A stretch of DNA of 64,000 nucleotides from positions 1,550,001 to 1,614,000 of the forward strand of contig NZ_AP028947.1 in NCBI RefSeq assembly GCF_036323495.1. The letters are read 5' to 3'. Origin of the DNA: Limnobacter thiooxidans. Lineage in GTDB: Bacteria; Pseudomonadota; Gammaproteobacteria; Burkholderiales; Burkholderiaceae_B. The notes beneath the pieces are model-generated. The model was given only the letters and a program-made list of their open reading frames with translations. It did not search any database and was not told the origin of the DNA. The translations under genes were made by a program, and so were the position numbers. Shown piece by piece: positions 1 to 64,000 of this stretch; the first letter of the stretch is position 1, and the number at the start of each line of letters is the position of its first letter.

Positions 1-486
1 CGCGTTCTCAAACGCTCGTTCGAGCGCCGTGGTTACGCTGTGTTGCATGCCGGCAATCTGGATGACATGAATGGCGTGTTGTTGACGCACACGCCCACCC
101 ACGCTGTGGTGGACCTGAAGTTAAGTGGCAACACCTCGGGCCTTGATTGCGTGAAGGCGCTGCATGCACACAACCCGGACATGCTGATTGTAGTGCTGAC
201 CGGTTTTGCAAGCATCAACACCGCCGTGGAAGCCATCAAACTGGGCGCTTGCCAGTATTTGGCCAAACCTTCGAACACCGATGACATTGAAGCTGCCTTT
301 GGACACATTGCAGGCAGTGAACCCGTGGAGTTGAGCAATCGTCCCACTTCCATCAAGAACCTCGAGTGGGAGCGCATTCACGAGGTGCTTGTTGAAACCG
401 ATTTCAATATTTCAGAAACTGCACGCCGCCTGGGCATGCACCGCAGAACCCTGGCCCGCAAGCTTGAAAAGCGTCGGGTCAAATAA
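1..486 (+). CDS. RegA/PrrA/ActR-type response regulator (5' end outside window)
   Basis: The reading frame is open from base 1, so the start codon lies upstream; the first visible residues (RVLKRSFERRGY) belong to helix 1 of a receiver domain. The phospho-acceptor Asp is in VVDLKLSG, the conserved Thr in VLTGFAS and the conserved Lys in LAKPS. A short linker leads to a C-terminal Fis-type helix-turn-helix (NISETARRLGMHRRTLARKLEKR). This two-part layout is that of the RegA/PrrA/ActR redox regulators, which are normally paired with a RegB-type membrane kinase; no kinase gene is visible here. RegA-family proteins control respiration and energy metabolism, which would suit the adjacent sulfur oxidation locus, but that link is inference. 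Confidence 0.85.
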   Translation, partial: RVLKRSFERRGYAVLHAGNLDDMNGVLLTHTPTHAVVDLKLSGNTSGLDCVKALHAHNPDMLIVVLTGFASINTAVEAIKLGACQYLAKPSNTDDIEAAFGHIAGSEPVELSNRPTSIKNLEWERIHEVLVETDFNISETARRLGMHRRTLARKLEKRRVK

Positions 487-498
487 GGAATTCAAACC

Positions 499-996
499 AT
501 GAGCCTGAAGCCACACGACGGATTTGTTTTTAACCACACCATGTTGCGCATCAAAAACCCGGTTGTCTCCGTGGATTTTTATGAGCAGGTATTTGGCATG
601 ACCCTGCTGCGAAAACTGGATTTTCCGGAAATGTCTTTTTCATTGTATTTTCTTGCGAAACTGGGCGAGAGTGACACACCACCCACCGACGAGGGCGAGC
701 GTACCCAGTGGACCTTTTCGCAACGAGGCGTGCTGGAGTTGACCCACAATTGGGGCACCGAAAGCGATGCCGACTTCAAATACCACGACGGCAATGCGCA
801 ACCACAAGGGTTTGGTCACATCTGCTTTGCCGTGCCCGATTTGAACCGGGCTGTGGCCTGGTTCGATGAAAAGGGCCTGGACTATGTGAAACGTCCCGAC
901 CAAGGGAAGATGAAAAATGTTGCCTTTGTGAAAGATCCCGATGGCTACTGGATCGAAATTGTCCAACCCGACCTGTTGGGTGGTCTCGGTCGGTAA
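499..996 (+). CDS. gloA: Lactoylglutathione lyase (glyoxalase I), long eukaryote-like form
   Basis: Converts the hemithioacetal of methylglyoxal and glutathione to S-lactoylglutathione in the cytoplasm. At 165 residues it is longer than the E. coli enzyme (about 135) and resembles the human/plant form, with the stretches LELTHNWGTE, GFGHICFAVPD and DPDGYWIEIVQP. Predicted metal ligands are His13 (Gln in the human enzyme), Glu80, His107 and Glu153. It starts 12 bases after the response regulator stop, behind a weak Shine-Dalgarno (AAGGA), and is followed after 9 bases by the VIT-family gene, so the three may be co-transcribed. The long form suggests Zn rather than Ni dependence; that is inferred from the family, not seen. 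Confidence 0.93.
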   Translation: MSLKPHDGFVFNHTMLRIKNPVVSVDFYEQVFGMTLLRKLDFPEMSFSLYFLAKLGESDTPPTDEGERTQWTFSQRGVLELTHNWGTESDADFKYHDGNAQPQGFGHICFAVPDLNRAVAWFDEKGLDYVKRPDQGKMKNVAFVKDPDGYWIEIVQPDLLGGLGR

Positions 997-1005
997 GCAC
1001 AGGTC

Positions 1006-1722
1006 ATGAACGCCAATCCCGCCTACAATCACGAACACATTGTCCACCGCATCGGCTGGTTGCGAGCCGCCACCTTGGGCGCAAACGACGGCATCATTTC
1101 AATTTCCAGCCTGTTGGTTGGCATGGTCAGTAGCGGTGCGGCAGCGCCGGTAATTCTGGCTGCCGGTGTGGCGGGTTTGGTAGCGGGTGCAGCATCCATG
1201 GCTGCAGGGGAATGGGTGTCGGTGAAGTCGCAGGCCGATGCCGAAGAAGCAGAGCTTGCGCTGGAACAACGCCACATTGACAACAACCCCAAGCAGGAAC
1301 TGCTTGAATTGCAAAGCCTGTATCAAAAACGTGGTTTACCTGAAAACCTGGCGCGTGACGTTGCCGTGGCACTGACCAAACACGATGCCTTGGGTGCCCA
1401 CGCCCAGGACGAGCTGGGCATTACCTTGCACAGTGTGGCCAAGCCCATGCAAGCCGCGTTTGCTTCAGCCCTTACCTTCACAGCGGGTGGTGTTGTTCCA
1501 CTGTTGGTGTTGCTGCTGGCCCAGTATCAAACACTGGGTTCCAAAGCCACCGTGTTCACGTTGGCTGGTGCAAGTGTCGTGACCTTGTTCCTGACGGGGG
1601 CCGCTGCTGCGAAAGTGTCCAATGCCCGCGTGTTGCGTGCGGGTTTGCGTGTGGCGCTTTGGGGTACTGTCTCGATGGGTTTGAGCGCACTGGTTGGTTT
1701 GGCGCTCGATGTGAAACTTTAG
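1006..1722 (+). CDS. VIT1/CCC1 family transporter
   Basis: A 238-residue membrane protein of the vacuolar iron transporter (VIT/CCC1) family, which exports Fe(II) or Mn(II) from the cytoplasm. The N-terminal helix carries the family signature (LRAATLGANDGIISISSLLVG); a second hydrophobic helix follows, then an amphipathic acidic region (about residues 70-140, with ADAEEAEL and many Glu) corresponding to the cytoplasmic metal-binding domain, and three C-terminal membrane helices. Start is ATG with a short AGG eight bases upstream. It converges on the next gene with only four bases between the stop codons, where an imperfect inverted repeat of AGGCCTT lies. The substrate metal cannot be told from sequence. 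Confidence 0.85.
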   Translation: MNANPAYNHEHIVHRIGWLRAATLGANDGIISISSLLVGMVSSGAAAPVILAAGVAGLVAGAASMAAGEWVSVKSQADAEEAELALEQRHIDNNPKQELLELQSLYQKRGLPENLARDVAVALTKHDALGAHAQDELGITLHSVAKPMQAAFASALTFTAGGVVPLLVLLLAQYQTLGSKATVFTLAGASVVTLFLTGAAAAKVSNARVLRAGLRVALWGTVSMGLSALVGLALDVKL

Positions 1723-1742
1723 GCCTTCAGTTAAGGCCTTCT
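1720..1742. terminator. Possible shared terminator between convergent genes
   Basis: The two convergent stop codons sit in an inverted repeat (TAGGCCTT, spacer CAGT, AAGGCCTT). The stem is about 7-8 bp with only short T runs on either side, so this is a weak candidate for a bidirectional terminator. Confidence 0.3.
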
Positions 1743-2218
1743 TCACCAGGCAGCAAGGGCAGGGCGATGATTTCAATGCCCTCGTCACGCAACTCCTCGA
1801 ATTCCTCGGGGCTGGCCTGGCCGCGAATGGCACGAATGGGTGCTTCTTCGTAGTGAATTTTTCGCGCCTCTTCGGCAAACCGGTCACCCACATCTTCCGA
1901 GTGATTGATCAGGGCTTGTATGGCCTGCCTGGCCATGACAAAAGCAGTGGCCACATCCACTGAATTCAGTTTTGGCGCAGGCAAGGGGGTCGAAGTGGCA
2001 GGTTCGCTGGTAGACACTTCAGCAGGTGTAACCGGGCTGACCGTTTGTTTGCCGCCAATGTTGATTTTGGATGGTACTTTGCGAATGGCAGACGTACCGC
2101 ATTCGGGACAAGTCAGCAGCTTTTGCTCGCGTTGCGTGTCAAAGTCTTCGTTGGATCGAAACCAGCCTTCGAAGCGATGGGAGTATTCGCACTCCAGGTC
2201 ATAAATGATGATTGCCAC
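1727..2218 (-). CDS. DUF1178 family zinc-ribbon-like protein
   Basis: A 163-residue protein beginning MAIIIYDLECEYSHRFEGWF, matching the DUF1178 family common in proteobacteria. Two Cys pairs of a putative zinc ribbon are only partly conserved: one Cys in the first strand (LECEYSH) and CPECG further on. A Pro/Ser/Thr-rich linker separates this from a C-terminal helical part with DRFAEEARKIHYEE and EEAPIRAIRGQAS, also family hallmarks. Function is unknown. Start is GTG. Divergent from the next gene across about 117 bases. Confidence 0.8.
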   Translation of the reverse strand: MAIIIYDLECEYSHRFEGWFRSNEDFDTQREQKLLTCPECGTSAIRKVPSKINIGGKQTVSPVTPAEVSTSEPATSTPLPAPKLNSVDVATAFVMARQAIQALINHSEDVGDRFAEEARKIHYEEAPIRAIRGQASPEEFEELRDEGIEIIALPLLPGEEGLN

Positions 2219-2335
2219 AATGTTTGTATCTGTCTCAGAATTTGGGTATTTTACAGTGGAATGCTTTGTCTACCGCTGCAATCGAATCTCTTCTAGAATT
2301 CGTTTAACAACCACCAAGACCCAAAAGAGGTTTGT

Positions 2336-2689
2336 ATGTCCCGAAAGAAGTCGCTTGAACCGCATTTGCGCGGCATTGTTGACTTGGTGTCTGCCACACT
2401 GGACGAAGGTACTCGCCAGGTTGAAGGCGTTCACCGTCGAATAGCCGACATTCCATTTGCTGTCTTGAAAAAGATCCGCCCTATTGCACCGATTTCATCC
2501 GCCGTGCACATGGTCGAGAAGAAAATTACCCACTCTGCTTACGACACCGTGCGGCTTGTCGCCCGTGTGGGCGCACAAGCTGTCCACAACGTACTGCCCA
2601 CAGACCCAGCCAGCCAGGGCATCGCCAAGCCTGAGTACAAAATCGACCACGACAGCTTGAGAAAGCAAAAGAGCGGGAAGAAATCTTGA
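2336..2689 (+). CDS. Small basic protein of unknown function
   Basis: 117 residues, start ATG behind a good Shine-Dalgarno (AAGAGG, 6 bases away). Rich in Lys, Arg and His with several amphipathic helices (RGIVDLVSATLDEGTRQVEGVH, SYDTVRLVARVGAQAV), no signal peptide and no membrane span. The segment LRGIVDLV..TRQVEGVHRRI resembles the short N-terminal region found ahead of some alpha/beta-hydrolases in gammaproteobacteria, but here it stands alone without the hydrolase. I do not recognise a function. It lies just upstream of the sox operon but appears to have its own transcript, since a promoter candidate for sox follows it. Confidence 0.6.
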   Translation: MSRKKSLEPHLRGIVDLVSATLDEGTRQVEGVHRRIADIPFAVLKKIRPIAPISSAVHMVEKKITHSAYDTVRLVARVGAQAVHNVLPTDPASQGIAKPEYKIDHDSLRKQKSGKKS

Positions 2690-2700
2690 ACTGAAAGTTC

Positions 2701-2729
2701 TTGCGAAAGACACGTTTAGAGTGTAAATT
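2701..2729 (+). promoter_or_regulatory. Candidate promoter of the sox operon
   Basis: TTGCGA, a 17-base spacer and TAAATT make a reasonable -35/-10 pair. The expected transcription start, about 2736, falls inside the CATATG repeats described next. Seen by eye only. Confidence 0.4.
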
Positions 2730-2732
2730 CTA

Positions 2733-2754
2733 CATATGAGCATATGCGCATACA
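2733..2754. promoter_or_regulatory. Three CATATG-like repeats, possible sox operator
   Basis: CATATG, CATATG and CATACA stand 8 bp apart (2733, 2741, 2749), so the first two units are both palindromes and direct repeats. They overlap the predicted transcription start of soxC. AT-rich dyads in such a position are typical operators for ArsR-type repressors such as SoxR of sox operons, but no such regulator gene lies in this window. Confidence 0.4.
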
Positions 2755-2794
2755 ATGACGCAATGCAGCAGAATAAAGTACTCAGGAGACAAGC

Positions 2795-4159
2795 GTGTCA
2801 TTCCAAATCCCTTCCGACACCACATTGGGGCGTATTCAGCGTGCCCCGGAAAACTTTGTCAGTCGTACCGACATTGCTTTTGTCAATCGCGCCAGTGAAA
2901 CAGATCGTCGCAGTTTTTTCAAAAAAGCGTTTGCCGCTGCTGCAGTGGGTGCGGTCGCCGCGTCGCCGGCCCTTGCAACTGCCGCAAAAGGCGATCCAGC
3001 CATTTTGAATTTGCCTGCCCACACCAAGGGCTTGGGCCAGCCCGTGGCGGCAATGCCTTACGGTATGCCTTCCCAATATGAAAAGAATCTTCAACGTCGT
3101 GAGTCGCCAGGCTTGACCCGTGTGGGCGCTGCGTCGGTGTCGTTTTGCCCGCTGCAAGGTCTGTTTGGCGTGATCACGCCCTCTGGCTTGCATTTCGAGC
3201 GCCACCACCAGGGTTGGTGGGACATCGACCCCACGCAACACCGCCTCATGATCAACGGTTTGGTCAAGCGTGAAATGGTGTTCACCATCGATGAATTGAT
3301 GCGCATGGAATCGGTTTCCCGCGTTCATTTCATCGAATGTGGCGCCAATTCAGGCATGGAGTGGGCCAATGTGGCCGTACCCACAGTGCAGTACACCCAC
3401 GGCATGTTGAGCTGTTCCGAGTTCACTGGTGTACCGCTGATCAAGGTGCTGGAATACTGTGGCGTGGACCTGAAGAAGGGCCGTTACATTCTGGCCGAGG
3501 GCGCGGACGGTTCATCCATGACCCGCACCATTCCCATGGAAATGGTTGAAAGCGGCGAAGTACTGCTGACCTATGGCCAAAATGGCGAAATGCTTCGTCC
3601 TGAAAATGGTTACCCCTTGCGCTTGATCGTTCCTGGCGTGCAAGGCGTCAGCTCTGTGAAATACCTGCGCCGCATTGAAGTGGGCGACAAACCCTATGCA
3701 GCCAAGGACGAGGCCGTGCACTATGTGGACTTGATGCCTGATGGCACGCACCGCCAGTACACCTCCATTCAGGAATGCAAGTCGGTTATCACCACGCCTT
3801 CCGGTGGTCAAAAGTTGCTTACACCTGGCTTCTACAACATTACCGGCCTGGCCTGGAGTGGTCGCGGCAAAATCACTGCGGTGGATGTGTCCACCGACGG
3901 TGGAAAGAACTGGAAGTCTGCAACCGTGCAAGGCCCGGTGCATGACAAATCACTGACCCGTTTCAACCTGCCCTGGGTTTGGGATGGCAAGGGTGAAGTG
4001 CTTTTGCAGAGCAGGGCAGTTGACAGCACAGGCTATGTTCAGCCGAGCTACCGCACCTTGCGTGAAAAGCGCGACGACAAAAGTATTTATCACAACAATG
4101 CAATTCAAAGCTGGCGCATTGATGCGTCAGGGGAAGTGCACAACGTGCACGTGGGGTAA
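2795..4159 (+). CDS. soxC: SoxC, sulfane dehydrogenase molybdenum subunit
   Basis: Periplasmic molybdenum cofactor subunit of Sox(CD)2, which oxidises the sulfane sulfur held on SoxY. 454 residues; start is GTG, fixed by an AGGAG 6 bases upstream. A twin-arginine motif (RRSFFKK, residues 38-44) plus a hydrophobic Ala stretch explains export of the folded cofactor protein; it follows an unusually long n-region of 37 residues. The molybdopterin domain contains HFIECGANSG, with Cys182 the likely Mo ligand, followed by the C-terminal Mo-co dimerisation domain. First gene of soxCDYZAXB; soxD follows after four bases. Confidence 0.95.
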   Translation: MSFQIPSDTTLGRIQRAPENFVSRTDIAFVNRASETDRRSFFKKAFAAAAVGAVAASPALATAAKGDPAILNLPAHTKGLGQPVAAMPYGMPSQYEKNLQRRESPGLTRVGAASVSFCPLQGLFGVITPSGLHFERHHQGWWDIDPTQHRLMINGLVKREMVFTIDELMRMESVSRVHFIECGANSGMEWANVAVPTVQYTHGMLSCSEFTGVPLIKVLEYCGVDLKKGRYILAEGADGSSMTRTIPMEMVESGEVLLTYGQNGEMLRPENGYPLRLIVPGVQGVSSVKYLRRIEVGDKPYAAKDEAVHYVDLMPDGTHRQYTSIQECKSVITTPSGGQKLLTPGFYNITGLAWSGRGKITAVDVSTDGGKNWKSATVQGPVHDKSLTRFNLPWVWDGKGEVLLQSRAVDSTGYVQPSYRTLREKRDDKSIYHNNAIQSWRIDASGEVHNVHVG

Positions 4160-4163
4160 GGCC

Positions 4164-5243
4164 ATGACAATCCATTTGAAACTTGATCAAAAGCCCACGG
4201 CCCGTCCTGCACGAAAGGGATTCGTAGCAATCCTGTCCATGGTGGTGCTTGGCTCAACCCTGTTGTTCAGCAATAGCGGTTTTGCCTTTGAAGGCTTGGG
4301 CCGCACGGCCAGCAAAGACGAAGTCAAAGCTTGGGACATCGATGTTCGCCCGGATTTTGTGGGCCTGCCCAAGGGCAGTGGCAGTGTGCAAAAAGGCATG
4401 GATGTGTGGGAAGCACAGTGTGCATCCTGTCACGGTGTGTTTGGTGAAAGCAACGAAGTGTTCACACCGATTGTAGGTGGCACCACCGCAGAAGACATCA
4501 AGCGCGGGCGCGTACAATCCTTGAAAGACGGATCGTCACCCCAGCGAACCACACTTATGAAAGTGCCCACTGTTTCAACCTTGTGGGACTACATCAACCG
4601 GGCCATGCCCTGGACTGCCCCCAAAAGTCTGAGTACTGAAGAGGTGTATGCCGTCACGGCTTACATTCTGAACATGGGCGGTATTGTTGGCGATGATTTC
4701 GTACTGAGCAACACCAATATTGCCCAGGTTCAGGGCAAAATGCCCAATCGCAATGGCATGCAAACCAATCACGGAATGTGGCTTGCCTCGGGTAAACCCG
4801 ATGTGAAAGAAAAGCGTTGCATGTCAAACTGCAAGCCGGACGCGAAGGTGATTTCCTACCTGCCTGAATACGCCAAAGATGCACACGGCAATTTGATTGA
4901 TCAAAACCGTCTTGTTGGTCCTGTTCGCGGTGTGGTCACTGTAGTGGCCAAGGCTGGCGAAAGTGCTGCCGCACCCAAGGTCAGTATGAGCAGTGGAGAG
5001 TCCCTGTTCAATGCGAATGGATGTGTGGCCTGTCACGGAGTGGACAACAAAAAGCTCGGCCCGTCCGTTGTGGCTGTGGCCAACAAGTATGCCGACAGGA
5101 AAGACGCCAAAGCTTACCTTGCCGGCAAAATCAAGACAGGTAGCAGCGGGGTTTGGGGCGACATGCCCATGCCCGCGCAGGCTCATCTGTCGGATGAAGA
5201 CACCAATGCACTTTCTGACTGGTTTTTGTCCAGGAAGAAGTAA
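4164..5243 (+). CDS. soxD: SoxD, diheme cytochrome c subunit of sulfane dehydrogenase
   Basis: Electron-accepting partner of SoxC. 359 residues counted from the ATG at 4164, chosen because it directly follows the soxC stop with GGGGTAAGG as ribosome site; the frame is open further upstream, inside soxC. An N-terminal hydrophobic signal (about residues 19-41) is followed by two cytochrome c domains with heme motifs CASCH (86-90) and CVACH (287-291); MPMPAQ near the C-terminus offers a Met ligand. Two hemes agree with the Paracoccus protein. Presence of soxCD predicts complete oxidation of thiosulfate to sulfate without sulfur globules. Confidence 0.93.
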   Translation: MTIHLKLDQKPTARPARKGFVAILSMVVLGSTLLFSNSGFAFEGLGRTASKDEVKAWDIDVRPDFVGLPKGSGSVQKGMDVWEAQCASCHGVFGESNEVFTPIVGGTTAEDIKRGRVQSLKDGSSPQRTTLMKVPTVSTLWDYINRAMPWTAPKSLSTEEVYAVTAYILNMGGIVGDDFVLSNTNIAQVQGKMPNRNGMQTNHGMWLASGKPDVKEKRCMSNCKPDAKVISYLPEYAKDAHGNLIDQNRLVGPVRGVVTVVAKAGESAAAPKVSMSSGESLFNANGCVACHGVDNKKLGPSVVAVANKYADRKDAKAYLAGKIKTGSSGVWGDMPMPAQAHLSDEDTNALSDWFLSRKK

Positions 5244-5272
5244 ATCGATCGATTTTTAGGAGGAGTTAGTCA

Positions 5273-5746
5273 ATGAACCAAAACAGACGCACCATGCTGA
5301 AAGCCTCATCTGGCATGACAGTGCTGGGCCTTGCGGTTGCCGCAGGTCTGATCAAGCCCAACGAAGTGTTTGCAGCAGCGGGTTATCCCGAGAAGGCATT
5401 CAATGCCAAGTCCATGGATGAACTGATCAAGGCACTGGGTGGCAATATGCCCACTGAAAGCAAAGACATCACCGTAGTGGCTCCCGACATTGCTGAGAAC
5501 GGTGCGGTAGTTCCAGTAGGTGCCGATAGCAAATTGGCCAAAACCACAGAAATTTCCCTGCTGGTTTCCAACAACCCATCCATGATGTCAGCCCAGTTCA
5601 TGATCCCGGCCGGCACCGACGCCAAGGTAAACACGCGCGTCAAAATGGGCAAGTCCAGCGACGTGTACGCGCTCGTGAAAGCCGATGGCAAGTATTACTT
5701 TGCCAAGAAAGAGGTCAAAGTGACACTCGGCGGTTGCGGCGGTTAA
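5273..5746 (+). CDS. soxY: SoxY, sulfur-carrier protein
   Basis: Carries the sulfur intermediates of the Sox cycle as a covalent adduct on the C-terminal Cys. 157 residues ending in the diagnostic GGCGG, with Cys155 the carrier residue on its swinging arm. The N-terminus has a twin-arginine signal (NRRTMLK followed by a hydrophobic stretch ending VFAAAG); SoxZ lacks a signal and would be exported with it. Translation starts behind a strong AGGAGG. soxZ follows after 22 bases. Confidence 0.96.
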   Translation: MNQNRRTMLKASSGMTVLGLAVAAGLIKPNEVFAAAGYPEKAFNAKSMDELIKALGGNMPTESKDITVVAPDIAENGAVVPVGADSKLAKTTEISLLVSNNPSMMSAQFMIPAGTDAKVNTRVKMGKSSDVYALVKADGKYYFAKKEVKVTLGGCGG

Positions 5747-5768
5747 ATCAAAAATTCAGGAGAAAAAA

Positions 5769-6080
5769 ATGGGTGATCCAATGAAAATTCGCGCCAAGGC
5801 AAACGGCGACGAAGTGGAAGTAAAAGTATTGATGTCTCACGAAATGGAAACTGGTCAGCGTAAGGCCGCCGATGGCAGCTTGGTACCTGCTTGGTTCATC
5901 CAGAGCGTGTCCGCGAAATGCAACGACAAGCTCGTGTTGCAGGCCAATTGGGGCCCCGCAGTTTCCAAGAATCCGTTTTTGTCTTTCTCCTTCAAGGGTG
6001 GCAAGGCCGGCGACACAGTGGATGTGACCTGGACTGACAACAAAGGCGATACACGGACAGACAAAACCAAAGTGGCATAA
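5769..6080 (+). CDS. soxZ: SoxZ, SoxY partner
   Basis: 103-residue immunoglobulin-like protein forming the SoxYZ heterodimer. No signal peptide, as usual for the family, because it rides with SoxY through the Tat system. Typical features are the start (MKIRAKANGD), LMSHEMETG near residue 25 and the C-terminal VTWTDNKG. The ATG at 5769 has the better Shine-Dalgarno (AGGAG, 7 bases); a second ATG at 5781 would give the start seen in most relatives and is also possible. Confidence 0.95.
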   Translation: MGDPMKIRAKANGDEVEVKVLMSHEMETGQRKAADGSLVPAWFIQSVSAKCNDKLVLQANWGPAVSKNPFLSFSFKGGKAGDTVDVTWTDNKGDTRTDKTKVA

Positions 6081-6119
6081 TCTCAAGCAGTTGATAAAAC
6101 CACAAGAAAGGGGTGTGAG

Positions 6120-6956
6120 ATGAGGCAAACAAACAAAGCGGCGGTCAGGTTCACCGCTGCTGCATTTGCAGGTATTGCAGCCGTGGCGTCATTGGCCATG
6201 AATGCGCATGCGCAAAAAACCACCGAGCAGGGCATTCAGGAATACCGTGACATGCTGGCCGATGGTAACCCGGCTGAATTGGTCGAATTGCGTGGCGAAG
6301 ACCTCTGGAGCAAACCACAAGGTCCTAAAAATGCTTCGCTCGAAAAATGCGATCTGGGTTCAGGCCCGGGTAAGCTGGAAGGCGCGGTGGCTACCTTGCC
6401 ACGGTTTTTCAGTGACGCTGGTAAGGTCATGGACGTTGAAACCCGCCTTGTGCACTGCATGGTGACGCTTCAAGGTCGCGATATCGCAGAAATCACCAAA
6501 AAGCCTTACTCAGGAACTGGGGAAAAGCCCACCGAGCTTGAATCTTTGGTGGCTTACATCTACGCGCAGTCACGTGGTGCCAAGATCAAGGTGCCTCAAT
6601 CACATCCTGAAGAACTGGCCTCCCGCGCGCGGGGAGAAAAGATCTTCTTCTTCCGCGGCGGCCCGTATGATTTTTCATGCGCCAGTTGCCATGCCACTGA
6701 CGACCAGCGAATTCGTTTGCAAGGTTTGCCCAACCTGACGAAACCTGAGCCTGCTCAAGCTGCGTTTGCTGCCTGGCCTGCTTACCGTGTTTCGCAAGGT
6801 GCTGTGCGTTCCATGCAATGGCGCATGTACGATTGTTTCCGCCAGCAGCGTTTCCCCGAGTTGAAATACGGCTCACAAGCGTCTATCGACCTGATTACCT
6901 ACCTGGGTGTGAAAGCCGAGGGCGGTACCATGCAGGCCACTTCGCTCAAGCGCTAA
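6120..6956 (+). CDS. soxA: SoxA, monoheme-type cytochrome c of SoxAX
   Basis: Catalytic subunit of SoxAX, which couples thiosulfate to the SoxY Cys. 278 residues with a Sec signal (about 1-31, cut after AHA). Only one heme motif, CASCH (187-191), is present; Cys77 and Cys113 take the place where diheme SoxA proteins have their first heme and would form a disulfide. Cys239 in MYDCFRQQ is the expected cysteine persulfide heme ligand and active-site residue. So this is the monoheme class, as in Starkeya. soxX follows after 18 bases. Confidence 0.93.
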   Translation: MRQTNKAAVRFTAAAFAGIAAVASLAMNAHAQKTTEQGIQEYRDMLADGNPAELVELRGEDLWSKPQGPKNASLEKCDLGSGPGKLEGAVATLPRFFSDAGKVMDVETRLVHCMVTLQGRDIAEITKKPYSGTGEKPTELESLVAYIYAQSRGAKIKVPQSHPEELASRARGEKIFFFRGGPYDFSCASCHATDDQRIRLQGLPNLTKPEPAQAAFAAWPAYRVSQGAVRSMQWRMYDCFRQQRFPELKYGSQASIDLITYLGVKAEGGTMQATSLKR

Positions 6957-6974
6957 GAACAAGGAGAACAAATC

Positions 6975-7616
6975 ATGCGTAAAACAATTCAGTATTCGGC
7001 CAGCCTTGTGTTGTTGGTCATGCTTGGCGCTTGTGCCAATACCGACAGCAAGCCTGTGGTTGCCGAGCCTACGAACGAAGAAATCAACGCCTTGTTGATG
7101 GCTTCTTTCAAGGAAAAAGGGCAGGCCAAGCTTGATCGTATCAAGCAGACTGAACTTCAACAGGCCTGTTCCGCGGCCGAGACAGCGCCTGGCGGTTTAC
7201 CCGATGCCAAGCGCACCGAGTTGCAAGATGCTGCGCTGGCAGCGGTGAAATACCCAGCCGATGGAAAATACCTCGGTGACTGGAAGGCTGGAGAAAAGGT
7301 TGCGCAAACCGGTGTAGGCTTTCAGTTTTCGGACAAGGAAGGCAGTGAAGCCGGCGGGAATTGCTATGCCTGCCACCAACTGGCTCCTCAAGAGCTTTCA
7401 TACGGCAACATTGGCCCATCGCTCCAGCAGTACGGCAAGTTGCGTGGCAATTCAGAAGAAATCATGAAGTACACCTGGGCCAAGATCTGGAACTCGCATG
7501 CTTACAATGCCTGTTCCAACATGCCTCGTTTTGGCGCGGAGGGCATTTTGACTGAAACCCAGTTGAAAGACGTCATGGCCCTGCTGATGTCCCCTGATTC
7601 ACCGGTCAACAAGTAA
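6975..7616 (+). CDS. soxX: SoxX, cytochrome c subunit of SoxAX, predicted lipoprotein
   Basis: Electron-transfer partner of SoxA. 213 residues, long for SoxX, with an extra N-terminal helical region (about 30-125) before the single heme motif CYACH (130-134) and a Met ligand in NMPRFG (Met183). The signal peptide ends in LGAC, a lipobox, so Cys20 should be lipidated; Ala at +2 predicts the outer membrane. That would tether SoxAX to a membrane rather than leave it soluble. Ribosome site AAGGAG, 8 bases before ATG. A strong hairpin lies between this gene and soxB. Confidence 0.9.
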   Translation: MRKTIQYSASLVLLVMLGACANTDSKPVVAEPTNEEINALLMASFKEKGQAKLDRIKQTELQQACSAAETAPGGLPDAKRTELQDAALAAVKYPADGKYLGDWKAGEKVAQTGVGFQFSDKEGSEAGGNCYACHQLAPQELSYGNIGPSLQQYGKLRGNSEEIMKYTWAKIWNSHAYNACSNMPRFGAEGILTETQLKDVMALLMSPDSPVNK

Positions 7617-7632
7617 GCAGTCTTGTTCAAAC

Positions 7633-7662
7633 TTCCTGTGCCTTACTGACCAGGCACAGGAA
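7633..7662 (+). other. Intercistronic stem-loop between soxX and soxB
   Basis: A perfect 10-bp stem (TTCCTGTGCC / GGCACAGGAA) with a 10-base loop. No T run follows, so it is more likely an mRNA stability or processing element, or a weak attenuator, than a full terminator. Confidence 0.55.
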
Positions 7663-7690
7663 CTAACTCTCTGAAAAGTGAAACAATCCA

Positions 7691-9418
7691 ATGCAGATGA
7701 ATCGACGCGAATTCATGGGCATGCTGGCGGCCGCCTCTGCGGCGGGCATGGCAATCAACTCCCCCCAGGTGCTGGCCGCAGGCCAAGGCGAAAAACTGTA
7801 CGAACTGAAACCCTTTGGCAATGCCAGCCTATTGCACATGACCGATTGTCACGCGCAACTGGTGCCCATTTATTTCCGCGAACCAAACGTCAACATTGGT
7901 GTGGCTGGTGCGCTGGGCAAGGTGCCGCACCTGGTGGGTGAGTCCCTCCTGAAAGCGTTCAAGATCAAACCGGGTACAGCGCAAGCCCATGCCTTCACTT
8001 ACCTGAATTTTGAAGAAGCCGCCAAGCGCTATGGTAAGGTGGGTGGATTTGCTCACCTGTCCACATTGGTCAAAATGATGAAGGGTAGCCGTCCTGGTGC
8101 TTTGCTGCTTGATGGCGGCGACACTTGGCAAGGTTCTGCCACCAGCCTGTGGACCAATGCACAAGACATGGTCGACGCCGCCAAAATGCTGGGCGTGGAT
8201 GTCATGACCCTGCACTGGGAATGCACCTACGGCATGGACAGGGTGCTGGAAATTGCAGAAAAGGATTTCAAAGGCAAAGTCGACATTGTGGCTCAGAACA
8301 TCAAGACGGCTGATTTTGGTGACCCCGTGTTTCCCAGCCACGTGATGAAAAACATCAATGGCGCCAAGGTGGCCATCATTGGCCAGGCTTTCCCCTACAC
8401 ACCGATTGCCAACCCCCGCTATCAGGTGGCCGACTGGTCATTTGGCATTCAGGAAGAAAGCATGCAGGCTGTTGTGGATGAAGTGCGCAGCAAGGGCGCG
8501 CAGGTGGTTGTCGTGTTGTCACACAACGGCATGGACGTGGACCTGAAAATGGCCAGCCGGGTATCCGGTATTGATTTCATTCTGGGTGGCCATACACACG
8601 ACGGCATTCCACACGCCATTCCTGTCAAAAATCCTTCGGGCACCACGCATGTAACCAACGCCGGCAGCAACAGCAAGTTTTTGGGTGTGCTGGACATGGA
8701 CATTCAGGGTGGCAAGCTGCGCGACTTCAAATACCGATTGCTGCCCGTGTTCTCGAACATGTTGCCCGCTGACCCCGACATGGCTGCCTTCGTGGAGAAT
8801 GTGCGCAAACCTTACCTGGAAAAACTGGTTGAACCGTTGGCGGTGAGTGAAGGCCTGTTGTATCGCAGGGGTAACTTTAACGGCAGTTGGGATCAGCTCA
8901 TTGTTGACGCCCTGATGGAAGTCAAGAACGCTGAAATTGCCTTCTCGCCCGGCTTTCGCTGGGGAACTTCGTTGTTGCCTGGCCAAACCATCACGCGCGA
9001 GCATTTGATGGACCAAACCGCCATCACTTACCCCAACACCACGCTGGCCGACATGAAGGGCGAGTTCATCAAAACCGTGCTGGAAGACGTGTGCGACAAC
9101 CTGTTTAACCCCGACCCGTATTACCAGCAGGGCGGGGACATGGTTCGCGTGGGTGGGTTGACTTACACTTGCAACCCCAACGGCAGTTCAGGCAACCGTA
9201 TTTCCGACATGCGTTTGAATGGCAAGCTGATCGAGGCCTCAAAAACCTACCGCGTGGCCGGTTGGGCACCTGTGGCCGAAGAGGCGCGCAGCAATGGCGA
9301 GCCACCCATTTGGGACGTGGTTGAAACCTACTTGCGTGCCAAGAAAACCATTGCCACCAAAACGCCTTACATACCCAAGCTGGTTGGAATGAACAAAAAC
9401 CCGGGGTTCGTTGTCTGA
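7691..9418 (+). CDS. soxB: SoxB, thiosulfohydrolase
   Basis: Dimanganese hydrolase that releases sulfate from the SoxY-bound intermediate in the periplasm. 575 residues with a twin-arginine signal (NRREFMG and hydrophobic stretch, cut near VLAAG). Metallophosphoesterase motifs are intact: TDCHAQL (Asp52, His54), LLDGGDTWQGSAT, LHWECTYG, SHNGMD and GGHTHDG, followed by a 5'-nucleotidase-type C-terminal domain. Start is the ATG at 7691; a second ATG at 7697 is equally possible as the ribosome site is weak. The SoxW-like thioredoxin gene follows after five bases. Confidence 0.96.
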   Translation: MQMNRREFMGMLAAASAAGMAINSPQVLAAGQGEKLYELKPFGNASLLHMTDCHAQLVPIYFREPNVNIGVAGALGKVPHLVGESLLKAFKIKPGTAQAHAFTYLNFEEAAKRYGKVGGFAHLSTLVKMMKGSRPGALLLDGGDTWQGSATSLWTNAQDMVDAAKMLGVDVMTLHWECTYGMDRVLEIAEKDFKGKVDIVAQNIKTADFGDPVFPSHVMKNINGAKVAIIGQAFPYTPIANPRYQVADWSFGIQEESMQAVVDEVRSKGAQVVVVLSHNGMDVDLKMASRVSGIDFILGGHTHDGIPHAIPVKNPSGTTHVTNAGSNSKFLGVLDMDIQGGKLRDFKYRLLPVFSNMLPADPDMAAFVENVRKPYLEKLVEPLAVSEGLLYRRGNFNGSWDQLIVDALMEVKNAEIAFSPGFRWGTSLLPGQTITREHLMDQTAITYPNTTLADMKGEFIKTVLEDVCDNLFNPDPYYQQGGDMVRVGGLTYTCNPNGSSGNRISDMRLNGKLIEASKTYRVAGWAPVAEEARSNGEPPIWDVVETYLRAKKTIATKTPYIPKLVGMNKNPGFVV

Positions 9419-9423
9419 GTTCA

Positions 9424-9942
9424 ATGAAAGCAATTTTGATGTTTGTCCTGTTTGGACTGTTCGCCTGCTCGTCTCCCGCCCACAGCGCGGGTGGGCAGGC
9501 GCTTGCCTTTCCGGTCAACCTGCAAAATCAAAAATCACCGGCGGTGGTCGTGCTGTTTTCAGTGCCGGATTGCGCCTACTGCGAGAAAGTGCGGCAGCAG
9601 TCTTTGCGGCATATTCACAAAGACCCAGCCTACAAGGGCAGGGTGGGTGTTTTTGAAATTGATTTTTCAGACGACCGAAAGCAGTTCACGTGGTTTGATG
9701 GTCGCCGTTACACCGGCAAGTCCCTCGCCGTGCCCTTGGGTGTCAAATTTTCTCCCACTGTCATGGTGTTCGGAAAAACCGGTGCGGTGGCTGGAAAGCC
9801 ACTGCTGGGAGCCAGCCTGCCTGAGTTTTATGGGGCCTACCTGGATGAACTGATTCAGCAGGCTTGGGCGATCTCGCTCAGCACCTCAACGAGCACTTCG
9901 CTGAGCACCCCGTCCTCCATGTCACTCAGCGTTGCGCAGTGA
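9424..9942 (+). CDS. SoxW-like periplasmic thioredoxin
   Basis: 172 residues with a Sec signal peptide (about 1-22, AHSAGG; the Cys15 context FACSS is not a convincing lipobox). The thioredoxin fold shows the CAYC active site and a cis-Pro in FSPTVMVFG, as in SoxW and other thiol-disulfide oxidoreductases that keep SoxY reduced. It directly follows soxB and is surely in the operon; the membrane electron donor SoxV/CcdA is not in the window. The last 25 residues are a low-complexity Ser/Thr/Leu tail unlike family members, and the gene overlaps the convergent gene by 21 bases. Confidence 0.8.
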   Translation: MKAILMFVLFGLFACSSPAHSAGGQALAFPVNLQNQKSPAVVVLFSVPDCAYCEKVRQQSLRHIHKDPAYKGRVGVFEIDFSDDRKQFTWFDGRRYTGKSLAVPLGVKFSPTVMVFGKTGAVAGKPLLGASLPEFYGAYLDELIQQAWAISLSTSTSTSLSTPSSMSLSVAQ

Positions 9943-11319
9943 GTTTTCCTTGAACATGGTAATTGAAGTGCGAATCCTGTCCAGCATGGCTTTCGATGGT
10001 TTGTGTCGGGTGATCTGGCTGGCCAGTTCATAGCCTTTTGAACCCATGTTGACAGCAAAGCAAAGCTCCAGAAGACTGGTCAGCGTTTCTGGTTCCAGGG
10101 CAGGAATCACCTCGGCATGGGTATCAAAAAACGCAGTCAGTTTGTCCAGCGCTTTCACGCTTCGGCCCTCGGCAATTTCTTTCTGAATGGTCATCATGGC
10201 GCGCGCCAGGTCCAGGTCTGCCGAGTTCACCGTGCTTCTCATTTTGGCGGTCAGCTTTTCCGCTTCCTCGTGTCGCCCTTCGGTCACATAAATCTTCGAC
10301 AGTTGCAGGTAATCATGAATCTGCGACAGGGATGTGTTTCTGGAGCGATCAATCACCTTGGTCAAGTAGTTTTTTGAGCGGGTGTTGTCACCAATCCTCA
10401 CTGCCAGGTCTGCCAGCTTGCGCAAGCGGCTGGTTGAGGCCAGTGCTTTGGCCCCCATCTTCTCGAGCACTTCCAGCGCTTCGCCCGGTTTGTTCTGTTC
10501 CCACAGCACATCAGCGTACAGATCACTGGCCGCCAGGTATTCAGGGTTTGTTTTAACCACGGTGGCCAGCAAACCGCCGGCTTCTTCGAAATCCTTTTTC
10601 TCCAGATTCACCTTGGCCAACAACAGGTGCATCCAGGGCTTGGGTGCGCGTTCAATTTTGTCCAGCAATTCCTTCTCGGTTTTTCCCAACTGACCGGACC
10701 AGAAGAATGATTCGATACGCATGCGCTCAAGTTCATTGAGGTACTGGGGGAATCTTATTTCCAATCCTTCGCATATTTCTGGTACGGCGAGGTATTGCCC
10801 GTCATAAGCTGCCTTGTAGGCTTCCGCCAAGCGTGCTTTGCGATTGAAAATGCGAACCACGCGGTCTGATAGCGTTGATGCGGTGAAAGGCTTGATCAGG
10901 TAATCATCTGGTTCAAACTCGGCCACGGCAACCACATTGCTGTAACTTCGCTCACCCGTCACCATCATGAAGGCGGTTGTCCAGTTCAGCTTTTTGTTCA
11001 CCCGCAAGTCTTCCAGCAATTGCTGTCCGTTGCGATCGCCCTCAAGCTGGTACTCACAAACAATCAAGGCGAATTCACGAGAGCTCAGATGTTGTTCCAC
11101 TTCCGACACTGAACTTGCAAAAATAACTGTTTTTGCACCCAGTTGCGACAACTGGTCTTGCAAAGCCCGCCGTGTGGCCAGTGCAGAATCAACTACCAGT
11201 GCAGTCTTGCCTTTCAGCGGGGTCATGTCCTTGACCGCCTGCTTCATGCGATCTGATTTTTCTGCGGGTTTTTCCTGCGCGTTTTCAGCAAATTCTGTAA
11301 AAGATTCGATTTGGCTCAT
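9922..11319 (-). CDS. Receiver domain protein with TPR repeats, Glu at the phospho-site
   Basis: 465 residues from the ATG at 11319; an upstream TTG at 11388 would add 23 residues and cannot be excluded, as neither has a clear ribosome site. Residues about 37-155 form a receiver domain (LVVDS, MMVTGE with Thr121, YLIKPF with Lys143), but the phospho-acceptor position is Glu89 (IVCEYQLEGD) rather than Asp, and only one acidic-pocket Asp (Asp44) remains. The rest is a TPR superhelix (about 200-465). No DNA-binding or enzymatic output domain is present. Homologous receiver-TPR proteins occur widely in proteobacteria; the function is unknown. The Glu may mimic the phosphorylated state. Confidence 0.8.
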   Translation of the reverse strand: MSQIESFTEFAENAQEKPAEKSDRMKQAVKDMTPLKGKTALVVDSALATRRALQDQLSQLGAKTVIFASSVSEVEQHLSSREFALIVCEYQLEGDRNGQQLLEDLRVNKKLNWTTAFMMVTGERSYSNVVAVAEFEPDDYLIKPFTASTLSDRVVRIFNRKARLAEAYKAAYDGQYLAVPEICEGLEIRFPQYLNELERMRIESFFWSGQLGKTEKELLDKIERAPKPWMHLLLAKVNLEKKDFEEAGGLLATVVKTNPEYLAASDLYADVLWEQNKPGEALEVLEKMGAKALASTSRLRKLADLAVRIGDNTRSKNYLTKVIDRSRNTSLSQIHDYLQLSKIYVTEGRHEEAEKLTAKMRSTVNSADLDLARAMMTIQKEIAEGRSVKALDKLTAFFDTHAEVIPALEPETLTSLLELCFAVNMGSKGYELASQITRHKPSKAMLDRIRTSITMFKENSLRNAE

Positions 11320-11469
11320 GACGATCTGGCTATCGACGAATGGAATTCTTCTATTTTGCGCGGTTTGCTGGTAATTGATTTCACCCAATTGGCAGGTCTT
11401 TTGACCGCATACTTTGCAATTGTTGCAGCAAATAGAATCGCGCTTCTATTAACAACTGTTTACTTTCCC

Positions 11470-11498
11470 TTGGATGGGTGATTGTTTCATGGTTTAAT
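11470..11498 (+). promoter_or_regulatory. Candidate promoter of the TRAP-like locus
   Basis: TTGGAT, 17 bases, TTTAAT, about 80 bases ahead of the lipoprotein ATG. Spacing is ideal; the hexamers are moderate matches. Seen by eye only. Confidence 0.35.
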
Positions 11499-11580
11499 AT
11501 TGGCGAAAGCCTTGTTACTCAAAGGTCAAATCCAAATATTGACCAAGCAAGGTATAAAAGAAAAACCAACGGAGACATCA

Positions 11581-12609
11581 ATGATTAAAGCTGGCATTTG
11601 GCGCGTATTGGCCATTTCTGGGGTGGTTGCGGTTGCAGCGGGGTGTGCAAGCGTCGAAAGGGGAGCCACAAACCTGGCGATTAACCTGATTGAGCGCCGT
11701 ATTATCCCTCCTCAGCTTGAAATCGACGACGTGGACATGGCTTGCCGGTTTGCTACAGCCAACTTCCCACTCATTTCGGGGGGTACTCGTGCCTTCGGTG
11801 GCGATCCACAGTTGCTGGAATCTCTCTTGCTGGTTTCCTCCGCCGCCTGTTCTGAACAGCGTGCCGTTGAAGAAGAACTTCGTTACCTCCGCGCCTCCAA
11901 GCAAAACAACATTGAAGAAGCGCAAGATGCGCGTATTGGCCAGAAGCGCCTGCTTGAGGTTACGGCCCGCCGTCAGCTGCGCGCATACGATGCCATGCGC
12001 AACAAGCTGGAAGCCAAATACAATTTCCAATACGGTGAAACCTGTCCTGAATTCGAACGCGATTTCGATGAACTCAGCTACCTGCTAGGCACTGTGGCCG
12101 GTCTGCAAGCCGTGGTCAACGACATTGCTTCCCAACAAATGGTTGGCGTGCCTACCGACATTGCACCGAAATCCGAGCGTGCGCTGAAATGCATTTCCAA
12201 TGCCAAGTGGTGGGGTGTTCCCAATGCAGCCCGTGCAGTGGTGTGGAGTATTCTCCCCGGTGCTTCTGAAGGCAAAGACGTGTGGGGTACATTCCGCTTG
12301 TCCATGCTGATCGGTGAACGCCAGGGTGTGCGTCTTTCACACGTCATGTATGGCCTGTCTGCCTTGGCCGTGGGTGACACTCCTCGTTTCCGCGACGCCA
12401 CCAAGCGCTTCGCAAACGTCAAGGATTTCAAGCCAAGCCAGCAATATGCCTTGGTTGAAAGTCTTTCCGGCGCTGTTATGACGAACTTGTCTGACCGTTA
12501 CTGGTCAGAGAACGTCGGTACCCGCACGCCTGTGGGCAGCATGGGAAAGTATTGGGATGAAGAAGCCGCGATGCCTGAAGGCATGAACGTGGACGATTTG
12601 TTGAACTAA
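11581..12609 (+). CDS. Lipoprotein of a TRAP-like transport locus (possibly TatT-like)
   Basis: 342 residues; the ATG at 11581 is chosen because it has GGAGA eight bases upstream and begins a clean signal (hydrophobic stretch ending AAGC, lipidated Cys21), although the frame is open further upstream. The mature part is almost entirely helical, with an Arg/Glu/Lys-rich amphipathic region (about residues 95-145) and four further Cys. No sequence family is recognised with certainty. It is the first gene before a solute-binding protein and a TRAP permease, the place where TatT (TRAP-associated helical-repeat lipoprotein) genes are found, so a TatT-like accessory role is plausible. This is inference from context. 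Confidence 0.6.
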   Translation: MIKAGIWRVLAISGVVAVAAGCASVERGATNLAINLIERRIIPPQLEIDDVDMACRFATANFPLISGGTRAFGGDPQLLESLLLVSSAACSEQRAVEEELRYLRASKQNNIEEAQDARIGQKRLLEVTARRQLRAYDAMRNKLEAKYNFQYGETCPEFERDFDELSYLLGTVAGLQAVVNDIASQQMVGVPTDIAPKSERALKCISNAKWWGVPNAARAVVWSILPGASEGKDVWGTFRLSMLIGERQGVRLSHVMYGLSALAVGDTPRFRDATKRFANVKDFKPSQQYALVESLSGAVMTNLSDRYWSENVGTRTPVGSMGKYWDEEAAMPEGMNVDDLLN

Positions 12610-12624
12610 GTTTCTGTCCATTAT

Positions 12625-12657
12625 TACCCGGGCCCCGTCTAGCGTATTGCCCGGGTA
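12625..12657 (+). other. Intercistronic stem-loop
   Basis: A perfect 9-bp stem (TACCCGGGC / GCCCGGGTA) around a 15-base loop, between the lipoprotein gene and the solute-binding protein gene. No T run follows. Such hairpins commonly set unequal mRNA levels of transporter components. Confidence 0.5.
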
Positions 12658-12687
12658 CGCAGAACCACTAATTTCGGAGACCAGACA

Positions 12688-13728
12688 ATGACAATGAAAA
12701 TCAAAGCAATCACAGCCGCCTTGGGTGTGGCCCTTATGGCCTCAGCATCACCGGCCTTGGCCAAACAGAAAGTGTGTGTATTCGATATCTTGGGTGCGGG
12801 CGGCGACGTCTTCAACCTGAGCAAAGACTACGTACTGGCGGCCAAAGGTTTGGGTGCTGACCTGCACCTTGAAGCCTTTACCGACGAAAAAATCGCCTCG
12901 GAAAACTTCAAGACCGGCCAGTGCGACATGCTGGTTGCCACGTCTTTCCGCACGCGCGCTTACAACTCGGTTGCCGGTTCAATCGACGCCCTGGGTGCAG
13001 CATCGGTAGTGAAAGATGGCAAAGTGGATATGCCCCTGAGCTACGAAGTGGTCAAGCGCACCATTCAGTTGTTTGCTGGTGACAAAGCCGATGCACTGAT
13101 GACACAAGGCAATTACCAGGTGGCTGGCATTTTCCCATTCGGTGCAGCATTCCTTTACGTGAAAAGCCGTGATATCAACTCGGTTGAAAAACTGGCCGGC
13201 AAGAAAATCGCGTCTTTCGACTACGATTCAGCCCAGAAAGAAATGATTTCCAAGGTTGGCGCCTCGCCTGTGTCAGCTGACATTTCCAACTTCGGTGCCA
13301 AGTTTAACAACGGTTCGGTCGACATCATTGCTGCGCCCGCAGCGGCTTACAAGCCACTTGAACTGTACAAAGGTTTGGGCAATAGCGGCGCGATCATCCG
13401 TTTCCCGGTTGCCGTGTTGACTTACCAACTGATTGTTAACAAGAGCAAGTTCCCGGAAGGTTTTGCGCAGAAGTCACGTGATTACTGGGCCAAGAAATTC
13501 CCGGCCGGCATGCAAATCATCACCAATGCTGAAAAGGGCATTCCAAATGGTGCATGGATGGATATTCCCGCGGCTGACTCCGTGAAGTACACCATCCTCT
13601 TGCGTGAATCACGAATCGGTTTGGCCAAGGGCGGTTCATACGACCCGAAGGCACTGAACATCATGAAGCAGATTCGCTGCAGCGTGAACCGTGCAGATTC
13701 CGAGTGCGCCACGAAAACTGAATTGTAA
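12688..13728 (+). CDS. Periplasmic solute-binding protein (DUF6091-like, TRAP-associated)
   Basis: 346 residues with a Sec signal (cut after ALA, about residue 25). The mature protein begins KVCVFDILGAGGD and shows an alternating alpha/beta pattern of a periplasmic binding protein (SFDYDSAQKEMI, DIIAAPAAAY), with two Cys pairs likely to be disulfides. It resembles the TRAP-associated putative solute-binding family rather than ordinary DctP. Start ATG with GGAGA upstream; an ATG two codons later is possible. A strong terminator follows, so this gene and the preceding one can be expressed without the permease. Substrate unknown. Confidence 0.7.
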   Translation: MTMKIKAITAALGVALMASASPALAKQKVCVFDILGAGGDVFNLSKDYVLAAKGLGADLHLEAFTDEKIASENFKTGQCDMLVATSFRTRAYNSVAGSIDALGAASVVKDGKVDMPLSYEVVKRTIQLFAGDKADALMTQGNYQVAGIFPFGAAFLYVKSRDINSVEKLAGKKIASFDYDSAQKEMISKVGASPVSADISNFGAKFNNGSVDIIAAPAAAYKPLELYKGLGNSGAIIRFPVAVLTYQLIVNKSKFPEGFAQKSRDYWAKKFPAGMQIITNAEKGIPNGAWMDIPAADSVKYTILLRESRIGLAKGGSYDPKALNIMKQIRCSVNRADSECATKTEL

Positions 13729-13776
13729 TTGAAGGCAGGCAGCCCGCTTTAGGTCTGCCTGTCCGCCTTTGCAGTG

Positions 13777-13804
13777 AAGGGGGCGTGCCGTTGCCCCCTT
13801 TTTA
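13777..13804 (+). terminator. Rho-independent terminator after the solute-binding protein gene
   Basis: Perfect 8-bp stem AAGGGGGC / GCCCCCTT with an 8-base loop, running into a T-rich tract (TTTTT). A second hairpin (GCAGGCAG / CTGCCTGTC) lies just upstream. Confidence 0.8.
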
Positions 13805-13865
13805 TTACCCCTAAATTGCTACTTTGATCAGTCAATCGTTAAGTTGACGCTGATAAGGATCCGTT

Positions 13866-16553
13866 ATGCAGAGTTCCGCCGGCAAAAAGTGGATGGGTCG
13901 TACTCCATCCGAATGGCTGTCCAGCCTACCTATTTTTTCTCTACTTTTGCTCACCCTGATTATTGGTACGGGTGAAATGGTGCATGGTCAACTGCTTCGC
14001 TTGGGCGAACGCATGTTTGGCGATCCCGCAAACCAGGTTCAGTACTTCTTGTTGCGCGCCGATCCGTCTGCGCCGACCTGTGAAGCGAATCCCGACATTG
14101 ATGCATTGGTGGCCAAACAGGTGGCCGAAGCCGAAACAGCGCCTAAATCCGATTTGGACGCCCTTTTCGGCGATGTGGCTATTGACCCTAATGAAATTCG
14201 CGCTTCACTTGAAGCAGCGCGCGACCAGTGTCGCGAACGGGTTGCTGTTTATGAACGCGTCAGCAAGGCGATTACACCTGAAGTTGAAGTATTCCGTGAA
14301 ATTGAAACTGGCTTTTTTGGTATTTTCAAATTTGGTACGGAAAACCGCCCCCTGATTCTGTTGATCATGGTGGCGATTGCCGCCATTTCCACCACACGGC
14401 ATTACCACCACATCAACCTGCGCCCACCCCGCACCAAGAAAGACTTCCAAGTCTATTCACTGGCCATGCTAGGTGCCAACCTGTTGATGACCATCTCAAC
14501 CAGCTACTACCTGAAACTGCAATACGATTCGGGCGTACCGGTTGAAAGCCCGGTAATTAGCATTGTTTCAATTGCCCTGTTTGCAGCACTCTCATACATC
14601 AGCTTGAAAGATGTCCTGAAGATTCCAGAGCACGCAGAAGAGGGTGGCAGCTACGGCATGGGCTTGTTGAGTATTCCGCTGTATGCCTTCATGGCCTTGA
14701 ATGCGGGCATCAGCTTTTTCATGGACGACTATGTCGCCGGTTTGGCAATTTACTTTGGCCAAATCACGGAACTGTCCAGCATCTTCTTGAACCTGGCCCT
14801 GTACCTGTGGGCGGGTATGTTGCTCAAGCAAACCCGCGTGGTGTCTTTGTTCATGGACATTCTGCGCCCCTGGAAACTGCCACCTGAAGTATTTACGTAC
14901 ATCGTGTTGTTGGCTGCGGCTATTCCTACTGCCTACACCGGCGCTTCAGGTGTGTTCGTGATTGCAGCGGGTGCCATTGTTTACAAGGAAGTTCTGGCCG
15001 TTGGTGCACGTCGTCATTTCGCACTGGCCGCCACTGCCATGTCCGGTTCGCTGGGTGTGGTACTGCGCCCCTGTTTGTTGATCGTGGTGATTGCCGCTTT
15101 GAACAAGGAAGTGACTACCAGTGAGCTGTACGGCTGGGGTCTGTTCGTGTTCATCCTGACCTCCACCGTGTTCATGATTATCGCCCTGCTGAAAGCAGAA
15201 GGCCGTGTGATTGAACGGGCCAAGGCGAAAGACGCCTTGCCTCAATCCTTGCGTGCCTTGGTGCCTGTATCACCCTACATTTTGATCATGTTGCTGGTGG
15301 TGTATGGCTACGAATACCTGCTTGATACCAAACTTGATGAATTCACAGCGCCTGTAATGTTGCCAGTGATCATGTTGTTCGTGATTATTTTCGACAAGCT
15401 GCGCGGTGGCCCCACCAAGGTTGGCGGCGATACAACTGCCGACAAGAAGAAAAATGAAGGCCTTGAAGTAGCAGTGCGCAGTGCAACCACAGAAACCATT
15501 GGTCACATTGGCGCCCTGATCATGTTGATGGCCTTGTCCATTAGCGTGGGTGGCATGATTGAACGTTCCGGCATCATGGAAGTGGTTCCTGCCGAAATGG
15601 GTAGCGTCTGGATGGCATTGACCATATTCATGCTGCTGATGATTTTCATCGGCATGGTGATGGATCCGTTTGGTGCGGTTATCCTGGTGTCTGCAACCGT
15701 GGCGCCAATTGCGTACAGCAACGGCATTCACCCGGTTCACTTCTGGATGATCGTGATCACGGCCTTCGAGCTGGGTTATCTGTCACCGCCTGTGGCCTTG
15801 AACCAGTTGCTTGCGCGTCAAGTGGTTGGCGAAGCCGAGATGGACAAAGCCGCAGAGGAAACCAAAGGCAAAGCCTTCTACTACCGCTACGAGCGCTGGT
15901 TGTTGCCGGTTTATACCTTGATGGTTGGTTTGCTCATCGTGACCTACGGTGGTCAGGCGTTGATCAACAATGCTGACAGTTTGAAACCGGTTAGCCATTT
16001 CCTCGGCCTGGACCAGTTGCGACCTGTTGAATTGGGTGATTCCCCCGCAGCTGGTCCCGCAGTTGACGCCCCTGCTGCAGATGCGATGCCAGCAGTGGCT
16101 GAGGATGCTGCCATGCTGGATCCAGCAGCTCAGCCCGTTGTTGAGTTGCCTGCAGAAAGTGTGCCGGCAGTTGTTCCAGCTACACCGGCTGCTGCCCCAG
16201 CGCCTTCACCTGCAATTTTGCAGGCTGAGGTTACTGAGGTGGTCAGTAACTGGGCTGCGGCCTGGAGTGCACGTGACGTGGAAGGCTACCTGAGCTTCTA
16301 CTCTGCAAACTTCGAGTTGCCTGGCGCAGTGACCCGTTCACAGTGGGAAAGCCAGCGTCGCACGCGAATCTCCACCAAATCCAACATCGAGGTGGACATC
16401 AGCAACCTCAATGTTCAGGTGAATGGAGACGAGGCCACTGCCGAGTTTGATCAGGCTTACAAGGCTGACAAGTATTCCGACAAAGTGCGCAAAACACTGC
16501 GTTTGAAGAAAGAAGACGGTCGCTGGAAAATTCTGACCGAGCAGGCTCGGTAA
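13866..16553 (+). CDS. Fused TRAP-type permease with C-terminal NTF2-like domain
   Basis: 895 residues. The first third has a membrane helix, a long extracytoplasmic helical insertion (about residues 55-145, with many Asp, Glu and Ala) and more helices, in the place of a DctQ small subunit. Residues about 320-720 form a DctM-like large permease with many helices, including ASGVFVIAAGAIVYKE and MDPFGAVILVSATVAPIA. A Pro/Ala-rich linker (about 725-780) joins a soluble C-terminal domain (about 783-895: VVSNWAAAWSARDVEGYLSFY, ending GRWKILTEQ), which has the pattern of NTF2/SnoaL or Cds6-type domains. A hairpin terminator separates it from its binding protein. Substrate unknown. Confidence 0.8.
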   Translation: MQSSAGKKWMGRTPSEWLSSLPIFSLLLLTLIIGTGEMVHGQLLRLGERMFGDPANQVQYFLLRADPSAPTCEANPDIDALVAKQVAEAETAPKSDLDALFGDVAIDPNEIRASLEAARDQCRERVAVYERVSKAITPEVEVFREIETGFFGIFKFGTENRPLILLIMVAIAAISTTRHYHHINLRPPRTKKDFQVYSLAMLGANLLMTISTSYYLKLQYDSGVPVESPVISIVSIALFAALSYISLKDVLKIPEHAEEGGSYGMGLLSIPLYAFMALNAGISFFMDDYVAGLAIYFGQITELSSIFLNLALYLWAGMLLKQTRVVSLFMDILRPWKLPPEVFTYIVLLAAAIPTAYTGASGVFVIAAGAIVYKEVLAVGARRHFALAATAMSGSLGVVLRPCLLIVVIAALNKEVTTSELYGWGLFVFILTSTVFMIIALLKAEGRVIERAKAKDALPQSLRALVPVSPYILIMLLVVYGYEYLLDTKLDEFTAPVMLPVIMLFVIIFDKLRGGPTKVGGDTTADKKKNEGLEVAVRSATTETIGHIGALIMLMALSISVGGMIERSGIMEVVPAEMGSVWMALTIFMLLMIFIGMVMDPFGAVILVSATVAPIAYSNGIHPVHFWMIVITAFELGYLSPPVALNQLLARQVVGEAEMDKAAEETKGKAFYYRYERWLLPVYTLMVGLLIVTYGGQALINNADSLKPVSHFLGLDQLRPVELGDSPAAGPAVDAPAADAMPAVAEDAAMLDPAAQPVVELPAESVPAVVPATPAAAPAPSPAILQAEVTEVVSNWAAAWSARDVEGYLSFYSANFELPGAVTRSQWESQRRTRISTKSNIEVDISNLNVQVNGDEATAEFDQAYKADKYSDKVRKTLRLKKEDGRWKILTEQAR

Positions 16554-16576
16554 ACAGCTTGCTTGAGCAGTAAAAC

Positions 16577-16611
16577 AAAAAGCCCCTCAGTATTCTGAGG
16601 GGCTTTTTTTT
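16577..16611 (+). terminator. Rho-independent terminator of the TRAP-like permease gene
   Basis: AAAAGCCCCTCAG / CTGAGGGGCTTTTTTTT: a strong GC-rich stem with a TATT loop followed by eight T. The A run on its left side lets it act on the opposite strand too, so it may also end the tRNA transcript. Confidence 0.9.
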
Positions 16612-16620
16612 ATGCCTTGA

Positions 16621-16695
16621 TGGTCCCCCCGACGGGAATCGAACCCATATCTAGCGCTTAGGAGGCGCTCGTTCTATCCATTGAACTACGGCGGG
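16621..16695 (-). tRNA. tRNA-Arg (anticodon CCU)
   Basis: On the reverse strand the sequence folds as a tRNA: D-stem GTTC/GAAC, anticodon stem AGCGC/GCGCT with loop CTCCTAA (anticodon CCU, reads AGG), T-arm ATGGG/CCCGT with loop TTCGATT, and an encoded CCA end. The acceptor stem pairs CCCGCCG with CGGGGGG, leaving one G-G mismatch at the fourth pair and a C as first base, both uncommon. The 3' end points toward the permease gene. Confidence 0.9.
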
Positions 16696-16812
16696 ATGCA
16701 GCGCATTTTACACCGCCATGGCCAAAACTGTTAACGCGTATCCCTGTGCCTTTGAATTTTTACGTTTTTAACCCTGCGAGTTTTGCAAAAAGTCAAAATT
16801 AAAAAACGAGCT

Positions 16813-16825
16813 AATCAATAAATAT
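16813..16825 (+). promoter_or_regulatory. Possible IHF site upstream of the sigma-54 promoter
   Basis: AATCAATAAATAT matches the IHF consensus WATCAANNNNTTR with one mismatch, in the AT-rich 80 bases upstream of the -24/-12 element, the usual place for IHF-assisted looping to a sigma-54 activator. Low-specificity motif. Confidence 0.3.
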
Positions 16826-16860
16826 TTATATAAATCAGTATCTTAAGAATTTTGCTTCAT

Positions 16861-16876
16861 TGGCATGCACACTGCA
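16861..16876 (+). promoter_or_regulatory. Sigma-54 (-24/-12) promoter of the ECF sigma gene
   Basis: TGGCATGCACACTGCAA has the invariant GG and GC separated by exactly 10 bases and differs from TGGCACG-N4-TTGCA at two less critical positions. The predicted start, about 16887, leaves a 28-base leader to the ATG at 16915. The rest of the 361-base gap from 16554 holds the terminator, the tRNA and an AT-rich stretch. Confidence 0.7.
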
Positions 16877-16914
16877 ACTAGCTTGGTGTCAACCACCAGG
16901 AAACGAGGCAGATC

Positions 16915-17517
16915 ATGACGCAGCACAACCCCTTACAAGCCATTGAAATCAATGTTCAATTCAGTGACGACACTGTTTCTCCACTTACATCCGAACAACT
17001 CAGCTCCCTGGAATTGTTGCTGAAAAGCCAGCAATCCCGTTTGACCCATTTCATACGCAAACACCTTCGTCGTGAAGATTACGTGGACGATCTGATTCAG
17101 CAAACCCACATGGCTGCATTCAGAAACTGGGCACGTTTTCGTGGCGAATCCAAACCCGAAACATGGCTGTTCGGAATTGCATTGAATCTGGTCAAGAACT
17201 TCCGTTATCGCGACACCAGCTACCGTTACCAATGTGAAGACTTCGATGAACAGGTCAGCATGATTGCCGCTGATCCATTTTGTGAACCTGAAGAATCACT
17301 GATGCGTCAGGAACGCATGGAATCACTGAAAATGGCCATTGGCCACTTGCCCAGCAAAATGCAAACCGTGGTTCAACTCGTGTTGCTTGACGGGTTTACC
17401 TATCAGGACGCAGCGCTTGAACTCGATTTGCCAATCGGTACCGTACGTTCACGCCTGTCCCGCGCGCGTGACATGCTGCGAGTTGAAGTACTGGGGCAAA
17501 CAGAAATTTCGCATTAA
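16915..17517 (+). CDS. ECF sigma factor, HrpL-like
   Basis: 200-residue sigma-70 family protein with only regions 2 and 4. Region 2 spans about residues 36-100 (HFIRKHL, VDDLIQQTHMAAFRNWARFRG, TWLFGIALNLVKN) and region 4 about 135-190 (LPSKMQTVVQLVLLDGFTY, then LDLPIGTVRSRLSRAR). No anti-sigma gene is adjacent. A sigma-54 promoter in front, a sigma-54 activator gene behind and an hrp-box promoter further on mirror the HrpR/S-HrpL cascade, so I read this as an HrpL-like (ECF32-type) sigma factor. It is similar to the second ECF protein encoded at 20033-20608. The family is certain, the HrpL role is inference. Confidence 0.85.
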   Translation: MTQHNPLQAIEINVQFSDDTVSPLTSEQLSSLELLLKSQQSRLTHFIRKHLRREDYVDDLIQQTHMAAFRNWARFRGESKPETWLFGIALNLVKNFRYRDTSYRYQCEDFDEQVSMIAADPFCEPEESLMRQERMESLKMAIGHLPSKMQTVVQLVLLDGFTYQDAALELDLPIGTVRSRLSRARDMLRVEVLGQTEISH

Positions 17518-17625
17518 TGACCTCCAGCAAAACCGACCCATTCGGTGGGACTAATTCAAAGAGGTGATACGGGTTGTGGGTCAACGCTTCACAATGTCAT
17601 TTGACGATTCTGAGCTTGATAACCC

Positions 17626-18960
17626 ATGACCGAACTCACCTTGTGCATTGAATCCGAGGAGCTCAAAAGCCGTTTGCGGGCAGCCGCCATGTTGATGCAG
17701 GCCAGCGTTCATGAATTGTCTCTGACCGAATTGCTGAGCCGGCGCACATTGCCTAGCCACTGGATACTTCTTGACCATGGTCTTGAGGCAATCACTGCCT
17801 TGGTTGAGCGATTCAAAGAATTGGGTCGACACCCGGAAAGCCAGATCATTCGCTTTATTGACAGTCCCTGGCAAGACTACATCTATCACGACATTCCAAT
17901 TTTTGCGTCAATTGTTCGTCCCGCTGATCCACTAAGCGCAGCGCAGATACTGGGAAGATTAAGCCGCACGAAACCCCTGAGGTTTGGACTTAAAGCCACA
18001 GCCGCAGACCTGAACGGCCCTTATGCTACCGAGTTTGTTCGCTCACCACCCATGAAGCATGCAGTGTCTCAATTGCACTTGCTCAAACAATTACCCGTGG
18101 ACACGGTTCTGCTGGGCCCAACAGGAGCAGGCAAAGACACTGCAGCACGTTGGCTGCATTCACAGTCTGGTCTGAAAGGTGAATTCATTCATGTGAATTG
18201 TGCCGCCTTGCCTGAACAGCTTTTTGAAGCCGAGCTGTTTGGTGTCATGGCCGGTGCATTCACCGGCGCTCAGAAAGACAGACCAGGCAAGCTGGAGCAA
18301 GCCAACAACGGCACCTTGTACCTGGATGAAATCGACAGTTTGCCCCTATCATCTCAGGCCAAGTTGCTCAATGCACTTCAATACCGGGGTGCATCCCGCC
18401 TTGGCGGCCACGCCTTTTACCAGTCCAGCTTCAGGGTGATAGCCTCGACCAAGGCCAGTTTTCCCGAGTTGGTCAGGCAAAACCGCTTCAGGGAAGACCT
18501 TCATTTTCGCCTCAGTGTGTCTCAGGTCAAAATTCCGGCCTTGGCTGAAAGGCTCGAAGACATTGTTCCCCTTTATCAACATTTCCTGGCGCAGGTCGCA
18601 ACACAATTCAAGCTGGAAGTACCCGCACTGGGCACCGAGGAAATGGATGAACTGCTCAGCAGACCCTGGCAAGGCAATGTCCGTGAGCTGCATGCCGTGG
18701 CCCAGCGCCATGTGATTGGTCTGGGCTCACCTTGTGACAGCCAGGAGCAAGGTCATGTACATTCCTCAGGACTTAAGCACCGCTTGCTGGCGTTTGAAAA
18801 GGCAGTGTTGTCCCAAGCCTTGCTGGCGCATGGCGGTTGTGCACGAAGCGCCAGTGAAAGTCTGCAGATTCCTTTGCATTCCATGTACTACCGAATGAAA
18901 CGTTTCGATTTGCTGGAGAAGTTCGGGAACCATTCAGAAAACGCTGCCACTCAACTCTAA
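17626..18960 (+). CDS. Sigma-54-dependent transcription activator (bacterial enhancer-binding protein)
   Basis: 444 residues. Residues 1-115 form a poorly conserved N-terminal domain, perhaps a degenerate receiver, with no clear phospho-site. The AAA+ domain has Walker A GPTGAGKD (164-171), the sigma-54 contact loop GAFTGA (210-215), Walker B GTLYLDEID (229-237) and the arginine-finger region FREDLHFRLS (288-297). A Fis-type helix-turn-helix ends the protein (ARSASESLQIPLHSMYYRMKR). It is likely to activate the sigma-54 promoter 0.7 kb upstream, as HrpR/HrpS do for hrpL. The ribosome site is weak. The last 35 bases contain the hrp box of the next gene. Confidence 0.88.
   Translation: MTELTLCIESEELKSRLRAAAMLMQASVHELSLTELLSRRTLPSHWILLDHGLEAITALVERFKELGRHPESQIIRFIDSPWQDYIYHDIPIFASIVRPADPLSAAQILGRLSRTKPLRFGLKATAADLNGPYATEFVRSPPMKHAVSQLHLLKQLPVDTVLLGPTGAGKDTAARWLHSQSGLKGEFIHVNCAALPEQLFEAELFGVMAGAFTGAQKDRPGKLEQANNGTLYLDEIDSLPLSSQAKLLNALQYRGASRLGGHAFYQSSFRVIASTKASFPELVRQNRFREDLHFRLSVSQVKIPALAERLEDIVPLYQHFLAQVATQFKLEVPALGTEEMDELLSRPWQGNVRELHAVAQRHVIGLGSPCDSQEQGHVHSSGLKHRLLAFEKAVLSQALLAHGGCARSASESLQIPLHSMYYRMKRFDLLEKFGNHSENAATQL
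18926..18953 (+). promoter_or_regulatory. Hrp box: perfect HrpL-type promoter
   Basis: GGAACC, 15 bases, CCACTCA: an exact match to the HrpL consensus GGAACC-N15/16-CCACNNA. It lies inside the 3' end of the activator gene and ends 25 bases before the ATG of the 76-residue protein. By chance such a match (10 fixed bases, two spacings) is expected only rarely in a window this size. Confidence 0.75.
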
Positions 18961-18978
18961 CTAACAGGCGACTTTTAT

Positions 18979-19209
18979 ATGAATATTCCAAACAACTTTG
19001 CCAGTGTTCATGCCCTGGTCAATTTGCAATCTTCCCCGGCCAACAACGCATCGCCGGCACAAGCCACATTTCGCAGCGTAATGAGTCAACTTCAATCCAA
19101 ACCGCTCAAGCTTTCGACAAGCCAACTGCATGCGCAAAGTCGCGGTAATGGCGGTTCTCGGTCAGTGTCCCAGCAAGTGTTTCAAGACACTGCCGGTGTG
19201 CTACGTTAA
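18979..19209 (+). CDS. Small Ser/Asn/Gln-rich protein, candidate type III secreted protein
   Basis: 76 residues starting MNIPNNFASV, ATG behind AGGCGA. It carries a single acidic residue (one Asp, near position 70), many Ser, Gln and Asn, and no signal peptide or membrane helix. The N-terminus meets the three empirical rules for type III substrates of Pseudomonas syringae: aliphatic or Pro at positions 3-4 (Ile3, Pro4), no acidic residue in the first 12, and high Ser (9 of the first 50). A perfect hrp box precedes it. It could be a pilin, inner-rod, chaperoned effector or regulator; no homologue is recognised. The gene is real on the strength of promoter, spacing and codon use. Confidence 0.6.
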   Translation: MNIPNNFASVHALVNLQSSPANNASPAQATFRSVMSQLQSKPLKLSTSQLHAQSRGNGGSRSVSQQVFQDTAGVLR

Positions 19210-19229
19210 CCCTTGATGAGCAACCCTGC

Positions 19230-19577
19230 ATGAACACGTGCACGGCTCCTCCCATCGCTGCCAATTGGTATCTGCTTGAGAGTTGCTGTGTGGATGGTTT
19301 GGGTTTGGGACAACTTTGGCAGTCGGGCTCCAGCCCAGTTTTGTTCAAGGCCCAAATTGTGCTCAACAACTACGAAAGTAACTGCTTGCGCGACTGGCTT
19401 TCACAGCGCTGGAAGGCGCGTTCGCTGGAGCGAACAACAATTGCACTTCAACATGATCAACGCTTGATGTTGAATTTACCACTTGAGGCCGCTTCAATTC
19501 AAAAGGCTGTGGAACAGTTTCGCATCTGGCTTTCATCCACGCTCAAAGAGCGTGAGCAGGCGCTTCAGGCCCGATAA
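19230..19577 (+). CDS. Unknown 115-residue protein following the hrp-box gene
   Basis: Begins 20 bases after the previous stop and is probably in the same transcript. The sequence starts MNTCTAPPIAANWYLLESCC, without a signal peptide, has a mixed central part and ends in a long amphipathic helix (AVEQFRIWLSSTLKEREQALQ). An alpha-beta pattern and small size would fit a secretion-system accessory or chaperone, but I recognise no family. The ribosome site is weak (TTGATGAG). Confidence 0.5.
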   Translation: MNTCTAPPIAANWYLLESCCVDGLGLGQLWQSGSSPVLFKAQIVLNNYESNCLRDWLSQRWKARSLERTTIALQHDQRLMLNLPLEAASIQKAVEQFRIWLSSTLKEREQALQAR

Positions 19578-19604
19578 CCGATAAGTTACGAGCTGAACTG
19601 GCGT

Positions 19605-20033
19605 TTAACTGGTTCTATGTTTCAGATAAGTTTGTTTGTAGGCAAATGCCACATGTACAAAACCGTGGAACTGCTTCATCAATTGCTCAGCGTTTGTGTC
19701 CGCGATTTCGATGCAAATTCGTAAACAGTTGTCGTGGTCGGAAATTCCAAGAGAAATACATTCAGGCAGGTCATCGATCAACTCTGAGAACAGTTGTATC
19801 GCCCGTTTCAGTTGTTGCTCTTGAACCTGAAGCGATTTTCCCAGATTAAAAACCCGCGCGCTGATGCGGCAATCTTGCGTAAATCCGCGTTGAATTTCAA
19901 TAGTGAATTGTTCTTCGAAATCGATTCGGTAGGCATCAGACTCTGCGGCGCTTTCAACATCGTGGGTGCTTAGTCCCAACGCATCAAGAATTTTGGCCAA
20001 GGCGCCACCCAAGGGGGCAGTTGTGTCGGTCAT
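19605..20033 (-). CDS. CesT-like type III secretion chaperone
   Basis: 142-residue acidic cytoplasmic protein. An N-terminal helix (ALAKILDALGLSTHDV) is followed by beta strands (YRIDFEEQFTIEIQRG, CRISARVFNLG), a helix (QQLKRAIQLFSELIDDLP), another strand pair (CISLGISDHDNCLRICIEI) and a C-terminal helix (NAEQLMKQFHGFVHVAFAYKQ). That helix-strand order is that of class I type III chaperones (CesT/SycE fold). Its ATG overlaps the stop of the ECF sigma gene (TGATG), showing translational coupling. The effector it would serve is unknown, and the assignment rests on pattern, not on a search. Confidence 0.55.
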   Translation of the reverse strand: MTDTTAPLGGALAKILDALGLSTHDVESAAESDAYRIDFEEQFTIEIQRGFTQDCRISARVFNLGKSLQVQEQQLKRAIQLFSELIDDLPECISLGISDHDNCLRICIEIADTNAEQLMKQFHGFVHVAFAYKQTYLKHRTS

Positions 20034-20608
20034 CAGTCCATGTACAGATCGTAAATTGACTTCAGCTGAGCGCGCGATCTTGAAATGCGTGACCTAACTG
20101 TTCCAATTGGGATGCCCAGAATATCTGCAGCTTTCTGGTAAGAGTTGCCGTGTTGAACCACTAAAATCAGGGTTTCGCGCAAGTCGTTGGGCAATTTGTC
20201 TATCGCAGATTGAAGTTTGATGCTGAATTCGTTTTTCATGCAATGTTGCATGGGGTCAGACCCTTCCGCCTGTTCCAGCTCAAGGTCTTCATCGGAGGTG
20301 AAATGGAATTTGTACTGGGGCGAACGCCTAGCCGTGTTCCGAATGATATTCAAGGCAATGCCGAACAGCCAGGTAGCGCGTTTAGCGTCGCCGCGGAAAC
20401 TGTCCCAGCAGCAATAGGCCTCGATCAAGGTTTGCTGGAAAACATCTTCCACAGCATTTTCGTCGCGGAAATGCTTGATGATGAAATTGCGAAGGCGTTT
20501 TTCCTGCTTGGCCACGAGCAGTTCGAATTCAGAGCGAGTGGCTTCCAATTTCTCCCGAGAACACCGCTGTATCGCAGTGATCTTCATATTGGGTGCAATC
20601 GGTTTCAT
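20033..20608 (-). CDS. Second ECF sigma factor, paralogue of the HrpL-like sigma
   Basis: 191 residues when started at the ATG at 20608, which has AGAGAGG seven bases upstream; the frame is open to 20716 but the extension has no ribosome site. Region 2 (LRNFIIKHFRDENAVEDVFQQT, TWLFGIALNIIRN) and region 4 (LPNDLRETLILVVQHGNSY, ILGIPIGTVRSRISRSR) parallel the factor at 16915, including the shared FRG.K..TWLFGIALN signature. It is co-transcribed with the CesT-like gene and preceded by an hrp-box-like promoter, suggesting that one sigma factor controls the other or that it autoregulates. Confidence 0.85.
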   Translation of the reverse strand: MKPIAPNMKITAIQRCSREKLEATRSEFELLVAKQEKRLRNFIIKHFRDENAVEDVFQQTLIEAYCCWDSFRGDAKRATWLFGIALNIIRNTARRSPQYKFHFTSDEDLELEQAEGSDPMQHCMKNEFSIKLQSAIDKLPNDLRETLILVVQHGNSYQKAADILGIPIGTVRSRISRSRAQLKSIYDLYMD

Positions 20609-20751
20609 ATCGAGCCTCTCTGCTTGAAACGGCAACGGAATCATGGTCGGCCTCGGCGAATTTCTTGGTAACGGCACAGGGTAACAAGGCCGCTGAAATT
20701 GCGCATTTGGTGTCACTAGAGAGGGGGGTGAGGTAGCCTTTCGCTAGGGCA

Positions 20752-20803
20752 AACTGTGAAATCGTGCTAGCTGCTGCATGCCCGTCGTCCCTTCTTCACA
20801 GTT
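20752..20803. other. Inverted repeat in the leader of the second ECF gene
   Basis: AACTGTGAA at 20752-20760 and TTCACAGTT at 20795-20803 form a perfect 9-bp inverted repeat with a 34-base spacer. It lies just downstream of the reverse-strand hrp-box-like promoter, so it could be an RNA hairpin or a repressor site. Confidence 0.4.
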
Positions 20804-20831
20804 GAGTGCAGTCACAATCCACGATGGTTCC
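20803..20831 (-). promoter_or_regulatory. Hrp-box-like promoter of the second ECF/chaperone operon
   Basis: On the reverse strand: GGAACC, 16 bases, GCACTCA. This matches GGAACC-N16-CCACNNA except for the first base of the -10 half. The leader to the ATG at 20608 would be about 190 bases. Confidence 0.55.
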
Positions 20832-20878
20832 AACCCCGGGAAAATTGCCCTCGAAATGTTGGTATCATCAGGCGGTCA

Positions 20879-22858
20879 ATGAACTATCAGGTTGTCATGA
20901 GCCAGTACCAAGAATCATCCATCCGTGTCCTCAAAGGCCTTGAGCCTGTCAAGCAGCGCCCCGGCATGTACACCCGCACCGATTGCCCCTTGCACATCAT
21001 TCAAGAGGTAATTGACAACGCAGCCGACGAGGCCTTGGGTGGTTTTGGTTCACGCATCACGGTAACGGTTCACACGGATGGCAGTGTGTCGGTTCAGGAC
21101 GAAGGCCGCGGTATTCCAATCGGTTTGCATCCGGAAGAAAAAGTGTCAGTGATCGAGCTGGTGTTCACCCGTTTGCATGCAGGCGGCAAGTTCAACAAGG
21201 CCGATGGTGGTGCCTACCGTTTTTCTGGTGGCTTGCACGGCGTGGGTGTTTCAGTGACCAATGCCTTGTCCACTCGCCTCGAGGTCAGTGCCGTGCGCGA
21301 CAAGCAGGTTGGTACGCTGGTGTTTGGTGGCGGCGATGTGGTCGAACCTTTGAAGGTTCGCCCCCAAACCAGCGCCGATCCGAAAAAAGGCACCACCGTG
21401 CGTGTATGGCCTGACCCGCAGTATTTTGATTCACCGGTTTTACCCTTGAATGAAATGGACCGCCTGCTGCGCAGCAAGGCTGTTTTGCTCAAGGGTGTTG
21501 AGGTGGTATTGATCACCGAGAAAACCGGTGAAACCAAGCGCTGGAAATTTGATGATGGCTTGAGCGGTTTTCTCAAGGAAGAGTTGCTGGACCGTGAACT
21601 GGTTGCCCCTATGTTTGCAGGCGACCTCAGTGTTGATGTGTTGCGCGACGAAGGTTTCTCGGAAGGCGAGGGCGCAGCCTGGGCGCTGGCTTTTGTGGCT
21701 GAAGGCGCACCCGTGCGTGAAAGCTATGTGAACCTGATTCCCACATCGGCTGGCGGAACGCATGAATCAGGCTTGCGTGAAGCGGTGTTTCAGGCCATCA
21801 AGGCGTTTTGCGAAATGCACTCGCTGATGCCCAAGGGCATCAAGCTGATGCCCGATGATATTTTCTCCAAGGCCAGCTTTGTGCTGTCGGCCAAGGTGCT
21901 CGACCCCCAGTTTCAGGGGCAGATCAAGGAACGATTGAACAGCCGCGATGCGGTGCGCCTGGTGTCTTGCCTGGTCAAACCTGCATTTGAGTTGTGGTTG
22001 AACCAGCATGTGGAAGATGGCAAGAAAATTGCCGAACTGGCCATCAAGCAGGCTCAAGCCCGTTCTCGTGCTGCGCAGAAAGTTGAAAAGCGTAAAAGCT
22101 CGTCCGTCGCCATTTTGCCGGGCAAGCTAACCGATTGTGAAAGCACTGATGTACTGCTTAATGAGGTGTTTCTGGTGGAGGGCGATTCCGCTGGGGGATC
22201 GGCAAAAATGGGTCGTGACAAGGAATTCCAGGCCGTGCTGCCCCTGCGCGGCAAGGTGTTGAATGCCTGGGAAACTGACAAAGACCGCCTGTTTGCCAAC
22301 CAGGAAATTCACGACATTGCCGTGGCCATAGGTGTGGACCCCCACGGCGTGAACGACAGCCCCGATTTGAGTGGTTTGCGTTATGGCAAAATTTGTATTC
22401 TGTCAGACGCGGACGTGGATGGTTCGCACATTCAGGTGTTGTTGCTGACCCTGTTTTACAAACATTTTCCAGCCCTGATTCGCAGCCAGAACCTGTACGT
22501 AGCCCGCCCACCCTTGTTCAGGGTGGATGTGCCAGCGCAGGGCAAAAAACCGGCACGCAAACTGTATTGCCTGGATGAAGCTGAATTGCATGCGGTGCAG
22601 GACAAACTGGCCAAAGAAGGTGTCAAGGAAGCCGCCATCAAGATTTCCCGGTTCAAGGGGCTGGGCGAAATGAACGCCGAACAACTGTGGGAAACCACCT
22701 TGAACCCGGATACACGCCGCCTTTTGCCGGTGACCTTGGGCAGCATGGATGTAGACCAGACCAACGCCATGATGCACATGCTGATGGGCCGCACGGAAAG
22801 TGGTGCACGTCGTACCTGGCTTGAAGACAAGGGCAATTTGGTGGAAGTGGACATCTGA
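20879..22858 (+). CDS. parE: DNA topoisomerase IV subunit B
   Basis: ATPase subunit of topoisomerase IV, which separates daughter chromosomes. 659 residues; the GHKL ATPase domain has EVIDNAADEAL and the glycine-rich SGGLHGVGVSVTNAL, and the Toprim part has the EGDSAGGSAKMGRD loop and DADVDGSHI metal site. The family start VLKGLEPVKQRPGMY favours ParE over GyrB, as do its length and the C-terminal RRTWLEDKGN. The ATG at 20879 follows AGGCGG; an ATG at 20897 is an alternative. ParC, its partner, is not in the window; the next gene converges. Confidence 0.93.
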   Translation: MNYQVVMSQYQESSIRVLKGLEPVKQRPGMYTRTDCPLHIIQEVIDNAADEALGGFGSRITVTVHTDGSVSVQDEGRGIPIGLHPEEKVSVIELVFTRLHAGGKFNKADGGAYRFSGGLHGVGVSVTNALSTRLEVSAVRDKQVGTLVFGGGDVVEPLKVRPQTSADPKKGTTVRVWPDPQYFDSPVLPLNEMDRLLRSKAVLLKGVEVVLITEKTGETKRWKFDDGLSGFLKEELLDRELVAPMFAGDLSVDVLRDEGFSEGEGAAWALAFVAEGAPVRESYVNLIPTSAGGTHESGLREAVFQAIKAFCEMHSLMPKGIKLMPDDIFSKASFVLSAKVLDPQFQGQIKERLNSRDAVRLVSCLVKPAFELWLNQHVEDGKKIAELAIKQAQARSRAAQKVEKRKSSSVAILPGKLTDCESTDVLLNEVFLVEGDSAGGSAKMGRDKEFQAVLPLRGKVLNAWETDKDRLFANQEIHDIAVAIGVDPHGVNDSPDLSGLRYGKICILSDADVDGSHIQVLLLTLFYKHFPALIRSQNLYVARPPLFRVDVPAQGKKPARKLYCLDEAELHAVQDKLAKEGVKEAAIKISRFKGLGEMNAEQLWETTLNPDTRRLLPVTLGSMDVDQTNAMMHMLMGRTESGARRTWLEDKGNLVEVDI

Positions 22859-22861
22859 TTC

Positions 22862-25800
22862 TTATTTGAAATCGCGCGAAGGTGTGTGCAAGGCTTGCAG
22901 AAGGGGGGTGTAATCCACCAGTCGCCTGGCGATCAAATTGCACACCTCACCTTCACGCTGCCAAATCCCGAATACCCCCATGATCCGCGCATTGCGCAGT
23001 ACCTGCCGCTGTTCTTCGGCCAGGCTGTTCCACACAATCACGTTGATGTTTCCGGTTTCGTCTTCCAGGTTCAAAAAAACAGTGCCGTGTGCAGTGGCTG
23101 GCCGCTGCCGGTGGGTCACAATGCCGCAGGCGCGTGCCAGCCTCCCATTCGGATAAGTGCCAAGCTCTTTGACAGGTTTGATTTTGTACTGGGCCAGTTG
23201 ATCGCGCAAAAATGAAATGGGGTGGTGTTCAAGGCTTGCGCCAGTGGCCCGGTAATCGGCCAGCATGTCTTCCAGCAATCTGGCCTTGGGCAGTTCAAGG
23301 GGTGTTTCATCGGTGCGCGTGTGTGCCAGCAAATCAGCCCCTTTTGAATGGCTTCTTTGCAGGCCTGCGGTTTGCCAAACAGCTTGCCTGCGGTGGCCCG
23401 CCAGTTGTTCCAGGGCGTTGGCATCGGCCAGCGCCAACAAATCGGTGCGGTCCAGCCTGGCACGTTTGGCCAGGTCTTCCACGCTGTCAAACAGATCATG
23501 TTCCCTGGCTTTGACAATGCGCACTGCTGCTTCAGTTTTCAAACTGTTCACCCGTGCCAGCCCCAAGCGCACCGGCCACAGTGTGTTGGTGTGGTGCTGT
23601 TCGGTGTCGGGCTGGTGTGTGGCAGGCTCCAGTTTTGTATCTACCACGCTGCATTGAACATCCACAGGCAGCACAGTGACACCATGCCGTTGCGCATCCT
23701 GTATCAGTTGGGCGGGTGCATAAAAGCCCATGGGTTGCGCATTCAAAAGGCCACACAAAAAGGCATCCGGGTGATGACACTTCAGCCAGGAGGAGGCATA
23801 CACCAGCAGGGCAAAGCTGGCTGCATGACTTTCCGGAAAACCATATTCACCAAAACCTTCCATTTGTCTGAAAATGCTTTCTGCAAATTCACGGGTGTAA
23901 CCTCGTTCCACCATGCCGCCCACCACGCGGTCATAAAAATGATGCAAACCACCCTTGCGTTTCCAGGCGGCCATGCCGCGGCGTAGCGCATCGGCTTCTC
24001 CCGGCGTGAAACCGGCAGCAAGAATGGCCACCTGCATGACCTGTTCCTGAAAAATCGGAATGCCTTTGGTGCGTCCCAGTGCCTTCTCAAGTTCAGGTGA
24101 AGGGTAAATGACTTCCTCCTGGCCCTGCCGACGTTTCAAAAACGGGTGCACCATGCCGCCCTGAATGGGGCCTGGGCGAACAATGGCCACCTGAATGACC
24201 AAGTCGTAATAGCAACTGGGCCGAAGCCGGGGCAGCATGCCCATTTGGGCCCGGCTTTCAATTTGAAACACCCCCACCGTGTCAGCCTTGCAGATCATGT
24301 TGTAGGTGGCTTTGTCTTCGGGGGGTATAGCCTGAAGCGTAACCGGCGCCTGCGGTTTGTTGCGAAGCTCATCCAGGGTCATGCGAATGGCGCTGAGCAT
24401 ACCCAAGGCAAGTACATCCACTTTCAGCAAACCCATGGCGTCCAGGTCGTCTTTGTCCCATTGAATGACACTGCGGTCTGGCATGCTTGCATTTTCGACA
24501 GGCACCAGTTCAGACAAACTGTCCCGCGCGATCACAAAGCCACCGGTGTGCTGCGATAAATGCCTTGGAAAACCCAGCAGTTCGTCGGCCAGGTGCACGC
24601 AATGCATCATGCCCTTGTGGCTTACATCAATGCCCGCTTGCACCATGTGGTCCACGCTGAGGCTGCGGCTATAGCCCCCGTCTTGTGACTTGGCAAGTTT
24701 TTCTATCAACTCGGCATCAAATCCAAGTGCCTTGCCCACATCCCGAAGTGCAGACCGCGGGCGGTACACCACCACGCTGGCGGCCAGTGCGGCGCGATCA
24801 CGCCCGTACTTCTGGTAAATGTATTGAATTACTTCTTCCCGGCGTGAATGTTCAAAATCCACATCAATATCAGGCGGCTCGTTGCGTTCACGGCTGATGA
24901 ACCGTTCAAACAGCACCTGCATTTTGTCCGGATTCACCTCGGTGATGTGCAGGCAATAGCACACCACCGAATTGGCTGCCGATCCGCGCCCCTGGCACAA
25001 GATATTTCGGGAGCGGGCATAGCGAACAATGTCGTGTACGGTCAGAAAGTACGCTTCGTATTTCAACTCTTCAATCAGTTGAATTTCGTAATCAATCTGT
25101 TTTTGAACAGTGGCAGGCACTTTGTTGTTGTAGCGAAGTGCGGCACCCTCCGCGACCAGTTGCCGCAGATACAGGGCGGGTTCAAGCCCCTCCGGGCTGA
25201 TTTCCCGCGGGTACTGGTAGCGCAATTCATTCAGTGAAAATACGCACTGTTGCGCCAGGTTGGCTGCTTGTTCAAGCAATGCGGGTGGGTAGGTGCGTGC
25301 CAGTGTGTTCAGAGGCTGCAAGCAACGCTGTGAATTGGGCTCAAGATAAGGGCGGGCCTCATTCAGGCTGCAGTTGTGCCGAACAGCGGTGAGTACATCA
25401 TGCAGTGCCTTGCGCTCGCTGGAATGCATCACCGGCAAGTTGCTGGCCAGCAATTCTGTTTGGTGCAGGCAGGCCAGTGATTGCAGATGTGCCTGCCAGG
25501 CCGATTCAAACCCCAGGTGGTGCAGGCTGCACACCAGGTGCATCCGCCCTGTGAATCGCTTTGAACACCAGGCCAGCAAGGCAGGAAATTCTGTTCTGTT
25601 GCGCTCATCGGGAATCAGCAAGAGGTGCAAGCCGGGTGGAATGTCGGCCAGATCGTCACGGGTGAACAGGTAATCGCCTTTGTCGGCGCGGCTTCGAGCC
25701 TGCGTAATCAGCCTGCACAAATGGGTGTAACCGGTTTTGTTTTTGACGATCAGTGCAATGCGCTGGCCAGCAAACGGACTGCTTTGCGCAAATACAAACT

Positions 25801-26050
25801 GCGCCCCCACCAGCAACTGGATGCCGCATTCCTTGGCGGCTTGATGCGCGCGCACAATGCCTGCCAGCGAACATTCGTCCGCGATGCCAATGGCGCAATA
25901 TCCCAAGGCTTGCGCTTGTTGCACCAATTCCTCAGGGTGCGATGCGCTTTTCAAAAAGCTGAAATTGCTCAGGCCCAGCACTTCAGCAAACGGGGGTGTG
26001 TTGCTGGTTAAAGTATTGCTGGAGGGAGGATTGCCTGCCACGCTATTCAT
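22862..26050 (-). CDS. dnaE2: Error-prone DNA polymerase DnaE2 (ImuC)
   Basis: Alpha-subunit-like polymerase of SOS mutagenesis that works with ImuA and ImuB. 1062 residues: PHP domain from the start (LSNFSFLKSASHPEELVQQA, DECSLAGIVRAH), palm with catalytic Asp residues in PPDIDVDFEH near residue 395, fingers, helix-hairpin-helix and a C-terminal OB domain. It lacks the long C-terminal tau-binding region of DnaE1. The start overlaps the imuB stop by four bases (ATGA). Last gene of lexA-imuA-imuB-dnaE2; its stop lies three bases from that of convergent parE. Confidence 0.95.
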   Translation of the reverse strand: MNSVAGNPPSSNTLTSNTPPFAEVLGLSNFSFLKSASHPEELVQQAQALGYCAIGIADECSLAGIVRAHQAAKECGIQLLVGAQFVFAQSSPFAGQRIALIVKNKTGYTHLCRLITQARSRADKGDYLFTRDDLADIPPGLHLLLIPDERNRTEFPALLAWCSKRFTGRMHLVCSLHHLGFESAWQAHLQSLACLHQTELLASNLPVMHSSERKALHDVLTAVRHNCSLNEARPYLEPNSQRCLQPLNTLARTYPPALLEQAANLAQQCVFSLNELRYQYPREISPEGLEPALYLRQLVAEGAALRYNNKVPATVQKQIDYEIQLIEELKYEAYFLTVHDIVRYARSRNILCQGRGSAANSVVCYCLHITEVNPDKMQVLFERFISRERNEPPDIDVDFEHSRREEVIQYIYQKYGRDRAALAASVVVYRPRSALRDVGKALGFDAELIEKLAKSQDGGYSRSLSVDHMVQAGIDVSHKGMMHCVHLADELLGFPRHLSQHTGGFVIARDSLSELVPVENASMPDRSVIQWDKDDLDAMGLLKVDVLALGMLSAIRMTLDELRNKPQAPVTLQAIPPEDKATYNMICKADTVGVFQIESRAQMGMLPRLRPSCYYDLVIQVAIVRPGPIQGGMVHPFLKRRQGQEEVIYPSPELEKALGRTKGIPIFQEQVMQVAILAAGFTPGEADALRRGMAAWKRKGGLHHFYDRVVGGMVERGYTREFAESIFRQMEGFGEYGFPESHAASFALLVYASSWLKCHHPDAFLCGLLNAQPMGFYAPAQLIQDAQRHGVTVLPVDVQCSVVDTKLEPATHQPDTEQHHTNTLWPVRLGLARVNSLKTEAAVRIVKAREHDLFDSVEDLAKRARLDRTDLLALADANALEQLAGHRRQAVWQTAGLQRSHSKGADLLAHTRTDETPLELPKARLLEDMLADYRATGASLEHHPISFLRDQLAQYKIKPVKELGTYPNGRLARACGIVTHRQRPATAHGTVFLNLEDETGNINVIVWNSLAEEQRQVLRNARIMGVFGIWQREGEVCNLIARRLVDYTPLLQALHTPSRDFK

Positions 26051-27432
26051 GCGAAATAACCGTGCAAAAACCAGCGCGTGTTCTCATCCAGCAAATCCTG
26101 ATACAGCCACACCACGCTGGCGTTGCTGTCGCGTGCGCAGTAGTAGTCGCGCTTGCAGGGTTGTGCATCCCACCAGCCAAATTCAACACGTTCAGGGCCT
26201 GACAACAGTTGCCAAGGGCCACCCGCTTGCCAGCTTGGAGATTTTCCCTGAAGGGGCTTGGGTGTGGGCAGCAGCCACAATGGCCGTGGGGTGCTGCTTG
26301 CCAGTGTGGCGTGATTCAGTTCGGTGGCGTGCTGGTTTGCGTGTTGGCCCGCATGCTTGCCCGTCTTTTTGTTGGTCTGGCCACTGTGTGTTTGGGCCAA
26401 TGGCGTGTGTTGCAGCACAATGCTGCATTCTGGCCGTGGATCACTTTCTGTGGCAGCAAACAGAATGGTTTGCTCGCCCAGCCGGGCACGCAGCACATCA
26501 CAGGTGCTGTTCCAGTTTCGGCTTCCTTCTGTGGGGTCGGGCAAAAAACTGGCATTGATATTGGGTAGAAGTTCTGTGTGTCCGCAGTACAGGCACAGGC
26601 TGCGAATGTCCTCATCCAGTTGCATCCGTGCCAGCTGGTGATGCAACAAACGGCCCCATAGGGCGTGACTGTCTGTTGCTTGTGCACTGCGCAGGCACAA
26701 GGCTTCCTCACCCTTTGCATGCTTGAAGCGCCACAGTAGTTCGCGCGTGCCGTGCTTTTTGCGTTTCAGCCAGTGGCAAGCCGCTTCAAGCAAAACCTGG
26801 GCATGATGTTCAATCAAGTCCAGCTGGGTGCAATGAAAGGGCAATTCTTCTTCCTGCTCAAAAATTTCGGTCGGTTGGTGGGTGGGCAGGCCAGGCGCCA
26901 GTTTGTTTTGCTGTCCGAAACCTGAATCCAGTTCCGCCAGTGCCAGCCCCCCAAAGCGCTTCAGGAAACCGTCGCGGGGCAGGCGCCACAAATCACCCAG
27001 TTGCACAAAGCCGCACTGTTGCCAGGTTGCCTGCAAGTTGGGTTCACAATCCAGCACCTGCAGCGGCAAAGTCAGCAAGCGGGTTTCATCTCCGTTCAAC
27101 ATGTCCAGAAAGTCATGTTCCGAACGGGCGGGTGCACCCTTGCCAAGCCACCATGCCCCAGTGGCCGTGTCGTGGTTGGCTAGATGAAGTGCGGCAGAGA
27201 ATTCTTCGGTATCTGCCCACAATTGCGACAGCAATGCCTGTGCCCCACCAAACAGCCTGAAGCTGCTGTGCACTTCCACCAGCCAGCCCGCGTATTCAAG
27301 GTGTTGGTCTTGCCGCCAGCACACCACCGGGCTGTAGCGCGCAGCCAGTTCATACAACGCATCAATGTCAAGCTGTGATTTGGCTTCTGCCCGGTTGCGG
27401 GATTGTTTGAAACTCAGGGCGATCCAGCGCAC
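26047..27432 (-). CDS. imuB: ImuB, inactive Y-family polymerase-like protein
   Basis: Bridges DnaE2 and the beta clamp in SOS mutagenesis. The frame is open to 27504, but a GTG at 27432 with AGAGGAG eight bases upstream gives the family start VRWIALSF and 461 residues. The Y-family fold is recognisable (HLEYAGWLVEVHSSFRLFGG, LGDLWRLPRDGFLKRFGGLALAELD) but the acidic catalytic residues of active Y polymerases are missing, as in other ImuB proteins. With this start it overlaps imuA by 65 bases. Confidence 0.88.
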   Translation of the reverse strand: MRWIALSFKQSRNRAEAKSQLDIDALYELAARYSPVVCWRQDQHLEYAGWLVEVHSSFRLFGGAQALLSQLWADTEEFSAALHLANHDTATGAWWLGKGAPARSEHDFLDMLNGDETRLLTLPLQVLDCEPNLQATWQQCGFVQLGDLWRLPRDGFLKRFGGLALAELDSGFGQQNKLAPGLPTHQPTEIFEQEEELPFHCTQLDLIEHHAQVLLEAACHWLKRKKHGTRELLWRFKHAKGEEALCLRSAQATDSHALWGRLLHHQLARMQLDEDIRSLCLYCGHTELLPNINASFLPDPTEGSRNWNSTCDVLRARLGEQTILFAATESDPRPECSIVLQHTPLAQTHSGQTNKKTGKHAGQHANQHATELNHATLASSTPRPLWLLPTPKPLQGKSPSWQAGGPWQLLSGPERVEFGWWDAQPCKRDYYCARDSNASVVWLYQDLLDENTRWFLHGYFA

Positions 27433-28117
27433 GAGAAAACTCCTCTGGGTGCGGTGTAGTGTGCAAAGTACCCGGAAGGGCGTTTTGCGGGCGGGGTAGT
27501 TCAATCATCAAGGCCTGTTCCAGCACCGGGCCCCTGCGCTTGATCAGCTGCACCCGCAAGGTGTCGGGGTTGTGTGCTGTAAGGCACAGGCGAAGCGGTG
27601 CAGGCGAGGGTTGCAACTGGGCCTTCAGTGGGCGAAATACAAAGCTCAAGCCAGTTGATTTGGTGGCTTGGTACTGCAAGCGGCGCAACACGGTGGCATT
27701 GCAGATTGTTTTTTCTTCAGGCAGCCACATCAGGAGGGCACCAAAGGCATCGCTTTGGAGGACTTGCTCAATGGCCCAAAGCCGGTCTTGTGGTTTGTCG
27801 GTTTGAATCAGACTGACTTGATTCAATGCCACGCCAAACTGCTCGAAGACGGGTGTCAGTGGCAGCAAGGGCGCGCCAATCAGTATCAGCTTTTTTTGTT
27901 CCAGCGACAGCCTGCGAAACACGGGCATGAGAAAGCGCAGTTCGCCGATGCCATGGTGCTTCAACAGCAGTTCAATCAGATTTCTGGTGGGCCAGCCACT
28001 ACCGGGGAGTTGTTCGTCCAGCGATGCAAACCCGCTGGACAGGCGTGTGCTGTTGTCGCTGCTTAACTGGTTTGCACGCCAAAGGTCCGGGTGAATTTGG
28101 TCAAGTTTGGACGACAC
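27368..28117 (-). CDS. imuA: ImuA, RecA-like SOS mutagenesis factor
   Basis: 249 residues, start GTG with a G-rich ribosome site. Distantly RecA/SulA-like: LPGSGWPTRNLIELLLKHHG near residue 40, then GELRFLMPVFRRL, KKLILIGAPLLPL and a RecA-like beta core (GALLMWLPEEK). The Walker A motif is degenerate, as is normal in the family. It lies 28 bases after lexA, so expression follows the LexA-controlled promoter. Confidence 0.88.
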   Translation of the reverse strand: MSSKLDQIHPDLWRANQLSSDNSTRLSSGFASLDEQLPGSGWPTRNLIELLLKHHGIGELRFLMPVFRRLSLEQKKLILIGAPLLPLTPVFEQFGVALNQVSLIQTDKPQDRLWAIEQVLQSDAFGALLMWLPEEKTICNATVLRRLQYQATKSTGLSFVFRPLKAQLQPSPAPLRLCLTAHNPDTLRVQLIKRRGPVLEQALMIELPRPQNALPGTLHTTPHPEEFSRALDRPEFQTIPQPGRSQITA

Positions 28118-28145
28118 AGCAACCCCCGGACACTACTTGGACTTA

Positions 28146-28820
28146 TTAATGCAACTGGCCCTGGCGAATCAGGCCCACAGCCAAACCTTCAATTTCAAAT
28201 GCTTCAGTGCGCAAGTCCACCTTGATGGGCGCAAATTCGCTGTTTTCTGCCTGCAGTTCCACTACATGGCCTTTCTGGAAAAACCGCTTGACCGTGACAT
28301 CGTCGTTGACGCGAGCAACCACCACCTGGCCGGCCCGTGCGCTGCTGGCCTTTTTCACGGCCAACAGGTCACCATCCAGAATGCCGATGTCTTTCATGGA
28401 CATGCCGCGCACTTTCAGCAGGTAATCGGGTTTGTCGGGGAACAGGGCAGGGTCAACCGGAATCTGCCTTTCAATGTGTTCCTGGGCCAAAATCGGGCTG
28501 CCGGCTGCAACGCGACCAATCAGGGGCAATTGCACAAGCTGTTCAAGGGTGCGTTCCATTGCGCGATCAAGCACACGGCTGGCGGCTTCTTCCAGACCTT
28601 CTGCATATTCACCCAGCAGGCGAATGCCTCTGGATGTGCTGGCATCCAGTGCGATGACATTTTTCTTGGCCAGCGCCTGCAAATGGTCTTCAGCGGCGTT
28701 GGCCGAACGAAACCCCAATTGCTTTGCAATTTCTGCCCGTGTGGGTGGCCTTCCGAATTGCGCGATTTGATCGCGAATCAGGTCCAGAATTTCCTGTTGA
28801 CGAGCCGTTAAACCTTTCAT
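28146..28820 (-). CDS. lexA: LexA repressor
   Basis: SOS master repressor. 224 residues from the ATG at 28820, the family start [12 protein letters not shown] (the frame runs on upstream without support). Winged helix in residues 1-70 ([16 protein letters not shown]), self-cleavage site Ala106-Gly107, catalytic Ser141 (GMSMKDIGI) and Lys178 (DVTVKRF). It heads the lexA-imuA-imuB-dnaE2 operon and is autoregulated through the LexA box in its promoter. Confidence 0.97.
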
Positions 28821-28843
28821 GGCACCAATCTCGAATTGACATG

Positions 28844-28859
28844 CTGTGATTATATACAG
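28844..28859 (-). promoter_or_regulatory. LexA box (SOS operator)
   Basis: CTGTATATAATCACAG on the reverse strand, a perfect CTGT-N8-ACAG site. It covers the -10 element of the lexA promoter. Confidence 0.92.
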
Positions 28860-28876
28860 TAAATCGAATCTTGCAA
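28849..28876 (-). promoter_or_regulatory. lexA promoter
   Basis: On the reverse strand TTGCAA, 16 bases, TATAAT, with the -10 inside the LexA box and the start expected about 22 bases before the ATG. The site implies repression by blocking RNA polymerase. Confidence 0.75.
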
Positions 28877-28959
28877 ATACATTTGCCTGAATCCAGTTGG
28901 GGGTTAGACAAGTATCACTTCCATCTTCGGGAGAGACAGCCTGGGAGACACGGCCACAA

Positions 28960-28983
28960 GCGGAGCGACAAAGTCGCATCCGC
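28960..28983. other. Stem-loop in the lexA-yaaA intergenic region
   Basis: GCGG-A-GCGAC / GTCGC-AT-CCGC with an AAA loop: 9 pairs with one small internal loop. No T run. The rest of the 299 bases between lexA and yaaA shows nothing recognisable beyond the lexA promoter. Confidence 0.35.
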
Positions 28984-29119
28984 GGCCACCCTTCATCTGG
29001 CTGTCGGAATGCCTACCTTGTATTGGGTATTTTTTCCGGAGTTCAAGCCACCCTGTGGCTGAATCACCTGCCAGATCCTGCGATAATAATTGCGTAGTAA
29101 CAACCGGTGATGCACGTCC

Positions 29120-29890
29120 ATGCTTGTAGTTCTTTCCCCAGCGAAGTCTCTTGATTACGAAACGCCCTTGGCTGTTTCAAGCAGCACGCAACCCCAATTT
29201 GTTGAGCAGGCTGCACAGCTGGTCGATATTTTGCGACCCAAAAGCCCCGCAGACCTGTCCCAGCTCATGTCGATTTCCGACAAGCTTGGTGTGCTCAACG
29301 CGACCCGGTATACAGAGTGGTCACCCAAATTCACCAAGAAGAACTCGCGGCCGGCATTGCTGGCCTTCAATGGCGACGTGTACGACGGTTTTGATGCCAA
29401 AACCCTCGATGAAGAGGGCTTGGCCTTCGCCCAGAAACACGTGCGTATTCTGTCCGGTTTGTATGGCATTTTGCGTCCCTTGGATTTGATGCAGCCTTAC
29501 CGCCTTGAAATGGGTACCAAGCTGCCCAACCCGGCTGGTAAAGACTTGTATGCCTACTGGAAGCAAACGGTTGCACCTGCATTGAACAAGGAACTGGGTA
29601 AAAAGGACCCGGTATTGGTGAACTTGGCTTCGGATGAATATTTCAAATCGGTCGACACCAAAACATTGAATGCACGCGTGGTTCAGCCCGTGTTTCAGGA
29701 CTACAAAAGCGGGCAGTACAAAATCATCAGTTTTTTCGCCAAAAAGGCGCGTGGCTTGATGGCCCGTTACATTGTTGACCAGCGCATCACCGACGTGGAG
29801 CAACTGAAAAAATTCAAGGTGGCCGGTTATGCCTTTGCTCCCAAGGAATCTACCGAGAACACCTGGGTGTTCCGCCGCAAGGAAGCTTGA
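29120..29890 (+). CDS. yaaA: Peroxide stress protein YaaA (DUF328/UPF0246)
   Basis: 256 residues with the family start [14 protein letters not shown] and the blocks [45 protein letters not shown] and [14 protein letters not shown]. In E. coli YaaA protects DNA under peroxide by lowering free iron; it binds DNA. The surE gene starts two bases after the stop, so the two are probably co-transcribed. Confidence 0.93.
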
Positions 29891-29892
29891 GC

Positions 29893-30654
29893 ATGGCCGT
29901 ACCTCATATCCTGATCAGCAACGACGACGGCTACAGCGCCCCAGGCATCCTGGCCCTGCATGGTGCATTGCTAGAGCGCTTCGGCAACACCGTTCACCTG
30001 GAAGTCATGGCGCCGGAACAGGACCGTTCGGGTGTGTCCAATGCACTGACGCTGGACCGCCCCCTGACCGTTCGCACCGCAGCCAACGGTTTTCGTTATG
30101 TGAATGGCACCCCAACCGATTGCGTTCATGTGGCCGTGACTGGTTTGTTGAAAACGCGGCCTGACCTGGTCGTTTCCGGTATCAACAATGGCGCCAACAT
30201 GGGCGATGACACCATTTATTCCGGCACCGTGGCCGCGGCCATGGAGGGCTTTCAGTGTGGCTTGCCCGCCATTGCCTTTTCACTGGCTGGCAAAGGTTAT
30301 GCCCACCTGGACAGCGCAGCCCGCGTTGCCGCTGAAATTGTGGAACGTTTTCTGAACAATTCCTTGGGCCTTGAGCATGCGTTGTTGAACGTGAATATTC
30401 CGCCGATTCCTTACGACGACCTGCAAGGTTATGAATGCACCCGCTTGGGCAAGCGTCACCATGCCGAACCGGTGATCCCGGTGCAAAACCCGAAAGGTGA
30501 CACGGTTTACTGGATTGGTCCCCCGGGCGGGGCAAAAGATGCAGGTCCCGGCACCGACTTTTATGCCATTACACAGGGTAAAGTGTCTGTCAGCTGCTTA
30601 AAGGCAGACCTTACCCATGTTGAACAAATGAAAGTATTGGCCGCCTGGCTCTAA
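29893..30654 (+). CDS. surE: 5'/3'-nucleotidase SurE
   Basis: Metal-dependent phosphatase of nucleoside monophosphates, linked to stationary-phase survival. 253 residues from the ATG at 29893 (a TTG two codons earlier is in frame). Motifs: [12 protein letters not shown] with the metal-binding Asp pair, [23 protein letters not shown] and [20 protein letters not shown]. First gene of the surE-pcm-nlpD cluster; pcm follows after nine bases. Confidence 0.96.
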
Positions 30655-30663
30655 ATCAAACCC

Positions 30664-31404
30664 ATGGATCAAAAGCCCCGCTTCAAGCCAGCCCCGGCGC
30701 TGATTACCCAGTCAGCACGCAAGCTGGACCGCATTCCGGAACGTCTTGGTGGATCAAGCCTGACCTCCGAGCGTGCTCGCGGCCATTTGGTCCAGAAGCT
30801 CAAGACCCTTGGTATTGCCAATCAGCGTGTTCTGGATGTGGTGGCAACCGTTCCCCGACATTTGTTTGTGGATGAAGCGTTTGCGTCACGTGCTTACGAA
30901 GACGCAGCCCTACCCATTGGGCACCAGCAAACCATTTCCAGGCCTTTTACTGTGGCCCGTTTTGCCGAGTATGCGCTGGAGGGTCGAACCGATCTCGACA
31001 ATGTGCTGGAAGTGGGGGCGGGGTGTGGTTATCAAGCGGCAATTTTTGCCAACATCGCCAAACGCGTGGTCAGCATTGAACGCATTGAAGCGCTGTATGA
31101 CAAAGCCCAGCGCAACCTGAAACTTGCCGGTTTTCAGAAAGTCAGAGTAATTCATGGCGATGGTTTGCTGGGCTTGCCCGCGCAGGCCCCATTTGATGTC
31201 ATCATTGTGGCCGCTGCCGGTCTGGAAATTCCGCAGGCCTTGCTCAAGCAACTCAAAGTGGGTGGTCGCCTGATCGTGCCGGTCGCAGATCAAAACCAGC
31301 AAAATTTGATGGTTGTTGATCGCATCGCGGTTGACAGATGGCATCGGGAGAAAAAAGACTTGGTAAAATTCGTACCCCTGTTACAAGGAACTCGCATCGT
31401 ATGA
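30664..31404 (+). CDS. pcm: Protein-L-isoaspartate O-methyltransferase
   Basis: Repairs isoaspartyl damage by SAM-dependent methylation. 246 residues; an N-terminal extension of about 30 residues precedes the family core, as is common in betaproteobacteria. Motifs: VPRHLFVDEAFASRAYED, LPIGHQQTISRPF, SAM-binding VLEVGAGCGYQAAI and FDVIIVAAA. The stop overlaps the nlpD start (ATGA), indicating translational coupling. Confidence 0.95.
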   Translation: MDQKPRFKPAPALITQSARKLDRIPERLGGSSLTSERARGHLVQKLKTLGIANQRVLDVVATVPRHLFVDEAFASRAYEDAALPIGHQQTISRPFTVARFAEYALEGRTDLDNVLEVGAGCGYQAAIFANIAKRVVSIERIEALYDKAQRNLKLAGFQKVRVIHGDGLLGLPAQAPFDVIIVAAAGLEIPQALLKQLKVGGRLIVPVADQNQQNLMVVDRIAVDRWHREKKDLVKFVPLLQGTRIV

Positions 31405-32240
31405 AACGTGGTGTCTTAACCAAAACCTCTTTGCAGGGTCAAACACGCACATTGCTGGCTGGTTTTGCAACCCTTGTTTTTTTGGGGGCCTGTACCACGA
31501 CCGGCAACCAGGCGCCCGTGGTGGATCGTTTGCCATCCCGCGCCACCGACTCGGCTGTTGCAAAAGACGGCATTTACATCGTGAAGGCTGGTGATACCCT
31601 GTACAGCATCGCCCTGGACAATGGCCTTGATTGGCGAGAACTGGCCCGCGCCAATAATCTGGCAGACCCCAGCAAGCTAAGCGTGGGGCAGCAACTGCGT
31701 GTTGCTGGAGCAACCGGTGTTGTGGCTGGCGTTTCAAACCAGTCCGCCCCGATGGAAGACACGGGCGTCGAGATTACGCCTATTGCCCCGGCCGGCGTTG
31801 CAAAGCCAGTGGATGCCAAGCCCATTGAGGCCACGCCCGCGCCCGAAATCAAACCGCCCGCACCCACGGCAGTTACTCTGGGTTTTATCTGGCCACACCC
31901 TGGCTCAATCATTCAAGGGTACAAGGCTGGCGTGAACAAAGGGATTGACCTGGCTGCCAAGGTGGGTGACCCCGTACTGGCTTCTCAGGCCGGTCGTGTG
32001 GTGTATTCCGGCAATGCCTTGCGTGGCTATGGCAACCTCATCATTTTGAAGCATGACAACAATTTGCTGACCGCTTACGCCCACAACAAAACCTTGTTGG
32101 TGAAAGAAGGTGAACCGGTCACCAAAGGCCAGAAGATTGCCGAAGCAGGGCAGTCCGACACCGATCGCCCCAAATTGCACTTTGAAGTGCGCAAACAGGG
32201 CAAGCCCGTTGATCCAATGGATTACCTGCCGGCCCGTTAA
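31401..32240 (+). CDS. nlpD: NlpD-like murein hydrolase activator lipoprotein
   Basis: 279 residues from the ATG that overlaps the pcm stop. Lipoprotein signal ending LGAC, then a LysM domain (YIVKAGDTLYSIALDNGLDWRE.., about residues 55-100), a Pro/Ala/Lys linker and a C-terminal M23/LytM domain. Zinc-binding residues are degenerate: the usual HxxxD is NKGID and the HLHFE motif is KLHFE. E. coli NlpD has the same losses and acts by activating amidase AmiC at the septum, so the same role is likely. In related species rpoS follows; here rlmD does. Confidence 0.92.
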   Translation: MKRGVLTKTSLQGQTRTLLAGFATLVFLGACTTTGNQAPVVDRLPSRATDSAVAKDGIYIVKAGDTLYSIALDNGLDWRELARANNLADPSKLSVGQQLRVAGATGVVAGVSNQSAPMEDTGVEITPIAPAGVAKPVDAKPIEATPAPEIKPPAPTAVTLGFIWPHPGSIIQGYKAGVNKGIDLAAKVGDPVLASQAGRVVYSGNALRGYGNLIILKHDNNLLTAYAHNKTLLVKEGEPVTKGQKIAEAGQSDTDRPKLHFEVRKQGKPVDPMDYLPAR

Positions 32241-32258
32241 TTTTTATCGAATGTAGCC

Positions 32259-33629
32259 ATGGGCAGAAAGAAGAAGAAAGAAAGGACACCTGTGGTATTT
32301 CCTCAGGTGCAGGTCACCATTGAGTCCATTGATCTGGATGGCAATGGAATAGGGCATGTCGACGGGAAAGTTCATTTCATTGATGGGGCAATCACCGGCG
32401 AAACGGTTATTGCCGAAATCACTCGCGTCAAGCCAAGCTACTCCAAAGGCCGCACATTGACCGTGCTCAACAGCGTGTCAACCCGAACAATACCGAAGTG
32501 CCCGCACTACGGCGTATGCGGTGGTTGCGCCATGCAGCACATTGAAACCAATGCCCAGGTGGCGATTAAAAACCGCGCGCTGGAAGACCTGTTGCAGCGC
32601 ATCGGCAAGCAAAAACCCGAGCAGATGATGCCGCCCATTTATGGCTCATTTTGGGGTTACCGCCACCGTGCCCGTTTAAGCACCCGCTTTGTGATCAAGA
32701 AAGACCGTTTTTTCGTGGGTTTTCATGAAAAAGCATCTTCCTATGTGGCCGACATGCAGGAGTGCCATGTGTTGCCCAAGCATGTTTCCAACATGTTGGT
32801 ACCGCTTGGCAACATGATGGTGACGCTGAGCATTTATATGCGCCTGCCCCAAATTGAACTCGCTGTGGGCGATGGGGTCACTGCCATGGTGCTGCGCCAC
32901 CTTGAACCCTTGAGCGAAACAGACCTGGACACACTCAGGACATTTGGAAACGAGTGGGGCGTAGATTGGTGGTTGCAACCCGGTGGCCCTGCCACAGCGC
33001 ATCGCCTTGAAGCGGACAAACCAGTTGACCTGACCTACCGAATTCCAAGCTTCGGCATTCGCATGCGCTTTCGACCCACTGATTTCACGCAAGTGAACCA
33101 CATGATCAATGACGCTATGATCACCAGGGCTGTCTCGCTGCTGGATTTGAAACCTGAAGACCGGGTGCTGGATCTGTTTTGTGGCCTGGGTAATTTTTCC
33201 TTGCCCTTGGCCACCAAAAGCAGCTTCGTGAAGGGCTTTGAAGGCTCTCAAGACCTGGTCAGCCGCGCAGGCGAAAATGCCCAATTCAATGGTTTGGCTG
33301 ACAAAACGGAATTCCATGTTCGTAACCTGTTCGAAGTGGAAACACCCGAATGGGAAAGCTGGGGCCAATATGACAAAGTGTTGGTTGACCCCCCACGTGA
33401 CGGCGCATTGGAAATTTGCAAAGCCATCGTCGGTGCTCGTGCATCGTTTCAACCCAAGCGCATCGTCTATGTCAGTTGCAACCCGGCTACCTTGGCTCGC
33501 GACACGGCCGTGCTGTGTAATGTGGGTTCGTATAAATTGATGAAAGCAGGGGTGGTGAACATGTTTCCCCACACCTCTCATGTGGAGTCAATTGCTGTTT
33601 TTGAGCGGGTCGCCTACAGCGATCTGTAA
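32259..33629 (+). CDS. rlmD: 23S rRNA (uracil-1939-C5)-methyltransferase RlmD
   Basis: 456 residues: N-terminal TRAM domain (about 18-75), 4Fe-4S site with CPHYGVCGGCAMQH, SAM-binding VLDLFCGLGNFSLPLA and catalytic Cys in YVSCNPATLARD, which forms the covalent adduct with the uracil. Starts 18 bases after nlpD with a poor ribosome site. A strong terminator follows, closing the surE-pcm-nlpD-rlmD unit. Confidence 0.95.
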   Translation: MGRKKKKERTPVVFPQVQVTIESIDLDGNGIGHVDGKVHFIDGAITGETVIAEITRVKPSYSKGRTLTVLNSVSTRTIPKCPHYGVCGGCAMQHIETNAQVAIKNRALEDLLQRIGKQKPEQMMPPIYGSFWGYRHRARLSTRFVIKKDRFFVGFHEKASSYVADMQECHVLPKHVSNMLVPLGNMMVTLSIYMRLPQIELAVGDGVTAMVLRHLEPLSETDLDTLRTFGNEWGVDWWLQPGGPATAHRLEADKPVDLTYRIPSFGIRMRFRPTDFTQVNHMINDAMITRAVSLLDLKPEDRVLDLFCGLGNFSLPLATKSSFVKGFEGSQDLVSRAGENAQFNGLADKTEFHVRNLFEVETPEWESWGQYDKVLVDPPRDGALEICKAIVGARASFQPKRIVYVSCNPATLARDTAVLCNVGSYKLMKAGVVNMFPHTSHVESIAVFERVAYSDL

Positions 33630-33651
33630 CAAAGACCTTGCCAGAAATAAC

Positions 33652-33678
33652 AAACGGGGCCATTGCGGCCCCGTTTTC
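33652..33678 (+). terminator. Terminator after rlmD
   Basis: ACGGGGCC / GGCCCCGT with a 5-base loop followed by TTTTCG. Good stem, short T run. Confidence 0.75.
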
Positions 33679-33760
33679 GTTGGTGAAGTTGCCTCACCAA
33701 CCTGGCGGTCGATAGAGATATCAACCTATTGAGATTTCATACTGCGCTTTTAAAATTCGC

Positions 33761-33786
33761 AACGCAACAACTTTCGATGTTGCGTT
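33761..33786 (-). terminator. Possible terminator of the BI-1 gene
   Basis: AACGCAACA / TGTTGCGTT, 9 bp with an 8-base loop, 51 bases beyond the stop of the reverse-strand gene. On that strand the hairpin is followed by GCGAATTTT, a weak T tract. Confidence 0.4.
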
Positions 33787-33836
33787 GTGTCAAAAAAAGC
33801 TTACTGATCAGTAACTTCCGCAATAACTTCCAAGTA

Positions 33837-34541
33837 TTACTCGCGGCTGCCGCCGGTAAACACCATGAGCAGTTGCAGCAAATTCACAAACAGGTTGTAC
33901 AAGCTCAGGTAAATGCTCAAAGCGGCTGAAATGTAGTTGGTTTCGCCACCGCGCATGACTCGTTGCAGGTCATACAGAATGAACAGCGAGAACAGGCCCA
34001 CACAGATTGTGGAAATGGTCAGTGACAAGGCTGGCATTTGCAGGAAAATATTGGCCACGGAGGCCACAATCACCATGACCAAGCCAATCAACAGGCCTTT
34101 ACCCATGTTGGTGAAGTCGCGTTTGGTGACCGCTGCGTAGCTGGCCAAACCAAAGAAAATCCCCGCTGTACCCAATGCCGCCATCATGATGATGGAGCCA
34201 CCGTTGGACAAACTCAAGGCCACGGACAAAATGCCGGAAAGCATCAAGCCCATGAAGAACGTAAAGCCCAGCATCAACACCACACCGAAGGAATTATTCC
34301 GGTTGCGCTGAATACCCCAGATAAAACCAAACATGGCGGCCAGCATGACCACGAATGAAAGGATTGGGCTGCCTGCAAACAGGCGGAAAAATCCAAACTG
34401 AATGCCTGCAAAAGCGCCCAAGGCCGTGGGGACCATGGACAAGGCCAGCAGGAAGTAAGTGTTTCGTAGTACCCGGTTGGTTTCTACTGTTGAAACACCA
34501 CCGGCTGTACGGCCAAATTGTGCTGTTCTGAATTCAGACAT
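33837..34541 (-). CDS. Bax inhibitor-1 family membrane protein (YccA/YbhL-like)
   Basis: 234 residues, about seven membrane helices, with the family pattern in the N-terminus (ETNRVLRNTYFLLALSMVPTALGAFAG) and the C-terminal SLFILYDLQRVMRGGETNYISAALSIYLSLYNLFVNLLQ, including the charged pore-lining Asp. Members include calcium-leak channels and the FtsH substrate/modulator YccA. The gene stands alone, divergent from ndk. Confidence 0.9.
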   Translation of the reverse strand: MSEFRTAQFGRTAGGVSTVETNRVLRNTYFLLALSMVPTALGAFAGIQFGFFRLFAGSPILSFVVMLAAMFGFIWGIQRNRNNSFGVVLMLGFTFFMGLMLSGILSVALSLSNGGSIIMMAALGTAGIFFGLASYAAVTKRDFTNMGKGLLIGLVMVIVASVANIFLQMPALSLTISTICVGLFSLFILYDLQRVMRGGETNYISAALSIYLSLYNLFVNLLQLLMVFTGGSRE

Positions 34542-34636
34542 GTGTTCTCGCTCCTTTGTAAAACGCGACTTGCTGTGGAATTAGAGTAAAGGTAATGACG
34601 AAAAGTTTCAATTCAAGACGTGGGGCAGGGCATGGA

Positions 34637-34665
34637 TTGGGTTTTTCACATAAACAGGCTATAAT
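34637..34665 (+). promoter_or_regulatory. ndk promoter
   Basis: TTGGGT, 17 bases, TATAAT (perfect -10), with the predicted start about 40 bases ahead of the ndk ATG. Confidence 0.65.
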
Positions 34666-34713
34666 TGCTGGTTAATCTTCATGCTTTTTTAATCTTTTCG
34701 GAGTGGTTATACC

Positions 34714-35139
34714 ATGGCAATCGAACGCACCCTGTCCATCATCAAGCCTGATGCTGTTGCAAAAAATGTAATTGGTCAAATTTACAGCCGCTTTGAAGGC
34801 GCAGGCCTGAAAGTTGTTGCTTCCCGCATGGCCCACCTGTCACGCGCTGAAGCAGAAGGCTTCTACGCTGTTCACAAAGCACGTCCTTTCTTCAAGGACC
34901 TGGTTGAATTCATGATTTCCGGCCCAGTCATGATCCAGGCGCTGGAAGGTGAAAACGCAATTGCAGTAAACCGCGAATTGATGGGTGCTACAAACCCCAA
35001 AGAAGCCGCTGCAGGCACCATTCGTGCAGATTTCGCTGAAAGCATCGATGCAAACGCTGTTCATGGTTCAGACGCGCCTGAAACAGCAGCTGTGGAAATC
35101 GCTTACTTTTTCCCAGCCTCACAAGTATTTTCACGTTAA
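34714..35139 (+). CDS. ndk: Nucleoside diphosphate kinase
   Basis: Transfers the gamma-phosphate of ATP to nucleoside diphosphates through a phosphohistidine. 141 residues, the standard bacterial length. Start [15 protein letters not shown]; active-site His117 in [12 protein letters not shown]. Ribosome site CGGAG. Leads the ndk-rlmN-rodZ-ispG-hisS neighbourhood. Confidence 0.98.
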
Positions 35140-35163
35140 TCTGTAAATACAGCGTTGAATCCC

Positions 35164-35192
35164 GGGGGCGCAGTTTGCGTCCCTGTTTGTTT
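35164..35192 (+). terminator. Possible weak terminator between ndk and rlmN
   Basis: GGGGGCGCA / TGCGTCCC with a short loop followed by TGTTTGTTTT. The stem has one mismatch; may be only an attenuator. Confidence 0.35.
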
Positions 35193-35207
35193 TGAAAGGA
35201 CAATCCC

Positions 35208-36356
35208 ATGCCTGAACAACTCGACAATTTGCTGGACTATTCAGTGCCTGAGTTGATTCAATGGTGTGGCAATCTGGGCGAAAAACCTTTCCGGGCCAAG
35301 CAACTGTCCAAGTGGATCCACCAGTCCGGTGTAGACAATTTCGACTCCATGACAGACCTGGCCAAGTCATTCCGCCAGAACCTGCAAAACCGCGCTTGCA
35401 TCAAAGCACCCGAAATCATCTCTGACCATGTTTCCAAAGACGGCACCCGCAAGTGGCTGTTTGACGTGGGGCATGGTGATGCAGTTGAAACTGTATTCAT
35501 TCCCGAAGAGCGCCGTGGCACCCTTTGCGTCAGTTCCCAAGCTGGTTGCGCAGTGAACTGCCGCTTTTGTTCGACGGGCAAGCAGGGGTTTTCTCGCAAC
35601 CTGAGCACCGCGGAAATTGTCGCGCAGTTGTGGAAAGCAAATGTACTGCTCCGTGATGCGGGTGACCGGGTTTATGCACAAGACCGCCCTGTTACCAACG
35701 TGGTCATGATGGGCATGGGCGAGCCACTGCTGAACTATGACGCCCTGGTACCCGCACTGCAATTGATGCTGGATGACACCGCATACGGCTTATCCCGCCG
35801 CAGGGTTACTGTGTCCACGTCGGGTGTTGTGCCGTTCATGGACAGGCTTTCTCAAGACTGTCCGGTTGCACTGGCTGTCTCATTGCACGCGCCAAACGAC
35901 GCATTGAGAGACCACTTGGTACCCTTGAACAAAAAGTATCCATTACGTGATTTGCTGGATGCCTGTTTGCGCTACTTGAAGTTTGCTCCCCGCGATTTCA
36001 TCACTTTTGAGTATGTCATGCTCGATGGAGTGAACGACAAACCCGAACATGCACGTCAACTGCTTGAAATAGCCAATATTGTGCCCTGCAAGTTCAACCT
36101 GATACCGTTCAATCCATTTCCGGAGTCAGGCTTGCTCAAGTCAACAAGCCCGGCCATCAAGGCGTTCGTGGAAGTACTGTCCGAAGCGGGTGTGGTCACC
36201 ACGGTCAGGAAAACAAGGGGCGAGGACATTGATGCGGCTTGTGGCCAGTTGGCGGGAGAAGTCAAGGACCGCACCCGGGTGCGCGAAAGATCTGTCAGCA
36301 CCGTGTCTCTGGAAGAACTGAGAGCTTCCTCCAAACGCAGTGTACAGGCTGATTAG
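35208..36356 (+). CDS. rlmN: 23S rRNA/tRNA adenine-C2 methyltransferase RlmN
   Basis: Radical SAM enzyme that makes 2-methyladenosine at A2503 of 23S rRNA and A37 of some tRNAs. 382 residues; radical SAM cluster Cys114, Cys118 and Cys121 (CAVNCRFC), the [11 protein letters not shown] motif and the C-terminal catalytic Cys in [12 protein letters not shown]. An extra 20-residue tail ([18 protein letters not shown]) follows. Start ATG behind GAAAGGA. Confidence 0.97.
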
Positions 36357-36612
36357 ACAGGGGCTTTGTCATACAATCACCGCATGATTCAGATGTTGTT
36401 GCTCCGAAACTGACTTGGTTTGGCTTATAAGAATTCCAATTTCAATGCCAAACTTGGCGCACTTTCTCCGAAGTTGACCCAACACATTGAATTTTCATAC
36501 AAATTACTTGAGTCTGCTTGCCTGCTTGGATTATGCTGCACAGGTAGAGTCGGTGGAATGATTAAAATTAATATCGCGACCTTAATGGTTAGCAGATGCT
36601 TGGAAAGATCAA
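36357..36612 (+). other. Gene-free gap where pilF/pilW is expected
   Basis: No convincing gene in these 256 bases. A 66-codon open frame at 36420-36620 has no ribosome site and no pilotin or TPR features. Related betaproteobacteria often carry the type IV pilus biogenesis gene pilF/pilW between rlmN and the rodZ-like gene. Confidence 0.5.
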
Positions 36613-37806
36613 ATGAATGAAAATCGTGCCATGAGCAACACTGAGTCATCAGATGCCAGCGCAAGTCCAGATGTGAAACCGGAATCCAGTTCGGCTGTGT
36701 TCACGGAAAGACACCCAAACCTGACGCTGTTGGAGTCCGGACAGAACCCCGGTGAAATTCTGCGAGCTGCACGCGAGAAGGCGGGCTACTCACTCAGCGA
36801 CATCAGTACACAGACCAAAATCAACGTGCGCCAACTGGAAGCCATCGAAAGTGGTGATGTAGGTCGCCTTCCTCCCGAAACCTTTGCCAAAGCTTTTATC
36901 AAAAGTTACTGCAAGGCGCTGAAAATGGATGCAGCGCCTATTATTTTGTCATTTGGATATTCGGAAGTGGGTGCCCAAGCCAAAGCCGTGCGTGCAGGTA
37001 ACGTGGAGGCCAGCCGTGTTGAGCCACTTGAGCCCAAAATGCCAAGTAGCTCCAAGCGGTTGTCGACTTTGAATTTTGATCGGAAAACCGGAAAGAAATC
37101 ACTGAGCTACGGCATTGTGTTGGCCGCAGTTGTGGTCATGGCTGTGTTTTACATCCCGGTTTTCCTGTCCAGCCAGTCTGAAGAAGTCACCATTGAAGAA
37201 CCAATCGAACCCAATGAGGCGCCTGTCGCTTCGATGGGATTGGATCAGCAAGCGCCCGGTGGTCTGCCTTTGCCGCTGAATGCGCCTTCCAATGCTGGTG
37301 AAACACCCATTTTCCCGGCTCTGCAGCCATCCCCGGTTTTGGTGGAACCCGCGCCTGCTGTTGTACCGACTGCACCAGCCAACACGGCTTCTTCAAGCGC
37401 TGCCCCGACAACTCCGGCGACAGTAACGCCTTCAACTCCTGCTGCCGCACCAGCTGTGCCCGCTTCAACAGCAGGTCAGTTGCCAGCACAATCGCAAAGC
37501 GCACCTGCCAGCCCTGCTGCTGCACCACAAACTGCAGTCCCTGCAACCGCAGCGGTACCCGCGGGTCCTCAAGGCGCTTTGCGCTTTAACTTTCAGGAAC
37601 AGTCTTGGGTTACTGTTCGTGATGCCAATGACAAAGTGCTGATTTCCCAATTGAATGAAGCGGGCAGCAATCTTGAAGTGCGCGGTCAAACGCCATTCAA
37701 GCTGATCGTTGGTAATGCCAAAGCTGTCAAGGTGACCAGCAATGGCAAGCCTGTTGATTTGAGCACTGCCATCAGTGGTGAAGTGGCTCGCGTTACCGTA
37801 CGTTGA
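36613..37806 (+). CDS. rodZ: RodZ-like helix-turn-helix membrane protein
   Basis: 397 residues. A cytoplasmic HTH_25/XRE-like domain (PGEILRAAREKAGYSLSDIS, then KINVRQLEAIESGD, about residues 45-110), one membrane span (about 165-188, YGIVLAAVVVMAVFYIPVF), a long Pro/Ala/Thr-rich periplasmic linker and a C-terminal DUF4115 domain (about 320-397). This is the RodZ layout; RodZ links MreB to the cell wall elongation machinery. ATG 36613 follows GGAAAG; ATG 36631 is an alternative. Confidence 0.88.
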   Translation: MNENRAMSNTESSDASASPDVKPESSSAVFTERHPNLTLLESGQNPGEILRAAREKAGYSLSDISTQTKINVRQLEAIESGDVGRLPPETFAKAFIKSYCKALKMDAAPIILSFGYSEVGAQAKAVRAGNVEASRVEPLEPKMPSSSKRLSTLNFDRKTGKKSLSYGIVLAAVVVMAVFYIPVFLSSQSEEVTIEEPIEPNEAPVASMGLDQQAPGGLPLPLNAPSNAGETPIFPALQPSPVLVEPAPAVVPTAPANTASSSAAPTTPATVTPSTPAAAPAVPASTAGQLPAQSQSAPASPAAAPQTAVPATAAVPAGPQGALRFNFQEQSWVTVRDANDKVLISQLNEAGSNLEVRGQTPFKLIVGNAKAVKVTSNGKPVDLSTAISGEVARVTVR

Positions 37807-37830
37807 TTCAATAAAGATTTTTTTGCATCC

Positions 37831-37849
37831 GGGGTCGATTGTCGACCCC
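37831..37849 (+). other. Stem-loop between rodZ and ispG
   Basis: GGGGTCGA / TCGACCCC with a 3-base loop, no T run downstream. Probably an mRNA stability element. Confidence 0.4.
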
Positions 37850-37890
37850 ACCCCTGCCAGCAAACCCGCATTTCCCGGAAGCACTTGACC

Positions 37891-39138
37891 GTGATTTCAA
37901 ACACTCCCCTAAAACGACGTCAGACACATCAAGTGGATGTGCGCTGGAAAGAGCACGTGGTCTCAATTGGTGGGGCCGCACCTGTGCTTGTTCAATCCAT
38001 GACCAACACTGACACGGCTGATGCGTTGAACACTGCACTGCAGGTCAAGGCGCTTTACCTGGCCGGCAGTGAAATGGTCCGCATTACAGTAAACAACGAG
38101 GCTTCGGCCGAGGCGGTGCCTTATATCCGCGAACAGTTGGACAAAATGCGCATCCCGGTCCCCTTGGTCGGGGACTTTCATTACAACGGACACTTGCTGT
38201 TGCAGAAGTTTCCTGATTGCGCCAAAGCCTTGTCCAAGTACCGCATCAACCCGGGCAATGTTGGTTCGGCCCGTTCACGTGATGACAACTTTGCCGCCAT
38301 GATTTCCATAGCGGCCCAGCACGACAAACCTGTTCGAATCGGTGTGAACTGGGGTAGCCTGGATCAAAATCTGCTCGCCCGCATGATGGACGAAAATGGA
38401 AAAAAGGCCGAGCCTTTGCCCGCGCAGCAGTTGATGTACCAGGCGCTGATCGAGTCTGCTGTCAGCAGCGCCCACAAGGCAGTAGAACTGGGCTTGCCGG
38501 CCAATAAAATTGTATTGTCCTGCAAGGTCAGCCAGGTTCAAGACCTGATCGCGGTTTACCGTGAACTGGCAGGTCGCAGTGAGTTCCCCCTGCATTTGGG
38601 TTTGACCGAAGCAGGCATGGGCACCAAGGGTATTGTCGCTTCAACTGCCGCCTTGTCGGTCTTGTTGCAGGAGGGAATTGGCGACACCATCCGTGTATCC
38701 CTGACTCCGGAACCCAACGGTGACCGGTGCAAGGAAGTGTTGGTGGGCCAAGAGATTCTCCAGTCGCTGGGTTTGCGTGCTTTCACGCCACAAGTAATCG
38801 CGTGTCCTGGTTGTGGCCGCACTACCAGCACCGTGTTTCAGGAATTGGCTGATCAGATTCAAACCTATCTGCGCGATCAAATGCCCATCTGGAAAAATCA
38901 GTATGTGGGTGTTGAAGAGATGAAAGTGGCTGTCATGGGTTGTGTGGTGAACGGCCCCGGCGAAAGCAAGCATGCTGACATTGGCATTTCACTGCCCGGC
39001 ACTGGCGAAGCCCCTTCAGCACCTGTATTTCTCGACGGCAAGCGTACAGTGACCCTGAAGGGTGCCAACATTGCTCAGGAATTTCAGGCAATTGTGCAGC
39101 GTTATGTCGAGCAAAGGTACGCCGGCGGCAACAAGTAG
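37891..39138 (+). CDS. ispG: 4-hydroxy-3-methylbut-2-enyl diphosphate synthase IspG
   Basis: Reduces methylerythritol cyclodiphosphate in the MEP isoprenoid pathway. 415 residues from a GTG at 37891, spaced 9 bases after GGAAG; a TTG at 37885 is too close to that site. TIM-barrel part with [11 protein letters not shown] and [10 protein letters not shown]; 4Fe-4S ligands in CPGCGRT and [10 protein letters not shown]. Flanked by rodZ and hisS in the usual order. Confidence 0.95.
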
Positions 39139-39188
39139 CCCAAGAATAGGCGACAATACTGGGTTGAGAAATAAAGTTAAATGCGTCA

Positions 39189-40514
39189 ATGAGTCATCCT
39201 GAGTCGCCGGAACAATCCAAAGCCAAAAAGCAAACCCGACTTCAATCCGTCAAGGGAATGAACGATGTACTGCCCGTCGAGGGCATTCATTGGGAGAACC
39301 TGGAGGTCATGCTGCGCGAGTGGCTAACTTCCTATGGCTATCGCCTGATCAAAACCCCCGTGCTGGAGCCCACCTCCCTGTTTCGCAGGGGAATCGGTGA
39401 GGTTACGGACATTGTTGAAAAGGAAATGTTCAGCTTTGTGGACCGTTTGAACGGCGACGAACTGACCCTGCGCCCTGAATTCACGGCCGGTATTGCCCGC
39501 GCTACCATTCAGCACAACCTGACCTACGCCGCGCCGCAGCGCGTGTATTCCATGGGGCCAGTGTTTCGTCATGAACGCCCGCAGCGAGGCCGTTACAGGC
39601 AGTTTCATCAACTGGATGTGGAAGCGCTTGGCTTTGCAGGGCCCGATATTGACGCCGAGCTGATCGTCATGCTGTCACGCCTGTGGCGTGAAATGGGTCT
39701 TGAAGATGTTCGTCTGGAAATCAACTGTTTGGGCGAAGCCCCTGAACGTTTGGCCCATCGGCAGGCTTTGATTACCTATTTTGAGGCGCATGCGGAATTG
39801 CTGGATGAGGATGCCAAGCGGCGCCTGCACAGCAATCCGTTGCGTATTTTGGACACCAAAAACCCGACCATGCAAGACATGGTCAATGGCGCGCCACGTT
39901 TGTCCGAGTTTCTTGGGGCAGAATCCATAGCGCACTACCAGGGTGTGAAACGCCTTCTGGACGATGCGGGTGTGCGTTACATTGAAAACCCGCGTCTGGT
40001 ACGTGGTCTCGATTATTACAACCTCACTGTGTTCGAATGGATCACGGATGCCTTGGGGACACAGGGCACGATCTGCGGTGGCGGGCGATATGACGGGTTA
40101 ATCGAAGTGCTGGGGGGCAAACCCACGCCAGCAATCGGTTTTGCAATTGGCCTGGAACGTTTGCTTGAGTTGTACCTCGAAGTCAATCAGCCTGACGACA
40201 CGGCAGATCTCGATGTATACGTGGTGCATCAGGGAGAGGGTACTTCTCGCCGGGCCTTTACGCTGGCCGAAGAGCTGCGCGACGCCGGTTTTGCGGTCGT
40301 ATTGCACGCCGGTGGTGGCGGTTTTAAAAGCCAGATGAAACGCGCTGATGGCAGTGGTGCCGCGGTGGCGGTCATTCTGGGTGAAAACGAATTGAATGCA
40401 GGCACTGCAGCGGTCAAGGTACTGCGTGGTGAAAGCAAGCAGGAAGAATTCAAACAAGAAGGGTTGGCTGAAGCAATTTTCGGCCTGCTATACGGAGAAG
40501 GAGAGGAGTCTTGA
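39189..40514 (+). CDS. hisS: Histidyl-tRNA synthetase
   Basis: Class II synthetase, 441 residues. Motif 1 region near residue 60, motif 2 [20 protein letters not shown], His-specific [15 protein letters not shown] and motif 3 [12 protein letters not shown], followed by the anticodon-binding domain. The stop overlaps the next start (TTGA). Confidence 0.97.
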
Positions 40515-41149
40515 GTCGTTACAGCCTTGAAGAACAGGAACAACTGGACAATTTGAAGTCATTTTGGTCCAGGTACGGCAACTTTATTCTGACGGTGCTG
40601 ATTCTCGTGTTTGGTGCTTTTGCATTGAACAACGGATGGAAATGGTGGCAAGCGCGTCAGGCGAATGAATCAGTGGTGGTTTATGAGCGCCTGGATGCCG
40701 CGATCAAGCAGGGTGACCTCGAGTTGATGGGCCAAATTCAGAACACCTTGACAGAAGATCACGCAGGTTCGCCTTACGCACAGCGTGGCGCATTGCTGGC
40801 TGCCAAGGCTTATTTTGACAAAGGGCAGCTGAACGAAGCGAAATCAGCCCTGCAGTGGGCAGTTGATGAAGCCAAGCTGGACGAGTATTCGGCTACGGCG
40901 CGCCTCATGTTGTCTGCAATCCTGATCGAGCAGTCTGAGTTTGATGCCGCCAAGGAAACCTTGAGCAAGGTGCCAACGGGCTTTGAGGGCTTGTTTCACG
41001 ACCGTCTGGGCGACTTGGCCTTGGTGCAGAAAGACGTGGCTACAGCCAGAAAAGAATACGAACTCGCTTTGAGCACAATTCAGGCCGACAGCCCATGGAA
41101 ACAGGTCATCGAGCGAAAAATCAGTGCGTTGCCAAAAACCGGAGAGTAA
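40511..41149 (+). CDS. YfgM-like TPR membrane protein
   Basis: 212 residues, start TTG overlapping the hisS stop, with a strong GGAGAGGAG upstream. A cytoplasmic tail ([18 protein letters not shown]), one membrane helix (about 22-44) and a periplasmic TPR-like domain with conserved [22 protein letters not shown]. YfgM of E. coli is an ancillary SecYEG/PpiD partner. Its place between hisS and bamB is conserved. Confidence 0.88.
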
Positions 41150-41153
41150 GTCC

Positions 41154-42320
41154 ATGAAGCAAGCCTTTAAATTCACTTCAGCTTTGGCAATTCTGTCCCT
41201 GCTGGGCGGATGTTCTACGATCAGTTCGACAATGAGCAGCTTGAACCCGTTCGGTGGCAATGCTGTAAAACCTGCGGCACTGCAGCCATTCACGGCGCAA
41301 TTGAAAGTGGCAAACACCTGGTCAGTCGATGTGGGTGACTCCAAGTCAGGCAATTTTTCTCCAGTTGTCATGGATTCCACAGTGTATGCGGCTTCCGAAG
41401 AAGGCCAGTTGATGGCCATCGAAAAGGCCAGCGGCAAAGTCAAATGGAAAGTGAAGGCGGCCAAACAGTTGAAGGCAGGTGTGGCAGTCACTGCCGACAC
41501 GGTCGCTGTGGTTGATGACGCCAATAACTTGCTGGCCTTTGACCTTGATGGCAAGCAAAAGTGGCAAGCGGGTGTGGGTTCTGATGTCAGCAGCGTACCA
41601 GTGGGCGCAGCCGGCACAATTTTCGTACGCACCATTGATTTTTCAGTGCTGGCCTACGCTACATCCAATGGCGGGCAGCGTTGGAAATATTCTCGCCAGT
41701 TGCCTCCGCTGACTCTGCGAGTCAACACGCCGGTGGATGTAAACAATGCACGGGTGTATGCCGGCTTCCCCGGAGGTCGCCTGGTAGCGCTTGACATGAA
41801 CAACGGCGCGGTGGTGTGGGAAGGCAACCTTGCCTCACCAACAGGCACCACGGAAATTGAGCGAATCGCCGATGTCACTGGCACCCCTGTATACAACTTC
41901 CGTGAAGTGTGCGCTGCATCCTTTCAGGGCAAAGTGGGTTGTCTGGATGCTGTGACTGCACGCCCCATCTGGAGCGCAGACTTTTCCGCACCCAGTGGTT
42001 CATCAGTGGATGACCGTTACGTGATTGCCCCCAACGAGTTGGGCGACCTGTTCGCATTTTCCCGCAGTGGTGGCAAGCAAGTATGGCGTGTTGAAACATT
42101 CCAGCGCCGTCAACCCACATCTCCTACTGTGATTGGTCGGGCTGTAGCCGTAGGTGATTACGAAGGTTATGTTCATTTCATTGACCGGGATACAGGCAAA
42201 ACCATTGCACGCACGAAAGTGGGTTCAACCTCTTTAACCAGTCAGGCCGTGCCTGTCGAAAGCGATGCCTTGCTTGTGCAATCGCGCGGCGGCAACGTGG
42301 CCCTGATTTCTGTCAAGTAA
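41154..42320 (+). CDS. bamB: Outer membrane assembly lipoprotein BamB
   Basis: 388 residues from the ATG at 41154 (GGAG upstream; the frame runs on into the previous gene). Lipoprotein signal ending LGGC, then an eight-bladed PQQ-type beta-propeller, with repeats such as AIEKASGKVKWKV, FDLDGKQKWQAGV and LDMNNGAVVWEG. Part of the BAM complex for outer membrane beta-barrel proteins. Confidence 0.95.
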   Translation: MKQAFKFTSALAILSLLGGCSTISSTMSSLNPFGGNAVKPAALQPFTAQLKVANTWSVDVGDSKSGNFSPVVMDSTVYAASEEGQLMAIEKASGKVKWKVKAAKQLKAGVAVTADTVAVVDDANNLLAFDLDGKQKWQAGVGSDVSSVPVGAAGTIFVRTIDFSVLAYATSNGGQRWKYSRQLPPLTLRVNTPVDVNNARVYAGFPGGRLVALDMNNGAVVWEGNLASPTGTTEIERIADVTGTPVYNFREVCAASFQGKVGCLDAVTARPIWSADFSAPSGSSVDDRYVIAPNELGDLFAFSRSGGKQVWRVETFQRRQPTSPTVIGRAVAVGDYEGYVHFIDRDTGKTIARTKVGSTSLTSQAVPVESDALLVQSRGGNVALISVK

Positions 42321-42332
42321 AGTAGTCAAATC

Positions 42333-43658
42333 ATGAAACCTGTTATTGCCCTGGTTGGGCGCCCAAACGTCGGCAAGTCCACATTGTTCAATCGCTTGAC
42401 CCGGACAAGAGACGCCTTGGTGGCCAACCAGCCGGGTTTGACCCGCGACCGCCATTATGGTTTGGGTCGAATGGGCCCCCGTGAATACCTGGTGGTTGAC
42501 ACAGGTGGTCTCGAGCCTGTGGCCAAGGAAGGCATTTACGCCGAAATGGCTAAACAAAGCCGGCAGGCCATTCTTGAATCAGACCTCGTTCTGTTTATCG
42601 TGGATGGCCGCCAGGGTGTTACGCCACACGACCATGTGATTGCTGCCGAGCTGCGCAAGGCCAAGCGGGATGTCATTCTGGTTGTGAACAAGACCGAGGG
42701 ATACACCCACTCCATGGCTGCGGCCGACTTTTTTGAGTTGGGTCTGGGCGAGCCGGAAACGATTTCCGCCAGCCATGGCGACGGCGTGCGCCAATTGATG
42801 GACATGGCCTGCGAAAAGCTGCCGGTGCTGCCCGAAGACGAAGAGGGTGGTCGCCGCATCAAGGTGGCCATTGCAGGCCGCCCCAATGTGGGCAAGTCCA
42901 CCATGGTGAATACTCTGCTGGGTGAAGAGCGCGTGATTGCATTCGACATGCCTGGTACCACGCGTGACAGCATTTATATCGATTTCGAGCGCAATGACAG
43001 GCCTTATACCCTGATCGACACGGCCGGTCTGCGCAAGCGTGGAAAGGTGTTTGAATCGGTCGAGAAGTTTTCCGTGATCAAGACCCTGCAGGCCATCGAA
43101 GACGCCAATGTGGTGGTCTTGATGCTGGATGCCCAGCAGGACATTTCTGATCAGGACGCTTCGATTGCCGGATTTATCGTGGAAGCGGGTCGTTCACTGG
43201 TCTTGGCTGTCAACAAGTGGGACAGCCTGGATGACTACCGAAAGGAGCGTATCAAAGCGGAAGTAGGGCGTAAGCTGACTTTCCTGAACTACGCCAAGTT
43301 CCATTACGTGTCGGCTACCAAGCCATTTGGTATTGCCGCCATGATGAAATCAGTGGATGAGGCGCACGCTGCAGCCTTTGCAAAACTGTCCACCCCAAAG
43401 TTGACGCGTTTGATACAGGAATGCGTCGAGCACCAACAGCCGCCACGCAAGGGTATTTTCCGCCCAAAGCTGCGTTATGCCCACCAGGGTGGACAAAACC
43501 CGCCCATCGTGATCGTGCACGGTACAGCATTGGATGCTATTCCGGACAATTACAAGCGTTACCTGGAAACCCGTATTCGCGAGCGTTTCAAGCTGGATGG
43601 CACGCCACTTCGGGTTGAATTCCGAAGCAACGTGAATCCGTTTGACAAGAAAGACTAA
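42333..43658 (+). CDS. der: Ribosome biogenesis GTPase Der (EngA)
   Basis: 441 residues with two tandem GTPase domains, each with GRPNVGKST (residues about 8 and 185), switch DTGG/DTAG motifs and NKTE/NKWD specificity motifs, then a C-terminal KH-like domain. Needed for 50S subunit assembly. hfq and hflX, which follow der in many betaproteobacteria, are absent; a reverse-strand gene begins here instead. Confidence 0.97.
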
Positions 43659-43666
43659 GACGACAA

Positions 43667-43981
43667 TCAGAACGGAATTTTGCGGGTCCAGATGTCCTTG
43701 TACATCACCCAGTCACCCATGAAGCTGTAAAGCGGATACTTGAAGGTGGCTGGGCGGTTCTTCTCAAAAAAGAAGTGGCCCACCCAGGCAAAAGCATACC
43801 CCACCAACAAGCCGTACAGGAACCAGATCGGTTGACCCGTGGTGACCAGTTTGAACAGGCAGATCAGGGCGATCGTTGAGCCCACGAAATGCAGTCTGCG
43901 GCAGATCAGGTTGTTGTGTTCCGCCAGGTAAAAAGGGTAAAAATCGGCGAAAGTTTGAAATCTGTTTCCTGTTTTTGGCAT
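43667..43981 (-). CDS. Mpo1-like (DUF962) membrane protein
   Basis: 104 residues from an ATG at 43981 with GGAGA eight bases upstream (a TTG two codons earlier is too close). Two to three membrane helices and the family His motifs HNNLICRRLHFVG and WVGHFFFEKNRPATF. Yeast Mpo1 is an Fe-dependent 2-hydroxy fatty acid dioxygenase; the bacterial role is not established. Confidence 0.85.
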   Translation of the reverse strand: MPKTGNRFQTFADFYPFYLAEHNNLICRRLHFVGSTIALICLFKLVTTGQPIWFLYGLLVGYAFAWVGHFFFEKNRPATFKYPLYSFMGDWVMYKDIWTRKIPF

Positions 43982-44133
43982 GCCCAAGTCTCCGTTTGTT
44001 TGTTTTTTGTGACTTCAGTTTACATCCCTTGCCGCGTCAGGCCTGCATTTCCCGTACATTTTTGATTTGAAAGCTGTGTCAGTTCGGGTAGGATGAAGAA
44101 AAACACCACAAGAATAATTTTAGGAGGTTTGTG

Positions 44134-44607
44134 ATGCAAGTCAAAGAAGTCCTGCGAGTCAAAGGCAATACCCTTTTCACGGTTACTCCCGAAACACATC
44201 TCTCTGATTGCGTGGTTACGATGGCCGATCACGACGTGGGTTCTCTTGTCGTGATGGACAAAGGCGAGTTGGTTGGCATCGTGACTTTCCGGGAGGTCAT
44301 TCGAGTGTTGGCCAAGCGCCAGAAAGAGCACAGAACAGGACCGACACCGCCGGTTGCAGAAATTGTCGTGCAGGAAGTGATGAATCCTTCCCCCACCGTG
44401 GCAACACTGGACATGGAAGTAGACAATCTGCGCAAGTTGATGCTGGAAAACCACCAGCGTTACCTGCCTGTCATGGATGGCAACACCCTGTGTGGCGTGA
44501 TTTCTTTCCATGACGTGGCCAAGGCGGTGCTGGAGGAGCAGGGTTTCGAGAACAAGATGCTCAAAGGCTATATCCGTGACTGGCCCATGGAAGAAAGCAG
44601 TAACTAA
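44134..44607 (+). CDS. CBS-domain protein
   Basis: 157 residues with two CBS domains (about 10-60 and 75-140; VTMADHDVGSLVVMDKGELVGIVTFRE and LMLENHQRYLPVMDGNTLCGVISFHD) and no other domain. Such stand-alone pairs bind adenosine nucleotides. Start ATG six bases after a perfect AGGAGG. Divergent from the Mpo1-like gene. Confidence 0.88.
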   Translation: MQVKEVLRVKGNTLFTVTPETHLSDCVVTMADHDVGSLVVMDKGELVGIVTFREVIRVLAKRQKEHRTGPTPPVAEIVVQEVMNPSPTVATLDMEVDNLRKLMLENHQRYLPVMDGNTLCGVISFHDVAKAVLEEQGFENKMLKGYIRDWPMEESSN

Positions 44608-44654
44608 ATCACAATCCAATCAGTCTTTATTCAAGCAGTACAGGTGGTAGCACA

Positions 44655-45683
44655 GTGAGAAAGCGAGTTGCAATTATTGGCGCGGGCATGTCGGGTTTGG
44701 CTTGCGCGCGCGAATTGGTTCAACATGGCCATGAGGTGATTCTTTTTGAGAAAAGCCGTGGCCCAGGCGGCAGAATGCCAACACGCTGGCTGAATCGGGA
44801 GATTGATCCACCACTTGGCTTTGATCATGGCACACAGTACTTTCAGGCCTCATCGCCGGCCTTTGTTCGCTTGGTACAGGCCGCACAGGAGGCTGGTGCA
44901 GTGGCACCTTGGACGGGCCATGTGGTCGATCTGGCTTATGGTGTATCTTCCCCGCATTCCAGTACCACCACGCGTTGGGTGGGTACGCCCGGCATGGCCA
45001 GTCTGGCCCGGTTTATGGCGCATGGGCTCGACCTTCGCCTGCAGAGCAGGGTGGCCGGGATAGTTCGACAAAATCAGTTTTACCAGTTGACATTGCACAT
45101 GGCAGACGGCACCGTACGTGTCGAGTCCGGTTTTGATGCGGTGGTGTGCGCTGTGCCTGCCGAGCAGGTTGTGCCTTTGTTTGCTGACATCAATCCCTCC
45201 CTTGCAAACATGGCCGCGGACGTGAAATCCAATGTGACCTGGTCGGTGATGTTGACTCCGCGTGAAGCGATCAAAGTGGAATTCGACGGTGCATTCGTGG
45301 TGGACAGTCCGCTGGGCTGGATTTGTCGTGACTCCTCCAAGCCTGGCCGTGCCATGGGTGACCGCTGGATGTTGCAGGCCACCGCGGATTGGTCCCGTTT
45401 GCACCAGGATTACACTGCCGAGGAAGCAGGCAAAATGCTTCTGGATGTATTTTGTAATGTCACCGGGCAACTGGTTGAAGAACCACTGTCGGTGACCGCA
45501 CACCGCTGGCTGTATTCTCTGCCGTCTAACCCTTTGGGCTTGCCTTGTTATTTTGACGAGGCGAATTTGCTGGGGGCCTGTGGAGATTGGCTCACCGGCG
45601 CTCGGGTAGAGGATGCATTTTTGAGCGGTCACACCTTGGGCAATCAGCTGTTGAATGAGCTCGAAGGCACATTCATTCAGTAG
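44655..45683 (+). CDS. FAD-dependent NAD(P)-binding oxidoreductase, renalase-like
   Basis: 342 residues, start GTG behind AGGTGG. FAD-binding Rossmann motif IIGAGMSGLACARELVQHGHEVILFEKSRGPGGRM at the N-terminus, FDHGTQYF typical of bacterial renalase-like amine oxidases, and a C-terminal GDWLTGARVEDAFLSGHTLG that closes the FAD site. Substrate unknown. Sits upstream of aroC. Confidence 0.88.
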   Translation: MRKRVAIIGAGMSGLACARELVQHGHEVILFEKSRGPGGRMPTRWLNREIDPPLGFDHGTQYFQASSPAFVRLVQAAQEAGAVAPWTGHVVDLAYGVSSPHSSTTTRWVGTPGMASLARFMAHGLDLRLQSRVAGIVRQNQFYQLTLHMADGTVRVESGFDAVVCAVPAEQVVPLFADINPSLANMAADVKSNVTWSVMLTPREAIKVEFDGAFVVDSPLGWICRDSSKPGRAMGDRWMLQATADWSRLHQDYTAEEAGKMLLDVFCNVTGQLVEEPLSVTAHRWLYSLPSNPLGLPCYFDEANLLGACGDWLTGARVEDAFLSGHTLGNQLLNELEGTFIQ

Positions 45684-45765
45684 CAATTGCGTGGGCACCA
45701 CGCCCCTGCCGCTCAGGTGCTGGATATTCCGATAAAATAACGTTTTGCACAACGAGTGAATACGC

Positions 45766-46872
45766 ATGTCCGGAAGCAGCCTGGGTCGCCTTTTCGTAGT
45801 CAGTAATTTTGGTGAAAGCCATGGCCCTGCCATCGGCTGCGTGGTAGATGGTTGCCCTCCCGGCCTGCCGCTGACCGCGGCTGATTTGCAGGCTGACCTG
45901 GACCGGCGTAAACCCGGGACCTCGCGTCATGTCACGCAGCGTCAGGAAGCCGATGAGGTTGAAATTCTTTCCGGCGTATTCGAAGGCATCACCACAGGCG
46001 CGCCGATCGGCTTGTTGATTCGCAACCAGGATCAGCGCAGCAAAGATTACGGCAACATCATGGACACATTTCGTCCTGGGCATGCCGATTACACGTACTG
46101 GCACAAATACGGCATTCGCGATTACCGCGGAGGTGGTCGTTCATCTGCCCGCATGACAGCGCCCATGGTAGCTGCTGGCGCAATTGCCAAGAAATGGCTG
46201 GCCAGCAAACTGGGCATCCAGATTCGTGGGTGCATGACACAAATCGGTGAGGTGGACATTCCGTTTTCTTCTTGGGACGATGTACACACCAATCCGTTTT
46301 TCGCGCCCAACAATGGCAGCGTGGCTGAGCTTGAAGCCTACATGGACGCGCTCCGAAAGTCGGGCGACTCCTGTGGTGCCGGTTTGCGTGTTCAGGCCAC
46401 CGGTGTTCCGGTCGGTCTGGGGTCACCGCTGTATGACAAACTGGATGCTGACATTGCCCACGCCATGATGAGTATCAACGCAGTCAAAGGCGTTGAAATT
46501 GGCGCAGGTTTTGGCTGTATAGCCCAGAAGGGTTCCGAGCACGGTGATGAAATGACTCCTGATGGCTTTGGCTCCAACCACGCTGGCGGTATTCTGGGTG
46601 GTATTTCCACGGGGCAAGACATCGAGGTGCGCATGGCGATCAAGCCCACCTCCAGCATTCGCCTGCCGAGAAAGTCCATCGACAAGGCTGGCAATCCGAT
46701 TGAGGTGGAAACCTATGGTCGCCACGACCCCTGCGTGGGCATTCGGGCCACACCGATTGCCGAAGCCATGCTGGCGCTGGTCATCATGGATCACATGTTG
46801 GTACACCGCGCCCAGTGTGGTGACGTGGCCGTGGACACGCCTCAAATTCCGGCTGGTTTTTCCAATTACTAA
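45766..46872 (+). CDS. aroC: Chorismate synthase
   Basis: Last shared step of the aromatic pathway (EPSP to chorismate, FMN-dependent). 368 residues with [28 protein letters not shown] and the C-terminal [19 protein letters not shown]. The start follows the family ([10 protein letters not shown]). The trp genes downstream in the window use its product. Confidence 0.97.
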
Positions 46873-46899
46873 GCCATTCACACCAAAGCGGGCGGTCAT

Positions 46900-48078
46900 T
46901 TGCAACTGGGTTGGCTAGCGCTTTTTTACGCCGCGTATTTCGCATTCGTTGGCTTGTATTCGCCTTTCTTGGGTCCTTACCTCAAATCAATCGGTCACAG
47001 CCTGGATGTGATTGCCTTGGCCTTGGGCATGATGCAGTTGATGCGGATAGTCGGCCCATTTGCGTGGGGATGGCTTGCTGACCACACCGGCAACCGGGTG
47101 CGCTGGATACGTGTGGGCATTTTCTCCGGCTTTGTATTTGCGGCGCTGGCTTTCTGGAATCAGCAAACGCCATCGCACCTTTTGTTCCTGGTGCTGATGT
47201 TGAATCTGAGTATTTCCGGCCTGGTGCCGATGTCCGATTCCTACGCCATGGAGCGTTGTGCCGGTTGCACCGGCCAATATGGGCAAGTGCGTCTGTATGG
47301 CTCCCTCGGCTTTGTATTGGCGGTGCTTGTGTTTGGCGCAGTGGCAGATCGGTTCGGCTTCTCTTCTTACCCGATGTGGGCGTGCGCCATGTTGTTGCTC
47401 GGGTTCGTTGCGGCCTTGAAGTTTTCTCCCGATGCGCCCCGTTCTGCCTCTGTGACCAATGCTGCCAAGGCGGGCAGTGGATTCAAGCGCTTGTTGTTGC
47501 CCGGTCCGATGCCCCTGTTTTGGCTGGCCGCCTTCTTCATGATTTTCGCCCATGGCGTGTTTTACGCATTTTTCTCCCTTTATTTGCTGGAATTTGATTA
47601 TTCCGAACTCAGTATTGGCGGGTTGTGGGCCTTCGGCGTCATGTGCGAAGTGGTGTTTTTTGCATTTCAATCCCGGTTTTTTAGTCGCCTGTCCCTGAAT
47701 GCCTGGTTGTGTATCAGTTTTGGCACCTGTGCAATTCGTTTCGCCTTAACCGCAGCGTATCCTCAACTGGGTTGGGTCATGGTGTTTGCGCAGGCTTTAC
47801 ATGCGCTTACTTTTGCAGCGCATCACACCGCCACCATTTCCTGGCTGAGGGAAAATTTGCCTGCAAACCTTGTGGTTCGTGGGCAGGCCATGTACGCCAC
47901 CATCGCATACGGGCTCGGTGGTTCTGCCGGAACCTTTCTGGGCAGGTTTGCATGGGAATGGAGTGGGCCTGCGAGCGCTTTTGCGATGGCCTCGCTGAGT
48001 GGTGTGGTAGCACTGGTTTTGGGCTGGCGCTTTACAATTGTAAGCAAACGCCCTTACAGCGCGCTTTTGTCGCGATAA
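46900..48078 (+). CDS. MFS transporter, PPP/HcaT-like family
   Basis: 392 residues, 12 predicted membrane helices. Start is TTG, the only start codon after the aroC stop. Belongs to the MFS_1-like (phenylpropionate/nucleoside permease-like) branch: YFAFVGLYSPFLGPYLKSIG and LMRIVGPFAWGWLADHTGNR. The gene is often beside aroC in betaproteobacteria. Substrate unknown. Confidence 0.82.
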   Translation: MQLGWLALFYAAYFAFVGLYSPFLGPYLKSIGHSLDVIALALGMMQLMRIVGPFAWGWLADHTGNRVRWIRVGIFSGFVFAALAFWNQQTPSHLLFLVLMLNLSISGLVPMSDSYAMERCAGCTGQYGQVRLYGSLGFVLAVLVFGAVADRFGFSSYPMWACAMLLLGFVAALKFSPDAPRSASVTNAAKAGSGFKRLLLPGPMPLFWLAAFFMIFAHGVFYAFFSLYLLEFDYSELSIGGLWAFGVMCEVVFFAFQSRFFSRLSLNAWLCISFGTCAIRFALTAAYPQLGWVMVFAQALHALTFAAHHTATISWLRENLPANLVVRGQAMYATIAYGLGGSAGTFLGRFAWEWSGPASAFAMASLSGVVALVLGWRFTIVSKRPYSALLSR

Positions 48079-48160
48079 ACTATTGTTGGGTGTCAACTTC
48101 TCCTGACAGGCACCCGTTTTTACTCGATTCGCTTTACTCACAATTACAGGTGAAGAAACC

Positions 48161-48994
48161 ATGTTGTTTTCCGCTTTGAAGCGACGCGCTACTCTGACTT
48201 TGACGGTGTTGTGTTCAACCACTGTGCTGGCTGCGTGTTTAACCACTCAAACCACATCTGGTGGCGCTGTGGGCGTAGACCGTTCCCAATTTGTCCTGGT
48301 GTCGTCTGCTGAAGTGGATGCTGCTGCGGCCAAGGGTTACTCGGATGTGATTGCCAAGGCCCAGAAAGAGGGCAAGTTGAACCGGGACGCCAAGCAAGTG
48401 GCGAGGGTGCGGGCAATTGCCAATCGACTGATTCCACAAACCGCGGCGTTCAGGCAGGATGCACCCAGTTGGAAGTGGGAAGTGAACGTGATTGAGTCTG
48501 ATCAGATCAACGCTTGGTGCATGGCGGGTGGCAAAATCGCCTTTTACTCGGCTTTGATTGAAAAGCTTGCGCTGACCGACGACGAAATTGCTGCAATCAT
48601 GGGCCATGAAATTGCCCACGCCCTGCGTGAACACAGCAGGGAACGCATTTCCCAGCAGTTGGCTACTTCATTGGGCCTTGACCTGATTTCAGTCGGTTTG
48701 GGATTGTCTCGCGGCGCATCGGACCTGGCTGGTATGGCCGCCAACGTGGCCATCTCCTTGCCTTATGGCCGTTCCCACGAGGTGGAATCGGACCGGATTG
48801 GCGTTGAACTGGCCGCACGCGCAGGGTATGACCCGCGCGCAGCCATCAGCGTCTGGCAAAAAATGAGCAAAGCCGGTGGTGGTTCACCACCCGAGCTGCT
48901 TTCAACACACCCCTCGCCAGAAAACCGCATGCGCGACCTTGCTGATTATTCAGCCCGTGTACAGCCTTTGTACGAGCAGGCCCGCAAGCGCTGA
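48161..48994 (+). CDS. M48 family metalloprotease lipoprotein (LoiP/YcaL-like)
   Basis: 277 residues. Lipoprotein signal ending LAAC (Cys26), then a zinc protease domain with HEIAH (149-153), a third ligand Glu in SHEVESDRIGVELAARAGYDPRAA and the DLLSTHPSPENRM-type end (here PELLSTHPSPENRMRDL). Relatives degrade misfolded outer membrane proteins. The ATG follows GAAGAAA. Confidence 0.88.
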   Translation: MLFSALKRRATLTLTVLCSTTVLAACLTTQTTSGGAVGVDRSQFVLVSSAEVDAAAAKGYSDVIAKAQKEGKLNRDAKQVARVRAIANRLIPQTAAFRQDAPSWKWEVNVIESDQINAWCMAGGKIAFYSALIEKLALTDDEIAAIMGHEIAHALREHSRERISQQLATSLGLDLISVGLGLSRGASDLAGMAANVAISLPYGRSHEVESDRIGVELAARAGYDPRAAISVWQKMSKAGGGSPPELLSTHPSPENRMRDLADYSARVQPLYEQARKR

Positions 48995-49007
48995 AAACCG
49001 ATGATTT

Positions 49008-49034
49008 GCAGTACAGCCTTGCCGGCTGTGCTGC
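49008..49034 (+). other. Stem-loop upstream of leuC
   Basis: GCAGTACAGCC / GGCTGTGCTGC, 11 pairs including one G-U, loop of 5. No T run after it. May close the protease transcript or lie in the leuC leader. Confidence 0.4.
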
Positions 49035-49095
49035 AAGCCTGATGCTGGCTATGGCATAATCAGGGGCTAAACGAAGCTCAAGCAGGTCCTTGAAA

Positions 49096-50496
49096 ATGGC
49101 AAAAACTTTATACGACAAACTTTGGGAAAGTCATGTGGTGCGCACCGAACAGGACGGCACCTCCCTGATTTACATTGATCGTCATTTGTTGCACGAAGTC
49201 ACCAGCCCCCAGGCTTTTGAGGGGCTGGAGCTTGCAGGCCGAAGCCTGTGGCGCAACAGTGCCAACCTGGCAGTGGTTGACCACAACGTACCCACCACTG
49301 ATCGCTCCAAGGGCATCGCCGACGCCACGTCACGGCTTCAAGTTGAAACCCTGGACAAGAATGCCAAAGCGCATGGTTTGACGTACTTTGACATCAAAGA
49401 CCTGCGCCAGGGCATCGTGCATGTGATCGGCCCGGAGCAGGGCGCAACCTTGCCCGGCATGACAGTGGTCTGCGGCGATTCGCACACCAGTACCCACGGC
49501 GCCATTGGCGCACTGGCCTTTGGCATTGGCACCTCCGAAGTGGAGCACGTCATGGCCACGCAGTGCCTGTTGATGAAAAAAGCCAAGAACATGCTGGTTC
49601 GTGTGGAAGGCACATTGGGCAAGGGCGTGTCTGCGAAAGACGTCATTCTGGCCATCATCGGCAAGATCGGTACAGCCGGTGGTACAGGTTACGCCATTGA
49701 ATTTGCAGGCTCTGCCATCCGCAGTTTGTCGGTTGAAGGCCGCATGACCATGTGCAACATGGCCATCGAGGGCGGCGCCCGTTCCGGCATGGTGGCTGTG
49801 GACGAGAAAACCATTGAATACGTCAAGGGGCGCCCGTTCAGTCCGAAAGGCGACGCATGGGACGCTGCGGTCAAGTACTGGGCCAGCCTGCATTCTGACG
49901 AAGGTGCGCATTTCGATTGCGTGGTCGAGCTGAAAGCCGAAGACATTCAGCCACAGGTCAGCTGGGGTACTTCGCCAGAAATGGTGACTGATGTGCATGG
50001 TGTCGTGCCCGACCCTGCCAAGGAAACCGACCCTGTCAAACGCCAAGGCTATGAACGCGCTTTGCAATACATGGGCTTGAAGCCATTGCAGAAGATCGAA
50101 GACATCACTGTGGACACCGTGTTTATTGGTTCCTGTACCAATTCCCGAATTGAAGACCTTCGAGATGCCGCTGCGGTGGTGAAGGGCAAAAAGAAAGCAA
50201 GTTCCGTCAAGTTGGCCATGGTTGTGCCAGGTTCGGGCTTGGTGAAGGCGCAAGCAGAACAGGAAGGCCTGGACCAGGTTTTTCTGGACGCAGGTTTCGA
50301 GTGGCGTGAACCAGGCTGCTCAATGTGCCTGGCCATGAACGCAGATCGCTTGGGCAGTGGCGAGCGTTGCGCATCCACGAGCAACAGGAATTTTGAAGGA
50401 CGCCAGGGTGCGGGTGGCCGCACGCACCTTGTCAGCCCAGCCATGGCGGCTGCGGCAGCAATTGCAGGCCATTTCATCGATTCAAGAAATTTCTAA
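49096..50496 (+). CDS. leuC: 3-isopropylmalate dehydratase large subunit
   Basis: Isomerises 2- to 3-isopropylmalate in leucine synthesis. 466 residues from the ATG at 49096 ([10 protein letters not shown]). 4Fe-4S cysteines lie in [11 protein letters not shown] and [35 protein letters not shown] is intact. First of leuC-ecn-leuD-leuB. Confidence 0.97.
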
Positions 50497-50511
50497 ATAG
50501 GGGTGTTTGAC

Positions 50512-50649
50512 ATGAAGTTTGTTTCTGTATTTTTGTTGGCTTTCTCCGCGCTTTCCCTGTCCGCCTGCAACACCATTGAGGGTGTGGGCAAAGACATTCA
50601 ATCAGGCGGTCAGGCTATTGAGCGCACTGCAGACCAGAACAAGAAGTAA
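50512..50649 (+). CDS. Entericidin-like small lipoprotein
   Basis: 45 residues, too short for most gene finders. A lipoprotein signal (MKFVSVFLLAFSALSLSAC) is followed by the entericidin pattern NTIEGVGKDIQSGGQAIE and a charged end. Start ATG, ribosome site GGGGTG. Entericidin genes commonly sit between leuC and leuD in betaproteobacteria; they are linked to stationary-phase membrane effects. Confidence 0.88.
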   Translation: MKFVSVFLLAFSALSLSACNTIEGVGKDIQSGGQAIERTADQNKK

Positions 50650-50672
50650 TTTGTTGTAGATACTCGATGCGG

Positions 50673-50697
50673 GCAGCCAAGGCGTTCGCCTTGCTGC
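50673..50697 (+). other. Stem-loop between the entericidin gene and leuD
   Basis: GCAGC-C-AAGGCG / CGCCTTGCTGC with a bulged C. No T run, so transcription probably continues into leuD. Confidence 0.4.
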
Positions 50698-50740
50698 TCC
50701 ATATGAACATGGGTAGTACCGATTTAAATACGGACCGATT

Positions 50741-51382
50741 ATGGACAAATTTGTAACCCACACCGGCATTGCCGTTGCGTTAAACCGCGCCAATGTGGAC
50801 ACCGACGCCATTATTCCAAAGCAGTTCCTGAAAAGCATCAAGCGCACTGGTTTTGGCGAGCACCTGTTCGATGGCTGGCGCTATCTGGATGAAGGTGAGC
50901 CGGGAATGGACTGTACCATTCGTCCGTTGAATCCTGATTTTGAGTTGAACAAGCCTGCCTTTCAAGGCGGAACGGTGCTGGTTGCCGGTCCAAACTTCGG
51001 CTGTGGTTCGTCCCGCGAGCACGCGCCTTGGGCGTTGCAGCAATATGGATTCAAGGCTGTTATTTCAAGTAGTTTTGCTGATATTTTCTTCAACAATTGC
51101 TTCAAGAATGGCTTCTTGCCCATTGTTTTAAAAGAAGAAGAGTTGAAAGAGGTGTTTGCTGCAATTGAGGCCAAGCCCGGTATTGAAATTACGGTCAGCC
51201 TCGAAAATCAGACTGTCAGCATTGCTGGCCAAAGCTATGGTTTCGAGGTGGATGCCTTTCGCAAGCACTGCCTGATGAATGGTTTCGACGACATCGGCCT
51301 GACACTTCAGCACCGCGATGAAATCATCGCGTTCGAGAAGAATCGCCTTGCCCAGCAGCCCTGGTTGGCTAACACCATTTAA
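50741..51382 (+). CDS. leuD: 3-isopropylmalate dehydratase small subunit
   Basis: 213 residues, with the swivel-domain motifs [28 protein letters not shown] and [17 protein letters not shown]. Forms the active heterodimer with LeuC. The leuB ATG follows after 22 bases. Confidence 0.97.
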
Positions 51383-51404
51383 CACTGTCCATCTGAGAAC
51401 AAAA

Positions 51405-52499
51405 ATGACTTTAAAAATTGCCGTGATGCCTGGCGACGGCATTGGCCCGGAAATTACTGCACAGGCTGTCAAAGTACTTGAAGCATTGAAATCCGATGGT
51501 TTGAATATTGAATTTGAGCACGCCTTGATCGGTGGTGTGGCTTACCGTGAAAAGGGAATTCCACTGCCTGAAGAAACCGTGGCATTGGCCAAGGCATCCG
51601 ATGCGGTGCTTTTCGGGGCGGTTGGTGATTTTTCACTGGACACACTTCCAAGGCACTTGCGTCCCGAGCAGGCCATTCTTGGCATTCGCAAGGCACTTAA
51701 CCTGTTTGCCAACTTCCGCCCAGCCATGGTGTACGAAGAATTGGCCGATGCATCCACCTTGCGCCCGGAAGTGGTGGCTGGCCTGGACATTCTGATTGTT
51801 CGGGAATTGACTGGCGATATTTACTTTGGCACGCCGCGTGGCAATCGCATTGCTGAAGATGGCCCGTTCAAGGGCGAACGTGAAGCATTCGATACCATGC
51901 GCTATGCAGAAACAGAAATCCGCCGCATTGCGCACGTGGCTTTTCAGGCTGCTCAAAAGCGTGGCGGCAAACTGTGCTCAGTGGACAAGGCCAACGTGCT
52001 GGAAACCACCCAGTTTTGGCGCGACATCGTGACCGAAGTGGGCAAGGAATACACAGATGTGGAACTGAGCCACATGTATGTGGACAATTGCGCCATGCAG
52101 TTGTTGAAAAACCCCAAGCAGTTCGATGTCATTGTGACGGGCAACCTGTTCGGTGATATTTTGTCAGACGAAGCATCCATGTTGACCGGTTCAATCGGCA
52201 TGTTGCCTTCAGCCTCGCTGAATGAGTCCAATTTTGGACTTTATGAGCCAATTCATGGCTCGGCACCTGACATCGCCGGAAAAGACCTGGCCAACCCCAT
52301 GGCCACCGTGTTGTCCGCGGCCATGATGTTGCGTTATACATTTGGGCTTGAAGATTACGCGGTTCGCATTGAAAACGCAGTGAAAAGCGTGCTGGCCACT
52401 GGCCCACGCACTGGCGATATCTGGCGCGATGGCAAGGTACGCACAGGCACGGCAGGCATGGGTGACGCAATCGTCGCAGCCTTGGCCAAGCAGTCCTGA
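51405..52499 (+). CDS. leuB: 3-isopropylmalate dehydrogenase
   Basis: NAD-dependent oxidative decarboxylase of the leucine pathway. 364 residues from the ATG at 51405, giving [16 protein letters not shown]; the frame is open upstream into leu[24 protein letters not shown] and [18 protein letters not shown] mark the substrate, Mg and NAD sites. Confidence 0.97.
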
Positions 52500-52544
52500 A
52501 TGTGCTGATTACCTCAAGAATTTAAAAGTACTGGAGTATTGATT

Positions 52545-53669
52545 ATGTTGAAAGTCGGTTTGGTTGGATGGCGTGGCATGGTGGGCTCTGTGCTCATGCA
52601 GCGCATGCAGGAAGAGAATGATTTCGCGCACTTCGAGCCGATTTTCTTTTCGACTTCCAATGCAGGCGGCAAAGCCCCTGCGTTTGCAGGCAATGTCGCA
52701 CCCTTGGAAGACGCCAACAACATTGACGCACTGAAAAAGATGGATGTGGTGCTGACCTGCCAGGGTGGCGATTACACCAGCGCAGTGTTCCCGAAGCTGC
52801 GTGAGGCGGGCTGGAATGGCTACTGGATTGATGCAGCATCCAGCCTGCGCATGCAGGACGACGCCATCATCATTCTTGATCCGGTGAACATGAACGTCAT
52901 CAAGGACGGCTTGAGCAAAGGCATCAAGAATTACGTGGGCGGCAATTGCACTGTATCGCTGATGTTGATGGCTTTGGGTGGTCTGTTCCAGAACAACCAC
53001 GTGGAATGGATTACATCCATGACTTACCAGGCGGCGTCGGGTGCTGGTGCTCAAAACATGCGTGAACTGATTTCACAAATGGGCAGCATTCATGGCGCAG
53101 TCAGTGACCTGTTGGCTGACCCGGCTTCAGCCATTCTGGAAATCGACCGCAAGGTGGCCCAGCACATCAATTCCGACAGCTATCCAACTGCCAATTTCGG
53201 CGTACCACTGGGTGGCAGCCTGATTCCCTGGATCGACAAAGACCTGGGCAACGGCCAGTCCAAGGAAGAGTGGAAGGGCGGGGCGGAAACCAACAAGATT
53301 CTTGGCAAGCCTGCCATGGGAACGCCAGGTTGTGTGCCCGTGGATGGCCTTTGCGTCCGTGTCGGCGCAATGCGATGCCATTCCCAAGCCTTGACCATCA
53401 AGCTGAAGCAAGACATTCCATTGAACGAGATCAATGACATGCTTGCCACAGCCAATGATTGGGTTAAAGTGATCCCCAACGAGCGAGATGCATCCATGCG
53501 TGACTTGACCCCCGCTGCAGTGACTGGGCGCATGCACGTTCCTGTAGGCCGCCTGCGCAAGATGGCCATGGGTGGCGATTACCTGAGCGCCTTCACCGTG
53601 GGTGACCAGTTGTTGTGGGGAGCAGCAGAACCTTTGCGCAGAATGCTGCGCATTTTGATCGAACGCTAA
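52545..53669 (+). CDS. asd: Aspartate-semialdehyde dehydrogenase
   Basis: Second step of lysine/threonine/methionine synthesis. 374 residues from the ATG at 52545 with GGAG nine bases upstream. NADP-binding [15 protein letters not shown], catalytic Cys135 in [10 protein letters not shown] and the C-terminal [11 protein letters not shown]. Length and motifs place it with the gammaproteobacterial-type enzymes. Confidence 0.97.
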
Positions 53670-53730
53670 GTCGCATCATCATTGACCCAACCGCTGCCGA
53701 AGGTGGCTTGAACATTCATGGAGTAAACGG

Positions 53731-55929
53731 GTGAAGCATATCAAACAGACAATACTTCCCTTTGTTTTCGCATCAGGATTGTTGGCAAGTACCTTCGCGC
53801 AGGCGGCTCAATTGGGGAAGCTGGAAGTGCTTTCTGGCGCTGGCGAGCCTTTTCTGGCGCAAATCCAGATTGATTTGGTAACACCAGAAGAGCGCGCCTC
53901 GCTTCAGGCCAAACTGGCCTCCGCAGAGGCCTTCAAGGCAGCTCGCCTGACCATGGACCCCAACCTGAAGAATCTGAAGTTTGCCATTCAGGATGGAAAG
54001 CAGGCGGGCACAGCCCTGGTGAAGATTACCGCTGACAAGCCTTTGCCAGCTGGTTTTATTGATACCTTGGTCGAGTTGACCTGGGCTGGCGGTCGAGTGG
54101 CCCGTGAATACACGCTGACCATTCCACTGGGCCCGGCGCCTGAGGAAAAGCCTGCATCGACAGCGCTGCCGGAAATCCGGCCACCAATGACGCCACCTGC
54201 CGCCGCTGTGGTGCCTCCTGCTGCCGAGCCTGTCTCCAAAGCATCACCGGCCCCCACGGTTAGCCAAGACGCTCCAGTTGACTCAAAGACAGGTACCTTG
54301 CAGGTCAAGCGTGGCGACACCTTGTCCGAGCTGGCTTTGAACCTGGCTGGCGATGGTGTAAGCCTGAACCAAGCCATGGCTGCAATTTATGAAGCCAACA
54401 AGGATTCTTTCATCAATGGCAGCGTGCACCTGATCCGCGAGGGTGCGCAGATCCAGGTGCCGAATCGCACCGCACTGCGTGCCAAATCGGCCAACGAGGC
54501 ATTGCTCGTTCTAGCCAACAACGATGACCGCAATGTGTACTCTGCCTACGCCCGACAAATCGGCTTGTTGACAGTAGAAAATCAGACTGCAGCAGCTTCC
54601 ACTACCAGTACACAAGGCAGCATTGCGCCAAAGCAAAAATTGGAACCCAATACATCTGCACGTGAAGACCGCTTGCAGATTGCGCCAAGTGCTTCAACCA
54701 GCGCGGGCAAAGCGGATTTGAACGCAGAAGAATTGCTGGCCAAAAACAAGGCCTTGGCAGAAGCCAACGAGCGAATTGCCCTGCTTGAGAAAAATGTCAG
54801 TGACCTGCAACGGTTGCTGGACATGCAAAAAGATCTTGGTGAGACACCGACAGGCGAGCCAGTGGCACCTCCTGCAGCAGAAACCAGTGGTGCAGAAAAC
54901 GATGCTGCTGCTGACGCACCGGGTGTGGAAGTGCCCTCCGAGACTTTGACCGACGATTCACCCGAGACGACTGCTACGGAAACTCCTGCGGCTGAATCCA
55001 GCGAGCCTGCAGCCGTTGAACCCGTACCTGAAGATGCTCCCTTCGACTGGATGCCCTGGATTCTGGGTGGTGCAGGTGCTTTGGTGGCTTTGATTGTCGC
55101 GTTGCTGCTGATTCGAGCTCGCCGGAATAAATCTAATGGGCAAGAGGATGATTCGGATTTGTCTGATGAATCGTCTTTCAGTGAAGTGCATGAGTTTGAT
55201 GAGGTCGTTGCTGCTGCCGGTTCAGCCATTGATACGGATAAAAACAGCACATTGAACAAGTCTGAAAACTCGGATTTCGACCTGGACGAGGTTTTGAACG
55301 ATCGACTGAAGCCCGTCGAACCAGAAGAATTGACGCAATCCATGCCGCCTCCAACGCGCGTTGAGCCCCAAATGGATTTCCCACCGGCGACCCCGGAGAA
55401 TGACATTCCCGAGCTTGTCGAAGCATCCGATGAGTCCATGGGCCACAAGGATTCCCTGAACAGCGAAGTCAATCTGGAGTTTCCTGAGGATGATCCGGTG
55501 AAGGCGGATGGCAGTTCAATTCTCGACGATCTGGATTCGCTGGAGAAAGGCGCTTTAGCGGCTCAGGAAGAACTGGACGAGATAAGGAAGCAGCCTGTAC
55601 CCGAACAAACTCCCGAGGAGTTTGATGCCTCGGCCGCTTTTGATGAAATGGTTCAGGAGGCCTGCAACCCCGAGGCGGGCGATAATGCGCCCGAGCAGGA
55701 GCCCACACCTGAGACAGGACCGGAAACTGTTGACCTGGATCTGGATGTACCGGGCCCCAAAGTGGATGACGCCACTTGGCAGGAAGTTGCCACCAAGCTG
55801 GACCTGGCAGGTGCGTATGTGGAAATTGGTGATGCGGACGGGGCCAAAGAACTGTTGAATGAAATTGTCAAAAAAGGCGATGCAGACCAGGTTCGCAAGG
55901 CCAAGGCGCTTTTGGCTACCTTGAATTAA
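53731..55929 (+). CDS. FimV/HubP-like polar protein
   Basis: 732 residues, start GTG. Signal peptide (cut after AQA), the FimV N-terminal domain (LGKLEVLSGAGEPFLAQIQI), a LysM-like domain (about 188-245, LQVKRGDTLSELALNLAGDG), a coiled coil near 335-370, one membrane span (about 440-462), a long acidic cytoplasmic part and the C-terminal FimV motif KLDLAGAYVEIGDADGAKELLNEI. Such proteins organise the cell pole (type IV pili, flagella, chemotaxis). Conserved next to asd and truA. Confidence 0.92.
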   Translation: MKHIKQTILPFVFASGLLASTFAQAAQLGKLEVLSGAGEPFLAQIQIDLVTPEERASLQAKLASAEAFKAARLTMDPNLKNLKFAIQDGKQAGTALVKITADKPLPAGFIDTLVELTWAGGRVAREYTLTIPLGPAPEEKPASTALPEIRPPMTPPAAAVVPPAAEPVSKASPAPTVSQDAPVDSKTGTLQVKRGDTLSELALNLAGDGVSLNQAMAAIYEANKDSFINGSVHLIREGAQIQVPNRTALRAKSANEALLVLANNDDRNVYSAYARQIGLLTVENQTAAASTTSTQGSIAPKQKLEPNTSAREDRLQIAPSASTSAGKADLNAEELLAKNKALAEANERIALLEKNVSDLQRLLDMQKDLGETPTGEPVAPPAAETSGAENDAAADAPGVEVPSETLTDDSPETTATETPAAESSEPAAVEPVPEDAPFDWMPWILGGAGALVALIVALLLIRARRNKSNGQEDDSDLSDESSFSEVHEFDEVVAAAGSAIDTDKNSTLNKSENSDFDLDEVLNDRLKPVEPEELTQSMPPPTRVEPQMDFPPATPENDIPELVEASDESMGHKDSLNSEVNLEFPEDDPVKADGSSILDDLDSLEKGALAAQEELDEIRKQPVPEQTPEEFDASAAFDEMVQEACNPEAGDNAPEQEPTPETGPETVDLDLDVPGPKVDDATWQEVATKLDLAGAYVEIGDADGAKELLNEIVKKGDADQVRKAKALLATLN

Positions 55930-56694
55930 ATGAACCGGGTTGTATTGGGTCTGAGCTATGACGGCCATGATTTTGAGGGCTGGCAGACTCAGCCGCATGG
56001 TCGAACCGTGCAAGACCGGCTGAGCAAGGCCATTGAGGCCATTGCGCACGACACTGTATCGATCGTGTGTGCCGGAAGAACCGACACGGGTGTCCATGCC
56101 CGCCAGCAGGTGGTGCATTTCGATTCTGCTGTTGAACGGCCCCTGACGGCCTGGGTCAAGGGCGTGAACAACGGCTTGCCGCCTACAATTTCGGTCAAAG
56201 GGGCCAAGTTGCTTGACCCCGAGTTTCATGCCCGTTTCAGTGCTGTTTCCCGAACCTACCGCTACTATTTCTACAGTTCACCCGTGCGTGACCCTTTCAA
56301 GCGGTTCATGACCTGGGTTCATTACCCGCTTGATCTTCAAGCCATGCGCAGTGCAAGCGCCTGTTTGCTGGGTACCCACGATTTCAGTGCCTTTCGCGCT
56401 TCTCAGTGCCAGGCTGCAAGCCCCGTAAGAACCTTGCACGCCATGAACCTTTTTGAAGAAACCGACCACTGTTATTTTGAAATTCAGGGCAACGCTTTTT
56501 TACACCACATGGTCAGAAATCTGATGGGCAGCTTGATGGAAGTGGGTTTAGGCCGGCAGCCTGTAAACTGGTTGAAACAGGTGCTAGAGTCGAAAAACCG
56601 CAGCCTGGCTGCAAAAACTTACCCGGCACAGGGCTTGAGCCTGTGGAAAATTGAATACCCCGAGCAGTACGGCATACAGGACCTGTTTTCATGA
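55930..56694 (+). CDS. truA: tRNA pseudouridine synthase A
   Basis: Modifies tRNA positions 38-40. 254 residues; catalytic Asp in CAGRTDTGVHA, LSYDGHDFEGWQTQP at the N-terminus and the VRNLMGSLMEVGLGR block. The ATG follows the fimV stop directly. The stop overlaps the trpF ATG by four bases (ATGA). Confidence 0.97.
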   Translation: MNRVVLGLSYDGHDFEGWQTQPHGRTVQDRLSKAIEAIAHDTVSIVCAGRTDTGVHARQQVVHFDSAVERPLTAWVKGVNNGLPPTISVKGAKLLDPEFHARFSAVSRTYRYYFYSSPVRDPFKRFMTWVHYPLDLQAMRSASACLLGTHDFSAFRASQCQAASPVRTLHAMNLFEETDHCYFEIQGNAFLHHMVRNLMGSLMEVGLGRQPVNWLKQVLESKNRSLAAKTYPAQGLSLWKIEYPEQYGIQDLFS

Positions 56695-57326
56695 GAACCC
56701 GAATCAAGCTCTGTGGCTTTCAAACTGAAGACACCGTGCGAGCTGCAACCCGCGCCGGTGCCGATGCAATCGGTTTTGTGTTTTACCCGCCATCGCCCCG
56801 CAATGTGGATGTGGTCAGGGCAGGGCAATTGGCACGTTGTCTGGGTGCCTGGCAAACCCCGGTGGCCTTGTTTGTGAACCCACAGCTGGAATTGGTGCAG
56901 TCGGTGATTGCAGAAATTCCGAATGTGTTGCTCCAATTCCATGGCGACGAGTCACCTGAATTTTGCGAAAGTTTCCAGAGACCTTTCATGAAAGCCGTGC
57001 GAATGAAACCCGGGGTTGATTTGATTGCTGAAAGTGTGAAGTTTTATTCTGCGCAAGCAATACTTGTCGATTCATGGAGCGAGGCGTATGGTGGTACAGG
57101 CCATACTTTTGACTGGTCTTTGCTACCCAAGGCAGGTGAATTGAAGCAGGCTTTGGTATTATCCGGGGGGTTGGATGAATGCAATGTGGCGCAAGCCATT
57201 GCAGGGCTACAACCTTACGGGGTCGACGTGTCCAGCGGAATTGAATCCGCGCGCGGCGTGAAATGTATCGAAAAAATCGAAAAGTTCTGCATGGCGGTTC
57301 AAAAAGCCGATGCAGGGCTGTTGTAA
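56691..57326 (+). CDS. trpF: Phosphoribosylanthranilate isomerase
   Basis: Amadori rearrangement step of tryptophan synthesis. 211 residues with catalytic Cys in [12 protein letters not shown] and Asp in [20 protein letters not shown]-barrel end [15 protein letters not shown]. Overlaps truA; trpB follows after 23 bases. Confidence 0.96.
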
Positions 57327-57349
57327 GTGAACCCAGAAAGAGCAGCATC

Positions 57350-58603
57350 ATGAACAAACCCTATGAATTTCCAGACGCCACTGGCCATTTCGGCCCTTAC
57401 GGCGGCACTTTCGTGTCCGAGACACTGGTTCATGCGTTGGAAGAGCTGAAAAGCGTCTACGCCCACTACCAGAATGACCCTGAATTTCTGGCCGAGTTTG
57501 AAAGTGAGCTCAAGCATTTTGTAGGTCGTCCAAGTCCGGTTTACCACGCCAAGCGTTGGTCTGACCTGGTGGGTGGTGCGCAGATTTATTTCAAGCGGGA
57601 AGACCTGAACCACACCGGTGCGCACAAGGTGAACAACTGCATTGGTCAAGCCATGCTGGCCAAGCGCATGGGCAAGCTCCGCGTAATCGCCGAAACAGGC
57701 GCCGGCCAGCACGGAGTGGCCACAGCAACAGTGGCTGCCCGTTATGGCATGAAGTGCGTGGTGTACATGGGCCAGGAAGACGTGGCGCGCCAGGCGCAAA
57801 ACGTGTTTCGCATGAAGTTGCTGGGCGCCGAGGTTATTCCGGTTTCTTCAGGTTCAAAGACCCTGAAAGACGCATTGAATGAAGCCATGCGCGACTGGGT
57901 CACCAACGTGGAAGATACGTTTTACATCATTGGTACTGTGGCTGGGCCGCACCCTTACCCCATGCTGGTTCGCGACTTCCAAAGCGTGATTGGCCGTGAA
58001 TGCATTCAGCAAATGCCGCTGATGGTGGGCAAGCAGCCCGATTACGTTCTGGCCTGCGTGGGCGGTGGATCCAATGCTATGGGCATCTTCCACCCCTATT
58101 TGAACGTGGATGGCGTGCAACTGGTGGGTGTAGAAGCGGCAGGCGAGGGCATTGAAACCGGCAAACATGCAGCCTCATTGAGTGCTGGCACACCCGGCGT
58201 ACTGCACGGTAACCGTACTTACCTGCTGCAAAGCGACGATGGTCAGATCATTGAAACCCATTCGGTTTCCGCAGGCCTGGATTATCCAGGTGTGGGGCCC
58301 GAGCATGCATGGTTGAAAGATTCTGGCCGCGCGCAATACGTAGGTGTCACCGATGCAGAGGCATTGGAAGCGTTTCACCAGTGCTGCCGAATCGAAGGCA
58401 TTATTCCTGCGCTGGAAAGCAGCCACGCCTTGGCCCATGCTGCCAAGCTGGCCAAAACCCTGCCGAAAGACAAAGTAATTCTGGTCAACCTTTCTGGCCG
58501 CGGCGACAAGGACATGCACACGGTCGCACGCCAGAGTGGTGCGGAATTCTATTGCCACCCCGATTGCAAAACAGGCGCAGAAATGGCCTGCAATAAAAAA
58601 TAA
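57350..58603 (+). CDS. trpB: Tryptophan synthase beta chain
   Basis: PLP enzyme joining indole and serine. 417 residues from the ATG at 57350 with the family start [22 protein letters not shown]; upstream frame lies in trpF. PLP Lys in [15 protein letters not shown], phosphate loop [10 protein letters not shown]. Forms the complex with TrpA. Confidence 0.97.
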
Positions 58604-58617
58604 ATTCCAAGAAAGCC

Positions 58618-59433
58618 ATGTCAAGAATCAAAGCAGTATTTGAAAAATTGAAAGAAGAGGGTCGCAAGGGGCTCATCCCGTTTGTGACCGGTGGAGACCC
58701 CGAGCCAGGCCAAACCGTGGCCATGCTTCACGCCTTGGCCAATGCGGGTTCTGATGTGATTGAGTTGGGAGTACCGTTTTCCGACCCCATGGCCGATGGT
58801 CCGGTGATTCAGCGTTCCAGCGAACGGGCCTTGGCCAAGGGCATCAGCTCACGCAAAATCCTGGATTACGTGGCCGAATTTCGTCAAACCAACCAGCACA
58901 CGCCGATAGTCTTGATGGGTTATGCCAACCCGATTGAACGCATGGGTGTTGAAAAGTATGTAAGTGAAGCCAAAAAGGCGGGTGTGGACGGTGTGTTGGT
59001 GGTGGATTACCCGCCTGAAGAGTCGATCGAATTTTCAGGCTACCTGCGTTCGGCCGGTTTGGACCCGATTTTCCTTTTGGCACCCACTTCGTCAGACGAG
59101 CGGATCGAGAAAGTAGCCAAAGTGGCCAGCGGGTATGTGTATTACGTTTCGTTAAAAGGCGTGACCGGTGCCCAGAACCTTAACACCGCCGAGGTCAGTT
59201 CCAAGTTGCCAACCATACGCAAACACACCGATGTACCCGTGGGCGTGGGCTTTGGCATTCGCGATGCCGAGTCGGCCTGTCGGGTGGCTCAATCTGCCGA
59301 TGCAGTGGTCATTGGTTCCGCCTTGATCCAGGTTCTCGAGGCCGGCAATCCACAGGACGCCGCTGCTTTGGCTGGCCAGTTTATTGCCCCGATTCGTGCA
59401 GCGCTGGACGCGCAGTTTGGCGCCAAACAATAA
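58618..59433 (+). CDS. trpA: Tryptophan synthase alpha chain
   Basis: Cleaves indole-3-glycerol phosphate. 271 residues; catalytic Glu in [19 protein letters not shown], Asp in [13 protein letters not shown], phosphate site [10 protein letters not shown]. 14 bases after trpB. Confidence 0.97.
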
Positions 59434-59466
59434 AAACCCGCAGATAACCTCAGCAAGGGAACGTGT

Positions 59467-60345
59467 ATGAGCTGGTTAGACAAAATTATTCCGCCCCGAA
59501 TTTCCTCTAAAACGCCGGGCGATGCTGCCAAGAAAAGCGTGCCCGAAGGAATCTGGGCGAAATGCAAGAGCTGTGATGCCGTGCTGTACCAGAATGACCT
59601 GGTCAACAACGCCATGGTTTGCCCCTCGTGCACGTACCACATGCGGATTGGTTCGCGTGAGCGCTTGAATTTGCTCTTTGACAATGACGAGCGTGTGGAA
59701 ATTGGCCGTGAAGTGATGCCGATGGACACCTTGAAGTTCAAAGACAGCAAAAGCTACACCGCCCGCCTGAATGAGGCCAAAGAAGCCACTGGCGAAACCG
59801 ATGCATTGGTGGTTCAAAAAGGCGTCATGAATGGAATTGAGGTGGTGATTGCCTGTTTCGAATTTGAGTTCATGGGCGGTTCCATGGGTTCGGTGGTGGG
59901 TGAGCGCTTTTGCCGTGGTGTACAGGCCGCATTGGATGCCAATGTGCCGTTCATCAGCGTGGCCGCATCGGGCGGAGCGCGCATGCAGGAAGGCCTGGGC
60001 TCGTTGATGCAAATGGCGAAAACCTCGGCCATGCTGGCCAAGTTGAGCCAGGCCCGCTTGCCTTACATTTCTGTATTGACCGACCCAACCATGGGCGGTG
60101 TGTCAGCCAGTTTTGCTTTCCTTGGTGATGTGGTGGTGGCCGAGCCCAAGGCATTGATCGGTTTTGCCGGTCCTCGCGTGATTGAACAAACCGTGCGTCA
60201 AACTTTGCCGGAAGGTTTTCAGCGTGCTGAATTCCTGATGGAAAAAGGTGCGCTTGATTGCATCGTAGACCGCCGTGAAATGAAAAAAACACTGGCAAGC
60301 CTGTTGGCCTTGCTGATGAAAAAGCAGCTTGACCAGGCTGCCTGA
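59467..60345 (+). CDS. accD: Acetyl-CoA carboxylase carboxyltransferase subunit beta
   Basis: 292 residues with an N-terminal zinc ribbon (CKSCDAVLY, then CPSC) and a crotonase-fold CT domain ([40 protein letters not shown]). Works with AccA in fatty acid synthesis. Located as usual between trpA and folC. Confidence 0.97.
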
Positions 60346-60378
60346 AGAATTAACCAGAGCATTTACCCCGAGGTTGGC

Positions 60379-61776
60379 TTGAATCCTGCAGTACCCGAAC
60401 AAAAACCAGTAAAACCCGGTGCCAGCGGCACCCTGAACGAGTGGCTGACCTATCTTGAGTCGATACACAGCAAGCCCATTGACATGGGTCTGGATCGATT
60501 GAAGGTGGTGCAGCGGCAGATGAACTTCGCGCTAAATGGCGTGGTCTTTACCGTCGCTGGGACCAATGGCAAGGGGTCGACCTGCGCCATGCTTGAAAGC
60601 ATTCTGATTCAGGCTGGTTACAAAGTGGGAATGTACACTTCACCGCACCTGATCCGCTTTACTGAACGGGCACGAATCAATGGCGAAGAAGTAGCTGAAA
60701 CCGATTTGATTGCTGCTTTCGAACGGGTTGAGCAAGCGCGTACCGACACATCCACTTCATTGACGTATTTTGAATTCACCACGCTGGCCGTGGCTTGGCT
60801 GTTTTCCCAAACCAGTCTGGACGCAGTCATTCTGGAAGTAGGCCTGGGTGGTCGACTGGATGCGGTGAATGCCTTTGACACTGATTGTGCCATTTGCACC
60901 AGCGTGGACCTGGATCACCAGGCTTTTCTGGGCCCAGACCGCGAAAGCATTGGTCGCGAGAAGGCGGGCATCTTCCGCCCTGGCAAACCGGCAATTGTAG
61001 GCGACCCCAAGCCGCCACAAAGCGTGATTGATCATGCAGAAGCAATTGGTGCTGACCTCTGGATGTTCGCACGTGATTTCAACTACAGCGGTGACAAACA
61101 ACAATGGGCCTACGGTGGCCGAAGCATGCGCCGGGCCGCTCTGGCCTATCCGGCTTTGCGGGGCACCAATCAGCTTTTGAATGCTTCAGCTGCGTTAGCC
61201 GCGCTTGAGTCTGTTCGGGATCGTTTGCCTGTCCCCGCCCAGTCGATTCGCCAAGGGTTTTTGCTGGTGGAATGGCCTGGCCGTTTCCAGGTGTTGCCCG
61301 GTCAGCCCACCGTGGTGCTGGATGTGGGGCACAACCCGCATGCAGCCGCCCATTTGCGCGAAAGCCTCGACAACATGGGGTTCTTTCCCTACACCCACTG
61401 CATTTTTGGCATGCTGGCTGACAAAGATGCGGTTGCAGTGGTCAATGCTTTGAACGACCGTGTAGACCATTGGCACCTCGTTCCTCTGGAAGGGGATCGG
61501 GGTCGATCCACCGAGCAACTTTTGCAGCAATTGGCACAGGCCGGCGTGGATTCGCCGGCGTTTGACTGGGTGGGCAATTCACAGGCGCTCGCAAAAGGCG
61601 GAATTGCAAAGCAGCCCCCGGAAAAAAGCGTTCAGAGCTACAACAGTGTGAGCCAAGCGTATGCTGTGGTCACTTCTGCAGTACCGCCAAATGATAGAAT
61701 TCTCGTTTTTGGATCCTTCTTGGTTGTGGCGCAGGCCATGCAAGCCAAAGAAGCGATTCGAAAGCGGCCCGGTTAA
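60379..61776 (+). CDS. folC: Bifunctional dihydrofolate/folylpolyglutamate synthase
   Basis: 465 residues from a TTG at 60379 with GAGG upstream, the only plausible start before LNEWLTYLESIHSKPIDMGLDR. P-loop TVAGTNGKGSTCAML, Mur-ligase motifs LEVGLGGRLDAVN and LDVGHNPHA. Adds glutamate to dihydropteroate and folates. Confidence 0.95.
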   Translation: MNPAVPEQKPVKPGASGTLNEWLTYLESIHSKPIDMGLDRLKVVQRQMNFALNGVVFTVAGTNGKGSTCAMLESILIQAGYKVGMYTSPHLIRFTERARINGEEVAETDLIAAFERVEQARTDTSTSLTYFEFTTLAVAWLFSQTSLDAVILEVGLGGRLDAVNAFDTDCAICTSVDLDHQAFLGPDRESIGREKAGIFRPGKPAIVGDPKPPQSVIDHAEAIGADLWMFARDFNYSGDKQQWAYGGRSMRRAALAYPALRGTNQLLNASAALAALESVRDRLPVPAQSIRQGFLLVEWPGRFQVLPGQPTVVLDVGHNPHAAAHLRESLDNMGFFPYTHCIFGMLADKDAVAVVNALNDRVDHWHLVPLEGDRGRSTEQLLQQLAQAGVDSPAFDWVGNSQALAKGGIAKQPPEKSVQSYNSVSQAYAVVTSAVPPNDRILVFGSFLVVAQAMQAKEAIRKRPG

Positions 61777-61794
61777 TCAATTACAGGAGTGCAG

Positions 61795-62583
61795 GTGAGT
61801 TCAAATTCGCGTTCTACTGCCAAGAACAAAGTCAACAACGATCCGGTTGATGAGTTAAAACGCAGGTCCAGAAGGCGGTTGGTGGGCTCCATTGCACTTT
61901 TTCTGGCAGCCATCATTGTGGTGCCCGCTTTGGTTGAAAACGAGGAAGCACCTACCAGCAGCGATGTGGAGCTGGTGGTTCCTGCCCGTCCCTCTGCAGA
62001 GGTTGTTGCACCGCCTTCACAGGTTACCCCTGAAGCAAAACTTGAAGCCCCGCAATCTGGTCAGGAACGTGCCAGTGCGGTTGCGCCTGTGGCGCCCCCC
62101 GTTGAGCCTCCGCCCATTGTGGCAGAACCCAAGCCAGAGCCTAAGCCAGAACCCAAGCCAGAGCCTAAGCCAGAACCCAAGCCAGAACCCAAGCCAGAGC
62201 CTAAGCCAGAGCCTAAGCCAGAACCCAAGCCAGAACCCAAGCCAGAGCCTAAGCCCGAACTCAAGCCAGAGCCTAAGCCTGAACCGAAAGCTGAAGCCAA
62301 GCCTGCAGTGGAAGATCCAATTGCCGATTTTGCAAAACCTGAAACCAGCAAGGTTGAAACCTATTGGGTTCAGGTAGCCGCTGTCAGCGACAAAGCGCGC
62401 GCAGATTCGCTGGCCAAGGAAATTAGTGGCAAAGGTTATTCTGCAAGGGTTGAGTCTGCAAACACGAGTGGTGGCACCGTGTATCGGGTGCGGGTCGGGC
62501 CGATTGCAGGACAGGCCAAGGCTGATGAAACCAAGGCGAAACTGGGTGCCGCGGGCTACACCACCGGGAGGGTGGTGCAGTGA
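61795..62583 (+). CDS. SPOR-domain membrane protein with PKPE repeat
   Basis: 262 residues from a GTG at 61795, five bases after AGGAG (a GTG two codons earlier is too close). A short cytoplasmic Arg/Lys-rich tail, one membrane span (about 23-42), a variable Pro/Val/Glu part, 13 EPKP units, then a SPOR domain (about 185-260, [21 protein letters not shown].., [17 protein letters not shown]). SPOR domains bind septal peptidoglycan without stem peptides. DedD-like; position between folC and cvpA matches that. The stop overlaps the cvpA GTG. Confidence 0.9.
62125..62280 (+). repeat. 12-bp tandem repeat encoding 13 EPKP units
   Basis: Thirteen in-frame 12-base units of the types GAACCCAAGCCA and GAGCCTAAGCCA, one reading ELKP; two degenerate units follow. 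The near identity of copies suggests recent slippage. It forms a stiff Pro-rich spacer. Confidence 0.92.
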
Positions 62584-63083
62584 CCCTTGCGTTGACCCTG
62601 TTCGATTATGTAGTGATTGGTGTTTTAGTGCTTTCCGTGCTGTTGGGCTTGTTCCGAGGTATGGTCAAAGAGGTGCTTTCACTTGCCAATTGGGTCATTG
62701 CATTCTGGGTGGCCAACCGTTATGGTGCTGAGCTTGCCGTGTACATGGACTGGGCTGAATCATTGACCCCTCCGATGAAGGCCTTGATCGGCTGTGCGGT
62801 CGCTTTTTTTGCCACCATGATTGTGGGTGCCATATTTATTTCCCTGTTGGGCAAAATTGTCTCAGCCGCCGGGCTGGGGTTTGCTGATCGGGGTTTGGGC
62901 GGGGCGTTCGGCTTCGCACGTGGTTTGTTTATTGTGTTGGTGCTGGTCACCGGGGCAGGATTCACCTCGCTTCCGGAACAGCCATTTTGGCGAAATGCCA
63001 TGTTGTCCCCTTTGGCTGAGGACGCGATGAGAGAAATCAAACCGCATCTGCCGGAAAGTGTGGCCAAGTGGGTACGCTACTAG
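62580..63083 (+). CDS. cvpA: CvpA family membrane protein
   Basis: 167 residues, four membrane helices, start GTG overlapping the upstream stop (GTGA). Family pattern: [28 protein letters not shown] at the N-terminus and [15 protein letters not shown]. Precedes purF as in E. coli, where it is needed for colicin V production. Confidence 0.92.
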
Positions 63084-63092
63084 GAGCTTTCA

Positions 63093-64000
63093 ATGTGCGG
63101 GATTGTCGGTATCGCCGGTTTTTCTCCTGTTAATCAAGTTTTGTATGACAGCTTGCTGTTGTTGCAACACCGTGGCCAGGACGCTGCGGGCATTGCCACA
63201 GCGCACAGCAATTCGTTTTCAATGTCCAAGGGTAACGGCCTGGTTCGGGATGTGTTTCGCACCCGCAACATGCGTTCCTTGCCGGGCAATATGGGTATTG
63301 GGCATGTTCGTTACCCCACGGCCGGTTCGGCTGCCAGTTCAGATGAAGCCCAGCCTTTTTATGTGAATGCGCCTTACGGTTTGGTACTTGCCCATAACGG
63401 CAACCTGACCAACAGCGAACGCCTGAAGGCTGAGCTGTTCAAGAATGATCGCCGCCACATCAACACCAATTCCGATTCGGAAGTGTTGTTGAACGTACTC
63501 GCACACGAATTGCAGTCCAACGCGTCGGGTTATTCACTTGACCCGGTTACAATTTTCCGGGCCGTAGCCGGCGTTCACGCCCGTGCACGCGGTGCCTACG
63601 CTTGCGTGGCGCAAATTGCCGGATACGGTCTACTGGCATTCCGTGACCCGTTTGGCATTCGTCCCTTGGCTCTGGGCAAGGCCGAAAGCGAGCAGGGCAC
63701 GGAATACATGTTTGCATCAGAATCCGTGGCCCTAGTGGGCATGGGTTTTGAATTTGTTCGCGATATTGAACCCGGTGAGGCCGTGTTTGTGGACCTGGAT
63801 GGCAAATTGTACGCGCAGCAATGCGCAGAAAAGTCATCCTTGAATCCCTGTATTTTTGAATATGTCTACCTTGCGCGTCCTGATTCAGTGATGGATGGCA
63901 TCAGTGTTTACGAAGCCCGCGTGAAAATGGGTGAGTACCTCGCCGACCAGATCCGCAAGAGCATGCCCCCCAGTGAAATCGATGTGGTCATGCCCATTCC
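63093..64000 (+). CDS. purF: Amidophosphoribosyltransferase (3' end outside window)
   Basis: First committed enzyme of purine synthesis. The visible 302 residues start MCGIVGIAG, with Cys2 the glutaminase nucleophile (after loss of Met), then [33 protein letters not shown] and FGIRPLALG, and run into the PRTase domain. The reading frame is open to the window edge. Ten bases after cvpA, with TAGGAG as ribosome site. Confidence 0.96.

What the first reader, a model, noticed from the sequence alone, without database searches (positions are those of the whole stretch)
16861..20831. Type III secretion-like sigma cascade (sigma-54 activator, HrpL-like ECF sigma, hrp boxes, chaperone) without an apparatus
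Seen: a sigma-54 promoter before an ECF sigma gene, a GAFTGA-type sigma-54 activator right behind it, two hrp-box matches, a CesT-like chaperone gene and a second ECF gene. Known: in Hrp1 type III systems HrpR/HrpS activate the sigma-54 promoter of hrpL and HrpL reads hrp boxes. Inference: this is a similar cascade in a thiosulfate-oxidising betaproteobacterium, possibly with two HrpL-like factors. No apparatus gene lies in the window, so it may control a remote locus or a stand-alone set.
Basis: partly seen in the sequence, partly recalled or inferred. Interest (0 to 1): 0.85.

Follow-up and report, generated by a model that had tools for sequence, protein, structure and literature searches.

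The report
HrpL-type switch for remote injection system
An aquatic bacterium (Limnobacter) carries, far from its protein-injection machine on the chromosome, a genetic switch like the one that plant-associated bacteria use to turn such machines on, here with two copies of the final switch protein and a chaperone-like gene beside them.

Summary
The window lies in a 3.54 Mb Limnobacter chromosome with a non-flagellar type III secretion (T3SS) cluster about 1.8 Mb away. The activator groups with T3SS-linked HrpS (100/99); both ECFs fall in a clade of mostly T3SS-linked HrpL-type proteins (100/99). The sigma-54 promoter before ECF1 is kept in 16 of 16 loci; both local hrp boxes in 14 of 14 genus genomes, 12 strictly. 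A box lies 65-97 bp before sctV in 13 of 15 genomes, 0.06 expected. Ten of 28 own-genome boxes are intergenic just before an ORF, against 1.7% of random positions. The 142-residue protein is predicted to have the class I T3SS chaperone fold. Against: two T3SS-less genus assemblies, both MAGs, keep the locus, and boxes are not enriched genome-wide. New: two HrpL paralogues apparently in series, beside a chaperone-fold gene, detached from the apparatus. Nothing is shown by experiment.

The parts
16808..16823 (+). Conserved AT-rich element GAGYTAATCAANAAAT upstream of the sigma-54 promoter (possible IHF or activator site; not tested)
   Evidence: Seen by eye in 11 of the 16 upstream regions printed
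16861..16876 (+). Sigma-54 promoter TGGCATGCACACTGCA of the first HrpL-like gene
   Evidence: Conserved in 16 of 16 loci, own included; pattern 21 times in genome against 3 backward
16915..17517 (+). ECF1: HrpL-family ECF sigma factor, 200 aa
   Evidence: Pfam; best own-genome match of an Erwinia mallotivora HrpL; tree
17626..18960 (+). HrpS-like sigma-54 activator, 444 aa, with an extra N-terminal domain of about 135 aa of unknown type
   Evidence: Pfam; best own-genome match of an Erwinia HrpS-type activator; clade with T3SS-linked HrpS 100/99; no PDB sequence relative of the N-terminal domain
18926..18953 (+). hrp box GGAACC-N15-CCACTCA before the 76-aa/115-aa genes
   Evidence: 14 of 14 genus genomes, strict pattern 12 of 14; overlaps the end of the activator gene
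18979..19209 (+). 76-aa ORF, weakly conserved, function unknown
   Evidence: found by BLASTP at E <= 0.01 in 12 of 14 genus loci, own included
19230..19577 (+). 115-aa protein, possibly a second small chaperone-like protein (weak)
19605..20033 (-). 142-aa protein with class I T3SS chaperone fold (ExsC/SicP/CesT type); its start overlaps the end of ECF2, so probably one operon
   Evidence: AF2 pLDDT 87.1, pTM 0.81; all 14 Foldseek matches at E <= 0.001 are T3SS chaperones; 14 of 14 genus loci
20033..20716 (-). ECF2: second HrpL-family ECF sigma factor (start more likely ATG at 20644)
   Evidence: Pfam; tree; identity to the own protein 92-99% in 10 and 73-77% in 3 of 13 other genus loci
20803..20831 (-). 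hrp box GGAACC-N16-GCACTCA before ECF2
   Evidence: 14 of 14 genus genomes, strict pattern 12 of 14; 187-189 bp from the called ECF2 start in 8 of 14

Best explanation
The locus is the master regulatory module of the Limnobacter type III secretion system. Steps: (1) the HrpS-like activator, on a signal perhaps sensed by its extra N-terminal domain, drives RNA polymerase with sigma-54 at the promoter before ECF1 (inferred from homology and the conserved promoter). (2) ECF1, an HrpL-family sigma factor, reads hrp boxes (inferred). (3) hrp boxes stand before ECF2 plus the chaperone-fold gene, before the 76/115-aa genes, before the remote sct operons and before scattered effector-like genes, so ECF1 switches these on, and ECF2, a second HrpL, relays or amplifies the signal (box positions shown; which ECF reads which box inferred). 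(4) The 142-aa chaperone-fold protein made with ECF2 is either the chaperone of an effector or a secretion-coupled regulator (inferred).
For: T3SS cluster in the own genome. HrpL-type clade, HrpS clade, own-genome best matches. Sigma-54 promoter in 16 of 16 loci. Boxes in 14 of 14 genus genomes at both local sites; before sctV in 13 of 15 genomes, own included, against 0.06 expected; before the p150-sctJ operon (G000, G007) and the MotA-like gene (G001, G003, G007). Ten of 28 own boxes intergenic and 35-120 bp before an ORF, against 26 of 1500 random positions, binomial P 2.4e-11. Positive control: 55 boxes against 1 backward in 369 kb of 18 named HrpL/T3SS loci that I picked. In G102, of another family, the T3SS cluster itself holds an activator homologue and an ECF homologue, with a sigma-54 site before the ECF and three boxes. 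Chaperone fold.
Against: Two genus assemblies without sctV or sctJ, G005 (100% complete) and G015 (93%), keep the whole locus; both are MAGs by contig-length match. In G002 and G010 (85% and 65% complete) sctV is found but not the activator. The box pattern is not enriched genome-wide (28 against 59, 26 against 35, 23 against 58 backward). G011 and G065 have no box before sctV, and 5 of the 15 T3SS stretches scanned printed no box 25-200 bp before an ORF. In G008 only 4 of 26 boxes are well placed, and two of these stand before ORFs that read like FolD and RadC; one of the 6 of 22 in G005 is FolD-like too. Another ECF of the own genome matches Erwinia HrpL only 10 bits worse than ECF2. The tree program warns that the joining of the ECF1 and ECF2 branches may be a long-branch effect, and 11 T3SS-linked ECFs, mostly of Achromobacter, Bordetella and kin, lie outside the HrpL-type clade. 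Nothing is shown experimentally.
Confidence: 0.85

Rival explanations
1. Only one ECF reads hrp boxes. The other has its own targets, so there is no HrpL relay but a branched circuit.
For: ECF1 and ECF2 are only about 41% identical over 150 residues. ECF2 is kept more strictly (92-99% in the ten nearer genus loci) than ECF1 (77-97% in the same ten). In the second genus (G027, G065) the locus holds only one ECF beside the activator.
Against: Both lie in the HrpL-type clade and share the region 4 stretch PIGTVRSR. ECF2 itself has a conserved hrp box, which links it to an HrpL-type reader, possibly itself.
Confidence: 0.3
2. The module's main job is no longer, or never was, the T3SS: it controls surface or lifestyle genes such as the box-preceded GGDEF protein, and the T3SS is an optional client.
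For: The locus persists in G005 and G015, where sctV and sctJ are not found. The GGDEF-type gene has a box 56 bp upstream in G000, G008 and G005, and a 153-aa gene has one at 59 bp in G000 and G005. Regulators are conserved while SctV varies (activator 91% with SctV 56% in G009; 77% with 42% in G011).
Against: 14 of 16 genus genomes have a non-flagellar sctV, and 13 of 15 sctV genes examined carry the box. G005 still has box-preceded ORFs that look like effectors, and both T3SS-less assemblies are MAGs, so the lack may be recent loss or a binning gap.
Confidence: 0.12
3. A generic ECF and NtrC-type pair with chance hrp-box matches.
For: Bare pattern counts do not exceed the controls. The 25 NCBIfam families shown for each ECF are general ECF families.
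Against: Footprints in 14 of 14 genomes, 13 of 15 sctV upstream regions, trees.
Confidence: 0.02

Closest known systems
Hrp1 (group I) cascade of Pseudomonas syringae, Erwinia and Pantoea: HrpR/HrpS - sigma54 - HrpL - hrp box
   Same: HrpS-type activator, sigma-54 promoter before an HrpL-family ECF, hrp boxes before T3SS operons and before scattered effector-like genes. The scheme is described in PMC3093359 (passages read).
   Different: Regulators lie about 1.8 Mb from the apparatus; two HrpL paralogues, one of them behind an hrp box; the activator has an extra N-terminal domain; a chaperone-fold gene follows ECF2. Among 80 HrpL-type loci an hrp box within 350 bp of the ECF match occurs in 4, all of them Limnobacter-type ECF2.
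Herbaspirillum seropedicae / H. rubrisubalbicans T3SS (hybrid HrpL-HrpG)
   Same: Betaproteobacterial HrpL with hrp boxes; published consensus GGAACC-N15-CCACTCAAT (PMC3487950, passages read), the same form as the box at 18926. A Limnobacter T3SS was placed as sister group of Hrp1 with Herbaspirillum seropedicae closest (PMC4224133, section 13 read).
   Different: hrpL lies at the end of the hrp/hrc cluster, no sigma-54 promoter was found before it in H. rubrisubalbicans, and regulation is taken as hybrid with HrpG (PMC3487950, PMC3093359, passages read).
ExsACDE-type chaperone switch (ExsC) of Pseudomonas aeruginosa
   Same: The best fold match of the 142-aa protein is ExsC, and its gene lies beside T3SS-type regulators.
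   Different: No ExsA, ExsD or ExsE counterpart was identified or searched for; partner unknown; likeness at fold level only (14% identity). The ExsACDE scheme itself is recalled.

Membership tests
HrpL-family ECF sigma factor (ECF1, ECF2) | Groups with T3SS-linked HrpL proteins to the exclusion of other ECFs | tested here: met
   Tree of 109 rows: ECF1 and ECF2 form a clade (100/91, with one further row, L236, inside) within an 85-row clade (100/99) that holds 51 T3SS-linked and 4 unlinked other rows. Rows chosen by similarity, few outgroups, long-branch warning, 11 T3SS-linked ECFs outside
HrpL-family ECF sigma factor (ECF1, ECF2) | hrp boxes before T3SS operons of the same genome | tested here: met
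   sctV in 13 of 15 genomes, own included; p150-sctJ operon of the own genome, relaxed pattern
HrpL-family ECF sigma factor (ECF1, ECF2) | The protein directs transcription from hrp boxes | not testable with these tools
   Needs a reporter assay or RNA-seq
HrpS-type sigma-54 activator | Sigma-54 interaction domain with GAFTGA and HTH; groups with T3SS-linked HrpS | tested here: met
   Pfam; activators and T3SS-linked HrpS form a clade 100/99 apart from 6 other activators of the own genome and 2 unlinked ones
HrpS-type sigma-54 activator | No N-terminal regulatory domain (as recalled for HrpR/HrpS) | tested here: not met
   About 135 residues precede the AAA+ domain and are conserved in the genus; the G102 homologue, 336 aa, lacks most of it. 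So 'HrpS-like', not plain HrpS
Hrp1 group I cascade | Sigma-54 promoter before the hrpL gene | tested here: met
   ECF1: 16 of 16 loci. ECF2: no sigma-54 site in 350 bp upstream in 14 of 14 loci
Hrp1 group I cascade | hrpL and hrpS inside or beside the hrc cluster | tested here: not met
   Apparatus about 1.8 Mb away; no ECF or activator homologue in the T3SS stretches of 14 relatives (up to 20 kb each, several not spanning the whole cluster) nor in the own stretches L003-L006
Hrp1 T3SS apparatus | Apparatus proteins branch inside Hrp1 | not tested
   No tree made here; PMC4224133 (section 13) places a Limnobacter T3SS as sister group of Hrp1, not inside
Class I (CesT/SycE) T3SS chaperone: 142-aa protein | Chaperone fold a-bbb-a-bb-a | tested here: met
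   AF2 pLDDT 87.1; 14 of 14 Foldseek matches at E <= 0.001 are T3SS chaperones. A prediction, not a solved structure
Class I (CesT/SycE) T3SS chaperone: 142-aa protein | Sequence match to a known chaperone family (helpful, not strictly defining) | tested here: not met
   No such hit; one source names a relative in L. parvus 'Type III secretion system chaperone' (P0043)
Class I (CesT/SycE) T3SS chaperone: 142-aa protein | Binds an effector or secreted regulator | not testable with these tools
   Needs pull-down or secretion assay

The most novel reading that the evidence does not exclude
A two-tier HrpL relay: ECF1 (under the HrpS-like activator and sigma-54) fires hrp boxes including that of ECF2, a second HrpL, which then sustains the regulon; the ExsC-like protein made with ECF2 (and perhaps the 115-aa protein) senses secretion and switches the second tier. 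The regulatory module is inherited vertically while T3SS apparatuses of different lineage are exchanged beneath it, each brought under control by gaining hrp boxes.
Probability: 0.3. Interest if true: 0.78.

Novelty: new variant of a known kind. Interest (0 to 1): 0.66.

Why it matters
The HrpS - sigma54 - HrpL - hrp box circuit is described in the papers I read for plant-associated bacteria. Here its parts are all present in an aquatic, sulfur-oxidising genus that has been found with marine algae in culture and with a sea anemone (PMC4224133, PMC4557100, passages read), and the boxes name candidate effectors. That makes the question of what Limnobacter injects, and into whom, directly testable. 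It also offers a natural case of a duplicated HrpL and of a regulator kept while the apparatus diverges or is replaced.

Tried and rejected
Rejected: no apparatus in the genome (and the T3SS stretches); generic ECF pair with chance boxes. Genome-wide enrichment of the bare box: not found. The decoy pattern was by mistake one base longer than the real one and gives no usable control; I used random positions instead, drawn from the window and four own-genome stretches (about 143 kb, 4% of the genome, including the T3SS region and the local locus). Those positions are not matched for base composition, and the placement of backward-pattern hits was not tested. In one search one of the 23 G005 loci could not be re-found and was dropped (n = 22). 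In the tree five of the 80 loci (L194, L202, L207, L208, L210) were left out as duplicates of rows already in. PDB profile search of the activator's N-terminal domain: best E 0.11, no use. Whether the 115-aa protein is a chaperone: undecided. Of the box-preceded ORFs, nine of the own genome and one of G005 were scanned against Pfam; L096 and the others were not. Paper searches: 'Limnobacter' with 'HrpL' 0 papers; 'two HrpL', 'HrpL homologs', 'HrpL paralog', 'second hrpL', 'HrpL-like': 3 papers, two on laccases and one T3SS review (passages of the review read); only open-licence PMC papers are held. Of PMC5263251 (HrpL autogenous control) and PMC4149516 I saw only the search listing and start of the abstract.
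Full report
What is there. The window is G000:C1:1550001-1614000 of a single 3.54 Mb contig. The genus is Limnobacter: same-genus contigs match named ones by length (G007:C7 704,212 bp and Limnobacter parvus; G012:C1 822,327 bp and Limnobacter sp. 130; G005:C35 33,459 bp and Limnobacter sp. CACIAM 66H1), and those relatives of the 142-aa protein and many of ECF1 that bear an organism name are Limnobacter. The locus reads: sigma-54 promoter, ECF1, activator, hrp box, 76-aa ORF, 115-aa ORF, and convergent to these hrp box, ECF2, 142-aa gene. The order is kept in all 14 genus genomes that have the activator, although the 76-aa ORF is not found by BLASTP in two of them. The other two genus assemblies (G002 85%, G010 65% complete) lack the activator match. 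In a second genus (G027, G065) the ECF-activator pair is followed directly by the GyrB/ParE-type gene, without the 115-aa, 142-aa and ECF2 genes.

The apparatus. The own genome has two FHIPEP proteins, one flagellar and one not, judged by score and neighbours. Around the second lies a cluster from about 3.357 to 3.382 Mb. Over the Pfam cut-off are YscJ/FliF, HrpE/YscL, secretin, FlhB/YscU, FliN-type SctQ, the EscN-type ATPase and FHIPEP; below it a YscD-like and an SseC-like translocator match. SctR, SctS and SctT I assigned from sequence and gene order, and they have BLAST matches at the like places in G102. A Limnobacter T3SS is in print: one for strain MED105 in a table (PMC2702493, passages read), and contigs from Ostreococcus cultures placed as sister group of Hrp1, closest to Herbaspirillum seropedicae (PMC4224133, section 13 read). 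PMC4557100 (passages read) noted T3SS homologues in Limnobacter but thought some might be flagellar. None of these passages speaks of regulation. No ECF or activator homologue lies in the T3SS stretches of 14 relatives, up to 20 kb each, or in the own stretches.

Who the regulators are. An Erwinia mallotivora HrpS-type activator, searched against the own genome, finds the activator first (231.5 bits; next 190). In a tree of 30 rows the activators and T3SS-linked HrpS proteins form one clade (100/99), apart from six other activators of the genome and two unlinked ones. The Erwinia HrpL finds ECF1 first (97.7 bits), ECF2 second (86.4) and another ECF third (76.1). In a tree of 109 ECFs, ECF1 and ECF2 form one clade (100/91, with one metagenome row inside) within an 85-row clade (100/99) that holds HrpL-type proteins of Pseudomonas, Erwinia, Pectobacterium, Pantoea and others, 51 of them T3SS-linked and 4 not. 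Limits: rows were chosen by similarity, outgroups are few, the program warns that the ECF1-ECF2 join may be a long-branch effect, and 11 T3SS-linked ECFs lie outside. Of the 80 named loci 61 carry two or more sct genes in the stretch fetched. In G102, of another family of the order, the T3SS cluster holds an activator homologue beside sctU and an ECF homologue beside sctC, with a sigma-54 site 137 bp before the ECF.

The promoters. The sigma-54 promoter before ECF1 is present in 16 of 16 loci; no hrp box was found in 350 bp before ECF1, nor a sigma-54 site before ECF2, in 14 of 14. The hrp box before ECF2 and the one before the 76/115-aa genes are present in 14 of 14 genus genomes, by the strict pattern in 12 of 14 each. 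The first is intergenic with varying spacers; the second overlaps the 3' end of the activator gene, so its conservation may be partly coding. The relaxed pattern also gives a few other hits in these loci. Upstream of sctV a box lies 65-97 bp before the start in 13 of 15 genomes (12 strict), against 0.06 expected from shuffles and 0 for the backward pattern; G011 and G065 lack it there. Boxes also stand before p150, the gene before sctJ, in G000 and G007, before the MotA-like gene in G001, G003 and G007, and before other ORFs in the T3SS stretches of G014, G065 and G011; 5 of the 15 stretches show none so placed, some because the start of sctV lies at or beyond their edge. Positive control: 18 of the 80 named loci, picked by me, hold 55 boxes against 1 backward in 369 kb. 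Among all 80 loci, 32 have a sigma-54 site and 4 an hrp box within 350 bp of the ECF match; the 4 are Limnobacter-type ECF2.

The regulon. The strict pattern occurs 28 times in the own genome, fewer than the backward control (59). But 10 of the 28 are intergenic and 35-120 bp before an ORF of at least 100 aa, against 26 of 1500 random positions (P 2.4e-11). For G008 it is 4 of 26, two of them before ORFs that read like FolD and RadC, and for G005 6 of 22, one FolD-like. Genes behind boxes include ORFs without Pfam family over cut-off and with Ser/Thr/Gln/Pro-rich starts (L089, L090, L091, L094, L095; L096 looks alike but was not scanned), some cut by the end of the stretch; a PEP-carboxylase-like ORF 220 bp behind a box (L105); a GGDEF protein whose box at 56 bp is kept in G000, G008 and G005 (Pfam run on the G000 protein only); and a 153-aa protein with a box at 59 bp in G000 and G005. 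'Effector-like' is my judgement from composition and box, not a test.

The chaperone. The 142-aa protein was modelled from 34 sequences with pLDDT 87.1 and pTM 0.81, secondary structure a-bbb-a-bb-a. All 14 PDB matches at E <= 0.001 are T3SS chaperones, ExsC first. Sequence searches do not show this. It has 56 homologues at E <= 0.001 among about 5.8 billion proteins; the two that bear an organism name are Limnobacter. The 115-aa protein is modelled well (pLDDT 87.4), but its chaperone likeness is weak.

How it works. Shown by sequence: the order of genes, the promoter motifs, the families; predicted: the fold. Inferred: the HrpS-like activator with sigma-54 drives ECF1; ECF1 reads hrp boxes at ECF2, the small genes, the remote T3SS and the effector-like genes; ECF2 amplifies or prolongs; the chaperone-fold protein serves an effector or couples the circuit to secretion as ExsC is recalled to do. 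Against a strict T3SS role: G005 and G015 keep the module although sctV and sctJ are not found there; both are MAGs by contig-length match. The module is more conserved than the apparatus: in G009 the activator is 91% and SctV 56% identical to the own, in G011 77% and 42%, which suggests that the apparatus has been exchanged or has diverged fast beneath a stable regulator.

Known and new. The cascade as such is the Hrp1 scheme, and HrpL with hrp boxes is known in betaproteobacteria (Herbaspirillum), where no sigma-54 promoter was found before hrpL of H. rubrisubalbicans (PMC3487950, PMC3093359, passages read). I found no paper with both Limnobacter and HrpL in the library, nor one on two HrpL paralogues by the phrases tried. 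I therefore call it a new variant of a known kind.

Noticed in passing
L005:14789-16722 (own T3SS cluster): A MotA/ExbB-like gene (below the Pfam cut-off) and a MotB/OmpA-like gene stand directly before the sctJ operon; the MotA-like gene has its own hrp box at 50-62 bp in G007, G003 and G001. A stator-like pair in a T3SS regulon looks unusual to me.
   Followed up: partly
L097, L136, L145: A membrane GGDEF (diguanylate cyclase) type protein has an hrp box 56 bp upstream in three species, one of them without a found T3SS: a possible link of the HrpL regulon to c-di-GMP.
   Followed up: partly
L105:1721-3028: A PEP-carboxylase-like ORF with a Ser-rich start lies 220 bp behind an hrp box.
   Followed up: no
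L106, L162: A 153-aa protein behind a conserved hrp box (59 bp) in G000 and G005; no Pfam family for the G000 protein. A similar box (L133) stands in G008, where no ORF was called behind it.
   Followed up: no
window 16808-16823: AT-rich element GAGYTAATCAANAAAT upstream of the sigma-54 promoter, seen in 11 of 16 loci, perhaps an IHF or activator site.
   Followed up: no
window 17626-18040: The N-terminal domain of the activator, about 135 aa, is well conserved in the genus (YHDIPIFASIV) but matches no Pfam family or PDB sequence.
   Followed up: partly
G005, G015: Two Limnobacter MAGs in which sctV and sctJ are not found keep the whole regulatory locus; G005 also keeps box-preceded effector-like ORFs.
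   Followed up: partly
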